Source: Anaeromyxobacter dehalogenans 2CP-C
GTDB taxonomy: Bacteria > Myxococcota > Myxococcia > Myxococcales > Anaeromyxobacteraceae
Reading direction: 5' to 3'
Length of the DNA: 64,000 nucleotides
Assembly (NCBI RefSeq): GCF_000013385.1
Contig: NC_007760.1
Coordinates: forward strand, 4,624,001-4,688,000
The notes under the pieces are model-generated. The model was not told where the DNA came from. It made no database searches and was given only the letters and a program-made list of their open reading frames with translations. Within the stretch, counting starts at the first letter, position 1. Each line of letters starts with the position of its first letter. This document shows, piece by piece, positions 1-64,000 of this stretch. The translations under genes and the position numbers were made by a program.

Positions 1-135
1 CACCACGGGTGGACGGCGGTGCTGCTCTCCGGCAACCCGCACCTCGAGCGGGCCATCCCGCTCCGGCCCGCGGTGGACCACCGGCTCTGGAACGGGCCCC
101 TCGAGGTCCACCTGCTGAAGTACGAGCTGCCGTGA
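1..135 (+). CDS. RlmL-like 23S rRNA methyltransferase, C-terminal fragment
   Basis: Only the last 44 codons lie in the window, open from base 1 and ending in TGA. The residues read GWTAVLLSGNPHLERAI, then LRP and later LFNG-like WNGPLE and LLKYELP. That pattern matches the extreme C-terminus of THUMP-domain SAM-dependent methyltransferases (RlmL/YcbY family), which methylate 23S rRNA guanine. The fragment carries no catalytic motif, so substrate and activity are inferred from family resemblance only. The gene starts upstream of the window. Confidence 0.6.
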   Translation, partial: HHGWTAVLLSGNPHLERAIPLRPAVDHRLWNGPLEVHLLKYELP

Positions 136-173
136 CGTTGCGGAGCAGCGGGCCCCGCGCCTAACGTTCCCGC

Positions 174-716
174 GTGGCCGCCCCCGCCCCGCTCGTCGCC
201 CTGTGGCTCGCGCTCGCCGCGGCCGCCGGCCCGGGCGGCGCGCCCGCGGTGCCGGTGGCGCCGCCGCGCGCGGGGACGCTGGACGCCCGGCGCGAGGCCA
301 TCGCGCAGGAGCTGATCCGGCTGGGCGGCGCGCTCCAGCGCGAGATCGAGGCCGGTGACGCGGGCGCGATCCTGGCGCGCGTGCCGGCCGACGGGCTGCG
401 CTGCGCCGGGCAGGTGGTGCCGCGCGCGCGCGTGGAGCGCGACCTGCGCGAGCCGTCGCGCTGGCTGCACCGGACGCTGTTCGGGCCGCCGGAAGGCGCC
501 GACCCGAGCGCGCCCGGGAGCCTGCGCGCGTTCCTCGGGCGGGCGAAGGAGGTCGCGGTGCTGGTGAGCTTCCGCCGCGACCCGCGCGCCGGCCCCGTGG
601 GCCGGCCGTGCCTCGAGTTCCGCGCCCGCGACCTGGTGAACCCCGCCCCGCCGTTCTGCTTCGAGAAGCAGGGCCGGCGCTGGTGGCTCACCGAGTCGCT
701 GTATCCGTGCGGTTGA
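174..716 (+). CDS. Putative exported hypothetical protein
   Basis: 180 codons from a GTG start. The N-terminus is a hydrophobic Ala/Leu stretch (about residues 5-25) followed by Ala-Pro-rich sequence, which suggests a Sec signal peptide. The mature part has charged helices, two cysteines in a DGLRCAGQ and a GRPCLEF context, and ends WWLTESLYPCG. The WWLTE end resembles small myxobacterial proteins in which a Trp pair packs a beta-sheet, but I recognise no family. No clear Shine-Dalgarno is visible. It lies 38 bases after the methyltransferase stop and converges on the selenoprotein gene across a hairpin cluster. Confidence 0.6.
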   Translation: MAAPAPLVALWLALAAAAGPGGAPAVPVAPPRAGTLDARREAIAQELIRLGGALQREIEAGDAGAILARVPADGLRCAGQVVPRARVERDLREPSRWLHRTLFGPPEGADPSAPGSLRAFLGRAKEVAVLVSFRRDPRAGPVGRPCLEFRARDLVNPAPPFCFEKQGRRWWLTESLYPCG

Positions 717-872
717 GGTCCCTCGACTCCGCGCGGCCGCAGGCCGCGCTACGCTCGGGATGAGCGACCTTGATCCGCTCGCCCTGAGCGTAGGCGGGCC
801 GCAGGCCCGCCGGAGTCGAAGGGTCACCCTGAGCGTAGGCTACGCCGGCGGCGTGCCCCGAGTCGAAGGGCC
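717..872. repeat. Cluster of three REP-like hairpins with expanded central stems
   Basis: Three related palindromic elements lie head to tail or inverted: about 720-767, 776-823 and 824-870. Each has an outer half reading CCCTGAGCGTAG or its variant, and a mate reading GAGTCGAAGGG. Between them is a GC stem that differs from copy to copy (for example GCGGCCGCAGGCCGC around 733-748 and CGGGCCGCAGGCCCG around 794-808). The same outer motif, TTCGAC...GCTCA/GGG...CGAGCGG, recurs without the extra stem at about 5.4, 26.0, 52.0 and 58.6 kb. The cluster separates two convergent genes and may also terminate transcription. Confidence 0.7.
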
Positions 873-2186
873 TCAGTGCTGCAGCGCCGCCAGCCGGCTG
901 CGGGCGCGGGCGAGCTGGCCGTGGGGACGGAGCCCCTCCGGCAGCGCCTGCCCCTCGGCGAGCGCGCGCTGCAGGGTGGCGCGCGCGGCCTCGTCCTCGC
1001 CGAGCGTCTCCTCCGCCTCGGCCTTCAGCACCAGCACGCGGATGCGCCGCGGGCCCTGGGCGCGCTCCAGCGCCCGGCCGGCGGCGGCGAGCGCGTCGGC
1101 GGGGCGGTCGAGCTTGAGGTAGAGCACGGCGAGGTTGGTGGGCGGCACGTACTCGCCGGGCAGGTCGCGCTCCGAGGCGAGCAGCGCCGGGAGCGCCCGG
1201 GCCGGCTCGCCCAGGCGGACCGCGGCGGAGAGCCGCTGGCCGTCGAACGCGGAGCGCGCGAGCGGCGTGGGAGCGCGGGCGGCCTCGCGCTCCAGGAACG
1301 CGAGCCAGCGCCGCGCCAGCGCCTTCGCGCCGGCCTCGTCGCCGGCCGCGTCGCGGGCGGAGGCCAGGCCGTCGTAGAGCCACGAGCGATCGTCCGCGAG
1401 CACGTCCTTCGCGTCGAGCGCGCGGCGCGCGGCCGGCTCCAGCACGGCGAGCGCGCCCCGCCGGGCGGCCTCGTCCTCCAGCTCGAGCGCGCAGGACAGC
1501 CCCTGGGCCGCCACGCGCGCCCGGCCCGGGCCGGACGGCACGGCGGCGAGCGCCTCGCGCGCGGCGTCGGCGCAGGCCACCGGGTCGCCGGCGAGGCCGA
1601 GCGCCTGGACGCGCGCCTCGGCGGCGCGGGCGCGGCCCGGCCAGCGCGGGCCGCCCTTCGCGAGCGCCTCGCGGTAGGCGGCGGCCGCGTCGGCGTGGCG
1701 GCGCTCGCCCGCCAGCCGGTCGGCGCGGGCCAGCGCCGCGTCCGCCTCGGACGCGCGGGCCTTCCGGACGGCGCGCTCGCCGTCGAGCGCGAGCTTCTCG
1801 ATCTGCGCGGCGGTGGCCGTGCCGGCCCAGCGGAGCACCACGCCCTCGGTGGCCGGGTCGATGATCATCAGCGTCGGCCACACGTCGATCGGGAACTGCT
1901 CCACGAACGGCGCGTTGCCGGGCTTCTCGGTGTCGATGTCGAGCCGGACGAACCGCCCGGCGAGCTTCCGGAGCCTCGCGTCCGGGAGGACGTAGGCCCG
2001 CATGAAGCGGCAGGTGGGTCACCAGGGGGCCCAGACGTCCACCAGCATCGGGACGTTCCGGGCCTTGGCCTCGGCGAGCGCGCGAGCGTAGTCGTCTTCG
2101 ATGACGCCCTTCGGCGCGGCGGCGGCGGCCGGAACGGCGGCGGCGAGCGACGCGGCGGCGAGGGCGGCGAGCAGGGCGGTGCGCAT
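873..2186 (-). CDS. Exported thioredoxin-fold/TPR protein, probable selenoprotein (UxxC)
   Basis: The gene reads from ATG at 2186 through an in-frame TGA at 2021-2019 to a TGA stop at 875-873, 437 residues if the inner TGA is decoded. Residues 1-25 are a signal peptide. Next comes a thioredoxin beta strand, MLVDVWAPW, then TGA, then PTCRFMRAYV. The TGA falls exactly on the first cysteine of a WCxxC site, giving U56-P-T-C59. The fold continues with DIDTEKPGN and the cis-Pro segment DVWPTLMIID. Residues from about 140 on are Ala-rich helical TPR-like repeats. Automatic calling would probably start at ATG 2003 and lose signal peptide and active site. A pseudogene or base error is the alternative. 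The likely role is a periplasmic thiol/selenol oxidoreductase; its substrate is unknown. Confidence 0.75.
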
Positions 2187-2231
2187 GCGACCGCTGGTAT
2201 AGCGCGATCCGGCCGCCGGTTCAGCGCCCCG

Positions 2232-2744
2232 TCACCGGCCGAGCGCGGCGCGGACCTCGTCGAACTGCGCCTCCGACAGGTACATCTCCAGCGCGCCCTC
2301 CGGCAGCACGAGGCGGGCCGGCTGGCGGAAGCCCTTCTTCGGCGGCTCCGGCGGCCGGGCCTCCTGGATCTTCGACGCCTCCACCCGGATCGCCACCCGG
2401 CCCTCGCGGCGCGCCGCGTCCAGGCCCGCCGCGGTGAGCGGCACCGGCTCCAGCATCCGCCGGCGGAACGGCAGCGCCAGCCAGTAGGCGCCCTGCGCCA
2501 CGAGCGCGCCCCAGACCACCGCCATGCTCCGCCAGGTGACCACGTTCACCACCACGGCGGCGAGGGAGCCGATCATGAGCGCGTTCGCGATGCGGTGGAC
2601 GATCTCCTCCCAGCGGCGCGGCCGCAGGATCACGAGCTCGCCCGGCAGGACGTGCAGCTGCCCCTTCACCCCGCCGCCGCGCACCGGCTTGCCGGCCGGG
2701 TCCACCAGCAGCGCCAGCACCGTCCCGAAGGCCTTCGGCTCCAT
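2232..2744 (-). CDS. Hypothetical membrane protein with two transmembrane segments
   Basis: 170 codons. I prefer the ATG at 2744 over one four codons upstream because GGGAGG lies 6 bases before it. An N-terminal soluble part (about 1-55) carries PKAFGTVLALLVDPAG and ELVILRPRRWEE. Two hydrophobic stretches follow (about 57-75 and 78-93). The soluble C-terminus ends LVLPEGALEMYLSEAQFDEVRAALGR. I do not recognise the family. It lies 45 bases upstream of the selenoprotein start on the same strand, so the two could share a transcript. The MFS exporter gene precedes it by 30 bases. Confidence 0.65.
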   Translation of the reverse strand: MEPKAFGTVLALLVDPAGKPVRGGGVKGQLHVLPGELVILRPRRWEEIVHRIANALMIGSLAAVVVNVVTWRSMAVVWGALVAQGAYWLALPFRRRMLEPVPLTAAGLDAARREGRVAIRVEASKIQEARPPEPPKKGFRQPARLVLPEGALEMYLSEAQFDEVRAALGR

Positions 2745-2774
2745 CCGTCCTCCCATTCGTGGAAGGGGGCGAGG

Positions 2775-3938
2775 CTACACCGGCGCGCGCCCGCGCGGGG
2801 GCCTTCCGCACAGCAGCCAGTTCGCGAGGAAGCCCACGCCCACCCCCGCCACGCAGGTCGCGACCACCCCCGGCCAGCCCGCCGCGTGCAGCGCCAGGCC
2901 CGGCACCGCCGAGCCCAGCGTCCCGCCCACGTAATAGAACGTGAGGTAGAGCGCGCTCGCCCCGCCCTTCGCCGTGCGCGCGGTCACGTTCACGAACCCC
3001 GGCGCCACCGCCTGCGCCGTGAAGGTCCCGAGCACCAGCACCAGCAGGCCCGCGATCGCGAGCGGGAGCGAGCCCGCCAGCGCCGCGATCATGCCGAGCG
3101 CCTCGACCACCAGCCCGATCCCGATGAGCCGGCGCGGCGGGATGCGCCCCGCGAGCCGCCCCGCGATCGGCGAGGCGACCACGCCCGCCGCGTACACCAG
3201 GTAGACCGCCGAGATCTGGCCCGTGGTGAGGTGCCAGGGCGGGCCGGCGAGGTGGTACGGCAGGTAGGTGAAGATCCCGATCCAGCCGAAGAATAGCGAC
3301 GCGCCCACCAGGTAGGCGCCGAGCAGCGGCGGGTCGCGCAGGTGCCCGAGCATGCCGCGGGTCGCCGTGGCCCAGCCGATCACCGGCGCGCCCGTGGCCG
3401 GCGCGAGCCCGCGCGCGAGCGCGATCGCGGCGAAGAGCGTCACCGCCGCGAACGCGACGAACGCCGCGCGCCACCCGAGGTTCGCGGTGATGGCGCCCGA
3501 GATCACGCGGCCCGCCAGCCCGCCCACCACCGAGGCCGCGATGATCCCGCCCACCACCGCCGGCAGGTCCGCGTTGCGGAACCGGTCGCCCGCGTACGCC
3601 ACCGAGACCGCCGTGACGCCCGGCACCAGCACCCCCTGCATCGCCCGGAGCACGAGCAGCACGGAGAAGGAGGGCGCGAAGGCGCAGGCCAGCGTGGCGA
3701 GCGCGAGCATCGCGGTGGCCCCCGCCATCACGCGCCGCCGCCCCAGCGCGTCCGCGAGCGGCCCGTAGAAGGAGGAGGCCGCCGCGACCGCGAGGACGAC
3801 CGCGGAGACGGTGAGCCCCGCCCGCGCCGGCCCCACCCCGAACTCGCGCGAGATGACCGGCAGCACCGGCTGCGTGACGTACATGTCCGCGTAGACCGCG
3901 ACCGTCCCCGCGTAGAGCGCCGCCGTCTCTCGTCGCAC
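2775..3938 (-). CDS. MFS transporter (YnfM/arabinose-efflux-like)
   Basis: 387 codons from a GTG at 3938. Longer in-frame starts would overlap the HNH gene and add only a low-complexity basic segment. The protein has about twelve hydrophobic helices. The motif PLADALGRRRVM between helices 2 and 3 is the major-facilitator signature (GxLaDrxGrrr). DMYVTQPVLPVISREFGV at the start of helix 1 and the LxxPGVTAVSVAY segment resemble the DHA1 drug/sugar efflux subgroup that includes YnfM. It probably exports a small molecule by proton antiport. It sits 34 bases downstream of the HNH stop codon. Confidence 0.85.
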   Translation of the reverse strand: MRRETAALYAGTVAVYADMYVTQPVLPVISREFGVGPARAGLTVSAVVLAVAAASSFYGPLADALGRRRVMAGATAMLALATLACAFAPSFSVLLVLRAMQGVLVPGVTAVSVAYAGDRFRNADLPAVVGGIIAASVVGGLAGRVISGAITANLGWRAAFVAFAAVTLFAAIALARGLAPATGAPVIGWATATRGMLGHLRDPPLLGAYLVGASLFFGWIGIFTYLPYHLAGPPWHLTTGQISAVYLVYAAGVVASPIAGRLAGRIPPRRLIGIGLVVEALGMIAALAGSLPLAIAGLLVLVLGTFTAQAVAPGFVNVTARTAKGGASALYLTFYYVGGTLGSAVPGLALHAAGWPGVVATCVAGVGVGFLANWLLCGRPPRGRAPV

Positions 3939-3972
3939 CGGGGCACGATACCGCGGGGGCGGCGAACCCGCC

Positions 3973-5046
3973 TCAAGGCGAGCCGGCGCAGCGCCCCGGC
4001 GCGTAGGCGACGATGAGCCCGTCGCCGAAGACCCGCCTCGCCTCCTCGAGGTTGTGGCCACGGCAGCGGATGCGAAGGTTGTCCGCCCTCGAGGCCCCGC
4101 CGCACGCGCGCGGGACGACGTGGTCGAGCTCGAGTTGATGGGTGGAGCCGCATCGCTCGCCGGACGCGAGGACGAAGGTGCACCGCCCGCCGTCGCGCTC
4201 CCAGACCTCTCGCCGAACGTGGGCCGAGACGTGGTCCGGCTTCGAAGGGCGAACGTTCTTCTGCGGCCGAGCCGTGAGCCCCTTCCGCCGGTCGCGGTCG
4301 GCGATGAGCAGATCGAGCGCCGCCTCGAGGACGTTCTCGCGGGTGGCGCCGGGCACGGAGTGCGAGAGCGTATCCCGGGCGGCGTCGAGCTTCTTCAGGA
4401 ACGCCTTGGAAACGGTGAGGTGCATCCGCGCCTGGTCGGAGTCGAGCCAGTCGACGGAGCTGGGCTTTGCGACCGGTACCGCAACACAGTCCGCTGCCGG
4501 GATCGGCGTGGCCGGCTCGGTGGCAGGGGAGACGGGTCGCGTTTCATGCGCATGAAATAGATCGACCCGCGCGGGGGCCGCGTCGCCCGAGGCCTTCGCC
4601 GGAAGCGCAGCCGGCACCGCGAGCCGGAGCGGCACGACGACCTCGCGTCGCGGAGGGTTCTCGACCGGCCGGATGGAAGCAGCGACCGCTGCCGCATCGC
4701 GACTCGAAAGCCCGAAGAACCGAGGCAGGATCTCGGCGCAGGTCTCCGGCGTCACCACCTTCGCCAGCTCGCAGACCGAGGAGAGGCACAGCTTGCCCTC
4801 CCGGAGCGCGCCCTCCACCGCGGGATAGCGCTGGATGAGCGCGGCAGCCGTCTTCCGCAGCTGGGCCGAACCCGCCGAGAGCTTCAGCTCCCGATGGAGG
4901 AACGAGAACAGCGAGTTATGCCCCCGCTCCCGCCACAGCCGTCGCCGGTCGAACTCCGCCAGCGCGACGAGGAACTCCGCCATCGCGTGCCGCTCCGCCC
5001 GGAGTAGCTCGACGAGACGCTTCGTGAACTCGGCAGCGTTGTCCAT
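3973..5046 (-). CDS. HNH endonuclease, DUF222/13E12-like, cassette copy 1
   Basis: 357 codons from ATG 5046; an open in-frame extension reaches 5178. An N-terminal helical domain (1-150) is followed by a variable linker (about 150-205), a helical segment MHLTVSKAFLKKLDAARD, and a C-terminal HNH domain (276-357). The HNH domain shows Cys289, Cys299, LELDHVVP (Asp308-His309), Asn323 and the RCRGHN segment Cys328/His331/Asn332, so all zinc and catalytic positions look intact. It closely resembles copy 2 at 26.5-27.5 kb except in the linker. There the DNA holds a perfect palindrome at 4542-4557 inside a larger hairpin (4533-4569). The architecture recalls the multi-copy 13E12/DUF222 HNH proteins of actinobacteria. 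Function is unproven. Confidence 0.85.
   Translation of the reverse strand: MDNAAEFTKRLVELLRAERHAMAEFLVALAEFDRRRLWRERGHNSLFSFLHRELKLSAGSAQLRKTAAALIQRYPAVEGALREGKLCLSSVCELAKVVTPETCAEILPRFFGLSSRDAAAVAASIRPVENPPRREVVVPLRLAVPAALPAKASGDAAPARVDLFHAHETRPVSPATEPATPIPAADCVAVPVAKPSSVDWLDSDQARMHLTVSKAFLKKLDAARDTLSHSVPGATRENVLEAALDLLIADRDRRKGLTARPQKNVRPSKPDHVSAHVRREVWERDGGRCTFVLASGERCGSTHQLELDHVVPRACGGASRADNLRIRCRGHNLEEARRVFGDGLIVAYAPGRCAGSP
4533..4569. repeat. Palindrome inside the HNH copy 1 linker
   Basis: The 16-base perfect palindrome TTTCATGCGCATGAAA (4542-4557) is enclosed by CGGGTCG (4533-4539) and CGACCCG (4563-4569). It encodes the LFHAHETRP segment of the linker. Copy 2 lacks it but carries a different hairpin at the matching place. 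Confidence 0.75.
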
Positions 5047-5449
5047 GCACGAAGCATCGCACGCGGATTTCGCCCTCCGTAAAACGCGCGAGGATCGCCC
5101 CAGCCGCGCGAACGCGCCCAGGCCCCCGCGACCCCTCGCCTCATCCTCCAGCGCTTCAGCCGCGGTCTGCGAGCGCACCAGACCCCTGCGCCCCAGCGAT
5201 TCCGGTCGCGCAAGCCGCTCCCCGCTCCAGCCCCGTCAAGCGCCCAGAGCGTTCCCGTTGGGCCGCAAACATCCGTTCACTCACAGTGATCGCCATCGCG
5301 CGGCCCCGCGCCCCGCGCCCCACCCAAAGGCTTCTCGCAAGCCGATCCCCGCCGCCCCGGTTCCGGCCAACCAGCCCCGCCCCCGACCCCCACCGCACCC
5401 TCAAAGCCCAATCCCCCGCCCGTGGTTCGACAAGCTCACCACGAGCGGG
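5047..5449 (-). other. Conserved leader of HNH cassette copy 1, with REP hairpin at its distal end
   Basis: This 403-base stretch without a separate gene lies upstream of HNH copy 1. Read on the minus strand, it aligns along its whole length with 26069-26472, the region upstream of copy 2. The last 30 or so bases before the ATG are essentially identical. The blocks GCGGCCCAACGGGAACG and GGCTTGCGAGA are also shared. The distal end (5418-5449) is a REP-like hairpin, CGTGGTTCGACAAGCTCACC then ACGAGCGGG. It ends 7 bases after the stop of the DUF4442 gene. The last 130 bases are also open in frame with HNH in both copies, so part may encode an N-terminal extension. Confidence 0.7.
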
Positions 5450-5455
5450 CACCCC

Positions 5456-5959
5456 TTACCCCGCCGCCACCTTCACCCGCTCCTCCGCCTTCACGCCCCC
5501 GCGCCGCTTCAGCGACAGCCCCAGCGTGAAGCGCGCCACCGGCTCGTCCCCGTACTTGTCCGGCACGGTCGCCACCACCTCCACCGGCACCGTGACCCGC
5601 TCGCCCGTCCGGTCCGCCTCGCGCACGGCCTCCGTCACGCGCGCCCCGTCCCTCGAGCGGAACACCACGTCGCCGTCGGCGCGCTTCAGGAAGTCGGCCT
5701 TCAGGTCGGCGAAGATGAGGGTCACGCCCTTGTGCTTCGTGTAGATGAGCCGCGCGGCGACCAGCCCGCCGGCGATGTCGGCGCCGGCGCAGAGCGCGCC
5801 GAAGTACATCGAGCCGAGGTGGTTCCGCGACTGCCAGCGCAGCGGGATCTTCACCGCGCAGCCCTGCTCGTCGAGCTCCAGCACCCGCGGGCCCAGGAAC
5901 AGCAGCACGGGGATCTTCAGCGACAGCAGGCGGACCAGCGCGGTCTCCTTCAGCAGCAT
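5456..5959 (-). CDS. Hotdog-fold protein, DUF4442/thioesterase-like
   Basis: 167 codons. The segment SRNHLGSMYFGALCAGADIAGGLVAARLI (given here in part) is typical of DUF4442 and PaaI/YiiD-type hotdog proteins. In these, an NHxGS/MYFGA stretch forms the acyl-thioester pocket. The protein ends with alternating strands (VTVPVEVVATVPDKYG, VARFTLGLSLKRR). A plausible role is acyl-CoA or acyl-carrier thioester binding or hydrolysis in the cytoplasm; the substrate cannot be read from sequence. It lies downstream of the POT transporter on the same strand. HNH cassette copy 1 begins just after its stop codon. Confidence 0.75.
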   Translation of the reverse strand: MLLKETALVRLLSLKIPVLLFLGPRVLELDEQGCAVKIPLRWQSRNHLGSMYFGALCAGADIAGGLVAARLIYTKHKGVTLIFADLKADFLKRADGDVVFRSRDGARVTEAVREADRTGERVTVPVEVVATVPDKYGDEPVARFTLGLSLKRRGGVKAEERVKVAAG

Positions 5960-6072
5960 GCTCGGGCTCCCCGCGCGCTCGGCGCGTCATGACGCAGCGC
6001 GTGAATCATAGAGGCCCTGGTCGATCGGCCGCGCCGCCCCAGCAGGGGCTCGACCTTCGCCCGCGCCGCCGC

Positions 6073-7443
6073 CTACTCGGCCACCGCCGCGGACGGCAGC
6101 GCCACCGGGCGGTAGCGCCGGGCGATGGCCTGGAACGCGAACGCGGCCGCCAGCATGAGCGCGGCGAACGCCCAGAAGTACGCGGCGCCGGAGAGCGGCA
6201 CGAGCTCGGTGACGAGCGCGGTGAGCAGGTTCCCGAGCGCGATGGTGAGGAACCAGAGCGACATGATGGTGCTGCGCATGGAGCGCGGCGCCTGCGTGTA
6301 GCTGAACTCGAGCCCGGTCACCGAGACCAGCACCTCGCCGGTGGTGAGCAGCAGGTACTGCGGGAGCTGCCAGAGCGCGTGCGGCGCGTGGCCGGCGTCG
6401 ATGAGCGTCTGCACCACCGCCGCGGCCGCGAACGACAGCACGGTGAGGAACATGCCGCCGGTCATGCGCGAGAGCGGCGTGCGCGCGATCCCGCGCCGCT
6501 CCAGCGCCGGGAAGATCACCCAGTTGAACAGCGGGATGAGCGCCATCACCATGAACGGGTTCAGCGCCTGCAGCTGCGCCGGCGAGAGCGTGAGCGTGCC
6601 GAGGTGCAGGTCCATGTCCTTCGCCTGGAGCACCCAGCTCGAGCCCTTCTGGTCGTAGAGCGCCCAGAACAGCGTCACCGCCGCGTACACGCCCATGATG
6701 CGGAACACCGCCTTCGCCCCGTCCACCGCCTCCTGCGGATGGCGCTCGCGCGCGGCGTCGAGCCAGTGCTGGCCGGGCTTGCCGGTGCCGAGGCGCGAGA
6801 GCGCGAAGCCGACCACGCGGAACAGGCCGTGCGGGTTCGGCCCGGAGGGCGGCGCGAACGCGTAGTGCTTGCGGCCGAGCCAGAACACCACCAGCGCCAC
6901 GGCCATGAGGACGCCTGGCAGCGCGAACGCCACCGACGGGCCGACGGTGAGGAGCAGGAGCGGGATGAGGAGCTTCGCGCTCGCCGAGCCGAGGTTGATG
7001 GACCAGTAGAACCAGCCGTACACGCGCTGGAGCAGGCCGTGCTGCTCGGGCCGGAACTGGTCGCCCACGAACGCCGACACGCACGGCTTGATGCCGCCGG
7101 CGCCGGCGGCGATGAGGCAGAGCCCCACGAAGAAGCCGGTGCGCGTCTCCCAGGCGGCGAGCACGCCGTGGCCGAGCACGTAGAAGAGCGAGATCCAGAG
7201 GATGGTCCGGTACCGCCCCAGGTACCGGTCGGCGATCCACCCGCCCACCAGCGGCGTGAGGTAGGTCGCCATCACGAAGTAGTGGTAGTAGGCCTTCGCG
7301 TCCTGCGCCTCGTACAGCAGGTGCTGCAGCATGTAGACGGTGAGGATCGAGCTCGTCCCGTAGAACGAGAAGCGCTCGCAGGCCTCGTTGCCGACGATGT
7401 ACTTGACCTGGGGCGGGTAGCGCTCGGGCGCGGACGCGGACAT
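6073..7443 (-). CDS. POT/PTR2-family proton-dependent oligopeptide transporter 1
   Basis: 456 codons from ATG 7443. The start of helix 1 reads NEACERFSFYGTSSILTVYM, the ExxERFxYYG motif of POT transporters that couples proton and peptide binding. GGWIADRYLGRYRTIL is the second family signature, and FYWSINLGS the third. About fourteen hydrophobic helices fit the length. It imports di- or tripeptides across the inner membrane with protons. A paralogue lies 43 bases upstream on the same strand, so the pair probably forms one transcript and arose by tandem duplication. The Tyr in ERFSFYG is preceded by Phe rather than Tyr, as in some family members. Confidence 0.92.
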   Translation of the reverse strand: MSASAPERYPPQVKYIVGNEACERFSFYGTSSILTVYMLQHLLYEAQDAKAYYHYFVMATYLTPLVGGWIADRYLGRYRTILWISLFYVLGHGVLAAWETRTGFFVGLCLIAAGAGGIKPCVSAFVGDQFRPEQHGLLQRVYGWFYWSINLGSASAKLLIPLLLLTVGPSVAFALPGVLMAVALVVFWLGRKHYAFAPPSGPNPHGLFRVVGFALSRLGTGKPGQHWLDAARERHPQEAVDGAKAVFRIMGVYAAVTLFWALYDQKGSSWVLQAKDMDLHLGTLTLSPAQLQALNPFMVMALIPLFNWVIFPALERRGIARTPLSRMTGGMFLTVLSFAAAAVVQTLIDAGHAPHALWQLPQYLLLTTGEVLVSVTGLEFSYTQAPRSMRSTIMSLWFLTIALGNLLTALVTELVPLSGAAYFWAFAALMLAAAFAFQAIARRYRPVALPSAAVAE

Positions 7444-7486
7444 GGCGCGCGAGTCTGCCACGGGAGGCCCGGGGCGGCGCAACCGC

Positions 7487-8794
7487 CTACGCCGCGGCCT
7501 CCGCCGAGGGCGCCGCCTCCACCGGCCGGTACCAGCGCGCCACCGCGGCGAACACGAACGCGGCGACGAGCATCATCGCCGCGAAGAACGCGTAGTACGC
7601 GACGCCCTGGAACCGGTTCAGCCACGCCACCAGCGCGGTGAGCAGCGAGCCGGCCGAGATGGTCACGTACCAGAGCCCCATCACCACGCTGCGCAGGTGC
7701 TTCGGCGCCTGCGAGAACGCGAACTCGAGCGCGGTGACGGACACCAGCACCTCGCCGATCACCAGGAACACGTACTGCGGGATCTGCCAGGCGACGTGCA
7801 GCGTCGCCCCGCCCTGCAGCGCGGACTCCACCGCGCCCGCCGCGACGAACGACAGCACCGTCACGAACATCCCCACCGCCATCTTGCGCAGCGCGGTCAC
7901 CCTCACCCCGCGCCGCTCCAGCGCCGGGAACACCCAGACCGCGAACACCGGGATGAACGTGAGCACCATGGCGGCGTCGAGCGTCTGGACGTTGCCGGCG
8001 GCGATCTGGAAGCCGAACAGGTGCCGGTCCATCCGCTCGGCCTGCAGCGTCCAGGAGGAGCCGTACTGGAAGAACAGCGCCCAGAACACCGTCACCGGCG
8101 CGAACACCGCCAGGATGCGCAGCACCGCGCCGGCGGCCGAGCCGCCCGGGCCGGCGGCCGCCGGCGGGGCGTGGCGCGCGGGCGGCACGTGCACGTAGCG
8201 GCCGCGCCCCACCCAGAACACCAGCAGCGCCACCGCCATCGCGACGCCCGGGACGCCGAACGCGACGCGCGCGCTCACGTGGTCGAGCAGCAGCGGGATG
8301 ACGAGCGTCGAGACGGTCGAGCCGAGGTTGATCATCCAGTAGTAGAGGTCGTAGAGCCGCGCGAGCAGCCCCTTGTCCTCGGCGGGGATCTGGTCGCCCG
8401 CGAACGCGGAGGCGCAGGGCTTCAGGCCGCCCGCGCCGAGGGAGATGAGCGAGAGGCCGACCAGCAGCCCCCAGGCGCTCTCCCAGACCGCCAGCACCGC
8501 GTGCCCGGCGACGTACCCGAGCGACAGCCACAGGATGGTGTTGTACCGGCCCCAGTAGCGGTCGGCGAGCAGCGCGCCGAAGATGGGCATGAGGTACACG
8601 GCGCCCGTGAACACCTGGTACGCGGTGACCGCCTCGTTCTCGGCGAAGCCCAGGTTCCGCACCATGTGCAGCACCAGGATCGACGCCATCCCGTAGTACG
8701 AGAACCGCTCGGCGGCCTCGTTCCAGGCGAGGAACTTGATGGAGGGCGGGAAGCGGGACGTCGCGGTCTCGGGCATGCCGGGGCACTCTGCCAT
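7487..8794 (-). CDS. POT/PTR2-family proton-dependent oligopeptide transporter 2
   Basis: 435 codons from ATG 8794; an ATG six codons on (8776) is equally plausible, and neither has a strong Shine-Dalgarno. It has the same architecture as its neighbour: NEAAERFSYYGMASILV in helix 1, GALLADRYWGRYNTI, and YYWMINLGSTVS. C-terminal helices are conserved too (EFAFSQAPKHLRSVVMGLWY). It is shorter than its partner in the central loop, which is Pro/Ala-rich ([17 protein letters not shown]). It likely transports peptides with a different specificity. A rhodanese gene diverges from it 60 bases upstream. Confidence 0.92.
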   Translation of the reverse strand: MAECPGMPETATSRFPPSIKFLAWNEAAERFSYYGMASILVLHMVRNLGFAENEAVTAYQVFTGAVYLMPIFGALLADRYWGRYNTILWLSLGYVAGHAVLAVWESAWGLLVGLSLISLGAGGLKPCASAFAGDQIPAEDKGLLARLYDLYYWMINLGSTVSTLVIPLLLDHVSARVAFGVPGVAMAVALLVFWVGRGRYVHVPPARHAPPAAAGPGGSAAGAVLRILAVFAPVTVFWALFFQYGSSWTLQAERMDRHLFGFQIAAGNVQTLDAAMVLTFIPVFAVWVFPALERRGVRVTALRKMAVGMFVTVLSFVAAGAVESALQGGATLHVAWQIPQYVFLVIGEVLVSVTALEFAFSQAPKHLRSVVMGLWYVTISAGSLLTALVAWLNRFQGVAYYAFFAAMMLVAAFVFAAVARWYRPVEAAPSAEAAA

Positions 8795-8854
8795 GCCGTG
8801 CGGCCGCGCGCGAGACGCTGCGCGGCGGCCGGGCCCCGGTTAAGAGGCGCGCCG

Positions 8855-9163
8855 ATGATCCGGATCTCGACCGAGGAAGCGGCGCAGCTCATCGCGCAGG
8901 GCGGCTACGACCTGGTGGACGTGCGCGAGCCGCACGAGTGGGCCGGCGGACACATCCCCGGCGCGCGGCACGTGCCGCTCGGCGCGCTCGCCCGCGCCCC
9001 CGCCGACCACCTGACGCGCGACCGCGTCATCTTCGTCTGCGGCCACGGCATGCGCAGCCAGACCGCGTGCGCCATCGCCCGCGGGGCCGGCCTGAGCCAG
9101 GTGTTCAGCGTGGACGGCGGCGTGGTGGGCTGGGCCGCCGAGGGCCGGCCGCTGGCCGCCTGA
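8855..9163 (+). CDS. Single-domain rhodanese-like sulfurtransferase
   Basis: 102 codons, the length of a single rhodanese domain. DLVDVREPHEWAGGHIPGAR is the classical DVREPxE...GHIPGA N-terminal motif. VIFVCGHGMRSQTA carries the catalytic loop, with Cys62 as the persulfide-forming residue. The C-terminus FSVDGGVVGWAAEGRPL matches the family. It moves sulfane sulfur in the cytoplasm, resembling GlpE/PspE-type proteins without a signal peptide. It diverges from the POT gene and converges on the DUF423 gene. Confidence 0.9.
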   Translation: MIRISTEEAAQLIAQGGYDLVDVREPHEWAGGHIPGARHVPLGALARAPADHLTRDRVIFVCGHGMRSQTACAIARGAGLSQVFSVDGGVVGWAAEGRPLAA

Positions 9164-9169
9164 CGGCGC

Positions 9170-9544
9170 TCACCGCCCGCCGCGCAGCGCGGACACCGCC
9201 AGCGCGATCCAGCCGGCGATGAACGCGACGCCGCCGAACGGCGTGACCGCACCGAGCGCGCGGACGCCGCTCAGCGCGAGCGCGTACAGGCTGCCCGAGA
9301 ACAGCACCGTCCCGGCGACGAACGCCCAGCCCGCGGTCGCGGCCGCGCCGCCGGGCGTCCGCGCGTACGCCCAGCCGGCCGCCAGCAGGGCGAGCGCGTG
9401 GTACATCTGGTACTGCGCGCCGGTCTGGAAGACGGCCAGGAGATCCGGCGCCAGCCGCGCCTTCAGCGCGTGCGCGCCGAACGCGCCCGCCGCCACCGCC
9501 ACCGCCGCCGAGATCGCGCCGAGCGCGAGGAAGAGCCTGTCCAT
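9170..9544 (-). CDS. DUF423 small integral membrane protein
   Basis: 124 codons from ATG 9544. The N-terminus LGAISAAVAVAAGAFGAHAL, then FQTGAQYQMYHALALL, and the C-terminal VTPFGGVAFIAGWIAL are signatures of DUF423 (YgdD) proteins. These have four transmembrane helices and sit in the inner membrane. Their function is not established. The stop is 6 bases from the rhodanese stop, so the two genes converge tightly. Confidence 0.9.
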   Translation of the reverse strand: MDRLFLALGAISAAVAVAAGAFGAHALKARLAPDLLAVFQTGAQYQMYHALALLAAGWAYARTPGGAAATAGWAFVAGTVLFSGSLYALALSGVRALGAVTPFGGVAFIAGWIALAVSALRGGR

Positions 9545-9631
9545 GGGCGCGGAGTATCGCCGATCGCCCGGCCGGGCGGGCGTCCCGCCTTGGCCTTGCG
9601 GCGGCGCGGCCCGGCCCGCACACGCTCGGCC

Positions 9632-9985
9632 ATGGACCTGGACTTCGCGAAGAGGAAGTGCGTGCCGTGCGAGGGCGGCATCCCCGCGCTCGCGCCGGAC
9701 GCGGTGGACGCGGGGCTGCGCGGGCTCGACGGGTGGGACGCGCAGCAGGGGAAGACGCGGCTCCACAAGCACCTGCGCTTCGACGACTTCGTCGCGGCCA
9801 TGAAGTTCGTGAACGCGATGGCCGACCTCGCCGAGGCCGAGGGGCACCACCCGGACTTCTGCGTGCTGTACGCCACCGTGGACGTGACGCTCTGGACGCA
9901 CGCGGTGGGCGGGCTCTCCGAGAACGACTTCATCCTCGCCGCCAAGCTCGACCGGCTGCGCGAGGCCGCCGCCGCGCGGCGGTGA
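9632..9985 (+). CDS. phhB: Pterin-4a-carbinolamine dehydratase
   Basis: 117 codons. EAEGHHPDFCVLY and VTLWTHAVGGLSENDF form the PCD/DCoH active site, with His72, His73 and His90 as the expected catalytic histidines. The enzyme dehydrates 4a-hydroxytetrahydrobiopterin during pterin-dependent aromatic amino acid hydroxylation; in organisms without a hydroxylase it may have other roles. A short N-terminal segment with CVPC-like spacing (C10, C13) is common in bacterial members. It is divergent from DUF423 with an 87-base gap. Confidence 0.92.
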   Translation: MDLDFAKRKCVPCEGGIPALAPDAVDAGLRGLDGWDAQQGKTRLHKHLRFDDFVAAMKFVNAMADLAEAEGHHPDFCVLYATVDVTLWTHAVGGLSENDFILAAKLDRLREAAAARR

Positions 9986-10027
9986 GCCCGCGGGGTGCGC
10001 TGAATAGGCGCCGCGGGCGCGCCGTCA

Positions 10028-10063
10028 CTCCGGTGGAGGGAAACCGCACCGGAGGAACCGATG
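10028..10063 (+). promoter_or_regulatory. Hairpin that could sequester the ribosome-binding site
   Basis: CTCCGGTG (10028-10035) pairs with CACCGGAG (10047-10054) across an 11-base loop. The second arm contains the first half of the GGAGGA Shine-Dalgarno (10051-10056) of the gene starting at 10061. The hairpin could therefore hide the ribosome site until melted or bound. This is inference from base pairing only. Confidence 0.4.
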
Positions 10064-10447
10064 ATGAGCGTCGCCAGGAAGCTCGCCCTCGCCGCCGCCC
10101 TCACCGCCGCCGTCCCCGCCGCCGCGCACGCGAAGCCCTGCGATCACGACGGGCCGGCGGTGGCGTACCCCGCGCCCGTCCCCGCGCCGCTGCCCGCGCC
10201 GGCCGGCTGGCGCGACGACCGCTGGGACGATCGCGGCCCGCGGCGGCACGACGGCTGGCGCGCCCGCGAGCGCGCCGCGCTCCGCGCCGAGTACGCGCGG
10301 CTCGACGCCGCCCGCGACCGGTTCTACGCGCGCTGGAACGGCGCCCCGCCCCCGGGCAAGGCGCGCAGGTTCGAGCGCTGGTACGCGCACGAGCGCGGCG
10401 AGCTCGACCGCCGCTGGGACGCGCTCGAGGGCTACGCCTGGCGCTGA
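10061..10447 (+). CDS. Exported small basic hypothetical protein
   Basis: 128 codons. GGAGGA lies 5 bases before the ATG. Residues 1-24 form a signal peptide (KLALAAALTAAVPAAAHA, likely cleaved after AHA). The mature protein is Pro/Ala-rich, then rich in Arg, Asp and Trp (WRDDRWDDRGPRRHDGWR; later RRFERWYAHERGELDRRWD). Proteins of this style in myxobacteria and other proteobacteria are periplasmic but uncharacterised. I see no catalytic motif. The ribosome site sits in a hairpin, which hints at post-transcriptional control. Confidence 0.7.
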   Translation: MMSVARKLALAAALTAAVPAAAHAKPCDHDGPAVAYPAPVPAPLPAPAGWRDDRWDDRGPRRHDGWRARERAALRAEYARLDAARDRFYARWNGAPPPGKARRFERWYAHERGELDRRWDALEGYAWR

Positions 10448-10559
10448 GCTCCCCCCCCCCACCTCGCACCACCTCGCCGCCCGCCGCGCGCCCCGCGCCG
10501 GCGGGCGGCCCCGTCTCGACGCCGTGGACCCCGCGCCGGATCGCGGTTAGACCAGGGAC

Positions 10560-11762
10560 GTGTCGCGCTCCGCCCTGTCCTTCGCGGTCTTCCTCGCCGT
10601 CGTCCTGTCCATCCTCGGCGGCATGCACGCCTACCTGTGGCTCCGCCTGGTGCGCGACCCGGGGCTGCCGGAGCCGTGGCGGCGGACCGGCACGGTGCTC
10701 CTCGCCCTGCTCGCCGTCGCCATCCCGGTGGGCATGTTCTCGGTGCGGCTCGCGTCCGGCTGGGCGGCGCGCTGGCTGCCCGTCGCCGCGTTCACCTGGC
10801 TCGGGCTCGCGTTCATCCTGTTCTGCGCGGTGGCCGCCATCGACCTCGCCCGGCTCTCCGCCCAGCTGGCCCTGTTCATGGGCGACTGGCTGCGCCAGGT
10901 CCCCGACCCTCCCGCCGACCCGGGCCGCCGGCTGTTCGTGGCGCGCGCGGTGGCGGGCGGGGCGGTGATCGCGGCGGGCGGCTCGGCCGCGCTCGCGTTC
11001 CGGAGCGCCACCGGGCCGGCCGAGATCCACGAGGTCGCGGTCCGGCTGGACCGGCTGCCGCCGGCGCTGTCCGGGCTCACCATCGCGCAGATCTCCGACC
11101 TGCACGTGGGGCCCGCCATCCGCGAGCGCGAGGTGCGCCGGGTGGTGGAGCAGACGAACGCGCTCCGCCCCGACGTCGTGGCCATCACCGGAGACCTGGT
11201 GGACGGCAGCGTGCGCGAGCTGGGTCACGCGGTGGCGGAGCTGGCCCGCCTGCGGGCGCGGCACGGCGTGTTCTTCGTGACCGGCAACCACGAGTACTAC
11301 TCCGGCGTGGACGCCTGGGTGGCGGAGCTGCAGCGCCTCGGCATCCGCGTGCTGCGCAACGAGCGCGTCACGGTCGGCGACGCGGGCGCGTCGATCGACC
11401 TCGCCGGCGTGGACGACTGGAGCTCGGGCCAGTTCGGGAACGGCCACGGCATGAACCTGCCGCGCGCGCTGGACGGGCGCGACCCGGACCGGAGCCTGGT
11501 GCTGCTCGCGCACCAGCCGCGCGCGATCGGCGAGGCGGTGCGGGCCGGCGTGGAGCTGCAGCTCTCCGGCCACACGCACGGCGGGCAGATCTTCCCGTTC
11601 AACCTGCTGGTCCGGGCCGCGTATCCGTACGTGAAGGGGCTGTACCCGCACGCCGAGGGGAGCGCCCACGGACAGATCTTCGTGTCGCGCGGCACCGGGT
11701 ACTGGGGACCGCCCATGCGGCTCGGCTCGCCGCCCGAGATCGCCCGGATCGTCCTGACCTGA
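10560..11762 (+). CDS. Membrane-anchored metallophosphoesterase (YkuE-like)
   Basis: 400 codons from a GTG. The N-terminal 150 residues hold three or four hydrophobic helices, and the rest is a calcineurin-like phosphoesterase domain. Its metal motifs are all present in order: ISDLHVGP, ITGDLVDG, VTGNHEYY, LAHQPR and LSGHTHGGQIFP. The family cleaves phosphoesters with a two-metal centre; YkuE-type members act on envelope lipids or nucleotides, but the substrate is unknown here. The catalytic domain may face the periplasm. A CCGGGCG/CGCCCGG hairpin at 11779-11798 follows the stop and could terminate it. Confidence 0.9.
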   Translation: MSRSALSFAVFLAVVLSILGGMHAYLWLRLVRDPGLPEPWRRTGTVLLALLAVAIPVGMFSVRLASGWAARWLPVAAFTWLGLAFILFCAVAAIDLARLSAQLALFMGDWLRQVPDPPADPGRRLFVARAVAGGAVIAAGGSAALAFRSATGPAEIHEVAVRLDRLPPALSGLTIAQISDLHVGPAIREREVRRVVEQTNALRPDVVAITGDLVDGSVRELGHAVAELARLRARHGVFFVTGNHEYYSGVDAWVAELQRLGIRVLRNERVTVGDAGASIDLAGVDDWSSGQFGNGHGMNLPRALDGRDPDRSLVLLAHQPRAIGEAVRAGVELQLSGHTHGGQIFPFNLLVRAAYPYVKGLYPHAEGSAHGQIFVSRGTGYWGPPMRLGSPPEIARIVLT

Positions 11763-11778
11763 CCTGATCGGGACGGCG

Positions 11779-11798
11779 CCGGGCGGGCGCTCGCCCGG
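11779..11798 (+). terminator. GC hairpin after the metallophosphoesterase gene
   Basis: CCGGGCG (11779-11785) and CGCCCGG (11792-11798) pair across a 6-base loop, 17 bases beyond the stop. There is no T-run, so intrinsic termination is only possible, not shown. Confidence 0.35.
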
Positions 11799-11902
11799 GT
11801 CTCGAGCCGTGGTTCACGATGCGTGATGCACCTGCCTGGCCCGCTTGGGCCCTGCCCGTGCGGTAAGCACCGATTTACTCTTGGCGTTCGCAGGAGGCAG
11901 CC

Positions 11903-14224
11903 ATGCGCGCCCGCTCCATCGCCGTCGTCGTCGCGGTCTTCGCCGCCGCGGCGCTCACCACCGTGTTCGTGGTCTCCCAGCTCCCGCACGCGGGCCGCTC
12001 GAGCCCGGTCGCCGGGACGCTCGGGGCCGCGGTCGCGACCTCGAGCCCGCCCGCGCCGCCCGCCGCCGCCTCCGACGGCTTCCTCGACGTGCGGGTGACG
12101 GTGGGCGGCGCGCCGCAAGCGGGCGCGGAGGTCCGGGCCTACCTGCGCGCGCGCGGCGCGGACGGCGCCCCGGCCTGGCTCGCGGCCGGGACCGCCACCG
12201 CGGGGACGGACGGCGTGGCGCGCCTCGCGGCCCGACCCGGCGCGTACCTGGTGGCGGCCCGCGCCCCGGGGCTCGCGCCCGGGCGCGCCGAGGTGATCCG
12301 GCCGAGCGGCGAGGAGGTCACGCACGCGGAGGTGGCGCTCGCGCCGGCCGCCGCGCTCTCGGGCCGCGTGACCGGGCCGGACGGCCGGCCCGCGCCGGCG
12401 CGCATGGAGCTCGTGCCGCTCGCCTCGCCGTTCCCCGACGCGGCGCCGGACGCGCCGGCGGAGGAGCTGACCTGGGTCGAGACCGGGCGGCGCGGCGCGT
12501 TCGAGGTGGGCGGGCTCGCGCCGGGGCTGTACGCGGTCCGCGCCGACGCCGCCGGGTTCCACGCGCTGCTCGTGCCGCGCGTGGCCGTGCCGCGCGCCGG
12601 GCCGCTCGAGCTGCGGCTCGATGCGCTCGCGCTGCTCGACGGCGTCGTGACCGGCGCCGACGGGCGGCCCGCGGCGGGCGCCGTGGTGCGCGCCGCCTCG
12701 GCGGACCACGCCGCCGAGATCACGGTGCGTGAAGACGGCCGCTTCCAGCTCCCGGTCCCCGCCGGCGAGTACCGGGTGCTCGCCGCGCGCGGCGGCGAGG
12801 CCGGGGCGCTCGCCGAGCGCGTGACGGCCGGGCCGGGGACGGCGCGGCGCGGGCTCGGGCTGCGGCTCGGGCCGGCGGCGGCGCTGGAGGGCCAGGTGGT
12901 GCGCGCCTCCGACGGCGCGCCGCTCGCCGGGGCCGAGGTGGTGCTGCGGCCGCACCAGGCCTCGGCCGCGCTGGCGCGCGCCACCGCCGACGCGGGCGGG
13001 CGCTTCCGGGTGGAGGGGCTCGCGCCCGGCCCCTGGGACGTGCTCGCCTCCGCGCCCGGCGCGACGCCGCGGCGGGCCGAGGCGGTGACGCTCGAGCCGG
13101 GCCGGGCCTTCCCGCTGCGGCTCGCGCTGGACGGGCTCGGCGCGGTCGAGGGCGTGGTGGCGGATCCGGCCGGGCGGCCGCTCGCGCGCGTGCGCGTGCG
13201 CGTCACCTCGCGCGGCGACGGCCTCGCCGCGCTCGCGCCGCTGGAGGCGCGCACCGACTTCGAGGGGCGCTTCCGGCTGGACGGCGTGGAGGTGGGGCGC
13301 GCCGAGCTGGCCGCGGTGCAGGACGGGGCCGCGCTCGGCGCCTCGCGCGCGGTGCGCGTGCAGGAGGGCCGGGCCGCGCGGGCCGACTTCTTCCTCGCCC
13401 CGCCGGGCGCGCTCGCCGGCCGCGCCTCCGCGGAGGGGAAGCCGCCGCCGCTCGGGACCGCGGTCCTCGCCGCCACGCTCCAGGGGACGCCGCAGGTGGC
13501 GCGCGCCCTCGCCGACGCGAGCGGCAACTTCCAGCTCATGCTGCCCGCCGGCGACTACCGCGTCCTCGCGGCGCCGGCGGACGCCGCCGGCACCGAGGTC
13601 CGGGCGGCGCCGGCGTTCGCGCGCGTGGAGCCGGGCCGCACCACGCGGCTCGAGCTGCGGGCGGCGGCGGCCGCCGAGGAGGAGGGGCCGGAGGTGCGCG
13701 TGCTCGAGCCGGGCGGCGCGCCCTCCCCCGGCGCCGAGGTGACGCTGGCGCGCCCCGGCGACGGCCGCGTGGCGATGGCGGCCCGGGCCGGCGAGGACGG
13801 CCGGGTGCGCCTGGGGCGCGACATGGGCCTGGCCGGGCGCGAGGTGGAGGTGCGGGCGCACAACGGCGGGCGCACCGGGGCGTTCACGGGGCGGCTGCCG
13901 GCCACCGGCGCGGTCACGGTGACGCTCTCGCCCGGCGCCGCGCTGGAGGGCGTCGTCCGCGGCGCCGGGGCGCCGGTGAAGGGGTTCGCGCTCGAGGTCG
14001 CCTCGCAGCCGGGGCCGGAGGGCTGGCGCACGCTCGAGGTGCACCGCTTCGCCGGCGACCGGTTCGAGCTGGGCGACCTGCCCGCCGGGCCGCTGCGCGT
14101 CGCGGTGCGCGCGGCGGACGGGAGGCGCGGCGAGGCCGAGGTGCGGCTCGCGGCCGGCGAGGTGCGGCGGCTGGAGGTCGCGGTCTCGGCGGCGGTCCCG
14201 GCGCGCGCCCCCGGCGGCCGCTGA
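11903..14224 (+). CDS. Exported protein with repeated carboxypeptidase-regulatory-like domains
   Basis: 773 codons; AGGAGG precedes the ATG. Residues 1-25 are a signal anchor. The rest is a chain of beta-sandwich repeats of about 80-90 residues, each with GxVxxADGRPxAGAxVxxxxx then a DGRFxLxxLxPGxYxVxAxAPG pattern. I count at least six (for example VTGADGRPAAGAVVRAA, VVADPAGRPLARVRVRV, VLEPGGAPSPGAEVTLA). This is the CarboxypepD_reg/MSCRAMM-like fold. Such myxobacterial proteins sit in the periplasm or on the surface and are thought to mediate adhesion or carbohydrate binding; no enzyme domain is present. Confidence 0.8.
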   Translation: MRARSIAVVVAVFAAAALTTVFVVSQLPHAGRSSPVAGTLGAAVATSSPPAPPAAASDGFLDVRVTVGGAPQAGAEVRAYLRARGADGAPAWLAAGTATAGTDGVARLAARPGAYLVAARAPGLAPGRAEVIRPSGEEVTHAEVALAPAAALSGRVTGPDGRPAPARMELVPLASPFPDAAPDAPAEELTWVETGRRGAFEVGGLAPGLYAVRADAAGFHALLVPRVAVPRAGPLELRLDALALLDGVVTGADGRPAAGAVVRAASADHAAEITVREDGRFQLPVPAGEYRVLAARGGEAGALAERVTAGPGTARRGLGLRLGPAAALEGQVVRASDGAPLAGAEVVLRPHQASAALARATADAGGRFRVEGLAPGPWDVLASAPGATPRRAEAVTLEPGRAFPLRLALDGLGAVEGVVADPAGRPLARVRVRVTSRGDGLAALAPLEARTDFEGRFRLDGVEVGRAELAAVQDGAALGASRAVRVQEGRAARADFFLAPPGALAGRASAEGKPPPLGTAVLAATLQGTPQVARALADASGNFQLMLPAGDYRVLAAPADAAGTEVRAAPAFARVEPGRTTRLELRAAAAAEEEGPEVRVLEPGGAPSPGAEVTLARPGDGRVAMAARAGEDGRVRLGRDMGLAGREVEVRAHNGGRTGAFTGRLPATGAVTVTLSPGAALEGVVRGAGAPVKGFALEVASQPGPEGWRTLEVHRFAGDRFELGDLPAGPLRVAVRAADGRRGEAEVRLAAGEVRRLEVAVSAAVPARAPGGR

Positions 14225-14257
14225 CGGGCCGCCCCGGGCCCGTTACAGGGGAGGCCC

Positions 14258-14785
14258 ATGTCCCTCCCCGTCGTCGGCAAGGCGCACGAGGCCAGCGCCG
14301 CCCAGCCCTTCACCTGGTTCGTGTACGGCTCCTCGCTCGATCCCGAGGCGTTCGCCGCCTGGGCGCGCGATCACGGCTACGCGCCCCCCGACCTCGGCCA
14401 GGGCCGGCCCGCGGCGCTCCCCGGGTTCCGGCTCGCGTTCGACGTCGTGTCGCGCTTCTGGGGCGGCGCGGTGGCGAGCCTGACGGAGGCGGAGGGGGAG
14501 ACGGTGGAGGGGCTGGCGCTCGCGCTGCCGGGCGCCGCGCGCGGGATGGTCGAGCACAAGGAGGGCGTCATCTCCGGCCTGTATGCGCCGCAGGAGGTGA
14601 CGCTGCGGCTCGCGGACGGGACGGAGGCGCGCGCCGTCGCGTTCCGCGCCGCGCCGGAGCGCCGGCTGCCCCGCGACGCGCCGCCCTCGCCCGCCTACCT
14701 CGACGCGGTGATCCGCGGGGCGCGCGCGGCGGGGCTGTCCGCGGCGTGGCTCCGCACGCTCGAGGCGCTGCGCGCGGCGCGCTGA
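14258..14785 (+). CDS. Gamma-glutamylcyclotransferase-like (AIG2-fold) protein
   Basis: 175 codons, start ATG with GGGGAGG 6 bases upstream. TWFVYGSSLDPEAF is the YGSxL phosphate/gamma-glutamyl-binding loop. LPGFRLAFDVVSRFWGG and VEGLALALPGAARGMVEHKEGVISG fit the rest of the fold, with the Glu in EHKEGV a good candidate for the catalytic acid. Family members release 5-oxoproline from gamma-glutamyl amines or peptides. Substrate is not predictable. It follows the large exported protein by 33 bases and converges on the sirtuin gene. Confidence 0.8.
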   Translation: MSLPVVGKAHEASAAQPFTWFVYGSSLDPEAFAAWARDHGYAPPDLGQGRPAALPGFRLAFDVVSRFWGGAVASLTEAEGETVEGLALALPGAARGMVEHKEGVISGLYAPQEVTLRLADGTEARAVAFRAAPERRLPRDAPPSPAYLDAVIRGARAAGLSAAWLRTLEALRAAR

Positions 14786-14797
14786 CCGCCGCGCCCG

Positions 14798-15637
14798 CTA
14801 CCCGGCCCCGAGCGCCGCCACGATCCCGGGGAGCCGGTCGCAGGCGCTGCCGCGCGCGAAGAAGCCGCGCTCGCACCGCGCCGCCAGCTCGGCGAACGGG
14901 TTCTCCTCGGGGTTCACGTCCACCAGCGCCGCGCCGCGGTGGAACGCGATGCGGCCGATCTGCATGGGCAGGTTGGTGGCGCCGCTCGTGCCGACCACGA
15001 GGAGCAGGTCCGCCGCCTCGGCGGCGCGGACGGCGCTGTCCATCCGGTAGTTCGCCTCGTCGTAGTACTCGTCGAACCAGAGCACGTGCGGCCGCAGCCA
15101 GCCGCCGCAGGCGGGGCAGGAGAGCTGGCTGCGCTCGCGCTCGGTGAACGGGTCGTCCTTGCGGCGCGGCGCCATCGCGGGCAGGTCGAGCAGCCCGACG
15201 CCGCACTCCGCCGCGCAGCGGACGTAGGCGGCGTCGCCGTGGATGCAGAACACGCGGCGCGAGCCCGCGCGGCGGTGGAGGCCGTCGATGTTCTGGGTGA
15301 CGAGCGTGAACCGCTCGCCCAGCGCCGCCTCCAGCCGCACCAGCGCCTCGTGCCCCGCGTTCGGCCGCGCGTCGCGGCACACGCCGAACCGGTACAGGTA
15401 CCAGCGCCACACCTCCTCCGGCGCGGCCTCGAACATCTCCCGCGTGGCCATCTCCTGCGGGATGTAGTTGCGGGAGCCGACCACCCAGTAGCCCTCCGCG
15501 CCGCGGAACGTGGGGATGCCGCTCTCCGCGGAGATCCCGGCGCCGGTGAGCGCCACCACGTTCCCGCGCGCCCCCCGCACCTCGGCCAGGATGCGCTCCA
15601 GCTTCGCCTCGAGCCCCGCGGTCGCCATGCCGTCCAT
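14798..15637 (-). CDS. Sir2-family NAD-dependent protein deacylase
   Basis: 279 codons. ALTGAGISAESGIPTFRG (about residues 29-46) is the NAD-binding signature. TQNIDGLHRRAGS and the catalytic His in CIHGD (His133) follow. Zinc-ribbon cysteines are at 141, 145, 174 and 177. VGTSGATNLPMQIGRIA and VDVNPEENPFAE complete the Rossmann domain. It removes acyl groups from lysines using NAD. The R-x-x-Y type deacylase motif seen in sirtuin 5-like enzymes is not obvious. It begins one base after the stop of the cobalamin-binding-like gene, so the two are probably co-transcribed. This pairing is unusual. Confidence 0.92.
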   Translation of the reverse strand: MDGMATAGLEAKLERILAEVRGARGNVVALTGAGISAESGIPTFRGAEGYWVVGSRNYIPQEMATREMFEAAPEEVWRWYLYRFGVCRDARPNAGHEALVRLEAALGERFTLVTQNIDGLHRRAGSRRVFCIHGDAAYVRCAAECGVGLLDLPAMAPRRKDDPFTERERSQLSCPACGGWLRPHVLWFDEYYDEANYRMDSAVRAAEAADLLLVVGTSGATNLPMQIGRIAFHRGAALVDVNPEENPFAELAARCERGFFARGSACDRLPGIVAALGAG

Positions 15638-15638
15638 G

Positions 15639-16505
15639 TTAGCCCGCGGGCGGACCCCGCAGCTCCCCCTCGCGGCGGGCGGGCAGCCGGTCGCCGCGCG
15701 CCACCGCGGCCACGATGCCGGCCAGCGCGCGCACCCCGTCGGTCAGCGCCGCCGGCCCGGGCTGGAGGATGATCGCGCTCCGCAGCTCGTAGAGCTGGTC
15801 GTCCCGCACCGCCGGGACGTCGGCCCACCCCGGCCGCGCCCGGATCACCTCGCGGCGGGCCTTCTTCCCGCACCAGCTCGCCACCACCGCCTCCGGCGCG
15901 CGCCGCGCCACCTCCTCGGGGGCGACGATCCGGCCCTTCGCCGCGTGCGAGGCGCGGGTCTCCGCGCACACGTCCTCGGCGCCCGCCAGCTCCAGCAGCT
16001 CCGAGACCCAGCGGATGCCGGCGATGAGCGGGTCCGGCCACTCCTCGAAGAACACGCGCGGGCGGCGGGGCAGCGCGGCGGCCGACTCGGCCACGCGCGC
16101 CAGGCCGCCCTCCAGCTCGGCCGCGAGCGCCTCCCCCGCCTCGCCGCGGCCGACCGCCGCGGTGACCAGCCGGAGCGTCTGGAGGATCTCGGCCACCGAG
16201 CGCTGGTTCGTGACCAGCACCGGGATCCCGCGCCGCACCAGGTCGCGCGCCACGTCCGCCTGCAGGTCGGAGAAGCCGACCACCAGGTCCGGCCGGAGCG
16301 CCGCGATCGCGTCCCCGTCGGCGGACAGGAACGCGCTCACGCGCGGCTTGCGGCGGGCCTCGGGTGGACGGACCGTGAATCCGGAGACGCCCACCACCAG
16401 GTCGCCCGCGCCGATGCGGTAGAGCGTCTCGGTGGTCTCCTCGGTGAGGCACACCACGCGGCGGGGGTGCGGCGGGGCCTGCGAGAGGAGCGCGGCGAGA
16501 TCCAC
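15639..16505 (-). CDS. Cobalamin/iron-siderophore-binding-like protein (BtuF family)
   Basis: 288 codons. RRVVCLTEETTETLYRIGAG, then VVGVSGFTVRPPEARRKPRV, and DAIAALRPDLVVGFSDLQAD are the BtuF/periplasmic-binding class III pattern. RPRVFFEEWPDPLIAGIRWV begins the second lobe. No signal peptide is visible at the N-terminus: the chain begins directly with a charged helix. So it may be cytoplasmic, or the start may be misplaced upstream. No ABC permease or ATPase lies nearby. It is followed by the sirtuin gene with a 1-base gap, and apaG diverges from it. Confidence 0.8.
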   Translation of the reverse strand: MDLAALLSQAPPHPRRVVCLTEETTETLYRIGAGDLVVGVSGFTVRPPEARRKPRVSAFLSADGDAIAALRPDLVVGFSDLQADVARDLVRRGIPVLVTNQRSVAEILQTLRLVTAAVGRGEAGEALAAELEGGLARVAESAAALPRRPRVFFEEWPDPLIAGIRWVSELLELAGAEDVCAETRASHAAKGRIVAPEEVARRAPEAVVASWCGKKARREVIRARPGWADVPAVRDDQLYELRSAIILQPGPAALTDGVRALAGIVAAVARGDRLPARREGELRGPPAG

Positions 16506-16553
16506 GTTGGGCCACCCTGGCGCGACGGCGCGCCCCGGTTATAAGGGGTGGGC

Positions 16554-16931
16554 GTGTCCACCGCCGTCACCGAGGGCATCGAGGTCACCGTGCGCAGCAC
16601 CTTCCGGCCCGAGCGGTCCGAGCCGGGGAGGTTCCTGTTCTCGTACTCGGTGCGGGTCGTGAACCAGGGAGAGGCGCCGGCGCAGCTCGTGTCGCGCCAC
16701 TGGATCATCGTGGACGCGAACGGCGAGCGCGAGGAGGTGGTGGGCGACGGCGTGGTCGGCCAGCAGCCCCACCTCGAGCCCGGCGAGCACTTCGAGTACA
16801 CCAGCTTCTGCGTGCTGAAGACGCCGCACGGCTCGATGCGCGGCACCTACCGGATGGTGCGCGACGACGGGCAGGCGTTCGACGCGACCATCGCGCCGTT
16901 CCCGCTGGTGGTGCCGGGCTCGCTGAACTGA
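16554..16931 (+). CDS. apaG: ApaG/polymerase-interacting domain protein
   Basis: 125 codons from GTG 16554, chosen because AAGGGG lies 5 bases before it; a GTG two codons upstream overlaps that site. The sequence runs GIEVTVRSTFRPERSE, FLFSYSVRVVNQGEAPAQL, SRHWIIVDANGEREEVVGDG, VVGQQPHLEPGEHFEYTS. These match ApaG along its whole length; the family is about 125 residues. It forms a fibronectin-like fold and is linked to Co2+/Mg2+ homeostasis, but its biochemical role is uncertain. Confidence 0.95.
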   Translation: MSTAVTEGIEVTVRSTFRPERSEPGRFLFSYSVRVVNQGEAPAQLVSRHWIIVDANGEREEVVGDGVVGQQPHLEPGEHFEYTSFCVLKTPHGSMRGTYRMVRDDGQAFDATIAPFPLVVPGSLN

Positions 16932-16947
16932 CCGCGCGCGAGCGCCG

Positions 16948-18384
16948 TCAGCGCCGGACCAGCTCGTCCAGCAGGTCGCGCTCGGTGAGCAGCCCGCGCT
17001 TCAGGAGCGCGCGGAACAGCGCCGCCATCGCCTGCGCGGGCTTCACGATCTCCGGCTCGGCGGGCGCGCCGGCGGCGAGGCGCTCCAGCGCCGCCAGGAT
17101 GGCGCGCTCGCGGTCGGTGAACGGCGACGGGCTGGGCAGCGGCGCGGGCGTGAGCGTGCCCAGCCCCTCCTGCGGGATGGCGCCGAGCAGCGCCGCCCGC
17201 GCGGCCTCCACCTCCTCGGGCTCGGGGTGATCCTCGAGCTCGAGCGAGTGGATCGGCGCGAACGGATTGGCGAGCGGGGCCGGCGCGGGCGCCGGCGCAG
17301 CGGGCGGCGGCGCCGCGACGGCCCGCGGGGACGGTGCCGGGCGCGCGGCGGCGGGCGCCGGCCCGGGGCGGCCCGGCGGCGGGGGCGCGGCCCCGGGGCG
17401 CGGGACGGGCTGCGGCGCCTGGCCGGGCCGGACGGCGCCGGCGGGCGCGGGCGGCGGCGGACGGAACGCGGGCGCGCCGGGCGAGGGCCGGGCGCCCGGG
17501 GGCGGCAGCGTGCCGGGCGCGGGGAGCGGGCGGGTCGGGCCGGCGGGGACGCGGCCGGCGGCAGCGCCGGGCGGCGGCGGCGCGGGGCGGGCGGGCGCGG
17601 TGGGCGCGGGCCCCGGGCGCGGCTGCGGGTGGGCCGCGGGGGCGGCGCCCGGAGCGGACGGGGTGGCGGCGGGAGCGGACGGGGCGGCGGCGGGACCGGG
17701 CGGCCGCGGCGCGGCGGGCGCGGCGGGCCGGGCGACGGGAGCGGGCGCGCCGTCCTGGGCGGGCGCGGCCCCGGGCGGTGGGGCGGCGCGCGGCGCCGCG
17801 GGGCGGGCGGGCCCGGCGGCGGCGCCGCTGCCGAAGAACGCCTCCAGCGCGTCCTTCGAGCCGCCGCCGAACGGATCGAGCACCGCCTCGCCGGGCGGGT
17901 CGTCCGCGTCGAGGTCGAGCGCGATCGCCTCGATGGCGTGGTCGTGCGGGTAGCGGTCCCGCACCGCGGCCGCGATCTCGCGATCCCCGCCGATGCAGAC
18001 CTTCACCTTCCGCCCGGTGCGGAAGCGCAGCTCGTCCACCACCGCCAGGTTGGTGGGATCGGACATCGCCACCGCGAGCGTGCTGGTGTCGGCGCCGAGC
18101 GGGAAGACGTTGTTGCGCAGCGCGAACTCGCGGGGCACGAGGCGCAGCGCCTGCTCCAGCGCGTACGGCTCGAGCGCGTCGAGCCGGGCCACCTCGTAGC
18201 CGTACTTGCGCGACAGCGCCTGGACGATGTCCGCCTCGCCGGCGAGCTTCAGGTCCACGAGCGCCTGGCCGAGCCGGACGCCCCACTGGCGCTGGTGCCC
18301 GAGCGCGGACTGCAGCTGCGTGGCGTCGATGACGCCCGCCTCGAGCAGGAGCTCCCCGAGCCGCCTCTTCCCGATGGCGTCCAT
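16948..18384 (-). CDS. MshEN-domain protein with long Pro/Ala-rich linker
   Basis: 478 codons. Residues 1-155 match the T2SSE_N/MshEN domain: RRLGELLLEAGVIDATQLQSAL, VRLGQALVDLKLAGEADIV, then LVPREFALRNNVFPLGAD and LAVAMSDPTNLAVVDELRF. That domain binds cyclic-di-GMP in MshE-type ATPases. No ATPase follows; instead there is a linker of about 230 residues almost entirely Pro, Ala and Gly. The C-terminal domain of about 75 residues is helical (FTDRERAILAALERL, LFRALLKRGLLTERDLLDEL). It is likely a c-di-GMP-responsive adaptor of type IV pili, secretion or gliding. Last gene of a minus-strand run. Confidence 0.8.
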   Translation of the reverse strand: MDAIGKRRLGELLLEAGVIDATQLQSALGHQRQWGVRLGQALVDLKLAGEADIVQALSRKYGYEVARLDALEPYALEQALRLVPREFALRNNVFPLGADTSTLAVAMSDPTNLAVVDELRFRTGRKVKVCIGGDREIAAAVRDRYPHDHAIEAIALDLDADDPPGEAVLDPFGGGSKDALEAFFGSGAAAGPARPAAPRAAPPPGAAPAQDGAPAPVARPAAPAAPRPPGPAAAPSAPAATPSAPGAAPAAHPQPRPGPAPTAPARPAPPPPGAAAGRVPAGPTRPLPAPGTLPPPGARPSPGAPAFRPPPPAPAGAVRPGQAPQPVPRPGAAPPPPGRPGPAPAAARPAPSPRAVAAPPPAAPAPAPAPLANPFAPIHSLELEDHPEPEEVEAARAALLGAIPQEGLGTLTPAPLPSPSPFTDRERAILAALERLAAGAPAEPEIVKPAQAMAALFRALLKRGLLTERDLLDELVRR

Positions 18385-18464
18385 GCGCGGCGGATCCTAC
18401 CTTCGCCCTGCACGGCCGGTCGAGCCCCTCGGGGCGCGCGCAACCCCGATCCGCCTACATGCGC

Positions 18465-18941
18465 TCAGCGGCCGCCGCCCCCGCCGGACGCGCCGTCCGC
18501 GCGGGTGGCGATGGCGAGCCGGCTCAGGCCGGCGCTGCGGGCGAGCTCCATCACCTGCACCACCCGGCCGTGCGGCACGCCCTCGTCCGCCTGCACCAGC
18601 ACCACCAGCTCCGCGTTCCGCCCGGCCGCGTCGGCGAACGCCGTCGAGAGCGCGTCGTCGGCGAGCACCTTGCCGCCCACCACCGCGCGCCCGTCCGCGA
18701 GCACCGCCACCGCCAGGTCCTGCGGGATCTGCGAGGCCTCGCCCTTCCCGCCCTTCGGCAGGTTGACCTTGAAGCCGCCCTTCTCCTGGCCGGCCTCGGC
18801 GATCGCCGTGGTGGTCACCATGAAGATGATGAGGAGGACGAGGAAGATGTCGGTGAGCGGCGTGATGTTGATGTCGGCGAAGATCCCGCCGCCGACCTCG
18901 TCCTCGCCGCCGTCGCCGTTCGAGGGGCCGCCGAGCGCCAT
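18465..18941 (-). CDS. ExbD/TolR-family biopolymer transport protein
   Basis: 158 codons. A short cytoplasmic N-terminus, GGIFADINITPLTDIFLVLL, leads into one transmembrane helix with the Asp of the TPLTDIFLVLLIIFM motif, which is the proton-coupling residue of the family. The periplasmic domain ends QADEGVPHGRVVQVMELARSAGLSRLAIATR. It partners the TolQ/ExbB-type channel encoded 3 bases upstream. The pair converts proton flow into force on an energy-transducing protein. No TonB or TolA is encoded next to it in this window. Confidence 0.92.
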   Translation of the reverse strand: MALGGPSNGDGGEDEVGGGIFADINITPLTDIFLVLLIIFMVTTTAIAEAGQEKGGFKVNLPKGGKGEASQIPQDLAVAVLADGRAVVGGKVLADDALSTAFADAAGRNAELVVLVQADEGVPHGRVVQVMELARSAGLSRLAIATRADGASGGGGGR

Positions 18942-18944
18942 CCC

Positions 18945-19646
18945 TTAGCCCTCCCCGGCCGTGCGCGCCGCGGGCTCCTGCGGGCGGGCGCCGCCGGCGA
19001 GGACCTCCTTCACGATCTCGAGGTACTCCTCGGTGAGCAGGCGGAGCTGCAGCGCGAGCTTCTGCACGTGCACGTTGAGGAAGTTGAAGATCACCACCGC
19101 CTCGATGGCCACCGCGATGCCGCCGGCGGTGGTCACGAGCGCCTCGGAGATGCCGGCCGCCACCACCGTGAAGCCGCCCTGCCCGGTCGCGGCCATCTGC
19201 CGGAACGCGTGCATGATGCCGACCACGGTGCCGAACAGGCCCACGAACGGCGCGGTCGCGCCGACGGTGCCGAGGATCCACAGGTTGCGGCGGAGCTTCA
19301 GGTTCACCTGCTGGCGCTCGCGCTCCACCGCCGCGGTGATCTTCTCCGCGGTGGGCGCCGGGGTCCGGCCGCCGGGGCCCGGCCGCGGCGCCACGGCCAC
19401 GAGGCCGGCCAGGAACACGTCGGCCGCCGGCGAGCCGGAGCGCTCGCACTGCGCGCGCCCGTCCTCGAGATCGCCGCGGTAGAGCGCCCGGGTGACCGCG
19501 TCGGCGAGGCTCTTCGCCCGGGCGGTGAAGCCCCAGAGCGCGATGCCGCGCTCGATGGCCACCGCGAGCGCGATGACCGAGCACGCGACGATGATCCACA
19601 TCGACGCGCTGCCGGTCTTCATGATGCCGACGAGGCTGGTGTCCAA
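18945..19646 (-). CDS. TolQ/ExbB/MotA-family proton channel protein
   Basis: 233 codons from TTG 19646, with GGAG 8 bases upstream; an ATG at 19622 is the alternative. Three transmembrane helices are visible: one near the N-terminus (MWIIVACSVIALAVAI), and two after residue 120 (LGTVGATAPFVGLFGTVVGI and EALVTTAGGIAVAIEAVVIFNFLN). The GLFGTVVGIMHAF segment is a family signature. Together with the ExbD-like product downstream it forms an inner-membrane proton-driven motor. A 118-base gap separates it from the lipoprotein gene before it, so an internal promoter is possible. Confidence 0.92.
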   Translation of the reverse strand: MDTSLVGIMKTGSASMWIIVACSVIALAVAIERGIALWGFTARAKSLADAVTRALYRGDLEDGRAQCERSGSPAADVFLAGLVAVAPRPGPGGRTPAPTAEKITAAVERERQQVNLKLRRNLWILGTVGATAPFVGLFGTVVGIMHAFRQMAATGQGGFTVVAAGISEALVTTAGGIAVAIEAVVIFNFLNVHVQKLALQLRLLTEEYLEIVKEVLAGGARPQEPAARTAGEG

Positions 19647-19764
19647 GGTGCGTCTCCGGGGTGGGGAACGGAGGGAGTCTAACCGCGGCCTCGCGCCGGC
19701 GGGGGGCTTCTCGGTCCCTCGGCGGCGAACGCCCGGGGGGCGGCGCGCATTCCCCCGCCGCCCG

Positions 19765-20637
19765 TCAGTCGGCCCGGCCGGGGGACCCGGGAGCGGGCGC
19801 CGGCTCGGCGCGGAACAGGTCCGGCGGCGGCGGCGCGGAGGCGGCGTCGAGCTCGACCACGCGCGCGCCGCGCGGCGGGTCCAGGCGGAACAGGGCGGGC
19901 TCGAGCGCCGGGTTCACCTCCACCTCGCGCCAGCGCAGCTCGAGCCGCACGCGCGGGCGCTCCGCGCGCAGCTTCACCTCGAAGGGGAAGCGGCCCTCGC
20001 CCGCGGGCGAGAACGCGCCGAACGCGAGGTCGTACTCGCCCGGCCCGCCGCCCTCGACCGTGCGCCACGAGCGCTCCACCGCCGCGCTCGGGCCGACCCG
20101 CAGCACCTGCGCCCGCGGGCCCGCCTCCAGCGTGAGCGCGACGTGGCCGGGCCCGGGCTCGGCGGCGGTGGGCCGGCCGTCGAGGAGCGGCGCGCCGCCG
20201 CACAGGATCCGCACCAGCTCGCCCGCGGTGAGCGGCAGCGGCACGAGGCGCGCCAGGTTCTCCGGGGTCGCCTCCCCGCGGTAGAGCACCTTGCTGCGCG
20301 CGTCGTAGAGCGAGAAGCGCCCGTCGGCCGCGACCAGCACGGCGGCCACGTTCCCGAAGAAGTCGAGCGTCTCGAGGTGCAGCCGGTCCGGCACCTCCGC
20401 CGCCAGGAACTGCGAGACGGTGCCGGACTGCCCCTGCGCGTCCACGGAGACGCGCGCCTCGCCGCGCACCGCGCGCACCCGCGCCTGCGTGGCCTGCACC
20501 TGCGCGAGCAGCGCCGCGGGGTCGAGCGACAGGTCGGGGGGCGGCACGCGCGGGCGGCACCCCGCGACGGCCAGCGCGGCGAGCGCGAGCGCGGCGAGGT
20601 GGGGCGGCGCGAGGGCGAAGCGGGGTCGCGTGGGCAT
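19765..20637 (-). CDS. LolA/LolB-like (DUF4292) outer-membrane lipoprotein
   Basis: 290 codons. The N-terminus has a hydrophobic stretch ending LALAALAVAGC, a lipobox with Cys near residue 27. The rest is beta-rich: VRAVRGEARVSVDAQGQSGTVSQFLAAEVPDRLHLETLDFFGNVAAVLV and FSLYDARSKVLYRGEATPEN are given here only by their short motifs GEARVSV, PDRLHLET and SLYDARS. These match DUF4292/LolB-like lipoprotein folds that carry hydrophobic cargo. The role is probably outer-membrane biogenesis. Its gene is 9 bases after the TatT-like lipoprotein gene, so both are likely co-translated. Confidence 0.7.
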   Translation of the reverse strand: MPTRPRFALAPPHLAALALAALAVAGCRPRVPPPDLSLDPAALLAQVQATQARVRAVRGEARVSVDAQGQSGTVSQFLAAEVPDRLHLETLDFFGNVAAVLVAADGRFSLYDARSKVLYRGEATPENLARLVPLPLTAGELVRILCGGAPLLDGRPTAAEPGPGHVALTLEAGPRAQVLRVGPSAAVERSWRTVEGGGPGEYDLAFGAFSPAGEGRFPFEVKLRAERPRVRLELRWREVEVNPALEPALFRLDPPRGARVVELDAASAPPPPDLFRAEPAPAPGSPGRAD

Positions 20638-20646
20638 CGGCGGGTC

Positions 20647-21537
20647 CTAGAACAGGCGGCCGGCGCGCTCCAGCAGCGCCTTCGCCCGGCGGCGCGCCAC
20701 CTCGCGCTCCGGGACGCGATCGGGATCGCCGCCGTCGCCGGGCGCGAGCACCTCGCCGAGGAGCCGCTCGAACAGCGCGCGATCCTGCACCAGCACGGCG
20801 TAGGTCTCCGCCTCGGCGACGCGGGCCAGCGGCTCGGCGGGGAACAGCGTCCGGGCGCGATCGAAGTGGGCGCGCGCCGCGGCCGCGCCCCCGCCGGCCG
20901 CGACCGGGAGCGCCGCGCGCCAGGCGCCCAGGGCGCGGTGCGGGCCGGCCGCGTCCACGCGCTCGTCGAGCGCGGCCGCGCGCGACATCATGGCGAGCGT
21001 CGCGTCCTTCACCGCGAGCACCGCGGCGTAGCCGCTCGTCTGCGCCGAGCGCATCGCGCCGAGCGCGAGCCAGTAGAGCGCCTCGGCGCCGGGCGCCTCC
21101 ACCCGCGCCGCGGCCGCGGCCGGATCGTCGCCGCGGTCGATGGCCTGCGCCCACGCCGGCGAGAGCGCCCGCAGCGCCCGCTCGGCCGCGCGCGCGGACG
21201 CGTCCCAGGCCGGCCGGGCGCGCGCGGGATCGTCCGCGGCCAGGCCGGCGAACGCCTCGGCGCGCGCGAGGCGCAGCTCGGGGACCGGGTCGCCGGGGCG
21301 GACCGCCGCGGCGCGCCCGTACGCGGCCACCGCCTCGGCGAGGCGGGCCGGCTCGTCGCGATCCGCGTAGGCGCGGTCGCCCTCCGCGAGCGCCTGCTCG
21401 TAGCGCTCGGCGGCGGCGCGCGCGGCGTCGGGCGAGGTGGGCGGCGGCGCCTCGGCGGCGCGCCGGCATCCCGGCCCGCCAAGGGCCACGGCGGCCGCGG
21501 CCGCCAGGGCGGCCAGGGTCGTTCGGGAGGCGTTCAC
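20647..21537 (-). CDS. TatT-like TPR lipoprotein (TRAP transporter T-component family)
   Basis: 296 codons. A signal sequence ends AAAVALGGPGC, a plausible lipobox at Cys24. Helical repeats follow, with ALYWLALGAMRSAQTSGY and RALGAWRAALPVAAGGG. The C-terminal AETYAVLVQDRALFERLLGEVL resembles the conserved tail of TatT proteins of TRAP transporters, where Tp0956 is the reference. TRAP P, Q and M subunits are absent from this window, so it may serve another envelope process with its neighbours. The last third, REVARRRAKALLERAGRLF, is a charged helix. Confidence 0.65.
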   Translation of the reverse strand: MNASRTTLAALAAAAAVALGGPGCRRAAEAPPPTSPDAARAAAERYEQALAEGDRAYADRDEPARLAEAVAAYGRAAAVRPGDPVPELRLARAEAFAGLAADDPARARPAWDASARAAERALRALSPAWAQAIDRGDDPAAAAARVEAPGAEALYWLALGAMRSAQTSGYAAVLAVKDATLAMMSRAAALDERVDAAGPHRALGAWRAALPVAAGGGAAAARAHFDRARTLFPAEPLARVAEAETYAVLVQDRALFERLLGEVLAPGDGGDPDRVPEREVARRRAKALLERAGRLF

Positions 21538-21562
21538 GGTGCGTGGCTCCGGCGGGCGGGCG

Positions 21563-22543
21563 TCACCGCCGCTTCTTCCCGCCCGGCTTGCGGCCCGGGG
21601 CGCGGGCGCGCGCGCTGGCCGCCTTCTCCTTGCGGGCCGGCCGCTTCGCCGGGTGCGGCCGCGCAGGGCCCTTCCCCTTCCCCGCGGCGGGGCGCTTCGC
21701 GGCGGGGCGCGCGGCGGCGACCGGGCGCTTCGGCTTCGCCGCCGGCGGCGGCGGACGCGCGGCCGGCGCCGGGCGCGCCGCGGGCCCCGGCGGGCGCGAC
21801 GGCGGCGCCGGGCGGGCGGTGGGCGCGGGCGGGCGGGCTGCCTGCGCCGGCGCTCGGGGCGGGGTGGCCGCGGGCCGGGCGGGCGCGGCGGCGGGCGGGG
21901 CTGCAGGGCGGGCGGCGGCGGGCGCGCCGGGGCGCGGCGGGGCCGGGGGCGGCGCGAGCGGGCGCGGCGGCGCCAGCGCGCGGCCGGTGACCGGGGCCGG
22001 ACGCGGCGGCTGCGCGCGCGACAGCTTCGCGAGCCGGGCCTCCTCCTCCGCCGGCGTCACCACCAGCGGCGGCTGGCCGGCGCGCTGCCGGGTCTCGTCC
22101 TCGGCGCTGTAGTAGAGCTGGAACCCGGCGATGCCGCGCACCACCAGCTCGCCCCGCTGGTTCTCGGCCCAGGTCTCGATGTCCACCGCGTAGCGGCCGC
22201 CCTCCTCGAAGCGCCGGTCCACCACGCGGCCGCGGACGGTGAGCACGTCGCCGGGCCAGACGATCTTCACGAACCGCGCCTGGAACCTTCGCAGCCGCGC
22301 CCCGCGCACCCAGTCCATCACCAGCTCGCCCAGGAACCCCATGCTGAGCATGCCGGGGGCGAGCGCGCTGGGGAAGCCGGCGTTCTTCGCGTGGACCTCG
22401 TCGATGCAGAGCGGGTTCCAGTCCTCGGCCGCGCCGGCGTAGCGCGCGATCTGCAGGCGGTCCACCGGCGGCTTCACCAGGGGGGGCAGCTCGTCCCCCA
22501 CCTTGACCGCCTCGAAGTAGAGCTGGCGTGCGGTGAGCGTCAT
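21563..22543 (-). CDS. MaoC-like hydratase with long Pro/Ala/Lys-rich C-terminal tail
   Basis: 326 codons. Residues 1-150 form a MaoC hotdog domain: YAGAAEDWNPLCIDEVHAKNAGF contains the catalytic Asp/His of the hydratase motif (DxNPxHxDxxxA-like), then ALAPGMLSMGFLGELVMDW and VWPGDVLTVRGRVVDRR. The remaining 175 residues are low complexity: Pro/Ala-rich first, then strongly basic (KPKRPVAAARPAAKRPAAG and similar). The tail resembles eukaryotic histone H1 tails or nucleoid proteins. The enzyme part should hydrate an enoyl thioester together with its neighbour at 22.6 kb. The tail's purpose is unknown. Confidence 0.8.
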   Translation of the reverse strand: MTLTARQLYFEAVKVGDELPPLVKPPVDRLQIARYAGAAEDWNPLCIDEVHAKNAGFPSALAPGMLSMGFLGELVMDWVRGARLRRFQARFVKIVWPGDVLTVRGRVVDRRFEEGGRYAVDIETWAENQRGELVVRGIAGFQLYYSAEDETRQRAGQPPLVVTPAEEEARLAKLSRAQPPRPAPVTGRALAPPRPLAPPPAPPRPGAPAAARPAAPPAAAPARPAATPPRAPAQAARPPAPTARPAPPSRPPGPAARPAPAARPPPPAAKPKRPVAAARPAAKRPAAGKGKGPARPHPAKRPARKEKAASARARAPGRKPGGKKRR

Positions 22544-22550
22544 CGTCTCC

Positions 22551-22985
22551 TCAGCGGCGCAGCAGCAGCGTCTCGCGCGACCGGAACACCACCTTGCCCT
22601 CCGGATCGCGCCCCTCGTCCTCGAGCACGAGGACGTCGGTGGGGCCGCTCGCGCCGGCGCGCTCCTGCACGTCGGCCACCCGGGTCACCACGGTGATGCG
22701 ATCGCCGGCCACCAGCGGCCGGGCGTACTCGAACTGCTGCTCGCCGTGCAGCACCGAGCGCGTGCCGAGGTCGAGCGAGTGGCGGAAGCGCTCGTTGGAG
22801 GTGAGCGCCGCCGGGAACGTCGGCGGGGCGACCAGCGCCGGGAAGCCCGCGGCCCGGGCGATGGCCTCGTCCTGGTAGAGCGGGTTGGGATCGCCGAGCG
22901 CCTCGGCGAAGCGGCGGATCGCGCCGCGCTCCACCTCGTGGACCACCGGCTCGCTCTCCCTGCCGATCAGCGATCTGTCGAGCAT
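22551..22985 (-). CDS. MaoC N-terminal (FAS1-type) dehydratase domain protein
   Basis: 144 codons. EVERGAIRRFAEALGDPNPLY, then ARAAGFPALVAPPTFPAALT, and LHGEQQFEYARPLVAGDRI match the MaoC_dehydrat_N family. Such proteins pair with a separate MaoC domain to form a heterodimeric (R)-hydratase/dehydratase, as in mycobacterial HadAB. The partner gene begins 7 bases downstream, which supports a dimer. Its physiological thioester is not clear from context: the gene upstream is an amino-acid-dehydrogenase-like protein, not a fatty-acid enzyme. Confidence 0.85.
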   Translation of the reverse strand: MLDRSLIGRESEPVVHEVERGAIRRFAEALGDPNPLYQDEAIARAAGFPALVAPPTFPAALTSNERFRHSLDLGTRSVLHGEQQFEYARPLVAGDRITVVTRVADVQERAGASGPTDVLVLEDEGRDPEGKVVFRSRETLLLRR

Positions 22986-22997
22986 GCGCCCTCTCGT

Positions 22998-23987
22998 TCA
23001 CCGGCCCGCGGGCAGGTCGAGCACCGTGACGAGCCCGCGCAGCTCCGTCACCGCCACCGCCGCGTTCACCACCGCCGCGGCGGTGGCCGCGTCGCCGGGG
23101 ATGCCGCCCGGCACGACCAGCCGGAGCGGCGGGTCCGCGTCCAGCTCGACCTCGTCGCGCGGGTCGTCGGCGTCCACCGCGATCGTCAGCTCGAGCCGCA
23201 CCACCTCGCGCTCGTCGGCGAACACGCGCGCGACCTGGGTGAAGCCGGCCACCTGCCCGCGCCGGACCGGCACCGGGCCGCCCCGCGCGTCCTCCTCCGC
23301 GACGAGCGGCGCGAGCTCCTCGTCCACCTCGTCCACGCCGAGCCCGAGCCCGGTGGCGGCCAGCGCGGCCGACTCGGCCAGGCCGACGTGCCCGACCTCG
23401 CCGCGCTCGGCGGCCTCGTGGAACGCGTCCTCCGTCAGGCCCGCGCCGATCTTCCGCAGCAGCGCCGCGCGCCGGCGCGACGCGTCCACCACGCGCAGCC
23501 CGCGCACGTGGCGCACCGGGCCGGTGGCGTGGCCGAGCACCGCGGCCAGCCGGTCGAGCACGAAGCCCGGGTTGGCGCCGGTGCCGAGCACCGCCACGTT
23601 GCGCTGCTCGCAGAGCCGGTCGAGCGCGTCGGCGGCCTCCTCGTGGCGCAGCCACGGGTAGGCGAGCTCCTCGCACGTGGACACGACCGACAGCCCGGCG
23701 CGCACCGCGCGCTCGACGTCGGGGCGGACCGCGTCGAGCGTGCTCGCGGTCGCGAGCAGCAGCACGCCCCCCTTCGCCGCGGCGAGCGCCGCCTTCGGGT
23801 CCGCCGCGATCTTCAGGGCGGGCGCGGGGACGCCGAGCAGCTCGCCGAGCGGGCGCCCTGCCAGCGACGGGTCGGAGTCCACCGCCGCCACCAGCTCGAG
23901 GTCCGGACGGGCCAGCGCGGCGCGGGCGATCGCCCGTCCGATCTCGCCGAGGCCCATCACCACCACCGGGATGCCGCGCGCGTCCAA
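22998..23987 (-). CDS. DapB-N/diaminopentanoate dehydrogenase-like oxidoreductase
   Basis: 329 codons from TTG 23987, preceded by GGAGGGG; a longer in-frame reading from ATG 24038 would start inside the likely 5' leader. The N-terminus GIPVVVMGLGEIGRAIARAAL is a dinucleotide-binding Rossmann fold. STCEELAYPWLRH and VLGTGANPGFVLDRL are hallmark motifs of 2,4-diaminopentanoate dehydrogenase (Ord)-like proteins of the dihydrodipicolinate reductase superfamily. It probably reduces or oxidises an amino/keto substrate with NAD(P). A consensus-like promoter lies 58 bases upstream. It leads a run with two MaoC-like genes. Confidence 0.85.
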   Translation of the reverse strand: MDARGIPVVVMGLGEIGRAIARAALARPDLELVAAVDSDPSLAGRPLGELLGVPAPALKIAADPKAALAAAKGGVLLLATASTLDAVRPDVERAVRAGLSVVSTCEELAYPWLRHEEAADALDRLCEQRNVAVLGTGANPGFVLDRLAAVLGHATGPVRHVRGLRVVDASRRRAALLRKIGAGLTEDAFHEAAERGEVGHVGLAESAALAATGLGLGVDEVDEELAPLVAEEDARGGPVPVRRGQVAGFTQVARVFADEREVVRLELTIAVDADDPRDEVELDADPPLRLVVPGGIPGDAATAAAVVNAAVAVTELRGLVTVLDLPAGR

Positions 23988-24051
23988 ACGCCCCTCCGGA
24001 GGACCCGGGCGACGTGGCCTCGATCGCCGGATCTTCAAAGATTCACGGGCA

Positions 24052-24081
24052 TTTATAGTGCACGTGATCGGGGCCTATCAA
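24052..24081 (-). promoter_or_regulatory. Sigma-70-like promoter for the DapB-like operon
   Basis: Read on the minus strand: TTGATA (24081-24076), an 18-base spacer, then TATAAA (24057-24052). This is close to the housekeeping consensus in otherwise GC-rich DNA. Predicted start is near 24045, about 58 bases before the TTG start at 23987. Confidence 0.6.
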
Positions 24082-24200
24082 GAAATCCGGGGAGCGGGCC
24101 CCGCCGAGCCGCGCGGGGGTGCATGTGCGCGCGCAGTCACCCGGGGTGCATGGCGCACCGAGTCAAGCTGCGGGCTTTGCTGGGAAAGGACGGGGCCGGC

Positions 24201-24806
24201 TCAGGAGCCGATGAGCTGCTCGAGGTAGGCGCGCGCCACCGGGACCGACCACTCGCGCGGCCCGATCACCATCGAGACGAGCTTCCCGTCCTTCCCGACG
24301 ATGTACGACTCCGGGAACTTGTACGAGTCCGGGCAGCCGCCCCGGGCGGCGCAGTAGTAGCGCATCGTGACCGACTGGTCGGCGTCGAGCACCACCGTGG
24401 CCCCGGCGGTGGACCCCATGTAGGGAGGCGCGGAGATGAACTCGCGCACGGGGTCCCACGCCTCGTCCACCGAGACCGCGACCATCCGGAACTTGCCCGG
24501 GTACTTCGCCTCCAGCTCGCGGCCGAGCGCCAGCATCGACGGCATCTCGGTGCGGCAGGGCGGGCACCAGGTGGCCCAGAAGTTCACGAACACCACCTGC
24601 CCCTTCGCGCTCTCGAGCGAGAAGCGGGTGCCGTCGAGCGAGATGAGCTCGATGGGCGGGGCCGGCACCGACGTGGCGCGCTCGATCCCGAAGCGATCGA
24701 GCTCGGCCTGGGAGACGGCGGGGCGGGACTCCTTGCAGGCGGCGAGCCCCACCAGCGCGACGAGCGCGGCGAGGGCGGCGGCCGGGCGGGCGGACCGGGT
24801 GCTCAT
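24201..24806 (-). CDS. TlpA/ResA-like thioredoxin lipoprotein
   Basis: 201 codons. A lipobox LVGLAAC puts the lipid at Cys24. VVFVNFWATWCPPCRTEMPS holds the redox site Cys81/Cys84, and YIVGKDG carries the expected tail of the thioredoxin core. Four additional residues stand out: CAARGGCPDSYKFPESY contains two more cysteines near the cis-proline strand. TlpA-like proteins reduce disulfides in the periplasm, for example in cytochrome c maturation. It diverges from the DUF4388 gene with a 65-base gap. Confidence 0.9.
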   Translation of the reverse strand: MSTRSARPAAALAALVALVGLAACKESRPAVSQAELDRFGIERATSVPAPPIELISLDGTRFSLESAKGQVVFVNFWATWCPPCRTEMPSMLALGRELEAKYPGKFRMVAVSVDEAWDPVREFISAPPYMGSTAGATVVLDADQSVTMRYYCAARGGCPDSYKFPESYIVGKDGKLVSMVIGPREWSVPVARAYLEQLIGS

Positions 24807-24871
24807 GGCGGGAAGTTCTTACACGAGGGGCCGCCTTGCCGCCAGCGCGCCGCCCGGTACACACTCCGCGC

Positions 24872-25987
24872 GTGCGCGGCCTCATGGGCAGCTTCGCGGT
24901 GCTCCCGCTCGGCGAGCTGGTGGAGCTGCTCGCGCGGCGCGCCATGACCGGCGCGCTCACCTGCGAGCGCGGCTCGGTGCGCAAGACGCTGCAGCTCCGC
25001 GGCGGCGCGGCGGTGGCGGCCGCGTCCAACGATCCGCGCGAGTTCCTCGGCCAGCTCCTCGTCAACTACGGCCACCTCACCGAGGCGCAGCTGCAGAAGG
25101 CGTTCGAGACGCAGGAGCAGACCCGCGTCCGGCTGGGCCGGGTGCTCGTGATGGTGGGGCTGGTGGCGCCGGAGACGGTGCGCGAGGTGCTCGCCATCAA
25201 GATCCGCGAGACCTTGCTCGACGTGTTCCTGTGGGACTCGGGCGTGTTCACGTTCGACGACGCGCCGCCGGCCGCGGTGGACGAGCTCGACCCGGAGGTG
25301 CCGCTCGCCGAGATCGCGCGCGAGGCCGAGTTCCGCGCCACCGCGTGGAGCGCGTTCCGCGCGCAGTTCCCGAGCGGCGCCGCCACGCTGGTGGTGGACG
25401 AGGCGCGCGTGCCGCCGGGCCTCGCGCCCGGCACCGTGGACGGGCGGCTGCTCGCGCTGGCGCGCGCGGGGAAGACCATCGACGAGCTGGGGCTGGCGCT
25501 CAACGCCACCGACTTCCACCTGCACCAGCGGCTCTACGCGCTCGCGAACCAGGGCGTGGTCCGGGCGGCCCCGCCGCCCGCGCCCGAGCGCGGCGCCGCG
25601 GACGCCGAGCGCGAGGCGGCGGAGCTGGTGGAGCGCGCCCGCGGGCTGCTCGCCGACGGGCACGCGGACGAGGCGGAGCTCGCGGCCGCGCGGGCGGCGG
25701 AGCTGGCGCCGGGGTGGGCGCCGGCGCGCGCGGCGCGGGCCGAGGCGGAGGCGGCGCTCGGGGAGCGGCTGCAGGCGGAGCTGCTCGGGGCGACGCTCCG
25801 GCCGGCGGCGCAGGTGTCGGCGCCGGACCTCGCGCGCATGCGGCTGCCGGCGGCGGATCGGTACCTGCTGTCGCGGTGCGACGGGAAGCGCAGCGTGGCC
25901 GAGCTGGTGCGCGCGGCGCCGATGCGGGAGCTGGACGTGCTGAAGGCGCTGCGCAGGTTCGCGGATTCGGGGTTGGTGGTGCTGTGA
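24872..25987 (+). CDS. DUF4388 (PATAN) domain protein
   Basis: 371 codons from GTG 24872; ATG 24884 four codons on is possible. The N-terminus GSFAVLPLGELVELLARRAMTGALT is the DUF4388/PATAN domain found in myxobacterial signalling proteins. A second segment VNYGHLTEAQLQKAFETQEQTRVRLGRVLV resembles the MshEN-like helical motif of the protein at 16.9 kb. The C-terminus has an Ala-rich helical stretch, then RLPAADRYLLSRCDGKRSVAELVR, a common winged-helix-like end. Likely a regulatory or scaffold protein. The HNH cassette copy 2 starts just after its stop codon. Confidence 0.8.
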   Translation: MRGLMGSFAVLPLGELVELLARRAMTGALTCERGSVRKTLQLRGGAAVAAASNDPREFLGQLLVNYGHLTEAQLQKAFETQEQTRVRLGRVLVMVGLVAPETVREVLAIKIRETLLDVFLWDSGVFTFDDAPPAAVDELDPEVPLAEIAREAEFRATAWSAFRAQFPSGAATLVVDEARVPPGLAPGTVDGRLLALARAGKTIDELGLALNATDFHLHQRLYALANQGVVRAAPPPAPERGAADAEREAAELVERARGLLADGHADEAELAAARAAELAPGWAPARAARAEAEAALGERLQAELLGATLRPAAQVSAPDLARMRLPAADRYLLSRCDGKRSVAELVRAAPMRELDVLKALRRFADSGLVVL

Positions 25988-26472
25988 AGGCGGGCGGATG
26001 CCGCTCGTGGTGAGGTGATGCCCGCTCGCGGTGAGCCCGTCGAACCGCGGGCGGGAGGGCTTTCCGATGCCCGCTCGTGGTGAGCTCGTCGAACCACGGG
26101 CGGGAGGCTGGGCTTTGAGGGTGCGGGGCGGTCGGGGGCGGGGTTGGATGGCCGGAGCCGGGGCCGCCGGGATCGGCTTGCGAGACGCCCGCGGGTGGGG
26201 CGCGGGGCGCGGGGGGCGCGCGGGGGTTGTCACGGTGAGTGACTAAATGCTTGCGGCCCAACGGGAACGTGTTGCGGGCTTGACGGGGGTTGCGGGCGGG
26301 GTGGCGCTCGCGAGCGGAATCGCTGGGACGCAGGGCCCTGGTGCGCTCGCAGGGCGCGGCTGAGGCGCTGAAGGACGACGCGAGGGGGCGCGGGACCCTG
26401 GGTGCGTTCGCGCGTCCGGGGCGAGTCTCGTGCGTTTTACGAAGGGCGAAATCCGCGTGCGATGCTTCGTGC
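25988..26472 (+). repeat. REP hairpins and conserved leader of HNH cassette copy 2
   Basis: These 485 bases have no separate gene. Positions 26000-26015 hold a partial REP-like arm; 26020-26055 and 26069-26104 hold two full ones (for example CCCGCTCGTGGTGAGCTCGT followed by CGAACCACGGGCGGG). From 26069 onward the sequence matches the minus-strand leader of HNH copy 1 up to the ATG, including GCGGCCCAACGGGAACG and a near-identical last 40 bases. The last 180 bases are open in frame with HNH. Purpose is unknown: a UTR, structured RNA or coding extension are all possible. Confidence 0.7.
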
Positions 26473-27543
26473 ATGGACATCGCAACCGAGTTCACGAAGC
26501 GTCTCGTGGAGCTGCTCCGATCCGAGCGGCATGCCATGGCGGAGTTCCTGGTCGCGCTGGCGGAGTTCGACAAGCGCGGGCTGTGGCGGGAGCGGGGGCA
26601 CACGTCGCTCTTTTCGTTCCTGCGGCGCGAGCTGGGGCTCTCGGCCGGCGCGGCGCAGTACCGGAAGACGGCGGCGGAGCTGGTCCAGCGCTACCCGGCG
26701 GTGGAGGGCGCGCTCCGGGACGGCAAGCTGTGCCTGTCCTCGGTCTGCGAGCTGGCGAAGGTGGTGACCACCGAGAACTGCGCGGAGATCCTGCCGCGGT
26801 TCTACGGCCTGTCGAGCCGGGATGCGGCGGAGGTGGCTGCCTCGATCCGGCCGGTGGAGAACCCGCCACGGCGCGAGGTCGTCGTGCCGGTGCGGGCGGC
26901 CTCTGTGCCGTCGGCGGTGACGGCGCCTGCTGCGGAGCCGATTCTATTTCGGGCGCCCGAACTGAATGTACCCGGCCGAGTCGAGGTCGCGGCTCCTGAA
27001 GAACTCGCTCGCAGTGAGCCTGTCGAACTGCGAGCGGGTTCGCCTGCCGCCAGGCCCAGCTCCGTGGACTGGCTCGACGGCGACCAGGCCCGAATGCACC
27101 TCACCGTCTCCAAGGCGTTCCTGAAAAAGCTCGACGCGGCCCGGAATGCGCTCTCACATTCCATGCCCGACGCCTCCCGCGAGGACGTCCTCGAGGCGGC
27201 GCTCGACCTGCTCCTCGACGACCGTGCGCGGCGCAAGGGGCTCACGGCTCGGCCGCAGATGAAGGTTCGGCCTTCCAAGCCGAACCACATCCCTGCCCGC
27301 GTTCGCCGCGAGGTCTGGGCCCGCGACGGCGGGCGGTGCACCTTCGTCCTCGCGTCGGGGGAGCGCTGCGGGTCCACGCACCGGCTCGAGCTCGATCACG
27401 TCGTCCCGCTCGCGCGCGGCGGGGCCTCGACCGCCGACAACCTTCGCATCCGCTGTCGCGGCCACAACCTAGAGGAAGCCCGGCGGGCCCTCGGCGACGC
27501 GGTGGTGGACGCCTACGCGGGCGGCTGGCGCCGGCCCGGGTGA
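26473..27543 (+). CDS. HNH endonuclease, DUF222/13E12-like, cassette copy 2
   Basis: 356 codons from ATG 26473. It is nearly the same protein as copy 1: MDIATEFTKRLVELLRSER, then KLCLSSVCELAKVV, and a C-terminal HNH domain with REVWARDGGRCTFVLASGER, LELDHVVPLARGGAS and IRCRGHNLEEARR. Zinc and HNH residues are intact. It differs mainly in the linker (about 155-205), where the DNA contains a complete REP hairpin in frame at 27006-27036, encoding ARSEPVELRAG. Its stop is one base from the stop of the convergent penicillin-binding protein gene. Likely a nicking or cutting enzyme; target unknown. Confidence 0.85.
   Translation: MDIATEFTKRLVELLRSERHAMAEFLVALAEFDKRGLWRERGHTSLFSFLRRELGLSAGAAQYRKTAAELVQRYPAVEGALRDGKLCLSSVCELAKVVTTENCAEILPRFYGLSSRDAAEVAASIRPVENPPRREVVVPVRAASVPSAVTAPAAEPILFRAPELNVPGRVEVAAPEELARSEPVELRAGSPAARPSSVDWLDGDQARMHLTVSKAFLKKLDAARNALSHSMPDASREDVLEAALDLLLDDRARRKGLTARPQMKVRPSKPNHIPARVRREVWARDGGRCTFVLASGERCGSTHRLELDHVVPLARGGASTADNLRIRCRGHNLEEARRALGDAVVDAYAGGWRRPG
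27006..27036. repeat. REP-like hairpin inside the HNH copy 2 coding sequence
   Basis: CGCTCGCAG (27006-27014) and CTGCGAGCG (27028-27036) pair perfectly across a 13-base loop that contains GAGCCTGTCGAA. Arms and loop match the intergenic REP family of this window. It keeps the HNH reading frame open and lies in the variable linker. Confidence 0.8.
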
Positions 27544-27544
27544 C

Positions 27545-28792
27545 TCAGGGCGCGGGGGCCTTCGCGGTCCGCAGGCCGGGGGCGTCGGCGCTGGCGACGC
27601 GGTTCGAGAAGTACGCCTCGAGCGCCTCGCGGGCGACGGCGGTCGCGCGGGTGCGCCACTTCTGGCCGTTCACCACCAGCGTCGCGACGGCGACCTCGGG
27701 GCGGTCCATGGGCGCGTAGCCGACGAACCAGGAGTAGTCGCGGTACGGCGAGGGGTCGGTCAGCGACCCGGTCTTGCCGGCGACCTCCACCCCGCGGAGC
27801 GAGCCGGGGCCGCCGCGGCGGAACACCTTCCGGGCGGTCCCCTCGGTCACGGTGCTGCGCATCGCGTCGGCGAGCGCGCCGGCGACCTGCTCGTCGATCA
27901 CGCGCCACGGGGCGGGGGGCACGGGCGGCGTGGCGCCGTCGGCCTCCTCCACCAGCGACGGCGGGACGAAGACGCCGCCGTTCGCGACGGTGGCGGCGAG
28001 GAGCGCGGCGTGCAGCGGCGACAGCCGAACGGGGCCGAAGCCGGCGGCGGTGTTGGCGAGCTGGAAGGGATCGTCGGGGATGGGCGCGGGCGAGACGTCC
28101 ACGGGCAGCGCGAAGGGGATGGGCTCGCCGAACAGGAACCGGCCGGCGGCGGTGCGCAGCTCGGCGGCCCCGAGGTCGCGGCCGGCGAGCTTCGCGAACA
28201 CCACGTTGGCGCTGTGGCCGAGCGCGGAGGTGAGGCTCATGCAGCGGCTGTCGCGGCGCGGGTCGTCGGCGAGGAGCTTCGGCTGCAGGCGGCGCTTGCC
28301 GCCGTGGTAGCAGACCTCGTCGTCGGGGCGGACGCCGCGCTCGAGCAGCGCGGCGGCGGTCACGATCTTGAAGATGCTGGCGGCGGGCGCCATGGCGGTG
28401 CGCGCGAGCCCCTTGCGCGCCGGCTCGGCCTCGGAGTGCTCGGCCATCGCGAGCACGCGGCCGGTGGCGGGCTCGATGAGGACGGTCACCCCCCAGGGCA
28501 CGGCGTTCGACGCGAGCGTGCGCTCGAGGCGCGCCTGCAGCCGCGGCTCGATCGTCAGCACCGCCCGCCCCTGCCCGAGCGGCGCGACCCATCGGCCCAG
28601 CGCGGCGTCGTAGCGGGGCTCCCCGAGCGGCGGTGGGCGCTCGGCGGGGGCCGGGGTGGACGTAGGAGTCCCGGCCGCGGCGCTCGCCGCCGGGGCCGCC
28701 GCGTGGGCGGGCTCGGGGCGCGGGGCGGCCAGTCCCGCGAGCACGAGCGCGCTCGCGGGGAGGAGCCAGACGGAGAGCTTGGAGTGCTTCAT
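27545..28792 (-). CDS. Penicillin-binding protein, transpeptidase domain
   Basis: 415 codons from ATG 28792. Residues 1-32 form a signal/anchor helix, then a Pro/Ala-rich spacer. GVTVLIEPATGRVLAMAEHSE opens the transpeptidase domain. Active-site boxes are SIFK (Ser139-Lys142), SAN (194-196) and KTG (340-342). LSPLHAALLAATVANGG is the usual helix before the last box. It lacks a glycosyltransferase domain. It cross-links peptidoglycan, resembling class B or monofunctional enzymes. The DRRCMSL-like segment with Cys184 is unusual. Upstream, TTGACG and CACACT boxes suit a promoter. Confidence 0.9.
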   Translation of the reverse strand: MKHSKLSVWLLPASALVLAGLAAPRPEPAHAAAPAASAAAGTPTSTPAPAERPPPLGEPRYDAALGRWVAPLGQGRAVLTIEPRLQARLERTLASNAVPWGVTVLIEPATGRVLAMAEHSEAEPARKGLARTAMAPAASIFKIVTAAALLERGVRPDDEVCYHGGKRRLQPKLLADDPRRDSRCMSLTSALGHSANVVFAKLAGRDLGAAELRTAAGRFLFGEPIPFALPVDVSPAPIPDDPFQLANTAAGFGPVRLSPLHAALLAATVANGGVFVPPSLVEEADGATPPVPPAPWRVIDEQVAGALADAMRSTVTEGTARKVFRRGGPGSLRGVEVAGKTGSLTDPSPYRDYSWFVGYAPMDRPEVAVATLVVNGQKWRTRATAVAREALEAYFSNRVASADAPGLRTAKAPAP

Positions 28793-28817
28793 CGGACCGG
28801 AGGCGGGAGTCGTGCGC

Positions 28818-28846
28818 AGTGTGCCCCACGCGGCCGCCCGCGTCAA
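28818..28846 (-). promoter_or_regulatory. Possible promoter of the penicillin-binding protein gene
   Basis: On the minus strand TTGACG (28846-28841), a 17-base spacer and CACACT (28823-28818) precede the ATG at 28792. The -35 box is strong; the -10 box matches consensus at only three positions. Confidence 0.4.
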
Positions 28847-28912
28847 AATACGGAGCGTGCGTCCGGCATCCACCGCCTCGCCCGGGCACGCTCCCCGATC
28901 CGATGTCCTCCG

Positions 28913-31801
<2,889 letters not shown>

Positions 31802-31925
31802 GCGTCACCTCGAGATGGGAGAATCTCGACTGCGCCCGGAAAACGCAGCCGCGGAGCCACCATGCTCGATCGGAACGGCGCGCGGGACAACCCGGTGCTT
31901 CGCGGGACGCCCCGACGCGGCGGTG

Positions 31926-31949
31926 GGGCGTTGACCGGGGTCAACGCCC
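31926..31949. repeat. Perfect inverted repeat, possible operator or terminator
   Basis: GGGCGTTGACC (31926-31936), a GG centre, and GGTCAACGCCC (31939-31949). It lies between the ThiI-like gene's stop (31979) and the ppdK start (31801), both on the minus strand. It could end the first gene or bind a dimeric regulator of the second; there is no T-run on the minus strand. Confidence 0.55.
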
Positions 31950-31978
31950 GGTGCGGGCGTGCGGTCGCGCGCGCGACC

Positions 31979-33034
31979 CTATATCCGCATCGCCTCGACG
32001 CGCGCCTCGTCGTGCTCGGGCTCGACCTCGTAGGTCTCGACCAGGTTGCCCTCGCGCCACTCCACCACCACGCGCCCCGCGTCCTTGCCCTTCCCGTAGC
32101 GCGCCACGATGCGCGCGGCGAGCTGGCGCTCCTCCCAGGTCGGCACGCCCTCGACCAGGGCCACCGGCCCGAGCACGTCCCGCGCCTCCACCCGGGCGCG
32201 CCCGTCCACGTGGTGCTCGAGCAGCGCGTTCTCCACCTCGGTGCGCCCGACGATGAGCTTCGCGCGCGGGGAGAGCCGGAAGTGGCGGCCGGTGGAGAGC
32301 AGCACCACGTCCTCGCGCTCCAGCTTGCGCGCCTCGCCCCGCGCCTCGCGCGCGTCGAGCACGTCGAAGAACTTCCGCGAGAACGCCTCGTCGGTCAGGT
32401 AGCAGCACCCGCCCGCCGGCTGCGGCCACTCCGAGATCCCCAGCTCCTCGGCGAGCGCCATCTGCCGGGTGCGGCCGCGGCCGCTGATGTCGAGCAGGCG
32501 CTCGCGATCGACGATCCCCTCCTTCTCCGGGATGGTCGGGGGCAGGAGCTTCGCCGAGAGCGGGCGGAGCAGGCGGCCGTCGAGCCCGCTCTCGCGCTCG
32601 ATGATGCGGAGCGTGTCGCGGCGCTGGCTCTTGGGGCGCTGGCCGAGCACCTCGCCGGTGAAGATGAAGTCGGCGCCCTCCGCCTCCATGATCTCCTTCG
32701 CCTTGCGCATCATGAACACGCGGCAGTCCACGCACGGGTTGGCGTTCGCGCCGTAGCCCCAGCGCGGGTTCACGAGCATGTCGAAGTAGCCCGGGCCGGA
32801 GATGTCCACGTACTCGATGTCCACCTCGAGGTCGGCGGCGGCGCGGAGCGCCTCGTTCTGCGGGACGGTGCCGTCGGGGCGCCCGCCCTTCCGGCGCTGC
32901 GTCTCGGTGATGCAGAAGCCGGTGTAGAAGTTCACCGCCTTCACCTCGATGCCCTGCCCGCGCACGAGCGCCAGCGCCAGCGTCGAGTCGAGCCCGCCGG
33001 AGATCAGTGCGATCGCCTTGCCCTGCTTCTTCAT
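31979..33034 (-). CDS. ThiI-like PP-loop tRNA sulfurtransferase with NFACT-R_2-like C-terminal domain
   Basis: 351 codons. ISGGLDSTLALALV (about 11-24) is the PP-loop ATP pyrophosphatase signature. NPCVDCRVFMMRKA contains a CxxC and QPAGGCCYLTDE adds two adjacent cysteines; both suit persulfide relay or Fe-S binding. The C-terminal segment TGRHFRLSPRAKLIVGR and VENALLEHH matches the NFACT-R_2 RNA-binding domain. It probably thiolates tRNA with sulfur from the TusA-like carrier encoded 30 bases upstream. It lacks a clear THUMP domain, so it is not classical ThiI. The tRNA position modified is unknown. Confidence 0.85.
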   Translation of the reverse strand: MKKQGKAIALISGGLDSTLALALVRGQGIEVKAVNFYTGFCITETQRRKGGRPDGTVPQNEALRAAADLEVDIEYVDISGPGYFDMLVNPRWGYGANANPCVDCRVFMMRKAKEIMEAEGADFIFTGEVLGQRPKSQRRDTLRIIERESGLDGRLLRPLSAKLLPPTIPEKEGIVDRERLLDISGRGRTRQMALAEELGISEWPQPAGGCCYLTDEAFSRKFFDVLDAREARGEARKLEREDVVLLSTGRHFRLSPRAKLIVGRTEVENALLEHHVDGRARVEARDVLGPVALVEGVPTWEERQLAARIVARYGKGKDAGRVVVEWREGNLVETYEVEPEHDEARVEAMRI

Positions 33035-33064
33035 GTCGCCTTCCAGGCCCGGCCGGGCCGCCGT

Positions 33065-33319
33065 TCAGCGGGCGCGCTTTCGCACGAAGCTCTTCCAGGC
33101 CCCGCCGTCCTGGAACGTCCCGAGGTGCTCGTTCCGCGTCGCCTTGCACCACATCGGCATGTCGAGCGCGATGCCGGGGTCGGTGGCGATGACGAGCAGC
33201 ACCGCCCCCGCGTCCATCGCCTTCACCGCCTTCGCGGTCTCGACGATCGGGAACGGGCACAGGCGCCCCGAGGTGTCGAGGGTGCGCGCGGGCGCGGGCA
33301 TCTGTGCGGTGAGCGCCAT
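33065..33319 (-). CDS. TusA/SirA-family sulfur carrier
   Basis: 84 codons, close to the family length. TLDTSGRLCPFPIVETAKAVK carries the CPxP motif, with Cys21 the sulfur-carrying residue. IATDPGIALDMPMWCKATRN and HLGTF follow; the second Cys is near residue 58. Family members pass persulfide sulfur to thiolases. Its gene is upstream of and co-directional with the ThiI-like gene, so this looks like a dedicated two-gene tRNA thiolation module. YedF-type relatives handle selenium, but no YedF-specific second domain is present. Confidence 0.92.
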   Translation of the reverse strand: MALTAQMPAPARTLDTSGRLCPFPIVETAKAVKAMDAGAVLLVIATDPGIALDMPMWCKATRNEHLGTFQDGGAWKSFVRKRAR

Positions 33320-33417
33320 GCGCGTCTCCCTTTAGCCGCTCGCGCCGGCCGCGGCAACGGGCGGTCCGGCCGGGCGCTTCCTTGAGCCCGGCGCGATCGG
33401 GGGGTAGCTTGTCCGCC

Positions 33418-33951
33418 ATGCGCACATCCACCGTCCGCAGCCCGCGCGCCGCCGCCGCGCGCGCGCCGTTCGCGATCGCGCTCGCGCTCGCGTGCGCCCT
33501 CCCCGCCGCGGCCGCCGCCGCGGAGCCCGGGCCGGGCCCGTCCGGCTTCTCCGTCCTCGCCTCGCTGGGCGGCGGCGGCGAGCTCGGCCTCGACCACGGC
33601 CAGGCCGGCGTCATGGAGATCGAGGCGGTGCCGGGCGTGGAGCTGGCCGGGACCGGCCTGCGCCTCGAGGCGGGCGTGACCCTCGGCCTCGAGCCCGACA
33701 CCCACTTCGGCTTCCGGCCCGGCGCGCGCTACCAGCTCCCGCGCCTCCCGTTCCAGGTCCGCGTCGCCTTCGACGCCTCCAACTCGCGCGGCGACGGGAT
33801 GCGCTGGCGCTGGCTGCTGGTCGGCCTCTCCACCGAGGTCCGGCTCACCGGCGCGTTCGGGCTGTTCGCCGAGGCCGACACCGGGGCGCCGCTCGCCGGC
33901 CGCTACGGCCTGCCGCTGCTCGTGCGCGGCGGCGCCAGCTTCCGCTTCTAG
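33418..33951 (+). CDS. Exported beta-rich outer-membrane-like protein
   Basis: 177 codons from ATG 33418. Residues 1-35 form a signal peptide ending in an Ala run. The mature part alternates short strands with glycine turns: GFSVLASLGGGGELGLDHGQ, then LRLEAGVTLGLEPDTHFGFR, and ends LLVRGGASFRF. A terminal Phe preceded by aromatic/basic alternation is typical of outer-membrane barrels. I do not recognise the exact family. It is followed after 4 bases by another exported protein, so both form one transcript. Confidence 0.65.
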   Translation: MRTSTVRSPRAAAARAPFAIALALACALPAAAAAAEPGPGPSGFSVLASLGGGGELGLDHGQAGVMEIEAVPGVELAGTGLRLEAGVTLGLEPDTHFGFRPGARYQLPRLPFQVRVAFDASNSRGDGMRWRWLLVGLSTEVRLTGAFGLFAEADTGAPLAGRYGLPLLVRGGASFRF

Positions 33952-33955
33952 CCCG

Positions 33956-34780
33956 ATGCGATCCCTCGCCTCCGCGGCGCTCGTCCTTGCCGCCCTGGCC
34001 GCCGCGCCCGCCGCCGCCCAGCCGCTCCCCGCGCCCGGGGACGTGGACGGCTGGGCCGTCGGGCTCTCGACCGGCGTCGCCGGGCGCTTCGGCGGGTTCG
34101 AGATCGACCGCGGGGAGCACAACCCGCCGTTCCTGATCCTGGTCGGCGCCCGCGCCGAGGGCTGGTTCCCGGGCCGGCTCTCGCAGGCGGTGCGGCTGCG
34201 CGCGCGCGTGCTCGCCGGCGGCGAGGACCGCATCTTCGTGCCCTCCGACGGCGAGCTGGAGGCGGCCTGGGCGATCGGCTACCCCGAGTTCCGCTTCGTG
34301 CTCGCCCGCGCCGAGGCCGCGCGCGCGCCGGGGCTCGCGCTCCAGTCGCTCGTCCAGCTCGGCACGCTCCCGTCGGTGGAAGGGAACGTGACGGTGGGCT
34401 ACCAGGCGCGCCTCGATTACCTGGCCGCACCGGTGGAGATGGTGCATGTGCGCTATCTCGGGCGCGCGCACCTGCCCGGCGCCGGCGGGACCACCGAGTC
34501 GGAGCAGGTGCACGCGGCGAGCGCCGCCCGGCTCCGCTACACGGTGGAGTACCCGGCCGGCCCGATCCTCTCGGCGCAGGCCGAGCTGGTGAAGCTGTGG
34601 GAGAAGGCGGATCTGTACGCCGCCGCCGAGGGTTCGGCCGGCTGGGCGGCGTTCGGGCGGGCGGTCGTGTTCGAGGCGGTGGCGCGCTGGCAGGGGTTCA
34701 CGCGGCGCGCGCCGGCGCCGGAGGATCGGCGGACCGACGGTGAGGTGCAGCTGCTGGCGGTGGCGCGGATCGGCCTCTAG
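33956..34780 (+). CDS. Exported outer-membrane-like hypothetical protein
   Basis: 274 codons. A signal peptide ends APAAAQP (about residue 22). The rest is beta-strand-rich with a strong amphipathic pattern: VGLSTGVAGRFGGFEID, LVGARAEGWFPGRL, LQSLVQLGTLPSVEGNVTVGYQARLDYL (motif LVQLGTLP) and a C-terminal LLAVARIGL. These suit a small outer-membrane barrel or a surface protein of unknown role. It partners the similar gene 4 bases upstream. No enzymatic motif is visible. Confidence 0.65.
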   Translation: MRSLASAALVLAALAAAPAAAQPLPAPGDVDGWAVGLSTGVAGRFGGFEIDRGEHNPPFLILVGARAEGWFPGRLSQAVRLRARVLAGGEDRIFVPSDGELEAAWAIGYPEFRFVLARAEAARAPGLALQSLVQLGTLPSVEGNVTVGYQARLDYLAAPVEMVHVRYLGRAHLPGAGGTTESEQVHAASAARLRYTVEYPAGPILSAQAELVKLWEKADLYAAAEGSAGWAAFGRAVVFEAVARWQGFTRRAPAPEDRRTDGEVQLLAVARIGL

Positions 34781-34924
34781 GGGGCCCCACACCCGGGGCG
34801 GGGAATTCGCGGGAAGGTCCGGTGTTCGGCCTGGCGTCGCGGCGAGGAGCCGGCGCGTTGTCCACCTGGGGCGATCCTGATATCTGCGGTGGCTCTGACT
34901 TTGGCTGGAAGGGAGACGGGACAC

Positions 34925-36940
34925 ATGAAGCACGTGAGCTGGGTGGTCGCGCTCGTCATCGGGTTCGCGATCGGGTTCGTCGGGCGCGGCTCGTGGGACA
35001 TGGGCGGCAGGCCCTCCCGGGCGCCCGCGGGCGCGCCGACGCGCGCGCGTCCGGTCGAGGACCCGAAGGCCGTCTACCGGGTGCCCGCCGACGACTCGCC
35101 GGTGCGCGGCCCGGCCGACGCGCTCGTCACGATCGTCGAGTCGTCCGACTTCCAGTGCCCGTACTGCAAGCGCGGCGCGGCGACCATGAAGCAGGTCGAG
35201 GACGCGTACCGCGGCAAGGTGCGCTTCGTCTTCAAGCACAACCCGCTCTCGTTCCACCCGCAGGCGATGCCGGCCGCGCTCGCCGCCGAGGAGGCGCGGG
35301 CGCAGGGCGGCGACGAGAAGTTCTGGGCGCTGCACGACAAGCTGTTCGACTCGGCCCCCGCGCTCGACCAGGCCGCCATCGAGAAGGCCGCCGGCGAGCT
35401 CGGCCTCGACGTCGCCAAGGTCCGCGAGGCGATGCAGTCCGGCACGCACCGCGCCCGCATCGAGCGCGACCAGAAGCTGGTGGTCGGCCTGGGCGCCCCC
35501 GCCACCCCGACGTTCTTCGTGAACGGCCGCAAGATCGCCGGCGCGCAGCCCATCGAGGCGTTCCGCACGGTCATCGACGAGGAGCTCCGCAAGGCCGAGC
35601 AGCTCGTCCGGTCCGGCACGCCGGCCGCGCAGGTGTACGCGAAGACCATCGAGCGCGGCGCGACCGCCCCGGTGTTCCTGCCCGGCACCGTGCCGCCCCC
35701 GGCCGCCGCCGCGCCGTCGGCCGCCGCCCCGGCCCCGGCCGCCCCCGCGGCCCCGCCGCCCGCCACCTACGCGAAGGTCCCGCTGCGCGCCGACGACCCG
35801 GCCCGCGGCCCGGCCGACGCGAAGCTGACGGTGGTGCTGTTCTCCGACTTCCAGTGCCCGTTCTGCTCCCGCGTCGAGCCCACCCTGAAGCAGCTCGAGG
35901 AGGCGTACCCGGGCCAGGTGCGGATCGTGTGGAAGCACCAGCCGCTCTCCTTCCACCCGAACGCGCTGCCGGCGGCCATCGCGGCCGAGGCGGCCCGCGA
36001 CCAGGGCAAGTTCTGGCCGATGCACGAGAAGCTGTTCGCGAACCAGCAGGCGCTCTCGCCGGCGACCTACGAGCAGTACGCGAAGGAGCTCGGGCTCGAC
36101 CTGCGCAAGTTCCAGGCGGCGGTGGCGGCGCGCAAGGGCGCCGACCGGATCGCGGCCGACCAGCAGCTCGCGAACGGCGTGGGCGCGAACGGCACGCCGA
36201 CCATGTTCTTCAACTGCCGCCAGGTGGTGGGCGCGCTCCCGCTCGAGCGCATGCGGCCCATCGTCGAGGAGGAGCTGAAGAAGGCCGACGCGCTGCTCAA
36301 GGGCGGCAAGGCGGGCCCGGGCTTCTACGAGCAGGCCTGCCAGGCCAACCTGGCGCTGAAGCCGGCCGCGCCGCAGCAGGGCGCGGTGATCCCGGCGGCG
36401 CTGCCCGCCGGCCAGCCGGTGCAGGGCCTCGCCGTCCGCGCCGACGACCCGACCCGCGGCAACCCGAAGGCGCCGGTCACGATCGTGCTGTTCTCCGACT
36501 TCCAGTGCCCGTTCTGCGCGCGCGTCGAGCCGACGCTCGCGCAGGTGCAGAAGACCTACGGCGACAAGGTCCGGGTGGTCTGGAAGCACCAGCCGCTCGG
36601 CATGCACCCGAACGCCATGCCCGCGGCCGAGGCGGCCGAGGCGGCCCGCGAGCAGGGCAAGTTCTGGCAGATGCACGAGAAGCTGTTCGCGAGCCAGCGC
36701 GAGCTGTCCGACGCGCTCTACGAGCGCGCCGCGCGCGAGATCGGCCTCGACGTGGCGCGGTTCGACGCGGCCCGCCGCTCGGGCCGGGGCCGCGCCCGCA
36801 TCGCGGAGGACCAGGCGCTGGCCGCCCGCATCGGCGCGCAGGCCACGCCGACCATGTTCGTGAACGGCGTGAAGGTCGAAGGCGCGGTGCCGTTCGAGCA
36901 GATCCGCGCGGTCGTCGATGCCGAGCTCGCCCGCCGCTAG
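34925..36940 (+). CDS. Membrane-anchored protein with three tandem DsbA-like domains
   Basis: 671 codons from ATG 34925 with GGGAGAC upstream. Residues 5-22 form a signal anchor. Three DsbA/Thioredoxin_4-type domains follow, with active sites CPYC (78-81), CPFC (311-314) and CPFC (528-531). Each domain begins with ADDPxRGPADAxxTxVxxSDFQCP and has a cis-Pro TPTxF motif. A Pro/Ala-rich linker joins domains 1 and 2. Single-domain relatives oxidise or chaperone exported proteins. Three copies in one chain is unusual and suggests a polyvalent oxidase or isomerase, perhaps for surface proteins. The next gene overlaps by 23 bases. Confidence 0.9.
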   Translation: MKHVSWVVALVIGFAIGFVGRGSWDMGGRPSRAPAGAPTRARPVEDPKAVYRVPADDSPVRGPADALVTIVESSDFQCPYCKRGAATMKQVEDAYRGKVRFVFKHNPLSFHPQAMPAALAAEEARAQGGDEKFWALHDKLFDSAPALDQAAIEKAAGELGLDVAKVREAMQSGTHRARIERDQKLVVGLGAPATPTFFVNGRKIAGAQPIEAFRTVIDEELRKAEQLVRSGTPAAQVYAKTIERGATAPVFLPGTVPPPAAAAPSAAAPAPAAPAAPPPATYAKVPLRADDPARGPADAKLTVVLFSDFQCPFCSRVEPTLKQLEEAYPGQVRIVWKHQPLSFHPNALPAAIAAEAARDQGKFWPMHEKLFANQQALSPATYEQYAKELGLDLRKFQAAVAARKGADRIAADQQLANGVGANGTPTMFFNCRQVVGALPLERMRPIVEEELKKADALLKGGKAGPGFYEQACQANLALKPAAPQQGAVIPAALPAGQPVQGLAVRADDPTRGNPKAPVTIVLFSDFQCPFCARVEPTLAQVQKTYGDKVRVVWKHQPLGMHPNAMPAAEAAEAAREQGKFWQMHEKLFASQRELSDALYERAAREIGLDVARFDAARRSGRGRARIAEDQALAARIGAQATPTMFVNGVKVEGAVPFEQIRAVVDAELARR

Positions 36941-37769
36941 CGGAGCCGCCGGGCCGGCGACGCCCGCCGCGGGCGCGCCGGCCCCCGCCCTGGCGCCGGA
37001 CGTCGCGGCCGCCTGGGACGCGCTCCACCGCACGTTCGACCGGATCTTCGTGGTCACGGTCGAGCGCGCGGTCGAGCGGCAGGAGCGCGTGCGCGCGCGG
37101 CTCGCCGGGCTCGACTACCGCTTCCACCAGGGGATGGACAAGCGGCTGCTCGACCCCGCGCGCCTCGCCGCCGAGGGCTACGACGCGGCCGCCGACCGGC
37201 GCGCGGCGCGCCACTCGAAGCCCATGTCGCAGGGGCAGATCGCCTGCGCCGTCTCCCACCTGCAGGTCTACCGGGCCGCCGTCGAGAACGGCTGGCAGCG
37301 GGTGCTCGTGTTCGAGGACGACGTCGTGCCGCGCGGCCCCGATCTGGCGCTCCTGCCCGAGGCGCTCCGGCAGCTCCCCGAGGACTGGGAGCTCGCGTAC
37401 CTGGGCTGGTCCAACTTCGAGCGGGTGACGCTCCGCCACCGCGCCAAGCAGGCCGCCTACCTGGTGGGCGCGTCGCTGCGCCTCATGAAGTGGACCCCCG
37501 CGCAGATCCTCCGGTTCCACCCGCGCCCGTTCAGCGAGCACCTCCGGGCGGCGGGGCTGCACCACTGCACCCACGCCTACGCGTTCACGCTCGGTGCCGC
37601 GCGCAAGCTGGTCGAGGCGCAGCGCCCGCTGGCGCGCAACGCCGACCAGCTGCTCATCCACATGGTGCTCTCCGGGAAGCTCCGCGCCTTCGTCACGGTT
37701 CCCAAGTTCTTCGACCAGGAGGACGGCACCGGGGCGGACGCGGCCTACTCCTTCGTGTTCCACGACTGA
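36918..37769 (+). CDS. Glycosyltransferase family 25 (LOS biosynthesis-like)
   Basis: 283 codons. [22 protein letters not shown] opens the family, and [19 protein letters not shown] carries the DxD-type EDD motif for nucleotide-sugar and metal binding. [19 protein letters not shown] is the GT25 helix before it. [20 protein letters not shown] and PKFFDQEDG complete the fold. It most likely adds a hexose to lipooligosaccharide or to collagen-like repeats. The ATG lies inside the end of the DsbA-like gene, so translation is probably coupled. Confidence 0.88.
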
Positions 37770-37818
37770 ACCGGGTCCCGCTCCGCCGTGCGGGGGACCG
37801 GACGGCGGGCGGCGGGTG

Positions 37819-37847
37819 TTGCGCGAACCGACCCGACCATGTAAGAA
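37819..37847 (+). promoter_or_regulatory. Possible promoter upstream of panD
   Basis: TTGCGC (37819-37824) and TAAGAA (37842-37847) are separated by 17 bases. Predicted transcription would begin about 7 bases before the panD ATG, giving a nearly leaderless mRNA; no Shine-Dalgarno is visible, which is consistent with that. Confidence 0.4.
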
Positions 37848-37860
37848 AACGAGTCCTGCC

Positions 37861-38256
37861 ATGCGTCGGACCTTCTTCAAGGCGAAGATCCACCGTGCGA
37901 CCGTGACGCACGCGGATCTCGAGTACGAGGGCTCGGTCTCCATCGACGAGGACCTGCTCGAGGCCGCGGGCATCTGGGAGTACGAGGCCGTTCACGTGTG
38001 GAACATCACCCGCGGCACCCGGTTGCAGACGTACGCGATCAAGGGTGAGCGCGGCTCCGGCATCATCTGCATCAACGGCGCGGCCGCGCACCTCAACCGC
38101 CCCGGCGACATGGTGATCCTCGCCACGTTCGCCGAGCTGGAAGAGGCCGAGGCCCGCGACTTCAAGCCCACCGTGGTCCTCGTAGACCGCCAGAACAAGA
38201 TCGTGGCCAAGGACGCCGTCGAGGTGCCCGGCCCGGCACGCAGGGTGACGGCATGA
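37861..38256 (+). CDS. panD: Aspartate 1-decarboxylase precursor
   Basis: 131 codons. [28 protein letters not shown] contains the self-cleavage site between Gly24 and Ser25, which becomes the pyruvoyl cofactor (short motif YEGSVSID). [20 protein letters not shown] and [17 protein letters not shown] complete the fold. It makes beta-alanine for pantothenate and coenzyme A. The chain is a little longer than usual: the last dozen residues ([11 protein letters not shown]) extend beyond the core. It stops with TGA and the trpE frame continues directly after in the same phase. Confidence 0.97.
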
Positions 38257-38282
38257 CGGTGCGTCTTTGGCAAGTCCGCTGA
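38253..38282 (+). other. Nine-codon open frame with a Trp codon at the panD-trpE junction
   Basis: ATG at 38253 overlaps the panD stop (ATGA) and reads MTVRLWQVR then TGA at 38280-38282. It may be the true trpE start followed by a one-base frameshift, or a tiny leader peptide. No terminator/antiterminator pair follows. Confidence 0.3.
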
Positions 38283-38283
38283 G

Positions 38284-39870
38284 CTGCGGACCACCCCCGA
38301 TCTCCAGACCTTCCTCTCGCTCTGCAGCCCCGGCCGCGCGGTCCCGGTCCGCGTCGAGATCGACGCCGACACCGAGACGCCGGTCTCGGCCTTCCTGAAG
38401 CTCTCCCGCGGCGAGCGGCACGCGTTCCTGCTCGAGTCGGTCGAGGGCGGGGAGCGGAGCGCGCGCTTCACGTTCCTGGGCGCGGCGCCTCGGGCGCTGC
38501 TCCGCTGGAAGCTCGGCGACCCGGGCGATCCCATCGCCGCGCTGCGCGCCGCGCTCGCCACGCACCGGGCGGTGCGGGTGCCGGGCGTGCCGCGCTTCTC
38601 CGGCGGCTTCATGGGCCACGTCTCCTACGACGCGGTCCGCCTGTTCGAGCCGCGCGTCCCCATCGCGAAGGCCGACGAGCTGGGCTTCCCCGACGTCCTG
38701 CTCATGGACTTCGACGAGCTGGTGGCGTTCGACAACCGCCGCCACTCGCTCCACGTCATCTGCGAGGTGCGCTGCGACGAGGGCGACGACCCGCGCGCGC
38801 TGTACGCCGACGCGGTCCGCCGCATCCGCCGCCGGCTGGCGGTGCTGGCGCGGCCGCTCTCCGACCGCCGCCCGCGCCGGGCCGGGCCGCCGGCGGTGCT
38901 CGCGCCGCGGGTCCGCCGCGAGGCGTTCGAGGCGGCGGTGCGGCGCGCCAAGGAGTACGTCACCGCCGGCGACTGCCAGCAGATCGTCCTCTCCCAGCGC
39001 TTCGACGCCGAGACCTCCCTCCCGCCGTTCGAGATCTACCGGGCGCTCCGCCGCGTGAACCCCTCGCCGTACCTGTTCTTCGTGAAGGACGGGCCGCGCG
39101 CGCTGGTGGGCTCGTCGCCGGAGACGCTGGTGAAGCTCGAGGACGGCGAGGTCACGCTGCGGCCCATCGCCGGCACCCGCCGGCGCGGCGTGGACGCGGC
39201 CGAGGACCAGGCGCTCGAGGCCGAGCTGCGCGCCGACCCGAAGGAGAACGCCGAGCACGTCATGCTGGTGGACCTCGGGCGCAACGACGTGGGCCGGGTG
39301 TCCGCCACCGGCACGGTGAAGGTGGCCGCGCTGAAGACGGTGGAGCGCTACTCGCACGTGATGCACCTCGTCTCGGAGGTCCGCGGGCGGCTCGCCCCGG
39401 GCCGCACCGCGGTGGACGTGCTCCGCGCCGGCTTCCCCGCCGGCACGCTCTCCGGCTCGCCCAAGGTGCGGGCCATGGAGATCATCGACGCGCTCGAGCC
39501 GGCCCGCCGCGGCCCGTACGGCGGCGCGGTGGGCTACTTCGACCGCGGCGGCGACATGGAGATGTGCATCGCCATCCGCACCCTGCTCGCGAACGGCCGC
39601 CGGGTCTCGGTGCAGTCCGGCGCCGGCATCGTCTACGACTCCGACCCGGCCGCCGAGTACCAGGAGACGGTCAACAAGGCGCGCGCGGTGTTCACCGCGG
39701 TGGCGCAGGCCGAGGCGCGCGGGCTGGACGCGCCGCCCGCGGCCGCCCCGCGCCGGCGCGCCGGCGCGCGGAAGGCGCAGGCGGCCCCCGCGGCGGAGGC
39801 ACGGCCGCGGCGTGCGGCGGGGTCGCGCGGCCGCCGCGCGGCGCCGCGCGGGAAGGGGGCGAGGCGATGA
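38284..39870 (+). CDS. trpE: Anthranilate synthase component I
   Basis: About 528 codons. [20 protein letters not shown] carries the LLES Trp-feedback motif; [39 protein letters not shown] and [13 protein letters not shown] are chorismate-binding family motifs. It converts chorismate to anthranilate with TrpG. The start is problematic: the frame is open from the panD TGA but contains no ATG, GTG or TTG until GTG 38572, inside the conserved N-terminal domain. I place the start provisionally at CTG 38284; the alternative is ATG 38253 plus a one-base shift. The last 45 residues are Arg/Ala-rich and basic. Confidence 0.9.
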
Positions 39871-40481
39871 GCGGCGCGCGCCCGGTCCGGCTGCTGCTGG
39901 TGGACAACTACGACAGCTTCACCTTCAACCTGGTGCAGTACCTCGGCGAGCTGGGCGCCGAGGTCGAGGTGTTCCGCAACGACGAGATCGACGTGCCCGG
40001 CATCCGGGCGCGCCGCCCCGACGCGCTGGTGCTCTCGCCGGGCCCGTGCACGCCGGACCAGGCCGGGGTGACGCTGGAGGTGCTCCGGGCGCTCGCGGGC
40101 GCGCTGCCCATCCTCGGCGTGTGCCTCGGCCACCAGGCCATCGGCCAGGCGTTCGGGGGCAAGGTGGTGCGGAACGTCCGCATCGTGCACGGCAAGGCGA
40201 GCCCGGTGCACCACCGCAACCAGGGCATCTACGCCGGGCTGCCCGCGCCGTTCCAGGCCGGGCGCTACCACTCGCTCGTGGTCGAGCGCGAGAGCCTCCC
40301 CGAGGCGCTCGAGATCACCTCGTGGACCGAGGAGGGAGAGATCATGGGCCTGCGCCACCGGGCGCTGGACGTGGAGGGCGTGCAGTTCCACCCGGAGTCG
40401 ATCCTGACGCTGGACGGCAAGCGCCTCCTCGGGAACTGGCTCGCGCACGTCGCGCCGCGCGGCGAGGAGGCCCGGCCGTGA
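39867..40481 (+). CDS. trpG: Anthranilate synthase component II (glutamine amidotransferase)
   Basis: 204 codons. [16 protein letters not shown] is the family opening. [20 protein letters not shown] holds the catalytic Cys of the class I amidotransferase, and [11 protein letters not shown] supplies the His-Glu pair. It releases ammonia from glutamine for TrpE. The ATG overlaps the trpE stop by 4 bases (ATGA), so the subunits are translationally coupled. The partner could also serve aminodeoxychorismate synthesis. Confidence 0.97.
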
Positions 40482-41491
40482 TCCAGCACGCCATCGCGAA
40501 GCTCCTGGAGGGCGAGGACCTCAGCCGCGCCGAGGCGGCCCAGGTGATGACCGAGATCGCCGACGGCGGCGCCACCCCGGCCCAGTCGGGCGCGTTCCTG
40601 GCCGCGCTGCGCATGAAGGGCGAGACGGTGGAGGAGATCGCCGGCGCCGCCGACGTGATGCGCCAGCGCGCCGACCGGGTGCGGGTCAGCCGCGACGTGT
40701 TCATCGACACCTGCGGCACCGGCGGCGACGGGCGCCACACCTTCAACATCTCCACCACCGCCGCGTTCGTGGCGGCCGGCGCCGGGGTGTGCGTGGCGAA
40801 GCACGGCAACCGCGCCGTGTCGTCGCGCTCCGGCTCCGCCGACGTGCTCGCCGCGCTCGGCGTGAACGTGGACGCGGACAAGGAGACGGTGGAGCGCTGC
40901 ATCGAGGAGGTCGGCATCGGCTTCCTGTTCGCGGTGCGGCTCCACCCCGCGTTCAAGGCCATCGCCGGCGTCCGGCGCGAGCTGGGCGTGCGCACCATCT
41001 TCAACCTGCTCGGCCCGCTCGCGAACCCGGCCGGCGCGCGCCACCAGGTGCTGGGCGTGTACGAGGCGCGCTGGGTGCCGGTGCTGGGCGGCGTGCTGGC
41101 GGCGCTGGGCGCCGCGCACGCGTTCGTGGTGCACGGCGAGGGGCTGGACGAGATCGCCGTGACCGGCATGACGCACGTCTGCGAGGTGAAGGACGGCGCG
41201 GTGGAGCGGTACACCATCCGGCCCGAGGACCTGGGGCTGCCGCGGCGCGACGCCGCCGAGCTCGCCGGCGGCGACGCGGCGGCGAACGCCCGCATCGTCA
41301 CCCACGTGCTGGAGGGGCAGCAGGGCGGGCCGCGCGACGCGGTGCTCGCGAACGCCGCCGCCGCGCTGGTCTGCGCCGGCGCCGCCACCGACCTGCGCGA
41401 CGGCGTGGCGCGCGCCGCCCGGTCCATCGACTCGGGCGCCGCCCGCGAGAAGCTGCGGCAGCTGGTGGCCGCCACCACGGTGCCGGCGTGA
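40478..41491 (+). CDS. trpD: Anthranilate phosphoribosyltransferase
   Basis: 337 codons from GTG 40478, overlapping the trpG stop by 4 bases (GTGA). [21 protein letters not shown] is the PRPP-binding motif (CGTGGDG), [17 protein letters not shown] binds anthranilate, and [16 protein letters not shown] is conserved. It transfers phosphoribosyl from PRPP to anthranilate. An N-terminal helical bundle of about 65 residues precedes the catalytic domain, as is normal. Confidence 0.97.
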
Positions 41492-42270
41492 CCGTCCTCG
41501 ACGGCATCCTGGCCCGCAAGGTGGACGAGGTGGCCGCCCGCCGCGCGGTCCTGCCCGACGCGGTGCTGGCCGCCCGCGCCGCCGCCGCCCCGCCGCCGCG
41601 CGGGTTCGAGGCGGCGCTCTCGCCCCGCGGCGGCCCGCTGCGCGTCATCGCCGAGGTGAAGCGCGCCAGCCCCTCCGCCGGCCCCATCCGCGCCGGCCTC
41701 GACGCCGTCGCGCAGGCGCGCCGCTACGCCGCCGCCGGCGCCGCGGCGATCTCGGTGCTCACCGACGGCCCCGGCTTCGGCGGCTCGCTCGAGGATCTCG
41801 TGACGGTGCGGGCCGCGGTGGACGTGCCGCTGCTCCGCAAGGACTTCGTGGTGGACCGCTACCAGCTCCTCGAGGCGCGCGCCGCCGGCGCGGACGCGGC
41901 GCTGCTCATCGTGGCCGGGCTCGCGCAGGACGACCTGCGGCGGCTGCTGGACGCCTGCGGCGAGCTGGGGCTCGCGGCGCTGGTCGAGGTCCACGACGCC
42001 GCCGAGGCGGAGCGCGCGCTCGCGGCCGGGGCGCGCGTCGTGGGCGTCAACAACCGCAACCTGCACACCTTCCACGTGGACCTGGCCGTCTCCGAGCGCA
42101 TCCTGCCGTCCCTGCCGGCGGCGGTGAAGGGCGTGGCGGAGAGCGGCGTGCGCACCCCGGAGGACGCGGCCCGGCTGCGCCGCGCCGGGGCCGCGAACCT
42201 GCTGGTGGGCGAGGCGCTGGTGCGCGCCGAGGACCCGGCCGCGCTGCTGCGCGCGCTGGGCGAGGCGTGA
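41488..42270 (+). CDS. trpC: Indole-3-glycerol phosphate synthase
   Basis: 260 codons from GTG 41488, overlapping trpD by 4 bases. [15 protein letters not shown] is the phosphate-binding/catalytic Lys motif, [20 protein letters not shown] holds the second catalytic Lys, and [11 protein letters not shown] and [11 protein letters not shown] finish the barrel. It converts carboxyphenylamino-deoxyribulose phosphate to indole-3-glycerol phosphate. Confidence 0.97.
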
Positions 42271-42889
42271 TGGCCCTCCCGCCCCGGGTGAAGATCTGCG
42301 GCGTGACCCGGCTCGAGGACGCGCTCGAGGCGGCCCGGCTGGGCGCGGACGCGATCGGCTTCAACTTCTGGCCGCGCTCGAAGCGCCACCTGCCGCCCGC
42401 CGCGGCGCGCGCGCTGGTGGCCCGGCTGCCGCCGTTCGTGACGGCCGTGGGCGTGTTCGTGGATCCCACGCGCGAGGAGCTGCTCGCGGCGATGGCCGCG
42501 TCCGGCGCGCAGGTCGCGCAGCTCCACGGGGACGAGCCGCCGGAGCTGCTCGAGGGGCTGCCGTTCCCGGTGGTGAAGGCCATCCGCGTGGGCGGGCCCG
42601 AGGCGCTCGACCAGCTCGCGCGCTACCCGGGCGCGGCCGGCTTCCTGCTCGACTCCGCCTCGCCGGGCTACGGCGGCAGCGGGGTCGCGTTCGACTGGGC
42701 GCTCGCGGCGCGCGCCGTGGAGCGGACCGCGGTCGTGCTGGCGGGCGGGCTCACCCCGGCCAACGTGGCGGACGCGATCCGCGCGGTGCGGCCCTGGGCG
42801 GTGGACGTGGCGAGCGGCGTCGAGGCGGCGCCCGGCGTGAAGGATCGGCAGCTCATGGCGCGGTTCGTCCGCGCGGCGAAGGAGACGAC

Positions 42890-42893
<4 letters not shown>
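42270..42893 (+). CDS. trpF: Phosphoribosylanthranilate isomerase
   Basis: 207 codons from ATG 42270, which shares one base with the trpC stop (TGATG). [27 protein letters not shown] has the catalytic Cys (KICG). [28 protein letters not shown] and [13 protein letters not shown], with VDVASGVE, are barrel motifs. It performs the Amadori isomerisation between TrpD and TrpC. Confidence 0.97.
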
Positions 42894-44181
<1,288 letters not shown>

Positions 44182-44185
<4 letters not shown>

Positions 44186-45039
44186 GCCCGCGCACCGCCC
44201 GCAAGCCCCGCGCCGCCGCCGCGCCCGCCGCGGCCGAGCGCCCCGACCGCATCACGGCCGCGTTCGAGCGCTGCCGCGCCGAGCGCCGGGCCGCGCTCGT
44301 CACCTACGTGATGGGGGGCGACCCCGACCTCGCCACCGCGCGGGACATGGCGCTCGCCTGCGTGGAGGGCGGCGCCGACCTCGTCGAGCTGGGCGTCCCG
44401 TTCTCCGACCCCATCGCCGACGGCCCCACCATCCAGGCCGCCGCCCAGCGCGCGCTCGGCGCCGGCACCACGCTCGAGGACGTGCTCGGGATCGCCGCCG
44501 CGGTCCGCGCGCGCTCGCAGGTCCCCATCGCGCTCATGGGCTACTTGAACCCCATGCTGGCGGGCGGGGTCGAGCGGCTCGTGCGCGGCTGCGCCGACGC
44601 CGGCGTGGACGCGCTCATCATCCCGGACCTGCTGCCCGAGGAGGCGGAGGTGCTCGCCCCGGCGGCGGCGGAGGCCGGCGTGAAGCTCGTCTACCTGCTC
44701 GCGCCCACCTCCAACCCGGCGCGGGTCGAGGCCGCCGTCCGCGCCGCCACCGGCTTCCTCTACTTCGTGTCGGTGACCGGCGTGACCGGGGCGCGCCACG
44801 CCGTGGCCGACGAGATCGCGCCGCTCGTGTCGGCGGTGCGGTCCCGGACCGAGCTGCCGGTCGTGATCGGCTTCGGCGTGGCGACGCCCGAGCAGGCCCG
44901 TGCGCTGGGCCCGCTCGCGGACGGCGTGGTGGTCGGGAGCGCGATCGTGAAGCGCATCGCCGAGGGCGGCTCGCGGCGCGCCCGCGCCGAGCGGGTGAAG
45001 CGCTTCGTGCGATCGCTCGGACGCGCGCTGGGGCGCTAG
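44182..45039 (+). CDS. trpA: Tryptophan synthase alpha chain
   Basis: 285 codons from GTG 44182, overlapping trpB by 4 bases. The first 20 residues are basic ([19 protein letters not shown]). [15 protein letters not shown], then [20 protein letters not shown] with the catalytic Glu/Asp pair, [15 protein letters not shown], and [10 protein letters not shown] fit the family. It cleaves indole-3-glycerol phosphate to indole, which is channelled to TrpB. The stop overlaps by 4 bases with that of the convergent zinc-ribbon gene. Confidence 0.97.
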
Positions 45040-45260
45040 GCGATCCCGCCGGCCGGGTGGATGACGTGCACCGCGCCGTCCGCCCGGCGCATGTGCGGGT
45101 GGGAGATCCAGTGGCACCGCGGGCAGAAGCTCGCGGCGTGGCCCCGCTCGCCCAGGCGCACCTCCAGGTCGCCGTCGCACAGCAGGCAGCCGCCCGGCAG
45201 GACGATGTCGCGGCGCTCCCCGGCGCCGGCTGCTTCCATGGGCTCGCGCTCGGCCTTCAT
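45036..45260 (-). CDS. Small zinc-ribbon protein
   Basis: 74 codons from ATG 45260. [33 protein letters not shown] holds two CxxC pairs about 20 residues apart (CLLC and CPRC), a typical zinc ribbon. The short motifs are [11 protein letters not shown] and FCPRCHWI. The rest is charged. I do not recognise a specific family. It lies between the convergent trpA gene and the DAHP synthase gene. Its role is unknown. Confidence 0.7.
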
Positions 45261-45421
45261 GTGGATCAGGTAAGGCTTCCCGCGCGCATGGCAAGCGGCC
45301 GCGTCCCGGGCGAGCGCCGGACGGCCCGCGCGACCGGCCAGGAGCGTGCTCGGTTCGGGTGCGTCTCCCGCCGCGGGGCCAGGGCGGCGGGCCGGCCGGG
45401 CGTCCCCTCCGCGGCCTCCGG

Positions 45422-46435
45422 CTACACCCCGCGGCCCACGGCGCCGGCGATCACCCGCACCTGGCGCATGAGCTCCTCGAACTCGGCCGGCGTGAGCGAC
45501 TGCTGGCCGTCGGAGAGCGCCTTCTCCGGCCGCGGGTGGACCTCGACGATGATCCCGTCCGCGCCGGCGGCGATGCCGGCGCGCGCCATGGCGGGGACGT
45601 GGGCGCGCAGGCCGATGCCGTGCGACGGGTCCACGATCACCGGCAGGTGCGTGAGCGCCTTCAGGATGGGCACCGCGTTCAGGTCGAGCGTGTTGCGGGT
45701 CATGGTCTCGAAGGTGCGGATGCCGCGCTCGCAGAGCGCCACCTGGTAGTTGCCCTCCGAGACCACGTACTCCGCCGCCATCAGCCACTCCTTGATGGTG
45801 GCGGAGGGGCCGCGCTTCAGCAGGATGGGCCGGCGCACGCGCCCGAGCTGCCGGAGCAGCGAGTAGTTCTGCATGTTGCGGGCGCCGATCTGCAGCACGT
45901 CGGCGTAGTCCGCCACCATCGCGAGGTGCTCGACGTCCATCACCTCGGTCACGACCTTGAGGCCGGTCTCCTCGCGGGCGACCGCGAGCAGCTTCAGGCC
46001 CTCCTCGCCGAGGCCCTGGAACTCGTAGGGGCTGGTGCGCGGCTTGAACGCGCCGCCGCGCAGGAAGCGGGCGCCGGCGGCCTTCACCGCGTGCGCCGCC
46101 TCGAGCAGCTGGCCGCGCGACTCGACCGAGCACGGCCCGGCCATCACCGCCAGCTCCCTGCCGCCGAGCGGCACCCCGCCCACGTCGATGACCGTGTCCT
46201 CCTCCTTCACCTCGCGGGACACGAGCTTGAACGGCTGGGACACCCGGAGCGCGTCGGCCACGCCCGGCAGCGTGGTGAACAGCTCGGGCTCGAGGCCGCC
46301 CTTGTTGCCCGTGATGCCGATGGCCACGCGCTGCGCACCGGGGATCGGGTGCGCGGTGAGGCCGAGGCTGCGGATCTTCTCGATCACCGCGTCGATCTCC
46401 GGCTGGCCGGCGTGGGGCTTCATGACGACGAGCAT
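45422..46435 (-). CDS. aroF: 3-deoxy-7-phosphoheptulonate synthase (DAHP synthase)
   Basis: 337 codons from the ATG preceded by GGAGG (about 46435); a GTG further upstream (46549) adds only a basic low-complexity segment. An N-terminal ferredoxin-like regulatory domain ([20 protein letters not shown]) precedes the catalytic barrel: [45 protein letters not shown] and VDPSHGIG. This is the AroF I-beta form, in which the ferredoxin-like domain confers feedback inhibition. It begins the shikimate pathway. The gene faces the trp operon. Confidence 0.96.
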
Positions 46436-46671
46436 GGGGTCCGCCTCCGGGGAGACCGGTTGTACTGCGCGGGGCCGGGGGGAACAAGGACGCGGTCGAT
46501 CGCCCCGCCGGCCGCCCCGGCGTCCCCGGGTCGAGGGTCGCCTTTTCACGCTTCGTACGCCCCGGCGCCGCCGGACGGGCCGGGCATGCCTGGATCACGG
46601 GACGTCAAGCCCGCCGACGGGCGCTGCCCTGCGCCCGGACGCTCGCTAGATTGCTGATCGGAGGCGCGACC

Positions 46672-47535
46672 ATGCGGGTGGCGCGGTGGGTCCGGCAGGC
46701 GGCGCGGGTGGTGGAGGAGCTGGCGGCGGCGTACGACGGGAGCGTCCGCCGGCGCCCGGTGGAGCGGCGGACCGACTTCTCCCGCTGCGAGCACCCGGTG
46801 CTGCTGCTGCACGGGTTCTTCAGCTCGCGGCGCACCTGCGCCGTGCTCGAGCGCCGGCTGCGCCGCGACGGGATGGGCGTGTTCACGCTCGACCTCGGCG
46901 GCCTCGGCGGCACGCTCAACACCCGCGGCATCGACGACCTCGCCGACCTGGTGCGCGCCAAGATCGAGCGGCTCTACGCGCGCCACCCCGGGCTCGGGCC
47001 GCTCACCATCGTCGGCCACTCCAAGGGCGGCCTCATCGCCGCCTACTACGTGAAGAAGCTGGGCGGCTGGCGGCGCACGCGCGCGGTGGTGACGCTCGGG
47101 ACCCCGCACCACGGCACGCCCGTCGCGCTGCTCGGGCTGCCCGTCGGCTTCCTTGCGCGCTCGCTCTGGCAGCTCTTCCCCGGCAGCGCCTTCCTGCGCC
47201 GGCTCCACGACGGCCCGTGGCCGGGCCAGGTCCGGCTCGTGTCGATCTGGTCGCGCGACGACGGCGCGTCGCCCTACCCGTCGGCGGTCATCGAGACGCA
47301 CGGGCTGCCCCACCTCGCGAACGTCGAGGTGCAGGCGCACCACGCCGCGTTCCTCACCAGCCAGCGCGTCTACCAGGCCCTGCTGCACGAGATCCTCGCC
47401 GCCATCGAGGCGGTGCCGGCCCGGCGTGGCCCGCTGACCGCCATGGAGGGCGGGCGCCCCGCCTCGCGGTCCGCCGAGGCGGACGCGCCGGCGCGGGCCC
47501 GGCCCGGCGGCGCCGCCGGCACCGACGCCGCCTGA
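46672..47535 (+). CDS. Alpha/beta hydrolase, lipase-like
   Basis: 287 codons from ATG 46672 with GGAGG upstream. HPVLLLHGFFSSRRTCAVLE forms the oxyanion loop (HGFF). TIVGHSKGGLIAAYYV is the nucleophile elbow, with Ser117 in GHSKGG. LGTPHHGTPVALLGLP is typical of triacylglycerol lipases. The last 35 residues are Ala/Pro-rich. There is no obvious signal peptide, so it may act in the cytoplasm or be exported by another route. Likely substrates are acylglycerols or esters. It diverges from the DAHP synthase gene. Confidence 0.87.
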   Translation: MRVARWVRQAARVVEELAAAYDGSVRRRPVERRTDFSRCEHPVLLLHGFFSSRRTCAVLERRLRRDGMGVFTLDLGGLGGTLNTRGIDDLADLVRAKIERLYARHPGLGPLTIVGHSKGGLIAAYYVKKLGGWRRTRAVVTLGTPHHGTPVALLGLPVGFLARSLWQLFPGSAFLRRLHDGPWPGQVRLVSIWSRDDGASPYPSAVIETHGLPHLANVEVQAHHAAFLTSQRVYQALLHEILAAIEAVPARRGPLTAMEGGRPASRSAEADAPARARPGGAAGTDAA

Positions 47536-47604
47536 CGCGCCTCGCGCCGCCGCCGCGCGGAGGTCGAGGTCGCCGCGGCGGCCGGGTCCGGCTATCCTGC
47601 CGCC

Positions 47605-48048
47605 GTGCGCGATCGGCGCTGGGACTTCCTGTACGACCGGCAGAGGCAGCCGGTGAAGGCGTACCTCCTCGAGCGGTTCGCCGAGGAGCTGGCGCGCGAG
47701 CTGGAGGCGTGGCCGCCGCCCGAGATCCCGTGGGAGAGCGAGGCGGAGCGCGCGCGCTGGGGGCACGGCGCGGCGGAGCGGCCGCGCGACGACGTGCTGC
47801 GGCTCGCGCTCGAGCTGGCGCGGCTCGACCTCGTGCGCGAGTACGACGAGGTCGAGCGGAGGCGCGCGCGCGAGGCGCACCGCCTGCAGACGCCCGCCGA
47901 GCACGCGGCGCTCCACCTGCTCGTGCGCCTGGTGACCGAGGCGTGCCTCGAGCTGAAGGAGCGCGCCGAGGGCGCGCACCTCACCCGCGCCGACCTCGCC
48001 GGCGTGCCGGACCTGCTGGAGCGAAGGCTGTTCCGCGTGACGCTGTAG
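47605..48048 (+). CDS. Conserved hypothetical protein, charged helical
   Basis: 147 codons from GTG. The sequence begins RDRRWDFLYDRQRQPVKAYLLERF, then is rich in Glu, Arg and Leu throughout (EAERARWGHGAAERPRDDVL; LARLDLVREYDEVERRRARE). It is likely an all-helical cytoplasmic protein; no catalytic motif or transmembrane segment is present. I do not recognise the family. It follows the lipase by 69 bases on the same strand. Confidence 0.6.
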   Translation: MRDRRWDFLYDRQRQPVKAYLLERFAEELARELEAWPPPEIPWESEAERARWGHGAAERPRDDVLRLALELARLDLVREYDEVERRRAREAHRLQTPAEHAALHLLVRLVTEACLELKERAEGAHLTRADLAGVPDLLERRLFRVTL

Positions 48049-48066
48049 CGAGCTGGCGACGCTCGC

Positions 48067-48327
48067 TCAGTGCCGGCGCGCCTTCGGCGCCAGCGCACCG
48101 TGCGGCCGCTCGCCCGGCCGGCGGAAGCTCGGCGGGTTCACGACCCAGAGGACGAAGACGAACAGCGCCACCAGCGCCCCGGCCACGAAGACCGCGAACA
48201 CCCACGGGAGGATCCCGTCCGCGGCGGGGTGCGGCTGGTAGATCGGCCCCTGCGCCGCAGCGGCGAACGCCAGCACCAGCGCGGTGACCGCGAGCACGTG
48301 GCCCGCCGTGCGAGCGAGCGGGTTCAC
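48067..48327 (-). CDS. Small two-helix membrane protein
   Basis: 86 codons from GTG 48327. AGHVLAVTALVLAFAAAAQG and GILPWVFAVFVAGALVALFVFVLWVV are two transmembrane helices. A basic Pro-rich tail PPSFRRPGERPHGALAPKARRH follows. The GTG start overlaps the stop of the small membrane gene upstream by 4 bases, so the two are coupled. Function is unknown; the pair resembles accessory subunits of membrane complexes. Confidence 0.6.
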   Translation of the reverse strand: MNPLARTAGHVLAVTALVLAFAAAAQGPIYQPHPAADGILPWVFAVFVAGALVALFVFVLWVVNPPSFRRPGERPHGALAPKARRH

Positions 48328-48533
48328 GGCCCCGGCCCCCTCGCCCCCGGCGTCCGCCGCGGCCGGGAGAAGAACATCCGGAACAGCGCCACGATCACGA
48401 GCGCCGCGACCAGCATCCACAGCCACCCGTAGCCGCTCCGCGGCGCCGGCGCGGCGTCCCCGCCCGCCTGCGCCAGCGCGGCGAGCGGCAGGTACGCGAC
48501 CGAGAGGCCGGTGAAGAGGCGAGCGAGCGGCAT
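48324..48533 (-). CDS. Small single-span exported membrane protein
   Basis: 69 codons. A hydrophobic N-terminus (VAYLPLAALAQ) may be a cleaved signal, then GYGWLWMLVAALVIVALFRMFF is a clear transmembrane helix with basic tail RPRRTPGARGP. The gene is translationally coupled to the downstream membrane protein by GTGA overlap. No family is recognised. Confidence 0.55.
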   Translation of the reverse strand: MPLARLFTGLSVAYLPLAALAQAGGDAAPAPRSGYGWLWMLVAALVIVALFRMFFSRPRRTPGARGPGP

Positions 48534-48640
48534 GGATCCCCCGCGCCTCGCGATGGACCGACGAGGCGCGAGAGGAAGATGCGGACCGTGGACGCCAGGG
48601 GGAAGCGGCGTGGGGAGTGCCCCACCGCGGCGATCGGACG

Positions 48641-48670
48641 GTCGCTCGCCCGTCGTTCAAGACGGCGAGC
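48641..48670 (-). terminator. Bulged hairpin after the 48.7-49.4 kb gene pair
   Basis: On the minus strand GCTCGCCGTC pairs with GACGGGCGAGC across a short loop, with one bulged base. It lies directly downstream of the exported protein gene. There is no clear T-run. Confidence 0.35.
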
Positions 48671-48679
48671 GCGGACTCC

Positions 48680-49189
48680 CTACCTGCGCCACCACCGGAA
48701 CGAGGTCCCGTCGAAGTGGACGTGGACGGCGTCGCAGTCGCCGGCGGACAGAACGATGCCCTTGCCGCCGCGTTCCGCCGCGCGCCGGAGGTACGCGGCG
48801 GTCCTGCGCGCGGTCTCGCAGGACGCGTCGTCCGATGCGTCATCGCAGCCGAGCTCGGCCAGGTCGATTCCGGGATCCTCGAGCGCGATCGTCGCGTCGC
48901 CGGGCGCGCCGCACAGGCCCGAGGCGCGAGCCGGATCGTGGACGAACTCGAGCACCCAGGCGCGGTCGCCCCGGGCGCCATCCACGATGCCCACGCTGGA
49001 AGTGTTCCCCGACGATCCCAGGAACACGTGATCGGCCCGCCCGTCGAACGTGACGTCCGCGACGAGCGGGGTGCGCCACTGCACTCCGGGTGCGCGCGCC
49101 CGAATGGCCTTCTCCGCCTCGGCGACGCGCGTGGCAGGCGTTCCAGCCAGGGCCACGCAGGCGATGATCGGCCATAGCCAGTCGGTCAT
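48680..49189 (-). CDS. Exported hypothetical protein
   Basis: 169 codons from ATG 49189, with GGAGCGG upstream. The N-terminus TDWLWPIIACVALAGTPATR looks like a signal peptide with a cysteine. The mature part has VADVTFDGRADHVFLGSSGN, a form seen in calcium-binding FG-GAP-like or DUF4785-style beta proteins, and several Cys residues (ASGLCGAP, LGCDDASDD, SCETARRTAAY). It ends VHFDGTSFRWWRR. Function is unknown. Its ATG overlaps the stop of a 57-codon gene by 4 bases. Confidence 0.65.
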   Translation of the reverse strand: MTDWLWPIIACVALAGTPATRVAEAEKAIRARAPGVQWRTPLVADVTFDGRADHVFLGSSGNTSSVGIVDGARGDRAWVLEFVHDPARASGLCGAPGDATIALEDPGIDLAELGCDDASDDASCETARRTAAYLRRAAERGGKGIVLSAGDCDAVHVHFDGTSFRWWRR

Positions 49190-49359
49190 GAGCCGCTCCT
49201 GGGCGACGGGGCCAGCTCCAGCGACGGGACCTTGGCCTTGAGCGCCTCGTACTCGGCAGGACCGAGCTCGAGGAACGCGTCCTGCTCGTGCGCGATCGTC
49301 CCGAGAATGGTGGCCCTCGGCTCCGGCGCGATGGTGTAGACGGCATTCGGCAACGACAT
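49186..49359 (-). CDS. 57-residue hypothetical protein coupled to the exported protein
   Basis: ATG 49359 (or GTG 49362) to TGA at 49186-49188. The sequence begins MSLPNAVYTIAPEPRATILG, then IAHEQDAFLELGPAEYEAL, and ends in a Pro/Ser tail. It overlaps the ATG of the next gene by 4 bases, which argues that both are translated. It has no signal peptide and no known motif. Too short for standard gene callers, so it may be missed in annotation. Confidence 0.55.
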   Translation of the reverse strand: MSLPNAVYTIAPEPRATILGTIAHEQDAFLELGPAEYEALKAKVPSLELAPSPRSGS

Positions 49360-49478
49360 CACGGGTGGCCGCCGGCGTTCGACGAGATCCTACCTCGGCA
49401 GGAGCTCGGCGGGCCACTCTGCGTGAAACGTGCGCCCGGACGCGCGCCGGGGTGGTCCCGGCGCGCGCGGTGACGCGG

Positions 49479-50132
49479 CTACTTCGCCGCCTTCGGCACC
49501 TTCTCCCAGTCGGCCAGGAACTTCTTCAGGCCGGCGTCGGTGAGCGGGTGCTTCGCGAGCTGCTCGATCACCGAGTACGGGATGGTCGCCACGTCGGCGC
49601 CGAGCTTGGCGGCCTCGAGGACGTGCACCGGGTGGCGCACGCTCGCGACCAGCACCTGCGTCTTGAACCCGTAGTTCCGGTAGATCTGGACGATGTCGGC
49701 GACCATCGCCATGCCGTCCTGCGAGATGTCGTCGAGCCGCCCGACGAACGGCGAGATGTACGTCGCGCCGGCCTTCGCGGCGAGGAGCGCCTGGACCGGC
49801 GAGAAGCACAGGGTGACGTTCACCTTGGTGCCCTCGTCGGTGAGCGTCTTCACGGCGCGCAGCCCCTCGACGGTGAGCGGCACCTTGATGACGACCTGCG
49901 AGCCGAACTTCGCGTAGTGGCGCCCCTCGCGCAGCATCCCCTCGTAGTCGGTGGCGGTCACCTCGGCCGAGATCGGGCCGGGGACGAGCTGGACGATCTC
50001 CTTCAGCACGTCCTCGAAGCCGCGGCCGGTCTTGGCGACGAGCGAGGGGTTGGTGGTCACGCCGTCGCACAGGCCGAGGGCCAGGGCCTTCTTGATCTCG
50101 CCGACGTCCGCAGTATCGATGAAGAATTTCAT
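49479..50132 (-). CDS. tal: Transaldolase/fructose-6-phosphate aldolase-like
   Basis: 217 codons from ATG 50132. [20 protein letters not shown] and [15 protein letters not shown] open the small TalC-type barrel. VVIKVPLT contains the Schiff-base lysine (about Lys83), and [14 protein letters not shown] is conserved. The chain has the length of the short transaldolases of archaea and bacteria. It shuttles dihydroxyacetone units between sugar phosphates in the non-oxidative pentose pathway. It diverges from the arabinose-5-phosphate isomerase gene. Confidence 0.95.
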
Positions 50133-50218
50133 GGTCTTCCTCCAGGGGGCCGGCGTCACATAGCGCACCCGCGCGCCCTGCCGCAAGCGCCGCGGAAGTG
50201 CTATATCGGCGGCCGACC

Positions 50219-51265
50219 ATGGCCTCCAGCCGCAGCAGCCGGGCCCGGGTGGTGAAGCTCCCCGCGCGCCGTTCGCGGGCGAGCGCCCGCCCGCGCCCCC
50301 GCACCCAGGATCTCGTCACCTACGGCCGCACCGTCGTCGAGGCCGAGGCGCGCGCCATCGGCGCGGTCCCCCTCGACGACGCCTTCGCCACCGCCGTCCG
50401 CTGGATCCTCGGCTGCAAGGGCCGGGTGGTGGTGACGGGGATGGGCAAGCCGGGCTTCGTGGCCCAGAAGATCTCCGCCACGCTGGCCTCCACCGGCACC
50501 CCTTCGCTCTACGTCCACCCGGCCGAGGCCGCGCACGGCGACCTGGGCCGCATCGCGCGCGACGACCTGGTCTTCGCGCTCTCGAACTCGGGCGAGACCG
50601 AGGAGATCCTCCGGCTCCTCCCGTCGCTCAAGAAGATCGGCGCGAAGATCGTCGCCATCACCGCCGACCGGTCCAACCGGCTGGCGCGGGCGGCGGACCT
50701 GGTGATCGCCATCGGGAACGTCGAGGAGGCCTGCCCCATGGGGCTCGCCCCGACCGCCTCCACCGCGGTGCTGCTGGCGGTGGGCGACGCGCTCTCGATG
50801 ACGGTGCTCGCGAACCGCCCGTTCGACCGCGAGGAGTACGCGCTGTTCCACCCGGGCGGCAAGCTCGGCCGCGGCCTGATGAAGGTCCACGAGCTGATGC
50901 GCGGCGAGACCTCGAACCCGGTGGTCCGCGAGGACGCGCCGCTCGCCGCCGCGGTGGCCGTCATGACCGAGACGCCCGGGCGCCCGGGCGCGACCTCGGT
51001 GGTCGCCGCCGACGGCACGCTGGTGGGCATCTTCACCGACGGTGACCTCCGGCGGTTGGTCGAGCGCGGTGACACCGACTTCTCCCGCCCGGTCAGCTCG
51101 GCGATGTGCAAGGGCCCGAAGACGGTGCGCCCGGACGCGCTGGTGGTGGACGCGGCGCGCGTGCTGCGGCAGGCGCGCATCGACCAGGTGCCGGTGGTGG
51201 ACGCCGACGGGCGCCCGGTGGGCCTGCTCGACGTGCAGGACCTCCTCGCCGCCAAGATCCTCTGA
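50219..51265 (+). CDS. kdsD: Arabinose-5-phosphate isomerase (KpsF/GutQ family)
   Basis: 348 codons from ATG 50219. The N-terminal 35 residues are basic and low complexity. The SIS domain reads [26 protein letters not shown] and [22 protein letters not shown] (short motifs GMGKPG and SNSGETEE). Two CBS domains follow ([25 protein letters not shown]-like [13 protein letters not shown]). It interconverts ribulose-5-phosphate and arabinose-5-phosphate for Kdo in lipopolysaccharide. An aldolase gene follows after 6 bases. Confidence 0.95.
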
Positions 51266-51271
51266 CCCGCC

Positions 51272-51979
51272 GTGGCCCGCGCTCCCCGCCCGCGCGCCGT
51301 CCTCCCCCGCGCCGCGCCCCGCGCGCGGACCGCCCCGCGGGAGCGCGCGCTCGCCGACGCGGTGGTGGAGACCTGCCACCGGCTGGCCGCGCTCGACCTC
51401 ATCGGCGCCGGCGAGGGGAACGTCTCGGTGCGGCTCGGGCCGGACGCGTTCCTGGTCACCGCCTCGGGCGTGAACAAGGGCCTGCTCCGGCCCGGGCACG
51501 TGCTGCGCATCGACGGCGCCGGCGCGGTGACCCGCGGCGCGGGCCGCCCCTCGACCGAGCTGCGCATGCACCTCGCCGCCTACGCGGCGCGGCCGGACGT
51601 GGAGGCCATCGTCCACGCCCACCCCATCACCGCGGTGGCGCTCACCGTCGCGGGCGTGCCGCCGCCGAACGACCTCGTGCCGGAGGCCGCGGTGACGCTG
51701 GGCGAGATCGCGCTCGCGCCGTTCGCGACGCCCGGCACCGGCGAGGTGCCCGCCTCGCTCGCGCCGTACCTGGCGCGGCACGACGTGCTGCTGCTCGAGC
51801 GCCACGGCGCGCTCGCGCTGGGGCGCACGCTCTCCGAGGCGCTCGACCGGATGGAGACCCTGGAGCGGGTGGCGCGGATCGCGCTCGCCGCGCGGCTCGC
51901 GGGGCGCTGCACGCCGCTGCCGGCGGACGCGGTGGACCGGGTGCTCCTCGCCGCGGGCAAGCCGGCGCGGAAGCGCTAG
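51272..51979 (+). CDS. Class II aldolase/adducin-family protein
   Basis: 235 codons from GTG. The first 25 residues are basic. LDLIGAGEGNVSVRLGPDAFLVTASGVNKG, VEAIVHAHPITAVALT and LLLERHGALALGRTLSEAL carry the zinc His residues and catalytic acid of L-fuculose/L-ribulose-phosphate aldolases. HAHP is the metal motif. It probably cleaves or epimerises a sugar phosphate; the exact substrate is not clear. The upstream isomerase suggests sugar-phosphate metabolism. Confidence 0.88.
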   Translation: MARAPRPRAVLPRAAPRARTAPRERALADAVVETCHRLAALDLIGAGEGNVSVRLGPDAFLVTASGVNKGLLRPGHVLRIDGAGAVTRGAGRPSTELRMHLAAYAARPDVEAIVHAHPITAVALTVAGVPPPNDLVPEAAVTLGEIALAPFATPGTGEVPASLAPYLARHDVLLLERHGALALGRTLSEALDRMETLERVARIALAARLAGRCTPLPADAVDRVLLAAGKPARKR

Positions 51980-51995
51980 CGCCGGCTCGCAACCC

Positions 51996-52071
51996 GCCCG
52001 CCCCTCGACAGGCTCGGGGCGAGCGGAATCCCGAAAGCCGCTCGGGGTGAGCTCCGTCGAACCCCGAGCGG
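51996..52071. repeat. Two REP-like hairpins between aldolase and folK genes
   Basis: The first (51996-52026) is GCCCCTCGACAGGCTCGGGG then CGAGCGG; the second (52038-52071) reads CCGCTCGGGGTGAGCTCCGT then CGAACCCCGAGCGG. Their arms pair strongly. The second element abuts the folK stop codon directly. They lie between two convergent genes and may serve as a two-way terminator. Confidence 0.75.
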
Positions 52072-52560
52072 TCAGAGCGGGTACAGGCCGGCCACCACCA
52101 GCGGCGCGCCCGGCGCGCGCGCCAGCAGCTCGGCCACCGTGCGGCCCAGCCCCGGCACCACCAGGTCCGGCGCCAGCTCGGCGAGCGGCTCGAGCACGAA
52201 GCGGCGCGCCGCGATGCCGGGGTGCGGGACGGTGAGCGCGGGGGTCCGCACCACGCGATCCGCGTGGACGAGCAGGTCGAGGTCGAGCGTGCGCGGGCCC
52301 CAGCGCAGGCCGCGGCGGCGGCCGGCGGCGCGCTCGGCCGAGGCGAGCACCGCGTGCAGCGCCTCCGGCGTGAGCCCGGCCTCCAGCTCCAGCACGGCGT
52401 TCAGGTAGCGGGGCTGCGGCGGGCCCATGGGCGGCGTGTCGAACACGTGCGAGGCCCGCAGCACCGCGAGGCGGGGCGAGGCGCGCAGGACGCGGGCCGC
52501 GAGCGCCAGGTTGGCCCAGCGATCGCCGAGGTTGCTGCCCACGCCCACGTACGCGCGCAC
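52072..52560 (-). CDS. folK: 2-amino-4-hydroxy-6-hydroxymethyldihydropteridine pyrophosphokinase
   Basis: 162 codons from GTG 52560. RAYVGVGSNLGDRWANLALA is the family opening. RWGPRTLDLDLLVHADRV carries the RxPRxxDLDLL motif for metal and ATP binding, and VPHPGIAARRFVLEPLAE follows. It adds pyrophosphate to the pterin in folate synthesis. It is the last gene of the argH-to-folK run; 29 bases separate it from the FAH-family gene. Confidence 0.96.
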   Translation of the reverse strand: MRAYVGVGSNLGDRWANLALAARVLRASPRLAVLRASHVFDTPPMGPPQPRYLNAVLELEAGLTPEALHAVLASAERAAGRRRGLRWGPRTLDLDLLVHADRVVRTPALTVPHPGIAARRFVLEPLAELAPDLVVPGLGRTVAELLARAPGAPLVVAGLYPL

Positions 52561-52589
52561 GACGAGCCCTTCTCCGCGGGCGGCGCCGC

Positions 52590-53342
52590 TCAGGTCACCG
52601 GGTTCCGCAGCACGCCGATGCCCGGCACCTCCACCTCCACCCAGTCGCCGCGCCGGATGGGGCCGACGCCCTCGGGCGTGCCGGTGGCGATGACGTCGCC
52701 CGGGAGCAGCGTCATCACGCCGGAGATGAACGCCACCAGCGCGAAGACGTCGAACGCCATGTCGCGGGTGTAGCCGCGCTGCCGCTCGGTGCCGTTCACC
52801 CGGCACGCGACCGAGGCGTCGAGCGGGTCGAACGCGGTCTCCACCACCGGGCCCACCGGGCAGAACGTGTCGAAGCCCTTCGCGCGCGTGAACTGCTTCT
52901 CCTCGCGCTGGATGTCACGCGCGGTGACGTCGTTCAGGCAGGTGTAGCCGAACACCGCCCCGCGCGCCTCGGCGGCGCTGGCGTTCGTGAGCGTCCGGCC
53001 CATCACCACGCCGAGCTCGCCCTCGTGGTGCACCTCGCGCGACTGCTCCGGGCAGCGGATGGCGTCCTGGGGCCCGATCACCGAGGTGGAGGGCTTGAGG
53101 AAGATGAGCGGGGTGGTGGGCACCTCGTTGCCGAGCTCGCGCGCGTGCGCCACGTAGTTGCGCCCCACGCAGACGACCTTGGACGGCTCCACCGGCGCGA
53201 GCAGCGTCGCCTCCGCGAGCGGCACCGCCGGCCCCTCGGGCAGGCCGCCGGCCCAGGGCGCGGCGGTGAGCGGGCGCAGGACCTCGCCCTCCACCAGCGC
53301 GTACCGGTCCACGCCGGCGCGGCGGAAGCGGCAGACCCTCAC
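52590..53342 (-). CDS. Fumarylacetoacetate hydrolase-family protein
   Basis: 250 codons from GTG 53342, overlapping the dapB stop by 4 bases. [49 protein letters not shown] and [14 protein letters not shown] are FAH signatures; the Glu in EGELGVVMG and neighbouring residues bind Mg2+. [21 protein letters not shown] is typical. The family includes 2-hydroxyhepta-2,4-dienedioate isomerases and acylpyruvases. Its location in a lysine/diaminopimelate operon does not reveal the substrate. Confidence 0.93.
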
Positions 53343-54151
53343 TTCCCGCCCCGCAGGCCCAGCACGTCGGCCATGTCGTAGACGCCGGGGGCCTTGCCGG
53401 GCAGCCAGGCCGCGGCCCGCGCCGCGCCCCGGGCGAACTGCTCGCGGCTGGTGGCGCGGTGGGTGATCTCCACCCGCTCGCCCTCGCCGCAGAAGAACAC
53501 GGTGTGCTCGCCCACCACGTCGCCGCCGCGGAGCGTCTGGATCCCGATCTGCCACGGCGGCCGCTCGCCCAGGATGCCGTGGCGGCTGTACGCGAGCGCG
53601 TCGGCGGGCGCGCGCCCGAGCGCCTCGGCCGCCACCTCGCCCAGCCGCACCGCGGTGCCGGAGGGCGCGTCGCGCTTGTGCTTGTGGTGGATCTCGACCA
53701 CCTCGACGTCGTAGGCGTCGCCGAGCACCCGGGCGGCCTGGCGCACCAGCTCGAACACCACGTTCACGCCCACGCTCATGTTCGGCGAGAGCACCACCGG
53801 CACCTTGCGCGCCGCCTCGGCCACCTTCGCCTTCGCGTCGGGCGTGAAGCCGGTCGAGCCGATCACGAGCGCCACGCCGGCCGCGGCGCACGCCTGCGCG
53901 TGGCGCACCGACGCCTCGTGGCTGGTGAAGTCGATCACCACGTCGGCGCCGGGCAGCGCCTTCGCGAGGTCGTCCACCACCGCGACGCCGAGCGGCTCGC
54001 CGCCCGCGAGCGTCCCCGCGTCCTTCCCGATCGCCGGGCTCCCGGCGCGCTCCACCGCGCCCGAGACCGAGAGGCCGGGCGTCGCCCGCACCAGCCGGAC
54101 GATCTGCGTGCCCATCCGCCCCGCCGCCCCGGTCACCACCACCTTGGTCAT
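53339..54151 (-). CDS. dapB: 4-hydroxy-tetrahydrodipicolinate reductase
   Basis: 270 codons from ATG 54151 with AGGGG upstream; a GTG three codons before is less likely. [18 protein letters not shown] is the NAD(P) site. [20 protein letters not shown] contains the catalytic His/Lys pair (HHxHKxDAPSGTA). It reduces the dapA product in diaminopimelate and lysine synthesis. The gene follows dapA by 15 bases. Confidence 0.97.
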
Positions 54152-54166
54152 GTCAGTCACCCCTGC

Positions 54167-55054
54167 TCAGGCGAGCTTCAGCCCGAAGCGCACCATCGCC
54201 TCGCGCACCTTCGCGAGGCTCGCCTCCGACACCGGCGCGAGCGGCAGGCGCAGCTCGCCGCCCGCCCGGCCGAGCAGCGCCACCGCCGCCTTCACCGGCC
54301 CGGGGTTGGTCTCGACGAACATCATCCGGTTCAGCTCGGCCATGGCCGCCTGCTTCGCGAGCGCGCCGGCGAGGTCGCCCGAGCGCGCCGCCACCACCAG
54401 CTCCTTCATGGCGCGCGGCGCGACGTTCGCGATCACCGAGATGACGCCGTGGCCGCCGCAGGCGATGTAGGGGAGCACCGTGAAGTCGTCGCCGGAGAGG
54501 TAGGCGATCGCGTCCTTGCCGACCTTCTCCACGAGCTGGACCTGCCGGTCCATGTTCGCGGTCGCCTCCTTGATGCCGGCGATGGCGCCCGCCTTCGCGA
54601 GCCGCGCCACCGTCTCGGGGAGCAGGTCCACCGAGGTGCGCGACGGCACGTTGTACGCGACCACCGGGAAGCGCGTCGCCTCCCAGATCGCCTGGTAGTG
54701 CCGGAACAGCCCCTCCTGCGTGGGCTTGTTGTAGTAGGGCGTCACCACCAGCGCGGCGTCCGCGCCGAGCGACTTCGCCAGCTTCACCGACTCGATGGCC
54801 TCGTGCGTCGCGTTCGAGCCGGCGCCGGCGATCACCAGCGCCCGGCCGCGCACCGTCTCGATCACCGTGCGGATGACGTCGGCCCGCTCGGCCGGGGTGA
54901 GCGTCACGCCCTCGCCGGTGGTGCCGCACGGCACGATGCCGTCCGTCCCCTCGGCGAGCTGCCACTCGGTCAGCTCGCGGAGGGCGCGCAGGTCCACCGC
55001 GCCGTCCTTCATCGGCGTGACGATGGCCACCATCGAACCTTCGAGTCGTCGCAT
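54167..55054 (-). CDS. dapA: 4-hydroxy-tetrahydrodipicolinate synthase
   Basis: 295 codons from ATG 55054. IVPCGTTGEGVTLTPAER, VVTPYYNKPTQEGLFRHY with the catalytic Tyr, and IAGIKEATANMDR with Schiff-base Lys162 mark the family. It condenses pyruvate with aspartate semialdehyde. It lies 38 bases after lysA and before dapB. Confidence 0.97.
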   Translation of the reverse strand: MRRLEGSMVAIVTPMKDGAVDLRALRELTEWQLAEGTDGIVPCGTTGEGVTLTPAERADVIRTVIETVRGRALVIAGAGSNATHEAIESVKLAKSLGADAALVVTPYYNKPTQEGLFRHYQAIWEATRFPVVAYNVPSRTSVDLLPETVARLAKAGAIAGIKEATANMDRQVQLVEKVGKDAIAYLSGDDFTVLPYIACGGHGVISVIANVAPRAMKELVVAARSGDLAGALAKQAAMAELNRMMFVETNPGPVKAAVALLGRAGGELRLPLAPVSEASLAKVREAMVRFGLKLA

Positions 55055-55092
55055 GGCGTGCTCCCGGCGGGGGGAAGGTGCTGGATCGTAGC

Positions 55093-56376
55093 TCATCGCC
55101 GCGGGGCGCGGAACCGCTCGGCCTCGGGCTCGGGGGTCTCCCCGCGGACGAGGTCGGCGTAGGTCTCGCGCCGGCGCGCCAGCCGGGCGCCGTCGCCGTC
55201 CACCAGGACCTCGGCCGCGCGCGGGCGGGAGTTGTAGTTGGACGACATGGCGAACCCGTAGGCGCCCGCCGAGCGGACCACCAGCAGGTCGCCCCGGACC
55301 GGGCGCGGCATGCGCCGCTTGCGCGCCAGGAAGTCGGAGGACTCGCAGATCGGGCCCACCACGTCGCAGACGATCTCCTCCGCGTCCTTCCGCGGCGCGC
55401 CGGCCGGCTCGATCTCGTGGTGCGCGTCGTAGTAGCTCGGCCGCACCAGGTCGTTCATGGCCGCGTCCACCACCACGAACACCTTGCGACCGCTCTCCTT
55501 CACGTGGAGCACGCGGGTGACGAGCACGCCGGCGTTCCCCACCAGCACGCGCCCGGGCTCGAGCATCACCTCGCCGTCGAAGCGCGAGAGCGCCTTCTTG
55601 ATGGCCCGGCCGTACTCGTCGGGGTGCGGCGGCTCCTCGTCGGCGTAGGTGATGCCGAGGCCGCCGCCCACGTCCACGTGGCCGAGCCGGATGCCCTGCT
55701 TGCCGAGGTCCTTCACCAGCGCGAGCACGCGGGCGATCGCGTCGAGGAACGGGCGCACGGTGGTGATCTGCGAGCCGATGTGGCAGGCGACGCCGCGGAG
55801 CTCGAGCGCCGGGTCCTGCGCGGCGAGCGCGTAGAGCCGGCGCGCCTCGTCCACCGACACGCCGAACTTGTTCTCGCTGAGGCCGGTGGAGATGTACGGG
55901 TGCGTCTTCGGGTCCACGTCCGGGTTCACCCGCAGCGCGATCGGCGCGCGGACGCCCATGCGCCGCGCCACGATGGAGACCCGCGCCAGCTCCGGCGCGC
56001 TCTCCACGTTCAGCACCTTCACCCCGGACTCGAGCGCGAACGCGATCTCGTCGTCGCGCTTGCCCACCCCGCTGAACACCACCTTGCCCGGGTGGCCGCC
56101 CGCCTTGAGCACGCGGTACAGCTCGCCACCCGAGACGATGTCGAAGCCCGACCCGAGCCGCGCGAACAGCGACAGCACCGCCAGGTTCGAGTTCGCCTTC
56201 ACCGCGTAGCAGACCAGGTGGTCGAGCCCGGCGAGCGAGCGGTGCAGCACCTTCCAGTGCCGGGTGAGCGTGGCGGTCGAGTAGACGTAGAGCGGCGTCC
56301 CGTAGGCCTCGGCCAGCTGCTCCACCGGGACGGCCTCGGCGTGCAGGACGCCGCGCTTGCGCAGGAAGTGGTTCAT
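55093..56376 (-). CDS. lysA: Diaminopimelate decarboxylase
   Basis: 427 codons. VCYAVKANSNLAVLSLFARLG contains the PLP lysine (Lys60). SGGELYRVLKAGGHPGKVVFSGVGK, HVDVGGGLGITYADE and EPGRVLVGNAGVLVTRVL are family motifs, and CESSDFLA carries the partner-subunit Cys. It makes lysine from meso-diaminopimelate. It overlaps the lptM-like gene by 4 bases. Confidence 0.97.
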   Translation of the reverse strand: MNHFLRKRGVLHAEAVPVEQLAEAYGTPLYVYSTATLTRHWKVLHRSLAGLDHLVCYAVKANSNLAVLSLFARLGSGFDIVSGGELYRVLKAGGHPGKVVFSGVGKRDDEIAFALESGVKVLNVESAPELARVSIVARRMGVRAPIALRVNPDVDPKTHPYISTGLSENKFGVSVDEARRLYALAAQDPALELRGVACHIGSQITTVRPFLDAIARVLALVKDLGKQGIRLGHVDVGGGLGITYADEEPPHPDEYGRAIKKALSRFDGEVMLEPGRVLVGNAGVLVTRVLHVKESGRKVFVVVDAAMNDLVRPSYYDAHHEIEPAGAPRKDAEEIVCDVVGPICESSDFLARKRRMPRPVRGDLLVVRSAGAYGFAMSSNYNSRPRAAEVLVDGDGARLARRRETYADLVRGETPEPEAERFRAPRR

Positions 56377-56591
56377 GGGGTCCCCGCCGGCGCGGCCGGT
56401 GCGGCCGGCGCCGCGGCGTCGGTCGGGGTGGCGGAAGGCGTGGCGCCGGGCTGCGAGGGCTGCGCGGCGGGCGCGACCACGGGGTGCGCGGGGGCCGGGC
56501 GCGCGGGCGGGCGTGGCGGGCCCTTCACGCCGCAGCCGGCGAGCGCGGCCGCCGCGGCGAGCGCGGCGAGCACCGGGCGGGCGCCGCTCAT
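56373..56591 (-). CDS. lptM: LptM/YifL-like small lipoprotein
   Basis: 72 codons. [21 protein letters not shown] contains a lipobox (LAGC, Cys20) followed by the CGxKGP signature of LptM (YifL), an outer-membrane lipoprotein that promotes LptD disulfide maturation. The rest is Pro/Ala-rich and disordered. It overlaps argH at one end and lysA at the other by 4 bases. Its usual neighbour in other genomes is also lysA or dapF, which supports the call. It is easily missed because of its size. Confidence 0.8.
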
Positions 56592-57991
56592 CGGCGCGCC
56601 TTCCCGAGCGCCTTCTCCCAGCGGCGCAGCTCGGCGCGGACCGCCCGCGGGCCGGGCGCGCCGGGGAGCTCGCGGCGCTTCAGGCTGCGGCGGGCGTCGA
56701 AGCAGCGGAGCACGTCCTTCTCGAAGCGCCGGTGGAAGCTCGCCCACTCGGCCGCGGTGAGGCGCGCCATGGGCCGCCCCTCGCGCGCGGAGAACGCCGC
56801 CGCCTTGCCCACCGCCTCGTGCGCCTCGCGGAACGGGACGCCGCGCTCGACCAGGTACTCGGCCGCGTCGGTGGCGAGCGCCTCGCCGGAGCCGAGCGCC
56901 TCCTCCATCCGCTCGGCGTGGAACGTGGCGGTCCCGACCGCGCCGGCCACCGCGTCGGCGGTGAGCACCAGCGCCTCCGGCCCGCCCAGCAGCGGCCGCT
57001 TGTCCTCCTGCAGGTCGCGGTTGTACGAGAGCGGCAGACCCTTCAGGATCGCGAGCAGCGCCACGAGGTCGCCCAGCGCGCGCCCGGCGCGGCCGCGGGC
57101 CAGCTCGCCCACGTCCGGGTTCTTCTTCTGCGGCATGAGCGAGGAGCCGGTCGCGAACGCGTCCGAGAGCGTCGCGAAGCCGAACTCCTTCGTGGTCCAG
57201 AGCACCAGCTCCTCGCCGATGCGCGAGAGGTGCACGGCGGCGAGCGCGCACGCGAACAGGAGCTCGGCGGCGCTGTCGCGATCCGAGACCGCGTCGAGCG
57301 AGTTGTGCGTCACGCCGGCCAGCCCGAGCCGCGCGGCCACCGCCTCGCGGTCGAGCGGCAGGGTGGTGCCGGCGAGCGCGCCCGAGCCGAGCGGCGAGAC
57401 GGCGGCGCGGCGGCGCACCTCGGCGAAGCGCTCGCGGTCGCGCCCGAACATCTCCACGTAGGCGAGCAGGTGGTGCGCCAGCGAGACCGGCTGCGCGCGC
57501 TGCAGGTGCGTGTAGCCGGGCAGGATGGTGCGCTCGTGCGCGCGGGCCTGGCCGAGGAACGCGCGCTGCAGCCGCTCCAGGGCGGCGTCGCAGCGGTCGC
57601 AGGCGCCAACGATGAAGAGCCGTTCGTCGAGCGCCACCTGGTCGTTGCGGCTGCGGCCGGCGTGCAGGTAGCCCGCGTCCTTCCCCACCAGCTCGCCCAG
57701 GCGCCGCTCCACGTGCGTGTGCACGTCCTCGAGCGCCGGGTCGAAGCGGATCCTGCCGGCGGCGAACTCGGCCCGGACCTGGTCGAGCGCGGCCACGATG
57801 CGGCGGGCCGCCGCCTTCGGCACGATGCCCTGCGCCGCCAGCATGGACACGTGCGCCTGGCTGCCGCGGATGTCCTCCGCGTACAGCGCGCCGTCGTCCT
57901 GGATGGACACCGAAAGGGCCACGAGGCGGGGATCGGCCTCGCCGGCGAGCGCGGCCCGGGACACGGGTTTCGCCTTCGAATTCGCTCTCAT
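56588..57991 (-). CDS. argH: Argininosuccinate lyase
   Basis: 467 codons. [34 protein letters not shown] and [20 protein letters not shown] are the fumarase/aspartase superfamily signatures; the last contains the flexible catalytic loop. It releases fumarate and arginine. It is the first gene of the run that ends with folK. The start ATG 57991 is about 120 bases from the divergent OsmC-like gene. Confidence 0.97.
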
Positions 57992-58109
57992 GCGGGGCCG
58001 AGGACGCTATCACACCCGGGCGCCGCCCAGGAACCTCCGCGCGCCGCGCCGGCTCTCACCTCGCGAGCGCCGGATCCCGGCGCGACACCTTCCAGGAGAG
58101 AGGCGTCAG

Positions 58110-58514
58110 ATGGCCAGCGAGACCTTCGTCACGTTCCCCGGCGGCAAGCGGGTGGACACCACCATCGGCAACCACGTCATCCGCACCGACCAGCCGGTCG
58201 CGAGCGGCGGCGAGGACTCCGCCCCGTCGCCCTTCAACCTGTTCATGGCCGCCATCGGCACCTGCGCCGGCATCTACGTGCTCGGCTTCTGCCAGAAGCG
58301 GGACCTGCCCACCGACGGCATCCGCCTCCGCCAGCGGGCGCACTTCGACCCGGAGACCGGCGTGCTCGCGCGCGTCGAGCTCGACATCGAGGTCCCGCCC
58401 GCCTTCCCGGAGAAGTACCGCGAGGCGCTGGTCCGCGTGGCGGACCAGTGCGCGGTGAAGAAGGCGATCCAGGCGCAGCCGGTCTTCGACGTGAAGACGG
58501 TGGTGGGGGCGTAG
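58110..58514 (+). CDS. OsmC-like peroxiredoxin family protein
   Basis: 134 codons from ATG 58110 with GGAGAG upstream. SPFNLFMAAIGTCAGIYVLGFCQKRDLP is the OsmC-family core (short motif IGTCAGIYVLGFC) with Cys52 and Cys61; C114 lies in RVADQCAVKKAI, near the position of the second redox cysteine. Relatives reduce organic or acyl hydroperoxides in the cytoplasm. The spacing differs from classical OsmC/Ohr, so its activity is not assured. It converges on the outer-membrane protein across a REP hairpin. Confidence 0.88.
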   Translation: MASETFVTFPGGKRVDTTIGNHVIRTDQPVASGGEDSAPSPFNLFMAAIGTCAGIYVLGFCQKRDLPTDGIRLRQRAHFDPETGVLARVELDIEVPPAFPEKYREALVRVADQCAVKKAIQAQPVFDVKTVVGA

Positions 58515-58566
58515 CGAGCCTCGCACCCCTCCCCAGCCCGTGGCTGGGGCCCTCTGCTGGACGGTT

Positions 58567-58599
58567 CCGCTCGCCCCTCGACAGGCTCGGGGCGAGCGG
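58567..58599. repeat. REP-like hairpin between convergent genes
   Basis: CCGCTCGCCCC (58567-58577) and GGGGCGAGCGG (58589-58599) form an 11-bp perfect stem across the loop TCGACAGGCTC. The core is identical to the element at 52.0 kb. It lies 53 bases after the OsmC-like stop and 9 bases from the outer-membrane protein stop. Confidence 0.8.
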
Positions 58600-58607
58600 G
58601 TCCGTTC

Positions 58608-60515
58608 CTAGAACTTCGCCGCCATCCCGAAGCTCAGGACCCAGCCGCGCGAGAGCGAGTTGCCCAGGCCGCCGAAGGGCTGGAGCACGCCGCCCTCGGC
58701 CCAGGTCATGAAGCCGTTGCCCGAGTCGAGCGAGAGGCGCGCGTCGGCCTCGACGGCGAGCGGCTTCTTGCCCTGCTTCTGGAGCACGTAGGCGCCCTCG
58801 GCGCTGGTGGTGTCCTGCGCCACCGCGCTCGGCACCGACGCGCCGGACATCGCCTGCGAGTAGACGAGCGCGGTGTCGAGCGCCAGGCCGGGCAGGATGT
58901 CCCAGCGCAGCGACGGCTTCAGGTACCAGGCGTCGGTCACCTGGCCGATGATGTGCCGCCACAGGATCAGGTCCACCCGGTAGGCCGGGTTGAAGCGGAA
59001 GTTGCGGATGGCGCGGTCGCCGGGCTGGCCGAACTGCGGGCCGTCGATGGAGCCGTACGGCGGGAGCATGGTGTTGCCGCTCGCGTCCGTCGCCTTGCGC
59101 TCGGTGTCCACGCCGAAACCGGGGGCCGAGTCGCCGCTCGCGGCGCCCAGCTCGGCGCCCAGCGTCACCTTGTTCGGGATGGCCTTGTAGCGCGCGGTCA
59201 GCGTGGCGGCCCACTGGCGCAGCAGCACGCGGCCGAGCGACGAGATCACCTGGCGCGTGGCGTCGGTCGCGTCCGGCACGTACTCGAACGCCTCGCCGAT
59301 GTGGCCGTAGACGCCGACCGTCTCCAGCTCGAGGTGCCAGCGCTGCGTGACGAGGCGGGCCCAGAAGTCCGCCACGTGCGTGTACGCGTTCCGCTTCACC
59401 TTGTCCGGCTCGGTGGCCGGGTCCCCGGTGTCGCCGTAGGACCCGTCGTAGCCCTGCGTGCGCCAGCTCGGGTACGTCCAGCGCTGCGTCCGGTACAGGT
59501 AGTACAGGCCGTAGTTGAAGGAGCTGCTGTTCCGCTCCACCTTGCGGCGGATCTCGTCGTCGGTGTCGAGGCGCGCGATCTTGAGCGCGAACGTGCGGGC
59601 GTCGTCGCCGGACTCGGCGTCGAACGGCTGGCCCAGGCCGGGGCCGAAGTGCGGATCGGGGTGGAGCACGCCCTCGGAGTCGAAGTCCAGCATGGGCGCG
59701 AAGCTGAGCTTCCCGATGGGCGTGGCCACCGGCGGGAGCGCGAACTGGATGCGGTCCACCGTGTCGCCGTAGTCGTCGTCGATCTTGCTGCCGGCGCTGG
59801 TGAGGATGCCGAGCCCCCACTCCGAGGGCATGCGGCCGAAGCTGAGCAGGCCGACCGGAGTCTGCACCTCTGCCCAGGCGCGCTTCGGCTGGATCGCGTC
59901 GCGGTCGGCGCTGGCGTCGTGCTTCGAGAGCGCGCGCGACGAGCCGTAGAACGAGGCGGTGTAGGGGGAGTGGTACGCGTCGAACAGGTCGCTGTTCGAC
60001 GAGCCGAGCACGTAGTTGTCGAGCACGTCGATCTGCGCCTTCACGCGGACGCGCTCGGAGATGTTCAGCGTGGGCTCGGCGCGCAGGCGCATGTTGGCCG
60101 AGGCGAGCGAGCCGCGGTTCGTGCCCTGCAGCGGCTTCGGGAAGTAGCTGTGGCCCGAGGAGTCCACGCCGCCCAGGTCGAGGTTGTCGTAGAGGTCGCC
60201 GCGGAGGCGCAGGTAGCCGTCCAGCTGCAGGAACTCGAGCTTCGGCCCCTCGGCGACGGCGCCCATGAACTCGGCGGCCGACTGCGCGCCCTGGATCTCG
60301 GCGCGGACCTCGTCGCGCAGCTCCTCCTTCGCCTTCTCGACCGCGCGCTGGATGGCCGCGCGGGTCTTCGCGTCCAGCTCGGCGTCCTTGGGCGCGTCCG
60401 CGGCGGGCTTGGCCGCCTCCGGCGCCGGGGCCGGCGCGCCGGACTCGGCCTGCGCGCGCGCCGCGCCGGGGAGGAGGAGGAGCGCCGCGAGCGCGGCCGC
60501 GAGGAGGCGGGACAT
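58608..60515 (-). CDS. Large outer-membrane protein (TIGR04551-like myxobacterial family)
   Basis: 635 codons from ATG 60515, with GGAAGGGG upstream. Residues 1-22 form a signal peptide. A helical, charged segment (KTRAAIQRAVEKAKEELRDE) resembling an OprB/coiled coil precedes the barrel. The rest alternates strands with aromatic girdles (LQLDGYLRLRGDLYDNLDLG given by DGYLRLRGDLYD; LRQWAATLTARYKAIPNK) and ends VLSFGMAAKF with a terminal Phe. A TIGR04551-type protein is my best match by memory. It may form a pore or transport pathway. A TTGACC promoter lies upstream. Confidence 0.75.
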   Translation of the reverse strand: MSRLLAAALAALLLLPGAARAQAESGAPAPAPEAAKPAADAPKDAELDAKTRAAIQRAVEKAKEELRDEVRAEIQGAQSAAEFMGAVAEGPKLEFLQLDGYLRLRGDLYDNLDLGGVDSSGHSYFPKPLQGTNRGSLASANMRLRAEPTLNISERVRVKAQIDVLDNYVLGSSNSDLFDAYHSPYTASFYGSSRALSKHDASADRDAIQPKRAWAEVQTPVGLLSFGRMPSEWGLGILTSAGSKIDDDYGDTVDRIQFALPPVATPIGKLSFAPMLDFDSEGVLHPDPHFGPGLGQPFDAESGDDARTFALKIARLDTDDEIRRKVERNSSSFNYGLYYLYRTQRWTYPSWRTQGYDGSYGDTGDPATEPDKVKRNAYTHVADFWARLVTQRWHLELETVGVYGHIGEAFEYVPDATDATRQVISSLGRVLLRQWAATLTARYKAIPNKVTLGAELGAASGDSAPGFGVDTERKATDASGNTMLPPYGSIDGPQFGQPGDRAIRNFRFNPAYRVDLILWRHIIGQVTDAWYLKPSLRWDILPGLALDTALVYSQAMSGASVPSAVAQDTTSAEGAYVLQKQGKKPLAVEADARLSLDSGNGFMTWAEGGVLQPFGGLGNSLSRGWVLSFGMAAKF

Positions 60516-60547
60516 GTGTGCGACCCCTTCCGAAGAGGAACGGCTGG

Positions 60548-60575
60548 ATAAAACACGCGCCCTGAGCGCGGTCAA
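60548..60575 (-). promoter_or_regulatory. Sigma-70-like promoter for the outer-membrane protein gene
   Basis: On the minus strand TTGACC (60575-60570), a 16-base spacer, then TTTTAT (60553-60548). The predicted start is about 26 bases upstream of the ATG at 60515, leaving room for the GGAAGGGG ribosome site. Confidence 0.5.
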
Positions 60576-60754
60576 TGGTTGCGACGAGGGCCGCGCCCCT
60601 CCGGCCTCGGCCGCTCGTCCCGGGCGTGTCCCGCACCGGCCGGCGCGGGCGGCGTCGAGGGAGGGCTGGGGGGGGGGTCGCTCGCAACGAGGGCTGCGCC
60701 CTCGCCCCGCCGGCGAAGCCGTCGGGGCCCCACTCCTGCTGCGCGGGGCCCGTG

Positions 60755-60789
60755 ACCTCGCGCGCCCGCTTCGCGGGTTCGCGCGAGGT
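60755..60789 (-). terminator. Large GC hairpin downstream of the epimerase gene
   Basis: ACCTCGCGCG (60755-60764) pairs with CGCGCGAGGT (60780-60789), and inside it CCCGC pairs with GCGGG, leaving two bulged T. It is about 54 bases after the mce stop in the direction of transcription. No T-run follows. Confidence 0.4.
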
Positions 60790-60842
60790 CCCCGCGGGCG
60801 CGCCTGGCGGCGCGCGGTCACTGCCCACGGCGCTCGTCGGCC

Positions 60843-61244
60843 CTATTTGCCGCCCTCCTTCAGCTCCACCAGCACGCCGCGGCTGCCCTTGGGGTGGACG
60901 AACGCGACCTTGGAGCCCCCCGCGCCCGGGCGCGGCACCTCGTCGAGGAGCGGCGCGCCCTGGGCTTTCAGCGCCGCCATCGCGCGGGCGAGGTCCGGCA
61001 CCTCGAGGCAGACGTGGTGCAGCCCCTCGCCGCGCTTCTCGATGGTCTTCGCCATGGGGCTGTCGGGCCCGGCCGGCGAGACGAGCTCGATGCGCCCGGC
61101 GCCGTGGCCGAAGATGGCCACCCGGACCTGCTCGGTCGCGACCTCCTCGATCTCGGGCTCGGGCAGCCCGTAGACGTCGCGGTAGAGCTTCACCGCCGCG
61201 TCGAGGTCGGACACCAGGATGGCGACGTGATCGAGACCGGTCAT
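60843..61244 (-). CDS. mce: Methylmalonyl-CoA epimerase
   Basis: 133 codons, family length. LDHVAILVSDLDAAVKLYRDVYGLP is the glyoxalase/VOC opening with the metal His (LDHVAI). RIELVSPAGPDSP, HHVCLEVPDLARAMAAL and FVHPKGSRGVLVELKE follow, with metal Glu in LVELKE. It epimerises (S)- to (R)-methylmalonyl-CoA for propionate metabolism. The mutase and carboxylase genes are not in this window. Confidence 0.93.
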   Translation of the reverse strand: MTGLDHVAILVSDLDAAVKLYRDVYGLPEPEIEEVATEQVRVAIFGHGAGRIELVSPAGPDSPMAKTIEKRGEGLHHVCLEVPDLARAMAALKAQGAPLLDEVPRPGAGGSKVAFVHPKGSRGVLVELKEGGK

Positions 61245-61313
61245 GCGCGCTCCCTCGGGAAGGTGGGGGCGCGAGTAAACCGCAGCCCGCGGCCGCCCGC
61301 AACGCGCGGCGCG

Positions 61314-62861
61314 CTACTTCGCGCCCTTCACGTCCACCTTCTCCACCTTGAGGGCGCCGAGCAGGCCCATCGCGTCCTCCTGCTTCTCGGTGCCGAGCGC
61401 CACGTGCGTGGCGTCCGCCACCGGCTGCCCGAACGTCGGGTCGATGGCGATCCACTCGCCGGCGCTCCGCACCTCCGCCCAGGCGTGCCAGTACAGCGCG
61501 TCCTTGCCGTCGGCGTAGCGCGCGTACACGAGGCCGTAGACCTGCCGCGCGGGGATGCCCAGCGCGCGCGCCAGCGCCACCGTGAGCACGGCGTGCTCGG
61601 TGCAGTCGCCCTTGCGCGCGACGAGCACGTCGCTCGCCCGGTCGCTGCTCGCGCCGTACGCCTTCTCGAGGTGCTCGTTCACCCAGCGCGCCAGCGCGAG
61701 CGAGGCCTGGTAGGTGCCGCGCGCGTCGCCCGCCGCCTGCTTCGCCAGCGCCGCGATCGCGGGCGCGTCGGAGTCCACCTTCGCGGTGGCGGCGAGATCG
61801 TCCTCGCTCGCGCCCTCCCCCGCGCGCGCGAGCGGCGTGTCCTTGGCCGGATCGGCCGCGGCGGGCGGCTTCGCGGCGACGGTGAGGAGCGTGGTGCCCT
61901 CCGGGCCGCGCTCGTACTTCTGGCGCCCGTCCGCCTTCTGGAACGCGGCCGGGAGCCCCCGCAGGCGGTAGGTGATGGTGGCCGGCACGGTGCGCGGCAG
62001 CGGCCTCGGCAGCGGCACGCGGCCGAGCGCGAACAGGTCCACCTCGTCGAGCCGCTGCGCGCGGTCGGGCGGCTCGGGCCGGCCCAGGATGCCGTCGCCG
62101 AGGCGCCACTCCACGATCCGGCCGTCGTCCGCCACCTTGTACTGGATGGCCACGCGATCGTCGATCTTCGACTCCTCGACGACCGAGACCTCCTCCTGCA
62201 CGCCCGCGCCGGCCACCGGCTCCCGGCGCACGAACACGTGCTGCACCTCGCGCACCCGCACCTCGAGCAGGTCGAGCTGCTTGCCGCGGACGACCCCGCG
62301 CCGCGCCGCCGCGAGCCGGACGCCGTCGGCCATCTCCGCCGTCTCGGCCACGCCCTCCAGCTCCTGCTCGCGCGTGCCGTCGGCCCCGGTGGTGGTGAGC
62401 TTGCAGCGGTCCTTCGCGCAGGTGCCGGTGAGCGTCCGCTCGCCGCCGTCGCCGGAGAACGTCGCCTTGAAGCCCATCAGCCGGCCGCCCGGGCGCGCCT
62501 CCCAGACGCGCTCCTCGCTCTGGCGCCGCTCCACCGTCTTGCCGCCCACGTTCACGCGGAGCAGCAGCTCGCTCCGCCCGACCAGCACGTCGCGCCCGTC
62601 GCGCAGCTCGCGGGTCAGCTCGGCCTTGCTCCAGCCCGCCTTCTGGCCGACCAGGTACACGCCGAACCACTCCGGCCCGGTCGGCCGCGGCACGGTGAGC
62701 ACGTCGGCGAGGTCCCCGGACCCGGCGGCCAGCGCCGCCTGCGGCGGGCGCGGCGGCGCCTTCACCGGCTGCGGCCGCTGCTCGGGGCAGGCGGCGAGCG
62801 CGAGGGAGGTCGAGCAGCAGAGGGCGACGAGGGCGAGGCGCGCGGGGGTCGGGGTCGTCAT
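61314..62861 (-). CDS. Transglutaminase-like lipoprotein
   Basis: 515 codons. The signal sequence ends STSLALAAC, a lipobox at about Cys24. A beta-rich part of about 300 residues follows. The C-terminal domain has ARKGDCTEHAVLTVALARALGIPAR (short motif KGDCTEHAVL), ALYWHAWAEVRS and WIAIDPTFGQP: the Cys-His-Asp triad of transglutaminase-like proteases. It is likely periplasmic, where such domains act on peptide or amide bonds. It diverges from spmA. Its substrate is unknown. Confidence 0.88.
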   Translation of the reverse strand: MTTPTPARLALVALCCSTSLALAACPEQRPQPVKAPPRPPQAALAAGSGDLADVLTVPRPTGPEWFGVYLVGQKAGWSKAELTRELRDGRDVLVGRSELLLRVNVGGKTVERRQSEERVWEARPGGRLMGFKATFSGDGGERTLTGTCAKDRCKLTTTGADGTREQELEGVAETAEMADGVRLAAARRGVVRGKQLDLLEVRVREVQHVFVRREPVAGAGVQEEVSVVEESKIDDRVAIQYKVADDGRIVEWRLGDGILGRPEPPDRAQRLDEVDLFALGRVPLPRPLPRTVPATITYRLRGLPAAFQKADGRQKYERGPEGTTLLTVAAKPPAAADPAKDTPLARAGEGASEDDLAATAKVDSDAPAIAALAKQAAGDARGTYQASLALARWVNEHLEKAYGASSDRASDVLVARKGDCTEHAVLTVALARALGIPARQVYGLVYARYADGKDALYWHAWAEVRSAGEWIAIDPTFGQPVADATHVALGTEKQEDAMGLLGALKVEKVDVKGAK

Positions 62862-62934
62862 GGAGGCGTTCCGAGGAACGCCGCTGTTCTACCAAAAACT
62901 CGCCTTCGGGATCGGCCCGGCCAGAATCGCCGCG

Positions 62935-63540
62935 ATGGGCGCGATCTGGACGGTGCTCCTGGGGGCCTCCGTGGTCGCCGCGGCGGTGAACGGGCGCATG
63001 GGCGCGCTCACCGCGGCGGCGCTGGACTCGGCCGCGAAGGCGGTGACGCTCTCGCTCGGCCTGGCCGGGGCCATGGCGCTGTGGCTCGGCCTCATGAAGG
63101 TGGCGGAGGAGGCCGGGCTGGTGCGGGCCCTCGCCCGGGCGGCGCGGCCGGTGCTCGTGCGCCTGTTCCCCGAGGTGCCGCCCGACCACCCGGCCATGGG
63201 CGCGATGCTCATGAACCTCTCCGCGAACGCGCTCGGCCTCGGCAACGCGGCCACCCCGTTCGGCGTGAAGGCCATGCAGGCGCTGGAGGAGCTGAACCCG
63301 CGCAAGGGCACCGCCTCCGACGCGCAGGCGCTCCTGTGCGCGCTCAACACCGCCTCGGTGCAGCTCGTCCCGGCGAGCGTCATCGCGCTCCGCGCCGCGG
63401 CGGGCTCGCGCGCGCCGGCGGAGATCCTCGGCGCCACGCTCTGCGCCTCGGCCTGCGGCGTGGCGGTGGCGGTCCTCGCGGCGAAGGCGCTCGCCCGGCT
63501 GTTCCCGGCGCCGGCGGCGGGGCCCGAGGCGACGCCGTGA
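62935..63540 (+). CDS. spmA: Spore maturation protein A-like nucleoside-recognition membrane protein
   Basis: 201 codons from ATG 62935. GAIWTVLLGASVVAAAVNGRMGALT opens a multi-helix protein; MGAMLMNLSANALGLGNAATPFG is the conserved gate motif of SpmA/YjiH-type nucleoside-recognition proteins. LLCALNTASVQLVPASVIALRAAAG is the second. These are common outside spore formers and probably transport or sense a small molecule. It overlaps spmB by 4 bases (GTGA). Confidence 0.9.
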   Translation: MGAIWTVLLGASVVAAAVNGRMGALTAAALDSAAKAVTLSLGLAGAMALWLGLMKVAEEAGLVRALARAARPVLVRLFPEVPPDHPAMGAMLMNLSANALGLGNAATPFGVKAMQALEELNPRKGTASDAQALLCALNTASVQLVPASVIALRAAAGSRAPAEILGATLCASACGVAVAVLAAKALARLFPAPAAGPEATP

Positions 63541-64000
63541 TCCGCGCCGCGCTCGACGCCCTCTCCACCTGGGCCATCCCGGTGCTGCTGGCGGGCATCC
63601 CGGCGCTGGCGCTCGCCCGCGGCGTGAAGGTCTACCCGGTGTTCGTGGAGGGCGCGAAGGAGGGCTTCGCGACCGCGGTGCGGATCATCCCGGCGCTGGT
63701 GGCCATCTTCGTGGCGCTGGGGATGCTGCGCGCCTCGGGCGCCATGGACGCGGCGGCCGCCGCGCTCGCGCCGGTGACCTCCGCGCTGGGCCTGCCCGCG
63801 AGCGTGCTGCCGCTCGTGCTGGTCCGGCCGCTCTCCGGTGGCGCGGCGCTGGGCGTCGTCGGCGACGTGCTGCGCAGCGAGGGGCCGGACGGCTACGCCG
63901 GGCGGCTCGCCTCGGTGATGGCGGGCTCGACCGAGACCACGTTCTACGTGCTGGCCGTGTACATGGGCGCGGCGGGGATCACCCGCTACCGTCAGGCGCT
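63537..64000 (+). CDS. spmB: Spore maturation protein B-like membrane protein, 3' end missing
   Basis: The reading frame is open from GTG 63537 to the window end, about 154 codons. STWAIPVLLAGIPALALARGVKVYPVFVEGAKEGFATAVRIIPALVAIFVALGMLRASGA contains the family motif KVYPVFVEGAKEGF. VRPLSGGAALGVVGDVL and MAGSTETTFYVLAVYMGAAG (near the end) are conserved in SpmB. It forms a pair with SpmA. The stop lies outside the window. Confidence 0.9.
   Translation, partial: MIRAALDALSTWAIPVLLAGIPALALARGVKVYPVFVEGAKEGFATAVRIIPALVAIFVALGMLRASGAMDAAAAALAPVTSALGLPASVLPLVLVRPLSGGAALGVVGDVLRSEGPDGYAGRLASVMAGSTETTFYVLAVYMGAAGITRYRQA

Follow-up and report, generated by a model that had tools for sequence, protein, structure and literature searches.

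We analysed a 64,000-nucleotide window (positions 4,624,001 to 4,688,000 of the 5,013,479-bp single-contig genome) of Anaeromyxobacter dehalogenans 2CP-C, in which the minus strand carries a gene for a predicted thioredoxin-like selenoprotein. Its features, in window coordinates, are as follows:

873 to 2186, minus strand: selenoprotein gene of 437 residues with signal peptide, UxxC thioredoxin domain and TPR solenoid, selenocysteine (Sec) predicted at residue 56 (frame, Pfam, orthologues, AlphaFold model)
2196 to 2201, minus strand: -10-like hexamer TATACC, 15 nt 5' of the ATG (upstream comparison of orthologues)
2115 to 2186, minus strand: predicted signal peptide, about residues 1-24, MRTALLAALAAASLAAAVPAAAAA (sequence reading; hydrophobic N-terminus conserved in orthologues)
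1791 to 2102, minus strand: thioredoxin domain, residues 29-132 (Pfam, AlphaFold model, fold comparison)
2019 to 2021, minus strand: in-frame TGA, codon 56, predicted Sec (frame and orthologue alignment)
2010 to 2012, minus strand: TGC, resolving Cys59 of UxxC (invariant, 72/72)
1968 to 2003, minus strand: candidate SECIS hairpin, +18 to +53 from the UGA, with an inner stem that pairs 1989-1992 and 1979-1982 (folding predictions)
876 to 1757, minus strand: all-helical TPR solenoid, residues 144-437 (AlphaFold model, fold comparison, Pfam TPR models)
1572 to 1574, minus strand: invariant Cys205 of the TPR part (70/70 orthologues)
1491 to 1493, minus strand: invariant Cys232 of the TPR part (70/70 orthologues)
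873 to 875, minus strand: terminal TGA stop (sequence reading)

Reading of the sequence shows a minus-strand frame from the ATG at 2184-2186 to the terminal TGA, with TGA 2019-2021 as its sole interruption. The frame reads MRTALLAALAAASLAAAVPAAAAAPKG...MLVDVWAPW-U-PTCRFM, and the internal TGA stands where a thioredoxin has its first active-site residue (WAPW-U-PTC), as the preliminary description of this locus had proposed; two Pfam models match across the TGA, Thioredoxin_7 with 43.1 bits (cut-off 27) and Thioredoxin with 31.0 bits (cut-off 23.5). Its expectation of an unrecoded start at ATG 2003 also held, the longest in-frame ATG reading frame without recoding covering 873-2003 (376 aa). 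As no NCBIfam selenoprotein model reached its cut-off for the window protein, and the best unrecoded frame starts at 2003, standard annotation would probably truncate the gene, which suggests that automatic annotation would lose both the signal peptide and the active site of a conserved protein.

Upstream of the ATG, most of 66 orthologues carry a TANNNT-like hexamer at a near-constant distance of 12-16 nt, a spacing that would place the transcription start close to the ATG and thus suggests a conserved leaderless mRNA for this selenoprotein gene. The conservation of this element at its ATG supports the start at 2186. The orthologue loci have no evident Shine-Dalgarno sequence alongside the hexamer. 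The window protein begins with a hydrophobic, signal-peptide-like N-terminus, which in many Myxococcaceae orthologues is replaced by a lipobox-like one, and from these N-termini, read by eye, we infer that the protein is probably exported.

We rejected the WUxxC motif as stand-alone evidence, since the DNA word TGG-TGA-N6-TGY occurs 174 times in the genome and by itself says little. What raises the case above chance is a conserved protein on both sides of the TGA, together with a TGA that recurs at this codon in 27 genomes, the other 45 orthologues examined having Cys there. Within the Anaeromyxobacter family an orthologue was found in 19 of 24 genomes searched (A. soli, A. terrae and strain PSR-1 being the named relatives with the gene), all 19 with TGA at codon 56, and eight Myxococcota outside the family have TGA there too. 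Across the phylum, 72 orthologues were examined at this codon, 27 with TGA and 45 with TGC or TGT, and no other codon occurs; the question raised earlier of what homologues hold at residue 56 is thereby answered, and the alignment of an in-frame TGA with a homologue Cys is that of a bacterial selenoprotein. No orthologue was found in five of the 24 family genomes; among these, two good ones (G003 and G010) lack a full-length copy, so the gene can be lost and the protein is dispensable. Both of these genomes carry SelA despite missing the full-length gene.

The preliminary description had named a frame disrupted elsewhere in homologues as evidence that would count against Sec, and in every complete TGA copy among the 27 genomes the TGA is the only interruption. 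This recurrence refutes the reading of the TGA as a sign of pseudogene decay or of faulty sequencing, for which the interruption itself and nothing further speaks and which has a vanishingly small probability. Nor is the UGA likely to be a true stop. Translation from ATG 2003, the start of the longest unrecoded frame, would yield a cytosolic TPR protein stripped of signal peptide and active site, but the orthologues conserve the protein sequence encoded upstream (W52, P54 and W55 among it), those with Cys have an uninterrupted frame across this site, and the promoter-like element sits at ATG 2186 instead, which together make termination at codon 56 very improbable.

All four of the Sec genes that the preliminary description had asked for are in the genome, which thus has the decoding machinery of a selenoprotein-making bacterium: SelA was found, together with tRNA-Sec (selC, 76.7 bits), SelB (315 bits summed, above cut-off) and SelD (380 bits), whose own active site, GAGUACK, contains an in-frame TGA. 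The SelD locus (L070) lies at G000:C1:3870998-3871924, the TGA being in frame within GAGUACK. SelA is present in 27 of the 27 genomes with TGA at codon 56, and the examined genomes without detected SelA have the Cys form. Cys forms also occur in many genomes that retain SelA and tRNA-Sec.

Folding predictions place a stem-loop just 3' of the UGA, as in other bacterial selenoprotein genes. The inner stem has a predicted probability of at least 0.94 in all 27 Sec genes, and exceeds 0.5 in 21 of 45 Cys genes. Compared with synonymous recodings, hairpin stability over +18 to +54 has a mean z of -1.82 in Sec genes and -0.77 in Cys genes (one-sided p 5e-7), and two control windows in the same comparison gave p 0.04 and 0.96, all p-values that ignore the relatedness of the sequences, for a window picked after the folds were inspected. 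A single pair, at indices 29/42 counted from the UGA, switches between C-G and G-C (15 CG and 6 GC in Sec genes); because most pairs of the inner stem are either invariant or constrained by the codons, we claim conservation of the hairpin and not proven covariation. The published bSECIS consensus (PMC13188914) has a loop of 3-9 nt with a G in one of its first two positions, 16-37 nt from the UGA, and the conserved hairpin is without this loop G. Of the 27 Sec genes, 24 have other matches to the consensus, a share that does not exceed the 90% found in synonymous controls, and a consensus scan did not separate Sec genes, Cys genes and synonymous controls. The SECIS check suggested earlier yields a hairpin after the UGA that is conserved yet departs from the published consensus. 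A subset of putative bSECIS elements also falls outside the model (PMC13188914), so the misfit is no defining exclusion, and we regard the predicted hairpin as a candidate atypical SECIS, which would point to SECIS elements beyond the current model.

The same misfit is what could be said for readthrough of the UGA without Sec, by a near-cognate tRNA or in a programmed manner, with Trp or Cys inserted at some level. The distribution of SelA speaks against it, as do the need for a thiol or selenol at this position and the restriction of codon 56 to Cys or TGA, and we give such readthrough a small chance. It is instead very probable that the gene product is an exported Sec-thioredoxin with a TPR solenoid, much as the preliminary description had proposed, with both Sec insertion and export predicted from sequence.

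An AlphaFold2 model built from 44 orthologues (mean pLDDT 94.6) shows a helical solenoid C-terminal to a thioredoxin domain. Residues 24-180 align with Thermus thioredoxin 2lst (VIA-align, Z 15.5, rmsd 2.9, 127 aligned), and fold, Pfam matches, the U56/C59 pair and an invariant P104 (the cis-Pro position by sequence) mark a predicted thioredoxin-fold oxidoreductase. The NCBIfam thioredoxin equivalog TIGR01068 scored 30.3 bits, under its curated cut-off of 96.8. Residues 144-437 align with the LGN TPR domain (Z 17.7, rmsd 5.3, 283 aligned), above the level noted for helical repeats, and so place the protein among TPR proteins; Pfam TPR models match its C-terminal part weakly and match many family members. 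The only invariant cysteines besides site 56 are C59, C205 and C232. The last two are on consecutive helices of the model (202-215 and 220-234), which makes a C205-C232 disulfide plausible. They are invariant in Sec and Cys orthologues alike.

In thioredoxin chemistry the attack comes from the N-terminal residue of the motif, which in UxxC is the Sec. Taken with the TPR scaffold and the probable export, this makes an envelope reductase with a client docked on the TPR repeats the most likely reading. We propose that transcription probably starts at or adjoining ATG 2186, that the ribosome would decode UGA 2019-2021 as Sec by means of SelB, tRNA-Sec and the downstream hairpin, and that the signal peptide would take the protein across the inner membrane. 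Selenocysteine would then be the attacking residue of an exported thiol-disulfide oxidoreductase, its thioredoxin domain (W-U-P-T-C with invariant Pro104) exchanging disulfides with client proteins bound by the solenoid, while Cys205 and Cys232 on neighbouring helices may be joined in a disulfide, either structural or part of a relay. In its most likely role, as a protein-disulfide reductase of the envelope, the protein would draw on a membrane thiol relay (for instance CcdA/DsbD), with redox direction, partner and client all tentative; an oxidase or peroxidase role is less likely. No conserved operon partner was seen in the Anaeromyxobacter family, and in Myxococcaceae the gene lies among genes for a GTPase, a metallophosphoesterase and a LuxR-type regulator. 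Neither group has a conserved redox neighbour that would point to a partner.

Sec-thioredoxins as a kind are already known. Table 3 of Zhang et al. 2006 (PMC1794560) lists A. dehalogenans with 11 selenoproteins, two of them thioredoxins, and the window gene is probably one of these two, since no other match to PF00085 or PF13899 in this genome contains an internal TGA. That entry, 'Thioredoxin (2)', agrees with the window gene in organism group and family, but the listing gives no locus, architecture, export or Sec/Cys history. The wider Sec thioredoxin family of earlier surveys (PF00085, UxxC; PMC1794560, PMC1914089, PMC13188914), for example GSU3446 of Geobacter sulfurreducens, shares the fold and the Sec in first place of UxxC, whereas the window protein is probably exported, judging by its N-terminus, scores best with Thioredoxin_7 and is fused to a TPR solenoid of about 290 residues with two invariant cysteines. 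The Trx7/PDZ domain-containing selenoprotein (NF041199) likewise has a Thioredoxin_7-type domain, but with CxxU and a PDZ domain in place of UxxC and TPR, and its model gave 14.3 bits against a cut-off of 300. TsoB, a rhodanese/DsbD-like selenoprotein (NF045694), and the DsbD C-terminal domain also contain a thioredoxin-like domain, yet the window protein, which is without a rhodanese or membrane part, reached 26.7 and 27.8 bits against cut-offs of 805 and 330. In the open-licence literature we found no account of the fusion to TPR repeats or of its export, nor of how Sec and Cys have alternated in Myxococcota. Sec-thioredoxins of A. dehalogenans were on record in that 2006 table, which tempers the preliminary description; the architecture, the atypical hairpin after the UGA and the repeated Sec/Cys exchange appear to be new.

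We traced the exchange on a protein tree built by maximum likelihood after masking of the Sec column; this tree requires six or more changes between Sec and Cys. One common origin for all Sec forms, constrained to a single clade, was rejected (AU p 5.8e-5). Parsimony with a Cys root gives three gains and three losses of Sec, and a two-rate model has a better fit than a model in which Sec never changes to Cys (likelihood ratio 7.0). Among the reversals G100 (TGT), which is nested among Sec relatives, is the clearest. Three Sec gains and three reversals to Cys are our best estimate, and the count is an estimate because its direction comes from one gene tree and outgroup rooting. According to a 2026 review Sec-to-Cys change is rare and mainly limited to FdhA and SelD. 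The 2006 table (PMC1794560) has Sec-to-Cys events in no more than four families and no conversion event for any of the seven thioredoxins it lists. The roughly three reversals estimated here concern another kind of protein.

In the Myxococcaceae examined, Sec and Cys forms lie between the same neighbours and are therefore positional orthologues. G060 (Sec) and G063 (Cys), for example, are syntenic and about 91% identical over most of the protein, both genomes having SelA and tRNA-Sec, and such pairs amount to a natural experiment on what makes a cell retain selenocysteine or give it up. We hold it an even chance that the whole picture applies, namely an exported thioredoxin-TPR family of Myxococcota that has repeatedly flipped between Sec and Cys at one codon, reversals included, mostly while Sec decoding was kept, and in which an atypical SECIS class in a leaderless mRNA directs Sec. 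Protein comparison found no viral relatives; at the DNA level, one 1.2-kb IMG/VR contig (L184:405-428) matches the active-site pattern WAPWU-x-TC.
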